Virus record (IMG/VR): IMGVR_UViG_3300032560_000933
Location: 1 to 23,109 of that record
DNA length: 23,109 nucleotides
Source of the DNA: a virus
Reading direction: 5' to 3' (one strand)
Shown here: piece after piece, positions 1-23,109 of the stretch
Numbering within the stretch: the first letter of the stretch is position 1
Layout of the letters: each line of letters opens with the position of its first letter
Position numbers and translations under genes: made by a program
Notes under the pieces: model-generated
Databases searched by the model: none
What the model was told of the DNA's origin: nothing
Seen by the model: only the letters and a program-made list of their open reading frames with translations

Positions 1-2
1 CT

Positions 3-1007
3 TATCACATCCAAGATAAGAAGACCGGTACGTCTGCTCATGGTATCAGCACGATTGAAGAAGCAATCACTGCAACTCATATCAATAACGAGTATTTCGT
101 CGCTAATCGTGATGGTCGTTGTAAGTTTCTGAATGTATTACAAGGTCGCAATCATAAGCAATCTGATGATTGGTATGAAGAGATGAAGAAGTATTGCGAC
201 ACCAATGTCTATGGTGACAAAGCCTTCAATGGTTGGGCTTTCGGAGGACAGAATAAGATTGATGTCCACTTAATGCTCAAGCGTCTGGTAGGTATCATCC
301 ATGATGGTTATCTTGAAGAAGGTAAACACGATCTTATTCACTGCCTTGGCACTTCTATCATGGAATATGCTGTAATCTTCTCTGATATACAAAAGGCTAT
401 CCGTAAATATCACAATCCTAAGTTCCAGATCACATTTGACTGTGCTTCTCCGTTTTTTGCTGCTGCTAAAGGTCTTGCTTATAATAATAACACATTTGAG
501 CATGACACTAAGTGGAGTTATTCAATGGAGAAGACTGCCGAAAATAAAGATTATGCAACTGATACACGCAAGTTTAGTGATGCTGTATTGCAGGACGGCA
601 TTCATAAGGTATTCACCGATAGTCCGGTGACAGACCTAATGGTGATGAAGGACCTTTGCTACCGAGGAAAAGGATTCTTAGGGCAACACGGCAAGGAGAC
701 CAAAACAAGTTGGGATACACTCAGCTACACTCTCATCCAAGCACACAATGTGTATCAACACATAATTGCAGTTCAAGAAGCTAATCGCAGATATGAACAA
801 CGCATCCTACCCCGAATGACCTTTCATCCTCTAGATGGTTATACTTTTGGTGAAGTAGTTGACAAAATATTTGCACTTAAGGATAGACAAGCGAGCCTAG
901 ACATGATAGAGTCATATAGTAAGTTTTGGACACAGATGAAAGCAGGTCAAGGATTCTCAGGTAAAAAAACGATCAATGCATATTCACAATTTGACGAACT
1001 ATATTGA
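3..1007 (+). CDS. dpdA: TGT-like DNA 7-deazaguanine transglycosylase (DpdA type), 3' part
   Basis: The frame is open from base 3, so the 5' end lies outside the window; the in-frame ATG at 183 is not the start. The visible 334 residues resemble the TIM-barrel core of tRNA-guanine transglycosylases. There is a GWAFGG stretch like the GWAIGG/GLAVGE region, then LIHCLGTS where TGT has LMGVGTP, then FDCASPF (Asp codon 438-440) where TGT has its nucleophile in FDCVxPT. A later AHN-containing helix resembles the C-terminal IHN segment. The CxCxxC zinc motif of bacterial TGT is absent, as is usual for phage and island DpdA proteins. DpdA swaps guanine in DNA for a 7-deazaguanine base. The folE, queD and queE genes nearby support a DNA rather than tRNA role. 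An unusual TGT acting on tRNA is the alternative. Confidence 0.7.
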   Translation, partial: YHIQDKKTGTSAHGISTIEEAITATHINNEYFVANRDGRCKFLNVLQGRNHKQSDDWYEEMKKYCDTNVYGDKAFNGWAFGGQNKIDVHLMLKRLVGIIHDGYLEEGKHDLIHCLGTSIMEYAVIFSDIQKAIRKYHNPKFQITFDCASPFFAAAKGLAYNNNTFEHDTKWSYSMEKTAENKDYATDTRKFSDAVLQDGIHKVFTDSPVTDLMVMKDLCYRGKGFLGQHGKETKTSWDTLSYTLIQAHNVYQHIIAVQEANRRYEQRILPRMTFHPLDGYTFGEVVDKIFALKDRQASLDMIESYSKFWTQMKAGQGFSGKKTINAYSQFDELY

Positions 1008-1018
1008 AGGATTAATTA

Positions 1019-1222
1019 TTGAAAATGACCCGTGACTATTTGCGAATGATATCCATCCTAGAAGTAGAACTCTCTGTCCTTGATGCACAGATTGAATCTG
1101 GAATGGGCACTTCACAGGATTTAGGAAGACATATGCTCATTAGAGAGCAAATTAGGGAATTAAAACACTTGCATAATCGGTTGGAGTATGATACATTTGA
1201 ATCATATGAATACGATGAATGA
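1019..1222 (+). CDS. Small acidic helical protein, unknown function
   Basis: A 67-residue protein with no recognised domain. It is mostly charged and helical, with heptad-like leucines (ISILEVELSVLDAQ, then REQIRELKHLHNRLE), so a short coiled coil is likely. The start is uncertain. TTG at 1019 lies 7 bases after AAGGA (1007-1011), which overlaps the stop of the upstream gene; ATG at 1025 would be 13 bases away. TTG is therefore preferred. It is followed without a gap by the T-fold gene at 1230, suggesting one transcript with the transglycosylase gene. Confidence 0.6.
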   Translation: MKMTRDYLRMISILEVELSVLDAQIESGMGTSQDLGRHMLIREQIRELKHLHNRLEYDTFESYEYDE

Positions 1223-1229
1223 GGATATC

Positions 1230-1661
1230 ATGTTAGAACAACAAGCACAGGCACAAGCAGAAAAGCGTCAACGCATTAAAGATAAAGCAATGCGTACAAT
1301 TTTTGTAAAATTTCAAAAAGAAGGTATTCATAAGTACCCGGCAGCAGCAACAGACCCAGCACTTGCTACAGGTGATGAGTATGATGTTAGCTTTTTAGCT
1401 ACTCCACATCGGCACATATTTCATTTTGAAGTGACGATTGAAGTAGAACATTCGGACCGAGCAATTGAATTTATTCAATTTAAGAGATGGCTAGAGAATC
1501 AATATTCTCAAAACATTCTTTTATTAGATTATAAAAGTTGTGAGATGATTGCGGAAGACCTATATGAAGTAATTGCTACGCGGTACCCCGATAGAACAAT
1601 TCATATTGAAGTAAGTGAAGATAATGAAAATGGAGCAAGATTGATGTTTACTGCCTCATAA
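1230..1661 (+). CDS. QueD-like T-fold protein lacking the catalytic cysteine
   Basis: A protein of 143 residues that follows the 6-pyruvoyl/6-carboxy-tetrahydropterin synthase layout. EGIHKYP (His34) matches the first zinc histidine, and PHRHIFHFEVTIEV (His60, His62) matches the HGH strand with the other two. RAIEFIQFKRWLE fits the (M)xxDFxxLK segment, SCEMIAEDLYE fits PTxExLAxxI, and IHIEVSEDNENGA fits the C-terminal strand with its ET motif. No cysteine precedes the HxH, so the normal QueD chemistry is unlikely; a binding or altered catalytic role is inferred. ATG 1230 is chosen over 1188 and 1215 because GAGG at 1221-1224 gives a ribosome site. The 3' end overlaps the convergent endonuclease by 61 bases. 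A true queD lies at 6645, so this is a second T-fold gene. The assignment is by motif reading only. Confidence 0.55.
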   Translation: MLEQQAQAQAEKRQRIKDKAMRTIFVKFQKEGIHKYPAAATDPALATGDEYDVSFLATPHRHIFHFEVTIEVEHSDRAIEFIQFKRWLENQYSQNILLLDYKSCEMIAEDLYEVIATRYPDRTIHIEVSEDNENGARLMFTAS

Positions 1662-2371
1662 AGGTCTTGTAATGTAATAGAACATTTAGTTCTTTTAGTT
1701 CTATTTGCTTTCTTAGGTAGCAATTCTAAATTCATATAATGTCCTATTACTTCAGGTGGTATTCCCTGAATAAATCCTTCAGTTTTACTAAACTTATGAT
1801 CTAGCTCATACTCGCTTCCTCGTATGAGATTGTCTGGATTAATTTGATCGTGACAATGCTTCCAACTTAAATTAGTATAATTAGTAACTTGTTCTTGGTA
1901 CAACTCCCATTGAGTTTTTAATTCTTTTGGAGTTGCTAATCCTAGTTTAATTTTAGTGTTAGATGCTTGTTTATATGACTCTGGATTTCTTCTTTGGGCC
2001 TTTTCTGTTTGTAGATTTTTTGCCGAATCAGTATGAGCCTTGTTGAACATCGGATTTTTGTCACCGTAATGTCCTCCACGCTCTTTTACTTTTTTAGAAA
2101 TCTTTTCGCCTTTGGCTCTAACCCACTCTAAATCAGTGTGTAACTCTTTCAATCTTTTATTACCAGACTCACTCATTTTCTTCATATGTTTTGTACGGTC
2201 TTCTACTGTGGTGCGTTGTTTTCTACTATTTTCTGCTTTCTCAATAAAACCAGAACATTGAGTAATTTTCTCAGTACAACGGGCAATCTTAGTATTAACA
2301 CTCACCCAATTAGCTTGCTTACCGCAATAAAAACATATATCATTGCATGTGGGGTTGAATATTTTAGGCAT
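1601..2371 (-). CDS. Homing endonuclease, HNH type with NUMOD3-like motif
   Basis: A 256-residue leftward ORF among rightward genes. The N-terminus carries a likely zinc knuckle (C13xxC16, with C32 and C39). Next comes a basic helical region, then a NUMOD3-like DNA-binding motif (YGDKNPMFNKAHTDSAK, about 102-118). The C-terminal part resembles an HNH core: ELDHKFS (Asp191-His192), then an Asn at 214 in MNLELLP and NRTKRTK. This combination is typical of free-standing phage homing endonucleases. A late-promoter octamer lies 23 bases upstream of its ATG. The last 20 codons read through the end of the T-fold gene on the other strand, so its C-terminus may have been extended or lost on insertion. 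Whether the nuclease is active cannot be judged from sequence. Confidence 0.75.
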   Translation of the reverse strand: MPKIFNPTCNDICFYCGKQANWVSVNTKIARCTEKITQCSGFIEKAENSRKQRTTVEDRTKHMKKMSESGNKRLKELHTDLEWVRAKGEKISKKVKERGGHYGDKNPMFNKAHTDSAKNLQTEKAQRRNPESYKQASNTKIKLGLATPKELKTQWELYQEQVTNYTNLSWKHCHDQINPDNLIRGSEYELDHKFSKTEGFIQGIPPEVIGHYMNLELLPKKANRTKRTKCSITLQDLYEAVNINLAPFSLSSLTSI

Positions 2372-2394
2372 AGTTCAATCTCTCTTTCATCATG

Positions 2395-2402
2395 TATTTA
2401 TG
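2395..2402 (-). promoter_or_regulatory. T4-type late promoter octamer CATAAATA
   Basis: Read on the minus strand, this octamer matches the T4 late -10 consensus TATAAATA at seven of eight positions. It lies 23 bases upstream of the ATG of the HNH homing endonuclease. The same spacing (about 22-29 bases) is seen for octamers ahead of three other genes in this window. Confidence 0.5.
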
Positions 2403-2450
2403 CCGAAACAACAATTTTACAACAACATCGCTATTTAAAGGAAAACTAAA

Positions 2451-2702
2451 ATGGTAAATCAGGAAGTGAAGTCAAATCCCCGCGTCATCCGTATCTTTGA
2501 TGACCTTGACGAATATCGTAATTTTTGTAGGGATTACGGTTACAGGTTTGATGAGAAGGATCTGTATAACTCTAAGAGTTATGTTTACAGGCAATTTCAG
2601 AAGTTGCTCTCAGGGAAGCCTGCAAAGAATCAGTGGGAGATTGATCTGGCTAAGTTTAAAGAAGAAGCTGCTATGGCTCCAGTGAGTCGCAGGCGCGCAT
2701 AA
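2451..2702 (+). CDS. Small conserved-looking phage protein, unknown function
   Basis: An 83-residue protein with a good ribosome site (AAAGGA, about 10 bases ahead of the ATG). No domain is recognised. It has an acidic N-terminal half with several aromatic residues (DLDEYRNFCRDYGYRF) and ends in a basic SRRRA tail. Its stop codon overlaps the ATG of the truncated glycosyltransferase copy in a TAATG junction. Before the endonuclease arrived, this gene and the glycosyltransferase were therefore probably translationally coupled. Confidence 0.65.
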   Translation: MVNQEVKSNPRVIRIFDDLDEYRNFCRDYGYRFDEKDLYNSKSYVYRQFQKLLSGKPAKNQWEIDLAKFKEEAAMAPVSRRRA

Positions 2703-2932
2703 TGAGAAAATTATGGTATTGTGGTTTAGAGCCTTATAATGCTCGTTACACGCTTCAACTGACTGATTGGAATACTGAGGTATTTGATCGTCGCGGCATT
2801 GATTATGTCATTGTGCCAGGCGATACGCTTGATGATAGCAAGGCCATCGTGACTGGTCAAGTGCTTGATGCTCATGGTCGCTCGTATTATAGCCTAAGCC
2901 AGATGATGCGTCTCGTGAAGTTGATGCGTTGA
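2702..2932 (+). pseudogene. Truncated 5' copy of the glycosyltransferase gene at 3724
   Basis: The 76 encoded residues align without gaps to the first 76 residues of the glycosyltransferase at 3724-4899. By eye 55 of 76 are identical, including RYTLQL, GQVLDAHGRSY and SQMM. Then a TGA stop appears where the complete gene continues for 315 more residues. Because it starts in a TAATG overlap with the preceding gene, this is likely the original, resident 5' end. Its codon style (CTT/CTG leucine, CGT/CGC arginine) is nearer to the body of the complete gene than to that gene's present first 80 codons. It lacks any catalytic region and is probably non-functional. Confidence 0.8.
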
Positions 2933-3012
2933 AAGCAGAAAACGAACGACTGTTTGCCTCTATGCTTACTATGGCATTAGATGAAGAAGTAAGAAAGGCT
3001 AATGAGAAATAA
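2923..3012 (+). pseudogene. Orphan 3' coding remnant (coiled-coil tail)
   Basis: Directly at the break of the truncated glycosyltransferase copy, a different reading frame gives a clean 29-residue tail (DALKAENERLF, then EEVRKANEK) ending in TAA at 3010-3012. It reads like the C-terminus of a coiled-coil protein and has no convincing start of its own; a TTG at 2929 is the only candidate. It probably marks a recombination or deletion junction. Its end overlaps the end of the leftward endonuclease gene by 14 bases. It may alternatively be a chance reading frame. Confidence 0.35.
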
Positions 3013-3595
3013 ATGTTTTAGGCATACGGCGTATGTAAACATTAGCTCTTGGAATGAATCCATTTTTCTTTTGTATACAGACGCGAATAGTTTCCCAGTC
3101 TTTTCGTTCTAATCGCGTAAGAACATTTACCTTACCTTTGATATATTCAACAGTTCCGTCAGCAAACTTTAATTCATAATACCACATGGCATTCAATTTC
3201 ATAGATTCTGATTTGGGTATGCCTAATCTAACTTTAGACATACGCTGTTTTGTGATGTCAGACGCAGGAGCAATGTTATAAAAATTAGACCCGCCGTTAT
3301 GAGCATTGATCCACATAGGATTAGATCTTGCGTCTATCTTATGGAGGAATCTAGATTCCCATTCTCTACATTCAGAAACTGTAGTAAAAGTTTTACGGAT
3401 ACTAACTGTAAAAGCATCAATGCCGTCTTGTGTAATAAGTTCTTTGACCTTTTGAGACGAGGTAAAATACTTTACCCAAAGATCCGTGGGTTGACAATGT
3501 TTACTATATCTGGACCCGTAATAACGCAAACCAGAAGGTATGTGAGTAATGATGTAAGTATATGGGGTGCGATCTACCGCTGTATAAATATTCAC
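2999..3595 (-). CDS. GIY-YIG-type homing endonuclease
   Basis: A 198-residue leftward ORF. The N-terminus has TYIITHIPSGLRYYGSR (about residues 13-29), which fits the first strands of the GIY-YIG fold as found in phage endonucleases, where the motif is often degenerate (here YI-x10-YYG-x-R). WESRFLHK in the middle could supply the catalytic Glu helix. The C-terminus is basic and could bind DNA. The start is GTG at 3593-3595 with AAAGGA upstream on the minus strand; an in-frame stop a few codons further up excludes longer starts. It lies between a truncated and a complete copy of the same glycosyltransferase gene, the expected signature of a homing event in that gene. Confidence 0.65.
   Translation of the reverse strand: MNIYTAVDRTPYTYIITHIPSGLRYYGSRYSKHCQPTDLWVKYFTSSQKVKELITQDGIDAFTVSIRKTFTTVSECREWESRFLHKIDARSNPMWINAHNGGSNFYNIAPASDITKQRMSKVRLGIPKSESMKLNAMWYYELKFADGTVEYIKGKVNVLTRLERKDWETIRVCIQKKNGFIPRANVYIRRMPKTFISH
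3583..3590 (+). promoter_or_regulatory. Exact T4 late promoter octamer TATAAATA
   Basis: An exact match to the T4 late consensus on the plus strand, inside the start of the leftward GIY-YIG gene and about 134 bases ahead of the complete glycosyltransferase gene. It could provide late transcription of that gene, but the octamer could also occur by chance within coding sequence. Confidence 0.35.
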
Positions 3596-3657
3596 GCTGA
3601 TGGTTCCTTTTCAACTGTTAGAGCCGGTGGATACTCCAATATCGCGATCGGCACTTT

Positions 3658-3665
3658 TATTTATC
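3658..3665 (-). promoter_or_regulatory. Late promoter octamer GATAAATA for the GIY-YIG gene
   Basis: The minus strand reads GTTTTGATAAATAA here, a 14-base string that occurs identically ahead of the gp88-like gene at 14087-14100. It lies 62 bases upstream of the GTG start of the GIY-YIG endonuclease. Confidence 0.5.
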
Positions 3666-3673
3666 AAAACATC

Positions 3674-3702
3674 TTGTGTATATTATCTAAATATGCTACA
3701 AT
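3674..3702 (+). promoter_or_regulatory. Possible sigma70 promoter ahead of the glycosyltransferase
   Basis: TTGTGT (3674-3679), a 17-base spacer and TACAAT (3697-3702). The -10 box matches five of six positions and the spacer is ideal, but the -35 box matches only three. It would give the complete glycosyltransferase gene its own promoter, now that it is separated from its former upstream partner. Confidence 0.4.
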
Positions 3703-3723
3703 AAATCATACAAGGAAAAATTA

Positions 3724-4899
3724 ATGAGAAAACTCTTTTATGTAGGACTTGAATCCTACAATTCACGCTATACACTACAACTCACTGAGTGGAATAAGCG
3801 TGTTTTTGATCGACGAGGATTAGATGTAGTGTATATAGAAGGTGAAACCTTAGATGACACTAATGCTATTTCTGTAGGGCAGGTGTTAGATGCTCACGGT
3901 CGCTCATATTTTAGTATGAGTCAAATGATGAATCTTGTCAAGATGATGAGAAATGGAGAAGTTACAAATGAAGATGTTATCTATTTTGAAGATATGTTCA
4001 CCGTCGGTATCGAGAGCTTACCTTACATTCTTGATCAGGTTGATCCCAGCAAGCGTCCTCGTATTTTTGTCCGCTGTCTAGCACAGACAATTGATCCTGA
4101 TGACTTCGTTCATGTTTGGGGTATGCAGAAGTGGATGGGTGATTATGAGAAGATGGTCAATGGGTTTGTGACTGGTGTCCTCGCGACTAGCGAAGAGATG
4201 GTCATGCATATGAAGATCGCAGGCTGGACTGCTCCTATCTATAATATCTCAGGACTTGCTTTCGGCAGGAACGAAGTCATGAGTCGTGTTGAGCGTATCA
4301 AGTCTTTCAATGATCGCCGTATGCGTGTGGTGTTCTCTGCTCGCTGGGATCAGGAGAAGCAACCAGACTTCTACATGGATCTTATTGATGCATGGCATGA
4401 GAAGTTCCCGAGTAAGAAGGTTGAATTTGTTGTCTGTAGTGGCAGCAAGTTACGTAGCAATAATGAAAGTTACATGCAGCGTACTCATAAGATGGTCGAG
4501 AACGGAAAGCTCACTGTCTATGAAGACCTTCAGAAGAACCAGTACTACGACATCCTAAATGATAGTCGTGTCGTGTTCAACTGTGCATTGCAAGATTGGG
4601 TGAGTAATACTGTCAGCGAAGCAGATGCCCTTGGATGTAATGTTCTGTATCCAGCGTATCGTAGTTTCCCTGAGACATTTGCAAACGATCATGAACGTAT
4701 GTACATTCCTTGGTCTATTGATGACGCTGTTAGTAAGCTGGATAATCTTATCAAGAAGGCTCATCCTAATATGGGCGCCATCAGTGATTGGAACAACGGG
4801 ACTATTGATCGTATCTGTGATATCATAGAAGGCAAGGGTGAGCAGTGGAATAGAATGGCTACTGACTATCGTAAACATACCAGAGAAAAGAAGTATTAA
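3724..4899 (+). CDS. GT-B family glycosyltransferase with replaced 5' end
   Basis: A protein of 391 residues that reads as a two-domain GT-B glycosyltransferase. The second Rossmann domain starts at FSARWDQEKQP (about 204-214). It continues with a VVCSG strand (237-240), LTVYEDLQKNQYYDIL, and the donor-binding region NTVSEADALGCNVLYP (295-310), like the GT4/GT1 C-terminal motif. The acceptor is unknown; being inside a DNA-modification block it may add sugar to a modified base. The start has a strong AAGGA site and a possible own promoter. Codon style changes at about 3960-4010: before this, Glu is mostly GAA and Arg is often AGA or CGA, while afterwards GAG, AAG and CGT dominate. This fits a foreign 5' segment joined to a resident body. 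The first 76 residues are 72% identical to the stranded copy at 2702. Confidence 0.75.
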   Translation: MRKLFYVGLESYNSRYTLQLTEWNKRVFDRRGLDVVYIEGETLDDTNAISVGQVLDAHGRSYFSMSQMMNLVKMMRNGEVTNEDVIYFEDMFTVGIESLPYILDQVDPSKRPRIFVRCLAQTIDPDDFVHVWGMQKWMGDYEKMVNGFVTGVLATSEEMVMHMKIAGWTAPIYNISGLAFGRNEVMSRVERIKSFNDRRMRVVFSARWDQEKQPDFYMDLIDAWHEKFPSKKVEFVVCSGSKLRSNNESYMQRTHKMVENGKLTVYEDLQKNQYYDILNDSRVVFNCALQDWVSNTVSEADALGCNVLYPAYRSFPETFANDHERMYIPWSIDDAVSKLDNLIKKAHPNMGAISDWNNGTIDRICDIIEGKGEQWNRMATDYRKHTREKKY

Positions 4900-4901
4900 T
4901 A

Positions 4902-5291
4902 ATGAAAGTAATCATTGCTGGAACTAGATATAAGGACTACGAAAATAAAATTCCTTTTGATGATTATGACCTAGTAGTTCAATCAGTTTCTAGATCAGGC
5001 TTTGAAATTGACGAAGTTGTATGCGGTATGGCTATAGGTGTTGATAAATTGGGTGAGCGTTGGGCGCGCACCAACGGAATAAAGATTAAAGAGATGCCGG
5101 CTAATTGGAACGCACATGGTAAGGCTGCCGGGCCAATTCGTAATCGTGAAATGGCTACATATGCAGATGCTGCTATTATCATTTGGGATGGAACTTCTAA
5201 TGGATCACGAAATATGATAAACGAGATGATTCGCAAGAATAAACCATACTATATTGCTATGACGGAATCAAAAGATGAACCGGTAGAATAA
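4902..5291 (+). CDS. SLOG-superfamily nucleotide-binding protein (DUF2493/YspA-like)
   Basis: 129 residues with a clear SLOG/Rossmann-like layout. It begins with KVIIAGTRYKD, then GMAIGVDKLGERWA, the PANWNAHGKAAGPIRNREMA signature, and YADAAIIIWDGTSNGSRNMI. These are the usual conserved blocks of the DUF2493 (YspA, cpYAK70) family, found in many phages and plasmids and thought to bind nucleotide-derived ligands. The biochemical role is not established. It begins 2 bases after the glycosyltransferase stop and is probably co-transcribed with it. Confidence 0.8.
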   Translation: MKVIIAGTRYKDYENKIPFDDYDLVVQSVSRSGFEIDEVVCGMAIGVDKLGERWARTNGIKIKEMPANWNAHGKAAGPIRNREMATYADAAIIIWDGTSNGSRNMINEMIRKNKPYYIAMTESKDEPVE

Positions 5292-5308
5292 CACAAGCTA
5301 AATAAGAA

Positions 5309-5326
5309 TGTAGCACAAAGGCTACA
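5309..5326 (+). other. Small hairpin upstream of folE
   Basis: TGTAGC and GCTACA form a 6-bp stem with a 6-base loop in the 73-base gap between the SLOG gene and folE. No T-run follows, so it is not a typical terminator. It may be an mRNA stabilising or processing element, or chance. Confidence 0.3.
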
Positions 5327-5364
5327 ACACATATATCATAATCCGTGTAAGGAAGGAAAGAATT

Positions 5365-6039
5365 ATGAGCTATAACAAAAATAAAACGGATCCCGAACTG
5401 GGCCGTAGAGTCCATGAACATCTAGTACGGGTTGGGGTTGAAACTCCAACATTAGAAAACAATCTTGACCGCAAGGATAAGATTGACGTTATTGAAGCAC
5501 ACTTTGCTAGCATCATGCGCGCCTTAGGACTTGATCTTAAGGATGACAGTCTTGCTGAAACTCCACTTAGATGGTCCAAAATGGTAGTAAATGAAACGAT
5601 GTGGGGGCTTGACCATGAGGCGTTCCCCAAGTGTACCACTGTTGTCAATAAAATGGGGTATGACGAAATGGTCGTTGAGAGGGGGATTACGGTGCAATCA
5701 CTGTGTGAGCACCACATTCTTCCTATAGTAGGAAAGGCTACAGTTGCATATATACCCAAATCTAAAGTTTTAGGTCTAAGTAAGATGCCTAGAGTGGTAG
5801 AATATTTTAGCAGGCGGCCGCAGATTCAAGAAAGACTAACCGAGCAAGTATACCATGCACTATGCTACATTTTAGAAACTGATGATGTAGCAGTGGTGAT
5901 TGAAGCAGAACACCTGTGTGTTTCTTCAAGGGGGGTTGAAGATACTAATGCCTCTACTATAACTAGTAAACTGGGACCGGCCTTTAAGGCTGACCCGGCT
6001 CTGCGAGCCGAGTTTATGAACTTGGTGGTGAAGCAATAA
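5365..6039 (+). CDS. folE: GTP cyclohydrolase I
   Basis: A 224-residue FolE, close to the 222 of E. coli. The zinc and catalytic residues are all present and keep the spacing of the E. coli enzyme: C114 and H117 in LCEHH, and C185 in HLCVSSRG. H116 and the GLSKMPRVVEYFSRRPQIQERLT helix region are also as expected. It opens GTP to 7,8-dihydroneopterin triphosphate, the first step of both folate and 7-deazaguanine synthesis. With queD and queE downstream, the deazaguanine branch is the likely purpose. The start has a strong AAGGAAGG site. The intact active site suggests a working enzyme. Confidence 0.97.
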   Translation: MSYNKNKTDPELGRRVHEHLVRVGVETPTLENNLDRKDKIDVIEAHFASIMRALGLDLKDDSLAETPLRWSKMVVNETMWGLDHEAFPKCTTVVNKMGYDEMVVERGITVQSLCEHHILPIVGKATVAYIPKSKVLGLSKMPRVVEYFSRRPQIQERLTEQVYHALCYILETDDVAVVIEAEHLCVSSRGVEDTNASTITSKLGPAFKADPALRAEFMNLVVKQ

Positions 6040-6040
6040 T

Positions 6041-6099
6041 ATAGAATCCAACCTCTTCCCAAGTTTTACCCCTCCATTCCGGGGGGAGGTTGGCTCTAT
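6041..6099 (+). other. Nested RNA hairpin between folE and the zinc-protein gene
   Basis: CCAACCTC (6048-6055) pairs with GAGGTTGG (6086-6093), eight base pairs without a mismatch. ATAG (6041-6044) and CTAT (6096-6099) extend the stem across a small internal loop. Inside, CCCC (6069-6072) can pair with GGGG (6081-6084) as a second stem. There is no T-run after it, so it is not a simple intrinsic terminator. It ends just before the AAGGA ribosome site of the gene at 6119 and could modulate its translation or protect the folE transcript. Confidence 0.5.
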
Positions 6100-6118
6100 T
6101 GAAGGATGGGAAAGTAGA

Positions 6119-6376
6119 ATGAGTAAGATTCCAGGCTCTACTTGGTTTGGCATTGATGTTATCGCCAAGCAGTGTGATCGCTGTAAAACTATACACAATG
6201 ATCCTATGGAAATTCAAGAGTTTCTATCATGGAGCGATCAATGTGGCTACGGGAACAAGACATTCGGAGACCTCACTGAAATAAGCATTGACCTTTGCCA
6301 ATATTGTGTCAAGGAAGTCCTCGGTGAATGGATGGTTGTTGAAGATACGGATACATGGGGTCCATTATTCGACTAG
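6119..6376 (+). CDS. Small zinc-binding protein, two CxxC pairs
   Basis: 85 residues with CDRC near the N-terminus and CQYC near the C-terminus, the arrangement of a four-cysteine zinc site. Between them lies EIQEFLSWSDQCGYGNKTFGD, of a kind seen in small conserved phage and bacterial proteins of unknown function. AAGGA lies about a dozen bases ahead of the ATG, directly after the hairpin at 6041-6099. It overlaps the next gene by 22 bases. No enzymatic motif is visible; a nucleic-acid or protein contact role is a guess. Confidence 0.75.
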   Translation: MSKIPGSTWFGIDVIAKQCDRCKTIHNDPMEIQEFLSWSDQCGYGNKTFGDLTEISIDLCQYCVKEVLGEWMVVEDTDTWGPLFD

Positions 6377-6576
6377 ACCTACACGGCATCCGCCACCAAG
6401 ATGTTGATCTACTTGTAGAAAACTTCATCCTGATGAATCAGAACCACTTCCCACTAACTATCATTTGCGGTAACAGCGTGAAAATGATTAAGCTAGTTGA
6501 AAATACCATAAATAGAATAGGATGCGAAGCATCAATGCTCAGATATGGATTCATTGTTGTTCAGCGTTTTAAATAG
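6355..6576 (+). CDS. Smr-like small domain protein
   Basis: 73 residues. IIRLDLHGIRHQDVDLLVENFI matches the start of the small MutS-related (Smr) domain with its LDLHG motif. PLTIICGNSVKMIKLVENTI takes the place of the usual xxIITGxGxxxLRxxV segment. The C-terminal strand (YGFIVVQ) also fits. The TGxGxHS motif of nucleolytic Smr domains is altered to CGNSVKM, so nicking activity is uncertain. The ATG at 6355 overlaps the previous gene and has only a weak ribosome site (GAAG). Similar stand-alone Smr-like ORFs are common in large phages. Confidence 0.65.
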   Translation: MGSIIRLDLHGIRHQDVDLLVENFILMNQNHFPLTIICGNSVKMIKLVENTINRIGCEASMLRYGFIVVQRFK

Positions 6577-6597
6577 CGGTCTTGGCGTCATTCCCGC

Positions 6598-6626
6598 TTG
6601 ACAAATTCTGCCGCCTATGATAGATT
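6598..6626 (+). promoter_or_regulatory. Sigma70-type promoter ahead of queD
   Basis: TTGACA (6598-6603) is a perfect -35, followed by a 17-base spacer and TAGATT (6621-6626, four of six). The 9-mer GCTTGACAA around the -35 recurs at the promoters near 17856 and 19525. It would drive queD, the phosphoribosyltransferase gene, the glycosylase gene and queE with host polymerase. Confidence 0.65.
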
Positions 6627-6644
6627 TAACATAGGAGAATAATC

Positions 6645-7118
6645 ATGTCAAAATATATTAGTACTAAGACTTATAAGCAATTAGGTCCAGTAGCCTATCG
6701 TCAATGGCGAGCAGATAGTCACTGTAATCAAGTGCATGGCTATGCTCTAAGTTTTCATTTTGAGTTTGAAGCAGACACACTTGATGCTCGCAACTGGGTA
6801 GTTGACTTCGGCGGACTTAAACCTCTTAAGGGGCTTCTTGAGGATTGGTTTGATCATGCCTTACTTGTTGCAGATGATGACCCCCAAAAGAAACATCTAC
6901 TCAAGTTAGGTGATCTTGGTCTTGCAAAGATCACACTAGTTGAAAAAACTGGTTGTGAGGGTATAGCAGATTTCTTATACAATTATGTAAATGAACAGTT
7001 CCTTCCTACTTATGGTTGGGGAGATCGTGTTTGGTGTTCAAAGGTAGAAGTTAGAGAGACTGATAGTAACATGGCAATGCGAGTTGGGCACAGATCGGAG
7101 ATTGTTATAAATGAGTAA
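6645..7118 (+). CDS. queD: 6-carboxy-tetrahydropterin synthase (phage-type QueD)
   Basis: 157 residues of the T-fold family. SHCNQVHGYALSF (residues 25-37) matches the C-x3-HGH segment with catalytic Cys27 and zinc His31, but the second His is Tyr33. His26 next to the cysteine may be another ligand. VVDFGGLKPLK (52-62), FDHALLV (Asp70-His71), TGCEGIADFLY (Glu105 in the PTxE position) and VEVRETDSN (Glu138) follow in order. It converts dihydroneopterin triphosphate from FolE to 6-carboxytetrahydropterin for QueE. The AGGAG site is strong and a sigma70 promoter lies directly upstream. It overlaps the phosphoribosyltransferase by 8 bases. From memory, the HGY variant is usual in phage QueD proteins. 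Confidence 0.9.
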   Translation: MSKYISTKTYKQLGPVAYRQWRADSHCNQVHGYALSFHFEFEADTLDARNWVVDFGGLKPLKGLLEDWFDHALLVADDDPQKKHLLKLGDLGLAKITLVEKTGCEGIADFLYNYVNEQFLPTYGWGDRVWCSKVEVRETDSNMAMRVGHRSEIVINE

Positions 7119-7659
7119 AGAGATACATTATAACAATGTTAATGAATTAGTTCACAATATTATAAGGCAAATTACACTAGATAGCTTTCGTCCAGATTAC
7201 GTAATAGGCATCACGAGGGGTGGCTTAGTTCCTGCAGTATTGATCAGTCACTATTTTAATATACCTATGCATACTCTTAAGGTAAGTCTTCGCAGTAGTC
7301 CTCAGGATACTGAATCAAACTGTTGGATGGCTGAGGATGCTTTTGGTTATGTTGATCTAGCGGAACGTGACACCCTTAAGAGCAGATGGGATACAAAAAA
7401 GCGTAAGAATATACTTATTGTTGACGATATAAATGATAGTGGAGCAACTTTTAACTGGATTAAAAATGATTGGGCACAAAGTTGTTTTCCCGATGAAACA
7501 CAAGCATGGAATTCAGTTTGGAATCACAATATAAAGTTTGCTGTTATGGTTGACAATGAAGCAAGTGATTTTGAAGGAATTGATTACTTTGGAGAAGCTA
7601 TCAACAAGATAGAAGATCCTGCTTTTATTCAGTTTCCATGGGAACGGTGGTGGAAGTGA
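7111..7659 (+). CDS. Type I phosphoribosyltransferase
   Basis: 182 residues. VIGITRGGLVPA (31-42) is the pyrophosphate-loop region, and ILIVDDINDSGATF (101-114) is the PRPP-binding signature with its two acidic residues. The protein resembles hypoxanthine/xanthine phosphoribosyltransferases, but the base-specificity part (C-terminal third, with FGEAINK and PFQFPWERW-like residues) is too divergent to name a substrate. It sits between queD and the glycosylase/queE pair with overlaps on both sides, so it is in the same transcript. It may salvage a purine or a deazapurine made by the pathway; that link is inferred from position only. Confidence 0.85.
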   Translation: MSKEIHYNNVNELVHNIIRQITLDSFRPDYVIGITRGGLVPAVLISHYFNIPMHTLKVSLRSSPQDTESNCWMAEDAFGYVDLAERDTLKSRWDTKKRKNILIVDDINDSGATFNWIKNDWAQSCFPDETQAWNSVWNHNIKFAVMVDNEASDFEGIDYFGEAINKIEDPAFIQFPWERWWK

Positions 7660-8072
7660 CCACTCCTATGCGAGATGATCTCATGGTCCAACAGCAGGTA
7701 AAAAATGCTTGGCAACATATGGTAGGAGTGATCATGTTGAATCAAACACATCGTGGCATGGTCAAGAAGGTCCTTCCGCAATTTTTACATATCTGGCCTA
7801 ACCATCTTGCATTAATCTTTAGCGAACCCCAAGAAGTCTATGATGTCATCTGGCCTCTTGGTATGATGACTATTAGGGAAAAAAGAATCCGCAAGATGTC
7901 AGAACAGTACTTGTCCTGGGACGGAAAAGATGCTACAAAGTTATATGGCATTGGAAAATACGGTAGTGACAGTTATGAGATTTTCTTCAAACAGAACTAT
8001 TCTGTCCAACCAACCGACAAAGAACTACTAAGATATCTAAAGGACATGGATTATGACACAAATCAAGGTTAG
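7638..8072 (+). CDS. HhH-GPD DNA glycosylase, MBD4-like
   Basis: 144 residues resembling the catalytic domain of MBD4 and related HhH-GPD glycosylases. VGVIMLNQT (29-37) opens the fold, WPLGMMTIREKRI resembles LKPLGLYDLRAKTI, and LYGIGKYGSDSYEIF (102-116) is the helix-hairpin-helix. QPTDKELLRYL puts Asp127 where MBD4 has its catalytic Asp (HPEDHKL). No iron-sulfur cysteines follow. MBD4 removes T or U opposite G. Here it may protect phage DNA from deamination products, or act on unmodified or modified bases; this is inference. The start is uncertain: ATG 7638 overlaps the upstream gene by 22 bases, and ATG 7668 would also keep the domain. Confidence 0.8.
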   Translation: MGTVVEVTTPMRDDLMVQQQVKNAWQHMVGVIMLNQTHRGMVKKVLPQFLHIWPNHLALIFSEPQEVYDVIWPLGMMTIREKRIRKMSEQYLSWDGKDATKLYGIGKYGSDSYEIFFKQNYSVQPTDKELLRYLKDMDYDTNQG

Positions 8073-8934
8073 TGAACTCTTTTATAGTGTTCAGGGCGAG
8101 GGCCGATATCAAGGTGTTCCAAGCATATTCCTGAGAACTTTCGGATGTAACTTCACATGCGGTGGCTTCGGTATGCCTAAGGGCAAGGTGTCCGGTGAGC
8201 GTGATACTATCGCTTTTATGCATGGAAACCATCCTTATAAGGAATACAAGGATCTACCCTTAGTCAGTACTGGCTGTGACTCTTACGCCTCATGGGATCC
8301 TCGCTTTAAGCATCTGTCCCCGATGATGGATATTGATTCTATTGTTGATAAAATTATGGAACTGCTACCGTTTGGAGAATGGCGGGACGAACACTTAGTC
8401 ATCACTGGTGGTGAACCACTATTAGGTTGGCAACGTGCTTATCCTGAACTGCTGAGTCATCCTAAGATGAAGGGTCTCAAGGAGATAACCTTTGAGACAA
8501 ATGGCACTCAGCCACTGTCAGATGATTTTGCTAAGTACCTAGATGACTGGCGTTGGGAAGCGGTATCAGGCGAGGAGACCGGATTTTCCTTTAATCGTGA
8601 GATTACTTTCTCTGTCAGTGCCAAGCTGAGTTGTTCAGGCGAATCTCGCGAGGATGCCATCAAGCCTGATGTCGTTTGCAGGTATGAAGATGTAGGTACT
8701 GCATATCTCAAGTTTGTTGTTGCGACGGAAGATGACATCAATGAGGCATTGGAAGTTGTTAAGATTTATCGTGACGCTGAGTTTGAAGGTCATGTATATC
8801 TGATGCCAGTTGGCGGTGTACAGAGCGTATATGCCCTAAACAACAAAAATGTTGCGGCCGCAGCAATGAAACACGGTCTTCGTTACAGCGATAGACTTCA
8901 TCTACCTTTATTCGGTAATGGATGGGGAACCTAA
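8053..8934 (+). CDS. queE: 7-carboxy-7-deazaguanine synthase (phage-type QueE, radical SAM)
   Basis: 293 residues. YSVQGEG (11-17) and FLRTFGCNFTC (26-36) are hallmark QueE motifs. The radical SAM cluster uses C32 and C36, but the third cysteine (C75, in TGCDSYASWD) follows an insertion of 38 residues, instead of standing in CxxxCxxC. ITGGEPLL (117-124) and FETNGT are the SAM-binding motifs. The enzyme contracts 6-carboxytetrahydropterin to CDG. AAGGA precedes the ATG, and the gene overlaps the glycosylase gene by 20 bases. Length and the split cluster agree with phage QueE proteins, as far as I recall them. QueC, which would turn CDG into preQ0, was not found. Confidence 0.92.
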   Translation: MTQIKVSELFYSVQGEGRYQGVPSIFLRTFGCNFTCGGFGMPKGKVSGERDTIAFMHGNHPYKEYKDLPLVSTGCDSYASWDPRFKHLSPMMDIDSIVDKIMELLPFGEWRDEHLVITGGEPLLGWQRAYPELLSHPKMKGLKEITFETNGTQPLSDDFAKYLDDWRWEAVSGEETGFSFNREITFSVSAKLSCSGESREDAIKPDVVCRYEDVGTAYLKFVVATEDDINEALEVVKIYRDAEFEGHVYLMPVGGVQSVYALNNKNVAAAAMKHGLRYSDRLHLPLFGNGWGT

Positions 8935-8936
8935 AC

Positions 8937-9158
8937 ATGAAAAGAGAAATCCGACTTATTAGTGAACAAAATCCCAAAGTATATACTATTATTGGTGATG
9001 ATGATTTGGGTGACGGAGTAAAAATTGAAGTATGGGATGATACTGAATTATCTGGAAGTCTTTGCTTTGATATTCCGGAAGCACTAGAGATCGCCAGGGT
9101 GATCCTTGTAAACTACCAAACAATAATTACAGAATTGAACCCTACAGCAGAAGAATAA
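8937..9158 (+). CDS. Small acidic protein, unknown function
   Basis: 73 residues starting at ATG 8937, which has GGGGA about 8 bases upstream and stands 2 bases after the queE stop. No domain is recognised. The protein is acidic (DDDLGDG, WDDTELSG) with a final helix (EALEIARVILVNYQTIITEL) and probably adopts a small alpha-beta fold. It is followed by the methyltransferase gene 2 bases later, which links the queE operon to the sugar-modification genes. Confidence 0.65.
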   Translation: MKREIRLISEQNPKVYTIIGDDDLGDGVKIEVWDDTELSGSLCFDIPEALEIARVILVNYQTIITELNPTAEE

Positions 9159-9160
9159 GA

Positions 9161-9937
9161 ATGAACAAAAAAGCGATCAAACAAAAAATAATTGAATATT
9201 GGGATCGTCAGCCCTGTAACATCAATCACAGCAAGAGCGAGATCGGGACATTTCAATACTTTGAAGAGGGCGCTGCTAAACGGTATACAGCAGAACCACA
9301 TATCAAGGATTTCGCACGGTTTCATCTATACAAAGGTAAGCGTGTCCTTGAGGTAGGATGCGGTATCGGTGCCGACGCAACTGAATTTGCTAAGGCAGGA
9401 GCTGAGTATGTGGGTATTGACATTAGTCAAGAGAGTTTGAATCTCGCTAAGAAGCGATTTGAAGTCTACGGTCTTGATGGACAGTTCCATCTGCGAAGCG
9501 GGGATGAGGACCTTTCTGATCTAGGACAGTTTGATCTAATCTATAGCTTTGGTGTGATCCATCACTATCCTGATATTGACCAGACTCTAGACAATCTTCG
9601 TAATTCTCTGAAGTCTTCGGGTGAGCTAAAGTTCATGGTCTATGCCAAGAATAGCTGGAAGTATGCCATGATTCAGTCGGGCTTAGATCAATTTGAGGCA
9701 CAGTCAGGTTGTCCTTATGCAAATGCATATTCTACAGAAGAAGTTGAGACTCTGCTAGCAGGAAAATTCAACACGACCGAAATCAAGCAAGCACATTGTT
9801 TCATGTATGATGTTCCTAAGTATAAGCAGAACATTTTTGAATTGGAACCTTGGTTTGCAGCCATGTCTGAAGAGATGCGTGAAACAGTGCGACGATATAT
9901 GGGATGGCATCTGCTGGTATCTGCAACAAAACCATGA
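9161..9937 (+). CDS. Class I SAM-dependent methyltransferase
   Basis: 258 residues. VLEVGCGIGAD (62-72) is motif I, followed by YVGIDIS (84-89), and FDLIYSFGVIHHYPDI contains motif IV. The start, EYWDRQPCNINHS, is of a type seen in methyltransferases of nucleotide-sugar and small-molecule pathways. Fold and cofactor are clear; the substrate is not. Its last codons overlap the glycosyltransferase start in an ATGA junction, and with the epimerase downstream this suggests methylation of a sugar or of its carrier. Confidence 0.85.
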   Translation: MNKKAIKQKIIEYWDRQPCNINHSKSEIGTFQYFEEGAAKRYTAEPHIKDFARFHLYKGKRVLEVGCGIGADATEFAKAGAEYVGIDISQESLNLAKKRFEVYGLDGQFHLRSGDEDLSDLGQFDLIYSFGVIHHYPDIDQTLDNLRNSLKSSGELKFMVYAKNSWKYAMIQSGLDQFEAQSGCPYANAYSTEEVETLLAGKFNTTEIKQAHCFMYDVPKYKQNIFELEPWFAAMSEEMRETVRRYMGWHLLVSATKP

Positions 9938-11289
9938 GTAACTACGACAAAAGAATTGCATTTCTGATCAGTGACCAGCACCTTATTACCCACGGTGGCA
10001 TCGGTCAATTTGCTAAGGGATTCACAGAAATGTGTTCCCGTATTGGTTGGAAAGTTGATATCATTCTAGATAAGACACCAACAAATGATCTGGCTAATAT
10101 CGTTAAATCATTAGGTGCAAATATCATATATCCATCTGATGGCCTGCGATACACAGAACACACTGCTACCTTTGCATTTAGCGATAGCATTAACTTTGAA
10201 AAAATGATAAATTTTAGAAAAAGTATAATGCTTGCATTTCAATCCAACATTTATGACATGATGTTATGTAATACTCAAGAAGCAATGAGTGCTGCCTACG
10301 CTATGGGCATAGGTAAATATCTGCCAGTGGTATTCTATACTCATTCATACAGCATGGTTTTTCGCGATGAGCAAGACTTTAGCGATGTATGCATAGACGA
10401 ATATCACGGCTTTTTCAATAAGCATATGGAGCTGTCTCATATCTTTGTGGGAACTCAATCACAAAAGAATGTAGATGAGATGACTAAGTATGGGGCAAAG
10501 AATGTATCACTCTTGCGTATGCCATTGAGTGAACGAGGATTGCTTGAACCTAATCATGGTCCTCGCAGTGGTGTACTGTTCATTGGACGATGGGAAGAGC
10601 GCAAGAATCCTGCTGCTTATCTTAAAGTGATGAAGGAAACAGGATTACCCTGTAAAGTAATGACAAATAACAATGGTGCTAAGAAGTTTGAAAAAGCGTT
10701 CAAGGAGGCAGGCATCACTGATTATGAAATTAAGGTATCTATCATAGGACAAGAGAAGGTAAACTTCATCAAAGGCTGTAGCGTTTTCTTTATGCCAGCA
10801 TTAGGCGAGAACTATCCGTTCGCGTTTAGCGAGTGCTTGGGTCACGTGCCATGTGTAGTGTTGGATAACCAAGATTGGTCTGACAATTTTGATGAAAAAT
10901 ACTTCTATAAAGAAACCTTAGCAACTGCCGGTGATAGAATAAAACTTCTATATAATGCTACCGACTACTATAGCACCGGTGCATTGGACTATATCAAAGG
11001 TTTAGATGATGATACTGCTAACAGGTGGATAGAATTTTTGAACAACTTTGTAGCAAAGCAAAGTAAGACTAGTGCAGCAAAGATTAATAACTATGATACT
11101 ACATCCTATCGCGACTACATTAAGGATTTGAGTCGAGGGCAACTAGCACGAGAAGATGTTGAAAGCGTATTAGCTAATAGACATAAGTTTAGGGTTATCT
11201 ACACTGATGCTGATACATATCTGACAAAGGATCCTGAGTTTGTTCCTGATGAAGATATCGTAAGCACTAATTTATTTGAAGGGCTATAA
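9934..11289 (+). CDS. GT4-type glycosyltransferase
   Basis: 451 residues from ATG 9934, which sits in an ATGA overlap with the methyltransferase stop and is preferred to the upstream ATG at 9904. HGGIGQFAKGF (20-30) is the glycine-rich N-terminal loop of GT-B retaining enzymes. FIGRWEERKNP (216-226) opens the second Rossmann domain, and E292-x7-E300 in GENYPFAFSE is the typical EX7E donor site of GT4. The C-terminal 120 residues extend past the usual domain. It differs from the other glycosyltransferase of this window at 3724. Acceptor unknown: DNA, a virion protein or the cell envelope are all possible. Confidence 0.85.
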   Translation: MSNYDKRIAFLISDQHLITHGGIGQFAKGFTEMCSRIGWKVDIILDKTPTNDLANIVKSLGANIIYPSDGLRYTEHTATFAFSDSINFEKMINFRKSIMLAFQSNIYDMMLCNTQEAMSAAYAMGIGKYLPVVFYTHSYSMVFRDEQDFSDVCIDEYHGFFNKHMELSHIFVGTQSQKNVDEMTKYGAKNVSLLRMPLSERGLLEPNHGPRSGVLFIGRWEERKNPAAYLKVMKETGLPCKVMTNNNGAKKFEKAFKEAGITDYEIKVSIIGQEKVNFIKGCSVFFMPALGENYPFAFSECLGHVPCVVLDNQDWSDNFDEKYFYKETLATAGDRIKLLYNATDYYSTGALDYIKGLDDDTANRWIEFLNNFVAKQSKTSAAKINNYDTTSYRDYIKDLSRGQLAREDVESVLANRHKFRVIYTDADTYLTKDPEFVPDEDIVSTNLFEGL

Positions 11290-12138
11290 ATGAAAAAAGT
11301 ATTGATCACTGGATGTTCGGGCTATATCGGCTCTCATCTCTGCAAGATGCTTGAGCATGAATATGAAGTTCATGGACTTGATGTTATGGATCCGCAACAT
11401 CCTATCAAGAAATTCTTTAAGGTCGATATCAATCGCCCTATCTTGCATGACGAAGAATATGACGCAATTGTTCATCTGGCTGCACTCGTTAGAGTGGGAG
11501 AGAGCGAACAGATTCCGATCATGTACTATATCACCAATCTGAATGGTACGATGAATGTATTGAATAAGATTAAGACTTCTAACTTCATATTTGCTTCTAC
11601 AGGTGCTACTGAGTTATGCAATAGTGCATATGCTATCAGCAAACGCGCAGCAGAAGATGTTGTGAAAGAATATTGTACTAAACACACTGCTACACCTTAT
11701 ACCATTTTCCGATTCTACAATGTGATTGGCACGTCCGGATATGATCCTACCAATCCAGATGGGCTGATGTATAAGATGTTGGAATCAAGTTATACGAGAG
11801 AGTTCACTATTTATGGCAGTGATTATGACACACCAGACGGAACCTGCATTCGTGACTATGTTCACGTTGATGAGATTTGCGAAGCGATCCGAATGGCTAT
11901 TGAGCAGCCAGCTAATAAGATTGAATGTCTGGGACACGGTGTTGGACACACAGTTAGTGAAATGTTTGAACTATTCAAGCAAGTGAATCATGATGCACTT
12001 AATCAAGACACTGATGTCCCTGTCGTTACGAAGATTGGACCCCGTAGAAAAGGGGACATACCTTATAGCGTACTAGAAGATGTGTCCCCTTATATGAAAA
12101 ATCTCTATACTATAGAAGATTTGCTCAAGTTACCTTAA
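11290..12138 (+). CDS. NAD-dependent sugar epimerase/dehydratase (GalE-like, extended SDR)
   Basis: 282 residues. LITGCSGYIGSHL (5-17) is the NAD-binding GxxGxxG motif. VHLAALV is the following strand, and a Ser/Thr pair at 103-104 with Y114-x3-K118 (YAISK) forms the catalytic triad. FRFYNVIGTSG and CIRDYVHVDE are GalE-like substrate-side motifs. At 282 residues it is shorter than GalE (about 338), with a compact C-terminal part. It starts immediately after the stop of the GT4 gene. It would supply or convert the nucleotide sugar used by the neighbouring glycosyltransferase. Confidence 0.9.
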   Translation: MKKVLITGCSGYIGSHLCKMLEHEYEVHGLDVMDPQHPIKKFFKVDINRPILHDEEYDAIVHLAALVRVGESEQIPIMYYITNLNGTMNVLNKIKTSNFIFASTGATELCNSAYAISKRAAEDVVKEYCTKHTATPYTIFRFYNVIGTSGYDPTNPDGLMYKMLESSYTREFTIYGSDYDTPDGTCIRDYVHVDEICEAIRMAIEQPANKIECLGHGVGHTVSEMFELFKQVNHDALNQDTDVPVVTKIGPRRKGDIPYSVLEDVSPYMKNLYTIEDLLKLP

Positions 12139-12139
12139 C

Positions 12140-12745
12140 TTACTTATTGATAGCGTCAAGATTGATAGCATTGCCACCCACTGGATAGATTGCGCCTGGG
12201 GCTGCTTGAGTGAATCCTAGTTGTCCTGGCTTAACATGTCGTGAAGTCCAAGGGCTTTCCATGATAGGACCGTAGCAACTTGCTAACTTAGCACCGTTAA
12301 CAGGCTGTGCTTGCACCTGACATGGGAAGGACCATTGATTGCTCATTCCAGTTTCAGGTGTCGTGCCGATAGTGAAAGAACGAAATTGTGCTGGTGCCAC
12401 TGCCCAAGAAGGAGCCTGCGGGTAACTTGTTTCTGGTGGAACACCGAACAACGACCATACTGTCTTAGAAGTATGATCTGGGGTATCACAAGAACCGTCT
12501 GCATTCACGGTGCGATTCATCAACTTTAGATTAGCAATTGCTGAACCATTGAGAACTGGACACACTGCCATTCCTTCTCTGAACTTTTTACCATTAACCG
12601 TCATCATTTTGCCGGTCGGTGTTGAAGGAGATGCTGCACATAATGCGTATTCACCCTTACAGATTCCGAGCGGGGCTCCCGCAAATGCCGGTGCACTTGA
12701 TCCAGCAGTCAATAATATAGCGAGTGCTATTGCTAAGTTCTTCAT
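12140..12745 (-). CDS. Secreted protein with Sec signal peptide, unknown function
   Basis: 201 residues on the minus strand, convergent with the epimerase and one base away from it. The N-terminus is a textbook signal peptide: MKN, a hydrophobic run (LAIALAILLTAG), then an AFA-type cleavage site followed by GAPLG (about residues 22-23). The mature part has several cysteines (CKGEYALC, CPVLNG, DGSCDT, FPCQVQ, ASCYG) that may form disulfides, and is rich in Pro, Ser and Gly. No family is recognised. AAGGAG lies 7 bases ahead of the ATG and a late-type octamer further up, so it is probably made late and exported to the periplasm or cell surface. Confidence 0.8.
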   Translation of the reverse strand: MKNLAIALAILLTAGSSAPAFAGAPLGICKGEYALCAASPSTPTGKMMTVNGKKFREGMAVCPVLNGSAIANLKLMNRTVNADGSCDTPDHTSKTVWSLFGVPPETSYPQAPSWAVAPAQFRSFTIGTTPETGMSNQWSFPCQVQAQPVNGAKLASCYGPIMESPWTSRHVKPGQLGFTQAAPGAIYPVGGNAINLDAINK

Positions 12746-12774
12746 TTAAGTTCTCCTTGTTTTAAATGTGCTAC

Positions 12775-12782
12775 TATTTATT
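12775..12782 (-). promoter_or_regulatory. Late promoter octamer AATAAATA
   Basis: On the minus strand the octamer lies 29 bases upstream of the secreted-protein ATG and directly against the stop of the gp88-like gene. It differs from the T4 consensus in the first base only. Confidence 0.45.
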
Positions 12783-14066
12783 CTAGTGTATCAACAAGAA
12801 GCTATTTAGGATGTCATTACGATTTGCACCGTCGTCGCCTTCACCAGGCATGACGATGACATTATGCATCTTGCTTACGTCTGGTTTCTCTTTTGGTGCT
12901 GGGTGACTCATCATCTCATCATAAGTCCAGATTGAACTGGGCTCAATACTATACTTGGCTGCTAAACGCTGTTTGAATGCCTCTAGATTCTTGCGTGAAG
13001 CAAAATGCGTCCGACCCTTAGCATCCTTCTTGACCTTTATTCCGTCTTTTGCGATCAAGTCATTGAAGAGTTCTTCGGGAACGACCCGGCTGTTCTTTGT
13101 CTTCGCAAAATCAATCTGCTTCTCTTGGTTAGGCTTCGCGCCCATTGAATAGTTCATCTTGAAGTTTCCAGGAGCAGCACCTTGTGCGACACTGGCCAGC
13201 TTGGTATAAGCATAGAAGTCTACATTAGGATATTTACGGGCTAGGTTGTATGCATACTCAAGATACTGCGGAGAGAAAAAGTCTCCGGCATCGTGCCAAC
13301 GAATGATAAGAGTAGTCTCGGTTCCCTTTCTCTTATCTATCTTCTGTAGTTTACGAGAGTTTTCCTGAATCTCTGCACCTAACATATCCATAAATCCTTG
13401 TGGATCATTGTACAAAAAGTTTAGTAGACGGGTCTGTCCTAGGCTGACGCCCTTCCATTGAACATATCCGCCCTTCATCGCATAGCAATAAGTCTGACAT
13501 ACTCCTGCTCCTGTACAAGTATCAACGATTATGAAGTCATTGGTGTCTTCGTTTACCGCTAGGCCTTTTAGTGCAGGCAGGCCCACATTGTAGAATGCAC
13601 TAGCAGTACCATCACTGTGCTGCATCTTCTCGTTTTGCTTTAGTATCTTAGTGGGGCGTTTTGTTATAGAGCTACGGAGTTTGTCAAGATCATACTTCTG
13701 TCCGTCATCATTGACGATAGGAACATTGCTCCTATGAACATATGGAATCTTGAATCTATCCTGCTTTGTTTTGCCTGATACATATTTTTCGGTGCCTCGC
13801 GGAGTCTTCTTTGACTGACCTGTGTTGGGATCAATTATCGGGGTACCCTTGATGCGATCTAAATACTTGTTCATCTCGTCTTTTGACATAGTACGATGTG
13901 GTGCATCTAGTTTTGCTTCGTCAACCTCTTCTTCCTCAGGTGCAACGCCTTCGCTTTGCAAAAATTGATCAAGAGACATGACCACAAAGTTATCCGAAAA
14001 CGGAGTTTCTGCCTTGACTTCCCGTGAGTTTTCGTTTATTATGTTAAGAATGCTACGAATATCCAT
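12783..14066 (-). CDS. Gp88-family protein with cysteine cluster
   Basis: 427 residues. The central part has DTCTGAGVCQTYCYAMKGGY (C184, C190, C194), QTRLLNFLYND, IIRWHDAGDFFSPQYLEYA (254-272) and DFYAYTK (283-289). These are the conserved blocks I associate with the phage gp88 family (mycobacteriophage gp88-like). Its function is unknown. The cysteine spacing C-x5-C-x3-C and the barrel-like order of motifs recall radical SAM proteins, but no standard CxxxCxxC is present. The N-terminal 150 residues are an acidic and then basic extension. It is leftward, with a late octamer 22 bases ahead of its ATG, suggesting a late or virion-linked role. Confidence 0.7.
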   Translation of the reverse strand: MDIRSILNIINENSREVKAETPFSDNFVVMSLDQFLQSEGVAPEEEEVDEAKLDAPHRTMSKDEMNKYLDRIKGTPIIDPNTGQSKKTPRGTEKYVSGKTKQDRFKIPYVHRSNVPIVNDDGQKYDLDKLRSSITKRPTKILKQNEKMQHSDGTASAFYNVGLPALKGLAVNEDTNDFIIVDTCTGAGVCQTYCYAMKGGYVQWKGVSLGQTRLLNFLYNDPQGFMDMLGAEIQENSRKLQKIDKRKGTETTLIIRWHDAGDFFSPQYLEYAYNLARKYPNVDFYAYTKLASVAQGAAPGNFKMNYSMGAKPNQEKQIDFAKTKNSRVVPEELFNDLIAKDGIKVKKDAKGRTHFASRKNLEAFKQRLAAKYSIEPSSIWTYDEMMSHPAPKEKPDVSKMHNVIVMPGEGDDGANRNDILNSFLLIH

Positions 14067-14087
14067 TGTGACCCTATTATCTACTGT

Positions 14088-14095
14088 TATTTATC
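14088..14095 (-). promoter_or_regulatory. Late promoter octamer GATAAATA
   Basis: It lies 22 bases upstream of the gp88-like ATG on the minus strand. The surrounding 14 bases (GTTTTGATAAATAA) are identical to those at 3658-3671 ahead of the GIY-YIG endonuclease. Confidence 0.5.
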
Positions 14096-14118
14096 AAAAC
14101 CTAAATTAGGAACTAAAA

Positions 14119-14217
14119 ATGCAAGACACTAGCAATGACATTCTTTTTTATGCGGCAGGTGCATTAGCATCTATAGCTATTCTACTTATCTTGTTTAAAA
14201 CCTTTCGAGACCGATGA
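14119..14217 (+). CDS. Single-pass membrane microprotein, 32 residues
   Basis: A 32-residue ORF with AGGA 7 bases ahead of the ATG. Residues 8-26 are hydrophobic (ILFYAAGALASIAILLILF) and are followed by a basic tail (KTFRDR), so a single inner-membrane helix with the N-terminus out is likely. It lies between the divergent gp88-like gene and the truncated MNIF copy. Function unknown. The ribosome site and the clean topology make it more than a chance frame. Confidence 0.6.
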   Translation: MQDTSNDILFYAAGALASIAILLILFKTFRDR

Positions 14218-14220
14218 ACA

Positions 14221-14313
14221 ATGAATATTTTTTATGTAAATACTAATGCGGAACTTGCTGCACAGTCCATGGTAGATCGGCATGTGGTAAAGATGATTCT
14301 AGAGACCAATTGA
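14221..14313 (+). pseudogene. Truncated 5' copy of the MNIF-family gene at 15234
   Basis: The 30 encoded residues (MNIFYVNTN, then VDRHVVKMILET) match the first 28 or so residues of the protein at 15234 (MNIFMVDQC, then VDKHVIKMCVES) at about 14 positions by eye. A TGA follows directly after the conserved Glu-Thr, where the complete protein continues with AQLLSTAHR. The next bases carry the late octamer and ribosome site of the endonuclease at 14343, so the break is at the insertion border. From memory, KMILETAQLL is the common form in this phage family, so the fragment is the more typical version. Confidence 0.7.
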
Positions 14314-14319
14314 TAAATA
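14312..14319 (+). promoter_or_regulatory. Late promoter octamer GATAAATA
   Basis: It lies 23 bases ahead of the ATG of the homing endonuclease at 14343 and overlaps the TGA that ends the truncated MNIF fragment. It therefore appears to be the left border of the inserted element. Confidence 0.5.
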
Positions 14320-14342
14320 CATTCATGTAAGGGAATACTACC

Positions 14343-15224
14343 ATGAAAACATGCATGATTTGTAATAAAGAATACCGAGATTTAACAAAACACATTAAGA
14401 TGGCTCATAAATTAACCAAAGATGCAGCATATGATTTAATGTTGCAGCACTTTCCTGAACTGTTTGCGTCTTGCACCGTATGTGAGGGGAAAATCAAAAA
14501 AACTGTGGGTGCTGGTGGAAAGATGACATGTAGCCAAGAATGCAGTAAATTAGCTAAAAGTAATGTTAATAGGGAACGGAAACAATCAACCGATGTCATC
14601 AACCGCCGAATACTGAACACTGATCAAACAAAAAAACAAGCTGCTCGTAAAAAAACTATGTTGGAACGTTACGGAAGTTTATATGCACCCAAAGATGCGG
14701 TTGCTAGAAACAATAAACTCAGGGGACAGAAACGCCCGCGATCAGTAGAACATCAAACCAATATCATTGATTCTAAAAGAAAAAACGGAACATTAAAGCA
14801 TACCGAATTAGCTAAAGAGAATATCAGAAAAGGTGTTAATAAAGTTTATCAATCTGATAATCCGCCATGCACCATTTCATCCGGATCCCCAAAGGGGTAT
14901 ATTACCGGAACCATAAATGAAATATATTATAGGTCAAGCTACGAATTGAAGTTCTTAAAATATTGCCATAGTAATAATATTGATGTGAAATCCGCAAGCA
15001 CTACGGAATTTAGAGTAAGATATGTAACCGATGATGGTAAGCAACATTATTATTACCCTGACTTTTATTTGCCAGATTACGATTGTATTATTGAGATAAA
15101 ACCACTTGACATGATAACAGATTTAGTACACACTAAAAGTCATGCATGTGCGTTAGAATATAACTTTTCACTGGTAACGGAAGAAGAATTAAATGATCTG
15201 TCTGCGTTTTTTAAAAAACTTTAG
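14343..15224 (+). CDS. Homing endonuclease, zinc-finger plus PD-(D/E)xK type
   Basis: 293 residues. The N-terminus is a C2H2 zinc finger (C4, C7, H17, H22), followed by a second cysteine set (C44, C47, C63, C67). The basic middle region (80-170) has repeats typical of DNA-binding homing-endonuclease linkers. The C-terminus is a restriction-like nuclease: YRSSYELKFLKYC (Glu201), YYYPDFYLPDYD (Asp240) and IIEIKP (Glu251, Lys253). All expected catalytic residues are present, so it may be active. It lies between the truncated and the complete copy of the MNIF-family gene. Many phage-borne free-standing endonucleases have this zinc-finger plus nuclease design. Confidence 0.8.
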   Translation: MKTCMICNKEYRDLTKHIKMAHKLTKDAAYDLMLQHFPELFASCTVCEGKIKKTVGAGGKMTCSQECSKLAKSNVNRERKQSTDVINRRILNTDQTKKQAARKKTMLERYGSLYAPKDAVARNNKLRGQKRPRSVEHQTNIIDSKRKNGTLKHTELAKENIRKGVNKVYQSDNPPCTISSGSPKGYITGTINEIYYRSSYELKFLKYCHSNNIDVKSASTTEFRVRYVTDDGKQHYYYPDFYLPDYDCIIEIKPLDMITDLVHTKSHACALEYNFSLVTEEELNDLSAFFKKL

Positions 15225-15233
15225 GAGTAAGGT

Positions 15234-15830
15234 ATGAACATATTTATGGTTGATCAATGTCCTGTGAGGTCAGCGACAAGTCTGGTGGATAAACATGTAA
15301 TTAAAATGTGCGTTGAATCGGCCCAATTACTGTCAACGGCGCATCGCGTGATTGATGGTGAGGAATATACAGGTCAGTCTCAGTCTGGCCGCAAAGCAAA
15401 GAGATGGAGACTCAACAATGATCTTGATACTATTCTGTATTCTGCTACTCATATTAATCACCCGTCCGCAATCTGGACGAGACAGACTTCTGGAAATTAT
15501 AATTGGTTGTATGATCATTTGGTTGCTCTTGGCAGTGAGTATACCCATCGCTATAATCGTAGGCATGTTACTATTTATAAGTTGGGCGTCATCTTAAAGA
15601 ATCCTCCTGATAATATTCCCCAAGGTGCTATGACACCGATGCCCTCGTGCATGGATAAGGAATACATCATCGGTAATGATCCTGTGGAAAACTATCGCAA
15701 CTATTATAACAAGGGAAAAACCTCTCTGCATCGGTGGACCAATCGTTTTCCTCCCGAATGGATTGAGGGAGAAATTCAAGCGGGGTCAGGACCAAAGCAT
15801 ATATACATTGCAAGGAATTCACATGTTTGA
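15234..15830 (+). CDS. Conserved phage protein of the MNIF family, unknown function
   Basis: 198 residues. Conserved-looking blocks are VDKHVIKMCVESAQLLSTAHR, the INHPSAIWTRQTSGNYNWLYDHL region, EYTHRYNRRH and the C-terminal ENYRNYYNKGKTSLHRWTNR. I recall this as a widespread family of phage hypothetical proteins with no assigned role. The many conserved His, Arg and Trp residues suggest an enzyme or nucleic-acid contact. AGGAGTAAGGT precedes the ATG. Its N-terminus differs from the truncated resident copy at 14221, and here Cys-Val-Glu-Ser replaces the usual Ile-Leu-Glu-Thr. It overlaps the next gene by 8 bases. Confidence 0.8.
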   Translation: MNIFMVDQCPVRSATSLVDKHVIKMCVESAQLLSTAHRVIDGEEYTGQSQSGRKAKRWRLNNDLDTILYSATHINHPSAIWTRQTSGNYNWLYDHLVALGSEYTHRYNRRHVTIYKLGVILKNPPDNIPQGAMTPMPSCMDKEYIIGNDPVENYRNYYNKGKTSLHRWTNRFPPEWIEGEIQAGSGPKHIYIARNSHV

Positions 15831-16269
15831 AAAACTCAAGAAATGGCTTATCAATGAGCCTGAACCCCCTCCGCCCCCTCCGGAACCCGAACCGAAGCCA
15901 AAGAAGCCCCGGGCGCCGAGAAAACCTAAGCCTAAGATAGAACTTAGTGCTAAGGAAAAGGCAACAGCAGCCGGAGAACCATATGTCGCTATTCTGAGTG
16001 TAGACCTTGATCCCAATGACATGGGCAACGGTAGTTTTGAACTCGATTGGAATCCTAAGTTTGTTGCTGACCTTGTAAAACAGGGATATATGTATGCTCC
16101 TAAGGATACGGATGCTATGATCGTGGACCGTTGGTTCCAGAATGTGTGTCGCAATATCGCACTTGAAATTTATGAGCAAGAGATTGCCGATCCTGAAAAG
16201 CGTGATGAGAGTGATGTCCGCGTCATTCGCCAGCGTGATATAGGTGACGGATTTACTGAGGTTAGCTGA
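15823..16269 (+). CDS. Proline-rich conserved phage protein
   Basis: 148 residues from ATG 15823, which has AAGGA 6 bases upstream; an ATG at 15676 in the same frame lies inside the preceding gene and is rejected. A short amphipathic N-terminus (MFEKLKKWLINE) leads into a proline and lysine rich linker (about 12-45), then LSAKEKATAAGEPYVAIL and a folded domain with FELDWNPKFV and DRWFQNVCRNIA. I recall similar ORFs as hypothetical proteins of T4-like phages. The linker suggests a flexible tether, possibly at the membrane. The stop overlaps the next ATG (TGATG). Confidence 0.75.
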   Translation: MFEKLKKWLINEPEPPPPPPEPEPKPKKPRAPRKPKPKIELSAKEKATAAGEPYVAILSVDLDPNDMGNGSFELDWNPKFVADLVKQGYMYAPKDTDAMIVDRWFQNVCRNIALEIYEQEIADPEKRDESDVRVIRQRDIGDGFTEVS

Positions 16270-16865
16270 TGAAAACTTTTCTATCTAACGAGAATATAGA
16301 CCTCGCCATCCAATATGCCTTGGGCAATGATGAGGTCTTTGAATCCTTAGATCCAGGCTACCGAAATCTATTTCTAGCAATCTTGGGTGACAGCAACTCC
16401 TCTATGCTCAGAGAAGCTATGGTTTTGCGTATGCTCAACTACGTTTCTTATCCAGAAAAACATGGAATGGATGGCTATTGCCCTGTTACCAATAAGGAAA
16501 AGGAAGCAAAGCCTAAGTTTATCGTAAAAGGGCAAAAAATCGGAGCTACAAGCGGCAACTTTAATGACATGACTATTGAACTTCTTGACAAGAAGGATGG
16601 GTGTGACGTTATTTGTGCTGGATTCTATGAAGGAAGGTTTCTCTACATCGTTGAGATTCCTTACGAAGTTATCAAGCCTAAGCTACAGACTAGAGTTGAT
16701 AATGCTAAGATTGGCAAAAGAGTCGTGTGCGAGTTTGGATACAAGAACTACGATCATGATAGTTTGCAGGTCAAGTATCTAAATGAAGCGTTGATTACTA
16801 AAACCAACAGCCTGTCAAAGCCTCATTTTGAGATGCTCAAAAGGCGGTATAATGCATCTAGCTGA
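16269..16865 (+). CDS. Unknown protein coupled to a DNA methyltransferase
   Basis: 198 residues with no recognised family. The N-terminal half is helical (LSNENIDLAIQYAL, LREAMVLRMLNYV). The second half has strands with scattered acidic residues (DMTIELLDKK, CDVICAGFYEGRFLYIVEIPYEVI) and a terminal helix FEMLKRRYNAS. It joins the upstream gene by a TGATG overlap and the methyltransferase by a 14-base overlap, so the three are translated together. A nuclease fold was considered because of the methyltransferase, but no convincing PD-(D/E)xK motif is visible. Confidence 0.75.
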   Translation: MKTFLSNENIDLAIQYALGNDEVFESLDPGYRNLFLAILGDSNSSMLREAMVLRMLNYVSYPEKHGMDGYCPVTNKEKEAKPKFIVKGQKIGATSGNFNDMTIELLDKKDGCDVICAGFYEGRFLYIVEIPYEVIKPKLQTRVDNAKIGKRVVCEFGYKNYDHDSLQVKYLNEALITKTNSLSKPHFEMLKRRYNASS

Positions 16866-17859
16866 TGTGCTTAACAAGCGATATTCTACTAGGAATATGA
16901 GTGATGCTGACTTTGAGGCAGCATTACCTACGCTTGCACAACAGCTAGAACAGACCAGTTTCTACTTCTCATATACTGACGATGAAATGCGTAAGGATTG
17001 GAAGAAGCTGTGCGATTGGACTACAACCGAAGACAGCATCAACTCTACTAGTCGCTTGGGTATGAAGCTGAGTGAGCATTTCTGTCCTAACTTTTATGAC
17101 ATTGAAAGCGCAAGCGGAACCAGTTACAAGAGTCTGTGGACTGCTAAGAACCTAGAAAAGATTCTGCGTTGGAATCGCAAGAGCCATAGCACGCCTTACT
17201 TGAGTGAAATCAAGCGTGGAATCTATTTCTGCTGCGGTCTTACTAAGAACACAATGTACCGTCCTCAGATGATGAAGCTGGCATGTATCAAGTATCGTCC
17301 CGAGCGAGTGCTTGACCCATGTGCAGGCTGGGGTGGCAGAATGCTAGGGGCAGTGAGTTACGGAGCGCATTACACTGCGTTTGAACCTAACACAACTACC
17401 TACGCTAATCTAAACAAAATAGTAGACTTCTTAGGAATTCGTGATAAAGTCACATTGATATGTGATGATGCTAGGAATATGTCACACTACAATATTCCTA
17501 AAGTTGATCTAGTGCTGACCAGTCCTCCGTATTTTGATCTTGAGGTGTATGCTCATGAGGATACACAAAGCATCAAGAATATGAACACATATCAGGACTG
17601 GGCTGATGGATTTTTACGAGAGATCATTAAATCAGGTATTGATCATCTAAATGAAGGCGGTGTAAGCTGTTGGAATGTTGGTAAGGTTAAGAACCGAGAT
17701 ATGAATGATGATGTCCGTAAGTATCATAATGAATTTGGATATGATATAATTGATACTCTTGCAGTAGATAGTAGCAAGCGACAGAGTAACCAAACATCTA
17801 CGAAAAATGCTAAAAGCAGCGATAATACAGTTGTTTATGCTTTGGATAATTTCGCTTGA
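16852..17859 (+). CDS. DNA methyltransferase (N4-cytosine or N6-adenine type)
   Basis: 335 residues from ATG 16852 (AAGGCGG upstream); the frame starts further up inside the preceding gene. LDPCAGWGGRMLGA (154-167) is the SAM-binding motif I, AFEPN (176-180) the acidic ribose-contact strand, and LTSPPYFDLEVY (222-233) the amino-methylation motif IV. SPPY is commonest in N4-cytosine enzymes but also occurs in N6-adenine ones. The N-terminal 140 residues may recognise the target. With a 7-deazaguanine system in the same genome, it may add a second layer against restriction. A non-DNA substrate cannot be fully excluded. The stop TGA lies inside the next promoter's TTGACA. Confidence 0.85.
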   Translation: MHLADVLNKRYSTRNMSDADFEAALPTLAQQLEQTSFYFSYTDDEMRKDWKKLCDWTTTEDSINSTSRLGMKLSEHFCPNFYDIESASGTSYKSLWTAKNLEKILRWNRKSHSTPYLSEIKRGIYFCCGLTKNTMYRPQMMKLACIKYRPERVLDPCAGWGGRMLGAVSYGAHYTAFEPNTTTYANLNKIVDFLGIRDKVTLICDDARNMSHYNIPKVDLVLTSPPYFDLEVYAHEDTQSIKNMNTYQDWADGFLREIIKSGIDHLNEGGVSCWNVGKVKNRDMNDDVRKYHNEFGYDIIDTLAVDSSKRQSNQTSTKNAKSSDNTVVYALDNFA

Positions 17860-17884
17860 CAAGCACCTAAAATGGTAATACATT
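17856..17884 (+). promoter_or_regulatory. Sigma70-type promoter ahead of the ParB-like gene
   Basis: TTGACA (17856-17861), 17-base spacer, TACATT (17879-17884, four of six). The -35 box contains the TGA stop of the methyltransferase gene. The 9-mer GCTTGACAA is shared with two other promoters in the window. Confidence 0.55.
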
Positions 17885-17915
17885 AATTTTATCATCAACG
17901 CATTAGGATTGTATT

Positions 17916-19100
17916 ATGTCCAAGAAGAACAATAATTTTCCGCTTAAATGGGTACCCAGCAAGGTAAAACGCACTCGCAGCGTCAATAACAAACTGGCCC
18001 GCAAGGCAGGCGAGTTTTACGTTAAGACTGTGGCGCAGCGTCTGGAGGAAGTGAATATACCGAGTAATCAAGGATTACATGACGCGATTGAAGATTACTA
18101 CAAGAAGGGAATCACCTTCTCGCTAAAGAACTTGCCCAAGCATAGCAAGGTCAAGATTAAACATATCCTGATTGATGAAGATATTCAGCGTGAGATTGAT
18201 GAAATTCACGTAATGCACATCATTCAAGGATTTGACGAGCGACGAGTGAATCCCATCTTTGCTGTTAAGTTTCCCGGAGAAGATAATTATCATTGCACTG
18301 ACGGACAACATACTGTCGTGTCTTTGGCTAAACTTGCACAGGCAGGTCTCATTGATGAAGTAGATGAGAATGACTGGGAAGATATGGAAGTTGACGTTCT
18401 TTACGTTGAGACTTCAGACCGCTCATTTGCCCGAGAACATTTCGCATTCATCAATGGTGTTGGCAAGAAGAAAATTGACGAATATGATCATCACAAGCAG
18501 CGCGTCTTGAGCTATCGGTTGGATGGTAATACTACCAATCAAGAATATGCGCTTGCTGCTGAAAAGCAAACTATTTGCGAAAATAGTGATGTCTATCCTA
18601 TCAGCAAGGAAGACGAAGAAAATCTCGGTATTCCCGGTACTCTGACTCACCTGGCTGCTATCAAGACGATGAAGCCTGAGATTTTAAATTTTACTGTTAA
18701 GAATCACAATAGATTTTGGAATGATGAAGTTGTAGAGGCTGCTGAATTTAGTTTTAACAAACATCTTTATAATACAGCAAAGATTCCTGTAGATAGCCCT
18801 GAGTATGTAGAGTTTTTGACTAATCTGAATGCTATTATCAAGGAATTGTTTACTAATCCTGGACAACTATTAACTACAGTAGGGGACGCATATGCTGCTT
18901 ATTCAAAAGCAGTTTATGGAACTAGTAAAAGTTTACATGATACTGCAATTCTGAACGTATGTCTTAAAATTTACCAAAGACTTGGGGGTAAGTATCCTGT
19001 TCCTGACATGGTGCTATCCCACAGCGAAGCAGGGAAGGATCTTTATGACTTCTTGCCCGCTAGTATCAAGGTCCAGGTTAAGGCTCTAGGAGCGAAATAA
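17916..19100 (+). CDS. ParB/Srx-fold protein with DGQH motif
   Basis: 394 residues. IKHILIDEDIQREIDEIHVMHI, then FDERRVNPIFAVKF and YHCTDGQHTVVSLAKL (DGQH at 129-132), form a ParB/sulfiredoxin-like N-terminal domain in which DGQH(R/T) is the nucleotide-binding box. The rest is helical. In phages such proteins are usually of unknown role; ParB-fold proteins can bind DNA, hydrolyse CTP or act as nucleases. It has its own sigma70-like promoter. No ParA partner is present, so plasmid-type partitioning is unlikely. Its stop overlaps the next ATG (TAATG). Confidence 0.7.
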   Translation: MSKKNNNFPLKWVPSKVKRTRSVNNKLARKAGEFYVKTVAQRLEEVNIPSNQGLHDAIEDYYKKGITFSLKNLPKHSKVKIKHILIDEDIQREIDEIHVMHIIQGFDERRVNPIFAVKFPGEDNYHCTDGQHTVVSLAKLAQAGLIDEVDENDWEDMEVDVLYVETSDRSFAREHFAFINGVGKKKIDEYDHHKQRVLSYRLDGNTTNQEYALAAEKQTICENSDVYPISKEDEENLGIPGTLTHLAAIKTMKPEILNFTVKNHNRFWNDEVVEAAEFSFNKHLYNTAKIPVDSPEYVEFLTNLNAIIKELFTNPGQLLTTVGDAYAAYSKAVYGTSKSLHDTAILNVCLKIYQRLGGKYPVPDMVLSHSEAGKDLYDFLPASIKVQVKALGAK

Positions 19101-19528
19101 TGAAGCGTTTTCTTTATATTATCCAGACACAGCACAATAATATTTTGGGATTTGGTGTGTGTGCTTCTCCTGGCAAGAGGTTGCAAGACTATGTAGCACA
19201 CAGTGCCTGTAAGCAAGAGTTTGCTTGTTTGTACTACGGTGAGAAGACTGACATAGATGCTCTTGAAAAATATATTAAGAACGAATGGTCCAACATTCGT
19301 CTTAATATCAATGGCAAGTGGAAGTGGGAATGGATTAATCCTGAGGCAAACAAGTCAGTAGATGAACTGATTGCTCTGGTTGATACCAAGATTGCTGGTC
19401 ATCCTATGAAAAGCGTAGGTAAGCTAAAACCTGATTTTCTCCCATTCAAAAACTATTATTCCAAAACCCCTGTCAGAAAGGATGTTTTAGATTTTGATCC
19501 TACTAGCTTTTTAGATTTTCAGGCTTGA
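19100..19528 (+). CDS. Small GIY-YIG-like protein
   Basis: 142 residues. The start, FLYIIQTQHNNILGFGVC followed by ASPGKRLQDYV, FACLYYGEK and a Glu helix (IDALEKYIKNEW), reads like a divergent GIY-YIG nuclease fold. The second tyrosine motif is changed to LGFG. A tail of about 40 residues (PDFLPFKNYYSKTP) is of unknown function. It is coupled to the ParB-like gene by a TAATG overlap, in the same direction, with no truncated neighbours, so it does not look like a free-standing homing gene. A joint function of the two is plausible but unproven. Confidence 0.5.
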   Translation: MKRFLYIIQTQHNNILGFGVCASPGKRLQDYVAHSACKQEFACLYYGEKTDIDALEKYIKNEWSNIRLNINGKWKWEWINPEANKSVDELIALVDTKIAGHPMKSVGKLKPDFLPFKNYYSKTPVRKDVLDFDPTSFLDFQA

Positions 19529-19553
19529 CAACCTCTAAAATACCAGCTATAAT
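19525..19553 (+). promoter_or_regulatory. Perfect-consensus sigma70 promoter ahead of RNase H
   Basis: TTGACA (19525-19530), exactly 17 bases, TATAAT (19548-19553): both boxes match the consensus in full. The -35 box includes the TGA stop of the preceding gene. It should be very strong with host RNA polymerase and would drive the RNase H gene and the PP-loop gene early in infection. Confidence 0.85.
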
Positions 19554-19558
19554 ATGTG

Positions 19559-19566
19559 TATAAATA
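19559..19566 (+). promoter_or_regulatory. Possible late promoter octamer TATAAATA
   Basis: An exact T4 late consensus six bases after the -10 box of the sigma70 promoter and 13 bases ahead of the RNase H ATG. If used, transcripts would begin almost at the start codon and lack the ribosome site, so a role is doubtful. It might allow a switch between early and late reading. Confidence 0.3.
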
Positions 19567-19579
19567 GAGAAAGCATCCG

Positions 19580-20578
19580 ATGAAGTACGCACTCATAGAC
19601 ACAGCAAATTCATTCTTTCGTGCCAGGCATGTTGCTGCGAAAAATGAGGATAAATGGGTCAAAGTAGGAATGGCGATGCACCTCACGCTCTCATCTGTAA
19701 ATCAGGTTGTGCGTAAATTTGGCATTGATCATGTCGTCTTCTGCCTTGAGGGCCGTTCTTGGCGTAAGGAATTCTACAAGCCGTATAAGGCTAATCGTAT
19801 CGCAGTGAATCCTACTGAGGCTGAAGTTGAAGAGAACCAGATGTTCTGGGAGACATATGATCACTTCACGACCTATCTGCGTGACAAGACGAATGCCAGC
19901 GTACTGCGCCATCCCAATGCTGAGGCAGATGATATCATCGCTCGTTTCGTTCATCTACATCCTGACGATGAACACTTCATCATCTCCACTGACTCTGATT
20001 TCGTGCAATTGATCGCAGAGAATGTGCATCAATATAACGGCATGACGAATCAGGTGATCAAGTTGGATGGCTACTATGATGATCGTGATCGTATCGTGAA
20101 GGATAAGAAGACCAAAGAACCCAAGCTGCTTGAGGATCCTGAGTATCTCCTGTTCAAGAAGATCATCCGTGGTGATGCTACTGACAACGTGTTCTCTGCA
20201 TATCCGGGCGTTCGTGAGAAGGGTTCTAAGAACTCTATCGGCATCCGTGATGCATATGAAGATCGCAACAAGCAAGGCTTCAAGTGGAACAACATGATGT
20301 TGCAACGCTGGACCGATCATGACGGCGTTGAACATCGTGTCAAGGACGACTATGAACGTAACCGTGCCCTTATTGATCTCACTGCACAGCCGCAAGAGAT
20401 CAAGGATAAGGTTGATGAGGTCATTCGCAATGATGTACGCATTGCTACGACTCCTCAGGTAGGAATCCACTTGATGCGTTTTGCTGCAAAATACGAACTG
20501 ACCAAGATTTCCGAACAAGCAGAGACTTATGCGAAGTGGCTCAACAATCCTTATAAGGGAAAGTTAGTAGAGGTGTAA
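19580..20578 (+). CDS. rnh: T4 Rnh-type RNase H / 5'-3' exonuclease
   Basis: 332 residues (T4 RNase H has 305). ALIDTANSFFRAR (4-16) holds the first metal-binding Asp. FCLEGRSWRKEFYKPYKANR (54-73) is the FEN-family arch region, and AEADDIIARF (114-123), ISTDSDFVQLI (135-145) and RGDATDNV (197-204) carry the remaining acidic residues. All are in FEN/T4-RNase-H order. In T4 this enzyme removes RNA primers from lagging-strand fragments. All catalytic acids seem intact. It starts 26 bases after a consensus promoter. Confidence 0.9.
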   Translation: MKYALIDTANSFFRARHVAAKNEDKWVKVGMAMHLTLSSVNQVVRKFGIDHVVFCLEGRSWRKEFYKPYKANRIAVNPTEAEVEENQMFWETYDHFTTYLRDKTNASVLRHPNAEADDIIARFVHLHPDDEHFIISTDSDFVQLIAENVHQYNGMTNQVIKLDGYYDDRDRIVKDKKTKEPKLLEDPEYLLFKKIIRGDATDNVFSAYPGVREKGSKNSIGIRDAYEDRNKQGFKWNNMMLQRWTDHDGVEHRVKDDYERNRALIDLTAQPQEIKDKVDEVIRNDVRIATTPQVGIHLMRFAAKYELTKISEQAETYAKWLNNPYKGKLVEV

Positions 20579-20581
20579 TAT

Positions 20582-21745
20582 ATGTTTTTCTTCATAGGAG
20601 ATGAAGCACCACTACAAGCACTGCACAAAGTCCACGATAGGCTCTATCTGGATGATGGATGGTCCTCTACTGTAGTGTCAGGTGAGATGGTATGGTTTAA
20701 AGGATATAGCACTGACTGCACTCTTTCAGATGATATTGCTGCTGTAGTTTCTCATGGATATCGTCCTGCAGGTAAATGGTGTGCTATCGTATCGTATGGT
20801 GATAATTATGAGATCATGCATCCTCCTCTAAGAGGGTTTCCGCTGTATGAGAGAGACAAGTTTAGTAGGACAAATCTAAAATTAGAAGCATATACACCAG
20901 TATGTTACGACGGACCTCATATCAATGAACAACCGGCTCTTACTTTAGAACAAGCATCGACCATAATCGGTGATATTCTCGTAGAAAATACGGTCAATTT
21001 TTTGAAATATACCAAAGTTAACGAGATGAATGTATTATGTTCTGCTGGACTTGATACGATGACATCTTGGGCGATACTAGATAGCGTTACTAAAAATTAC
21101 ACACTACATGCTTATGTTCCTAAACAAACTGATAGAACATTACATGAACATTTAGGAAGGATCCGTGAATACGAATCTGATCTTTTAGATAAAGTATCCC
21201 AAGATTATTGGGGATATGATGTGATGAATGCATTTAAGGACCTTAACTGGTATGCCACTGGGTACTATGCAGAAACTATGCAACTCCGTCATGGAGCAGG
21301 GCAAAGAGCAGTCGCTAATTATCAGGGTAAACATACACTAGAAATGCTTGAAGAGACAGATTATCTCTACTGGTTTATACAAAGGGCTGATATTGCTAAG
21401 AGACATGATGGTGACAAATTAATTTTTAAGGATGAGCAAGAATTAAAAGACTATATATATCATACGATTTTCCATGACTATCAGATGTGGCACATTGATA
21501 ATAATATGACGTTCAGTCCGTTTGCTGATTCTCGCATCGCTCAAGTTTCTTATAGAATGTCAATCGCAGATATGACTGCTAATTGTAAGAACGGTGATGT
21601 TCAGCGTAATATTATTAAACGATTCAAGCCTGAACTTCTATCTTTGGTCTCAGACTACAAGAATTCAAAAGATGTATGGGCTAACTTTAGGAAGAACTTC
21701 GCTAATATAACTTTAGATCCACAAGTAAGGGTGAAAATACGATGA
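20582..21745 (+). CDS. Asparagine-synthase-like PP-loop protein with degenerate amidotransferase half
   Basis: 387 residues. The N-terminal 110 residues resemble a class II glutamine amidotransferase shell (PLRGFPLYE at 82-90), but residue 2 is Phe, not the catalytic Cys. The second half starts with NVLCSAGLDTMTSW (150-163), a PP-loop in which SGGxDS has become SAGLDT. PFADSRIAQVSYRM and the following Lys/Arg-rich end match the C-terminal part of AsnB proteins. QueC zinc cysteines are absent, so this is neither QueC nor a normal Gat-QueC fusion. It may form an amide on an unknown carboxylate using free ammonia. CDG is an attractive candidate because queC is missing, but this is speculative. 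AGAGGTG precedes the ATG. Confidence 0.65.
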   Translation: MFFFIGDEAPLQALHKVHDRLYLDDGWSSTVVSGEMVWFKGYSTDCTLSDDIAAVVSHGYRPAGKWCAIVSYGDNYEIMHPPLRGFPLYERDKFSRTNLKLEAYTPVCYDGPHINEQPALTLEQASTIIGDILVENTVNFLKYTKVNEMNVLCSAGLDTMTSWAILDSVTKNYTLHAYVPKQTDRTLHEHLGRIREYESDLLDKVSQDYWGYDVMNAFKDLNWYATGYYAETMQLRHGAGQRAVANYQGKHTLEMLEETDYLYWFIQRADIAKRHDGDKLIFKDEQELKDYIYHTIFHDYQMWHIDNNMTFSPFADSRIAQVSYRMSIADMTANCKNGDVQRNIIKRFKPELLSLVSDYKNSKDVWANFRKNFANITLDPQVRVKIR

Positions 21746-22053
21746 GCCAAAGCATTCATAGTAACTATTTTTGCAAAGATTGCAAACACAGCATGGTCTC
21801 CTTGGGTGCCCGTATCGGATCTATAATTTTTGATTTAGGTAAAGTACCAAATCATGATTATAAATGCAAACTATCATATCAAGAAAAATCAGTGGACTAT
21901 AATCTAGTAACTGGTCCCAAGAAGATAGAGGCTTATTACGAAAATTGTTCTAGCTGGAGATCGCCGTTTAATGATCGTTGTGGCCCTGAAGGCAGACACT
22001 GGACACCAAAACACAAAAAAGATTTATTTTTAGCACTTACAAAGGAGAGGTGA
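21742..22053 (+). CDS. Small cysteine-rich protein, probable zinc binder
   Basis: 103 residues. CKDCKHS (11-17) and YKCKLS, followed by single cysteines in NCSSW and RCGPEGRHW, give about five cysteines and several His residues in the pattern of a zinc ribbon with a C-terminal extension. It overlaps the PP-loop gene in an ATGA junction. No family is recognised. Confidence 0.7.
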   Translation: MSQSIHSNYFCKDCKHSMVSLGARIGSIIFDLGKVPNHDYKCKLSYQEKSVDYNLVTGPKKIEAYYENCSSWRSPFNDRCGPEGRHWTPKHKKDLFLALTKER

Positions 22054-22506
22054 ATGAGTGAACTAATCGCAAAACCAGTAGTAAAGAACCAGTTTTGGAT
22101 TGTTACTGATGGTGAAAAGAAAGTTGGTAATGTAACTGCTAATCATCAAGGATATGGAGTACAACTTAACGGTACCTTTATTCAGTTCAACAATACTGAC
22201 GAGATTAAAAAGACTACCAAGATTAGATTTGAACCATTAAAGTCTAATAAAACCAAGGCTGAATTACCTTACCCTGAGTACCCTAGGCCCGCTAGGACCT
22301 GTAATTCGTTGTTTGATATCAAGCGCGGATTACACCTGTTTACCAAGACTAAGAAGAGCAAGTGTCAATATGCTGCTGGATGGTTCGTGATGGATCAGAA
22401 CAGCATGAAACAGGTCGTATTCTGTCCTAAGTATATCTTCATTCAGCGTTATCCTTATCAAGGACCGTTTAAAACGGAAGCCGAGGCAAATAGCATAAAT
22501 ATCTGA
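22054..22506 (+). CDS. Conserved T4-like phage protein, unknown function
   Basis: 150 residues with a strong AAAGGAGAGGTG site. The start, LIAKPVVKNQFWIVTDGEKKVGNV, and the second-half block FDIKRGLHLFTKTKKSKC, followed by AGWFVMD and PKYIFIQRYPYQGPFKTEAEA, belong to a set of hypothetical proteins I recall from T4-like marine phages. It probably forms a small beta-rich domain. Function unknown. Confidence 0.8.
   Translation: MSELIAKPVVKNQFWIVTDGEKKVGNVTANHQGYGVQLNGTFIQFNNTDEIKKTTKIRFEPLKSNKTKAELPYPEYPRPARTCNSLFDIKRGLHLFTKTKKSKCQYAAGWFVMDQNSMKQVVFCPKYIFIQRYPYQGPFKTEAEANSINI
22494..22501 (+). promoter_or_regulatory. Possible late promoter octamer CATAAATA
   Basis: It lies at the end of the preceding gene, 7 bases ahead of the ATG at 22509. 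The close position would make a leaderless transcript for that start, so either translation begins further down or the octamer is unused. Confidence 0.25.
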
Positions 22507-22508
22507 TC

Positions 22509-22718
22509 ATGCAATTTATGCACATAAAAAGATTTGTAGATAAGATGGCCGTCGTTGAGTCTAGGCAGACTAAAGATGTGGTTTTACCTATGATTGATGC
22601 CCGGGGATTGCGCGATGACATCACCAAATTACTATCGGATCTTTATGCGCTCAGTGCTGATCAGAATAAAAAAGAAGAAGTTATAGATATACAGGTAAAG
22701 GGTGGATCATTTAAATGA
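22509..22718 (+). CDS. Small conserved phage protein, coiled-coil-like
   Basis: 69 residues with no clear ribosome site for ATG 22509; ATG at 22518 or 22545 are alternatives. The block VESRQTKDVVLPMIDARGLRDDITKLLSDLYAL is the likely conserved part, with the second half helical. It ends in an ATGA overlap with the next gene. I recall similar ORFs in T4-like phages, all hypothetical. Confidence 0.65.
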   Translation: MQFMHIKRFVDKMAVVESRQTKDVVLPMIDARGLRDDITKLLSDLYALSADQNKKEEVIDIQVKGGSFK

Positions 22719-23017
22719 GCCGTAATCAGCCAAATGTCTTGCTTGAGCATGTGGACAAGAAGACCTACAAATGCGATCAGATCGTAGAAGCTTCTGGAAT
22801 ATGGGCTGTCGTATTTGATGGTCAACCTATCAACCTGAAATCCTTTCATTATCTGACAAACGATACTGCGCCTAAATATAAGAAGACCAGCTTCTCTAAT
22901 CCTGGCCATGCTAGAAACCTCTGCCGCAAGTTGAACGCACAGTTCAAATCTGACAGGTTTACTGTAGTCTTCATGAACAGCGGCACTACCGTTTATCCCG
23001 ATGACCTACAGGACTAA
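22715..23017 (+). CDS. Small conserved phage protein, unknown function
   Basis: 100 residues, starting in an ATGA overlap with the upstream gene. It contains IWAVVFDGQPINL, PKYKKTSFSNPGHARNLCRKLNAQF and a C-terminal strand FTVVFMNSGTTVY. No domain is recognised; the HARNLCRKLN helix is basic and could contact nucleic acid. It overlaps the next partial ORF by 17 bases. Confidence 0.7.
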   Translation: MSRNQPNVLLEHVDKKTYKCDQIVEASGIWAVVFDGQPINLKSFHYLTNDTAPKYKKTSFSNPGHARNLCRKLNAQFKSDRFTVVFMNSGTTVYPDDLQD

Positions 23018-23109
23018 AAAAGAGATCACGGAGAAGGTTCTTGATGAGTTAAAGGACGATCCCGATAATCCATGGAAGAATCTCACTGCGGATAAGGTGA
23101 TCTTTCATT
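23001..23109 (+). CDS. 5' part of an unknown gene, cut by the window end
   Basis: An open frame starts at ATG 23001 (MTYRTKKEITEKVLDEL) and runs without a stop to the window end, giving 36 residues. It overlaps the preceding gene by 17 bases, in keeping with the packing of this region. The start is charged and helical. No family can be named; a later start is possible. Confidence 0.55.
   Translation, partial: MTYRTKKEITEKVLDELKDDPDNPWKNLTADKVIFH

Follow-up and report, generated by a model that had tools for sequence, protein, structure and literature searches.

A phage glycosyltransferase gene with a replaced 5' end beside an endonuclease gene and its stranded original 5' end, an arrangement recurring at the same gene start

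The complete glycosyltransferase-like gene (GT) of a lake virus is a hybrid. Its first ~100 codons match phages that carry, or probably once carried, a GIY-YIG endonuclease gene directly upstream, and its body matches phages lacking that gene. The original GT 5' end is stranded upstream as a 76-codon stump. Comparable stumps occur beside GIY and HNH endonuclease genes in other phages, and by their sequences this arrangement arose repeatedly, with unrelated endonucleases, at the same GT start. The window, meaning the whole 23,109-nucleotide stretch analyzed, is a 23.1-kb IMG/VR virus fragment, and the features of the locus are as follows.

2451..2702 (+): 83-aa gene upstream of the stump; homologues lie directly upstream of GT in most relatives
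2702..2932 (+): stump, the stranded original GT 5' end (76 codons), with a TGA after the junction
2917..2929 (unstranded): left junction, 13 nt GAAGTTGATGCGT, overlap of two homologies (GT and donor small gene)
2917..3012 (+): 3' remnant of a small donor gene (EVDALKAENER..KANEK, then stop); L068 has ..EIEALRAEN..RKANEK and a stop directly before its endonuclease gene
2999..3595 (-): SegE-like GIY-YIG homing endonuclease gene, 198 aa, GTG start
3724..4899 (+): complete GT, 391 aa, with its own start
3724..4025 (+): replacement GT 5' end, codons 1 to ~100 (97-100), by DNA identity to L048/L056/L068
3741..3745 (+): codons 6-8 (T GTA G), TAC-ATG-GGN block in recoded form, proposed target region
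4026..4127 (+): zone of the right junction, in which similarity passes from carriers to endonuclease-free relatives (identity profiles and breakpoint scan)
4128..4899 (+): resident GT body, GT-B type glycosyltransferase-like (nucleotide identity to relatives; weak Pfam Glyco_trans_1_2 match)

In relatives, the 83-aa gene normally overlaps the GT start (TAATG or ATGA), and this coupled start was found in ~50 distinct loci. In the window, the stump holds that position, its start overlapping the stop of the 83-aa gene via TAATG, as the earlier note had read it. An assembly chimera was ruled out, as the same DNA was present in contigs of four other IMG/VR samples (L082/L096, L083/L097 with 100% over 2381 nt, L090, and L100); a search of the window's own record returned the window only. 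One gene upstream, a second endonuclease-like gene (1601-2371, - strand; PHROG 5104, a region common to the HNH family) has counterparts in L008-type (62%) and L048-type (45%) phages. Another endonuclease-like gene (14343-15224, + strand; PHROG 22215/15137) may be the third mobile nuclease of this 23-kb stretch. The folE, queD-like, and queE genes at 5365-8934 and 20582-21745 suggest 7-deazaguanine chemistry, possibly for DNA modification.

The 72% identity that had been estimated by eye between the stump and GT codons 1-76 was reproduced by counting (55/76 residues; 149/228 nt, 65%). As third positions matched in just 28/76 codons, the stump and the GT 5' end are old, diverged homologues. The GC content at third positions was 0.42 in the stump and 0.47 in the GT body versus 0.32 in the first 97 GT codons and 0.31 in the endonuclease gene, in agreement with the impression that the stump resembles the body and that the GT 5' end looks foreign. 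The nearest relatives of the stump were the endonuclease-free L008 and L018 (74.1%, rank 1-2 of 173), and the window's own complete GT ranked 72nd. A group I intron or intein with an endonuclease was rejected because no splicing rejoins the gene: the stump is closed by a stop codon, and the GT downstream of it has a start of its own and is complete.

The GT comparison set comprised 169 distinct 5' ends from viral contigs, in which GT relatives were abundant; a search of cultured-phage DNA returned only Synechococcus phage BUCT-ZZ01 (63% aa identity), which lacks the endonuclease. Identity profiles were computed in 30-nt windows. From 3714 to 4013, GT was 97-100% identical in DNA to L048 and L056, and from 3904 to 4023 it was 100% identical to L068, after which identity dropped to ~65-80%. 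The endonuclease-free L008, L018, L023, and L004 showed the reverse profile, being closer past the junction and not at the GT 5' end. Accordingly, codons 1-76 were nearest to L048 (99.1%), L056 (99.1%), and L068 (86.4%; 86-89% over the 5' end), whose bodies ranked only 110th, 92nd, and 148th of 172, with 64-66% nucleotide identity versus 73-77% for L002, L028, L003, and L008, all without the endonuclease. Both outcomes had been predicted from the window: a 5' end shared with phages carrying the same endonuclease, and a stump and body shared with phages lacking it. A two-parent breakpoint scan was best at about 4053-4127, with the last perfect donor match near 4025. The hybrid proposed in the earlier note thus holds, but its junction lies near 4026-4127 rather than at ~4000.

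The maximum-likelihood trees of the GT 5' end and body conflict. In AU tests, the clade of the window with L048, L056, and L068 was rejected for the body (p = 1e-9), and for the 5' end, grouping the window's GT with the stump (p = 7e-6) or with its body relatives (p = 4e-54) was rejected. A single history of the whole gene (3724-4899) is rejected; the two parts are incompatible. In the 5' tree, there is a deep split into two groups that does not follow the body groups (L008 versus L002), and the GT 5' end has therefore been widely exchanged.

The endonuclease matched PF19835 SegE_GIY-YIG (5e-7, above the cut-off) and PHROG 314 homing endonuclease (6e-16), and R29, E80, and N97/N100, the expected catalytic Arg, Glu, and Asn, were invariant among nine relatives. 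By domain and catalytic residues, it is a predicted homing endonuclease of the SegE GIY-YIG type. Homologues occupy the same place in L048 (95% identical) and L068 (92%), directly upstream of GT and with no stump, and we take both to be donor-type loci from this layout. The gene is absent from L008 and other related phages. This presence and absence, with a co-converted flank (shared GT tract of ~290 nt), is as in free-standing homing; homologous exchange on both sides with no duplicated gene end was not found here, as GT codons 72-76 run into a donor gene tail at the left junction. L056 has the GT 5' end of L048 and no endonuclease. Upstream, L056 and L048 share 93% identity as far as an AAATCAT word, and a second copy of this word stands immediately 5' of the GT ribosome-binding site; deletion of the intervening ~800 bp is therefore probable, which would make L056 an ex-carrier.

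On the left side, the stretch 3' of the stump (2917-3012) reads EVDALKAENERLFASMLTMALDEEVRKANEK up to a stop, and L068 has a 62-aa gene ending in EIEALRAENKFFKDLMGDVEILRKANEK and a stop immediately 5' of its endonuclease gene. From this resemblance, the donor block begins inside that small gene. The element claimed earlier, an endonuclease with a substitute 5' end that restored an intact hybrid and displaced the old end, is supported by the mosaic identity and the AU tests; its extent has to be enlarged by the donor gene tail left of the endonuclease, which had not been claimed. The 13 nt GAAGTTGATGCGT fit GT in one reading (..VKLMR) and the donor small gene in another (EVDAL..), as joining by microhomology would predict, and we infer such a join. 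The exact 13-nt word, sought in other loci, occurred only in the window's lineage, so the parental sequences at this junction remain inferred.

The interval from the 83-aa gene to GT, here called the slot, was compared across phages. It held 17 distinct endonuclease-carrying loci (10 GIY and 7 HNH-type), and stumps at the coupled start were found in 9/17 of these versus 1/48 loci with other inserts (p = 7e-6). L086 and L087 also have GIY genes, lying 3' of GT stumps with 11 and 14 codons, respectively. In L113/L117/L257 and L118, an HNH-type endonuclease gene (PHROG 559, 1e-16) follows an 11-codon stump, and its stop overlaps the start of the complete GT. Between stump codon 7 and GT nt ~87, the only differences in DNA between the L113 type and L118 are 3 mismatches in the 780-bp HNH gene, and beyond GT nt ~87 GT identity falls to ~70-80%. 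L050/L112 retain a 3-codon stump and the last ~26 HNH residues before the same 5' end as the L113 type, and L062/L116 and L123/L134 similarly show a stump, an HNH tail, and a new 5' end; L050, L062, and L123/L134 read as fossils of the HNH element. A related HNH gene (HNH-B) in L231, L263, L264, and L279 follows degenerate stumps without codons ~3-8. Each of these beat 200 shuffles, clearly so in L264 only, and they are probably, rather than certainly, genuine. C-terminal stumps, sought with one motif, were not found. The insertion read in the earlier note stands, but as one instance of a recurring mode and not as a one-off landing.

Other genes also occupy this position. A CTP-transferase-like/cupin gene is present in about 20 distinct phages (L014, L015, L016, L025, L029, L033, and L148, for example), which makes the slot a general cargo site. 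In L087 (reverse strand), a MazG-like gene follows the 83-aa gene, and the interval from stump to GT contains, besides the GIY gene, an AAA-type ATPase and a putative DNA-binding nuclease. In L204 (4289-5075), a 74-bp exact repeat, present both in a ~30-codon GT stump and in the complete GT, flanks a 207-aa gene that has no Pfam match and is not an endonuclease; the GT differs in the first ~18 nt only.

We consider it likely that the GT start is a homing hot spot, at which repair of a broken resident GT from donor DNA produces a hybrid and strands the old 5' end. During co-infection, the donor phage would have carried the order small gene, GIY-YIG gene, and GT with an altered 5' end. A break in the resident GT, presumably made by the endonuclease, would have been repaired from this DNA in a one-sided manner. 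Homology within the GT body (4026-4127) would have served for the join on the right, from which copying would have proceeded leftward across the donor's GT 5' end and endonuclease gene and into the small gene; on the left, a short homology at stump codons 72-76 would have completed the join. The donor allele would then have had a small gene containing GAAGTTGATGCG, and the recipient a GT continuing from codon 76; the outcome would be an intact hybrid GT and a stranded old 5' end. This account connects the observed hybrid, its donor-type and recipient-type relatives, the junctions, and the recurrence with unrelated HNH-type elements; donor and recipient are represented by relatives, neither being exactly sampled.

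The slot could instead be a general recombination hot spot in which the endonuclease is one cargo among several and stumps are by-products of illegitimate crossovers. The about 48 distinct loci with non-endonuclease inserts, including the ~20 with the CTP-transferase-like/cupin gene, and the stump and repeat of L204 fit such passive hitch-hiking. We regard it as unlikely, since stumps are concentrated in endonuclease carriers and so is a recoding of GT codon 7, which was seen in just 4/48 of the other inserts.

GT nt 16-24 read TAC ATG GGN in most relatives, a block conserved in phages without the endonuclease. Codon 7 was non-Met in 13/17 carriers versus 15/151 others (p = 7e-9), with the ex-carrier L056 counted among the others and the pattern noticed in the same data on which it was tested; in the first set alone, the count was 13/14 versus 15/151. 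The tally of 17 takes in the later-found L270 and L279, plus L263. L270 (GIY) keeps Met7 and has Ser for Gly8 and no CNNNG, L279 (HNH) keeps the ordinary site including CNNNG, and L087 and L263 are the earlier loci that do not fit. Among 12 independent pairs on the body tree, about 10 showed the same direction and 0.3 the opposite one (median p = 0.004); with fossils added, 15 independent pairs gave p = 0.0005, and GIY pairs, too few on their own, gave a median p of 0.125. As the carrier forms are diverse (GTA, GTC, GTT, ATA, TGT, and TGC), the recoding arose repeatedly. I-TevI requires CNNNG (PMC4065259), and CNNNG at GT nt 18-22 was found in 0/10 GIY carriers, L270 included, versus 96/151 others (p = 7e-5). 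This rule fails for the HNH carriers as a group, the motif being kept in 1/5 and in the later-found L279.

The replacement 5' end may thus protect its carrier, the recoding around codons 6-8 being a candidate for self-protection at the endonuclease cut site. It is less probable, in our judgment, that the recoding is an effect on translation: in carriers, GT is no longer coupled to the 83-aa gene, and the ATG at codon 7 could be an internal start, but other inserts break the coupling too and yet keep Met7 in 44/48, and GIY carriers lose C18 besides the ATG. In the self-protection reading, the window has a complication. Its own stump reads TAT TGT GG at this site, that is, non-Met and without CNNNG, and the first 23 nt of the stump are equal to those of the HNH-linked 5' end. 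As the stump was already recoded, the break that created it was probably not at codons 6-8, and the event may be a second invasion. The break in this lineage was probably near codons 76-100, made by the endonuclease if it cuts there, or else by something else.

A tandem GT duplication in which the endonuclease was then inserted and the first copy decayed, suggested by the two homologous, 72% identical 5' ends, is rejected as scarcely credible, as two complete GTs were found in no relative retrieved, with or without the endonuclease, a sister relation of the copies is rejected (AU p = 7e-6), and the second copy is itself in conflict between its halves.

We put at even chances the broader proposal of a class of phage homing elements that target the start codons of a gene, carry a cleavage-resistant substitute 5' end, and thereby insert harmlessly in coding sequence. 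GIY-YIG and HNH endonucleases would each have adopted this mode separately at a single glycosyltransferase, and the cycle would run in full from invasion through loss to scar. By supplying a replacement end, a selfish nuclease could then enter coding sequence with neither intron nor intein. The arrangement recurs often enough to be studied, natural phages offering alleles of the donor, recipient, hybrid, and fossil types, and it provides a predicted target (GT codons 6-8, TAC-ATG-GGN) together with a resistance change. It also advises caution, as the first ~100 codons of such genes may differ in ancestry from the rest.

Among known systems, homing endonuclease genes at recombination boundaries have been described (PMC10448857), and in the open-access literature no phage was found for which a supplied 5' end and a stranded stump had been described, which is weak evidence of absence. 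The free-standing homing endonucleases of T4-type phages (SegE, SegF, SegG, and MobE; PMC2988022) are similar in that a SegE-like GIY-YIG or HNH gene lies between conserved phage genes, flanking sequence is co-converted, and the target, putative here, is in the neighboring gene. In T4-type intronless homing, however, flanks are exchanged homologously on both sides without a stump, and the text of that review has no mention of fragments or duplications; here, a stump is left, and the HNH element begins inside the GT it invades. Endonuclease genes inserted within conserved coding sequence are also known from Aeh1 nrdA/mobE and T4 topoisomerase/mobA (PMC2988022), but those genes were left as two working pieces, whereas GT is restored whole by a supplied 5' end. 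There is also a likeness to the mobile ORFs of fungal mitochondria, including the parallel in atp6 drawn in the earlier note, which is documented for Allomyces atp6 and for Glomus atp6, atp9, cox2, and nad3 (PMC3630166). There, too, an endonuclease ORF in a gene comes with a replacement end, the hybrid is intact, the old end is stranded, and the foreign end has a different phylogeny. The window has the endonuclease, the replacement gene end, and the stranded old end of such a gene-restoring hybrid, at the 5' end. Relative to the fungal mitochondrial cases, in which gene 3' ends are replaced, the trick is thereby carried over to phages and to gene 5' ends; a new start region is supplied, and two unrelated nuclease families use one site.
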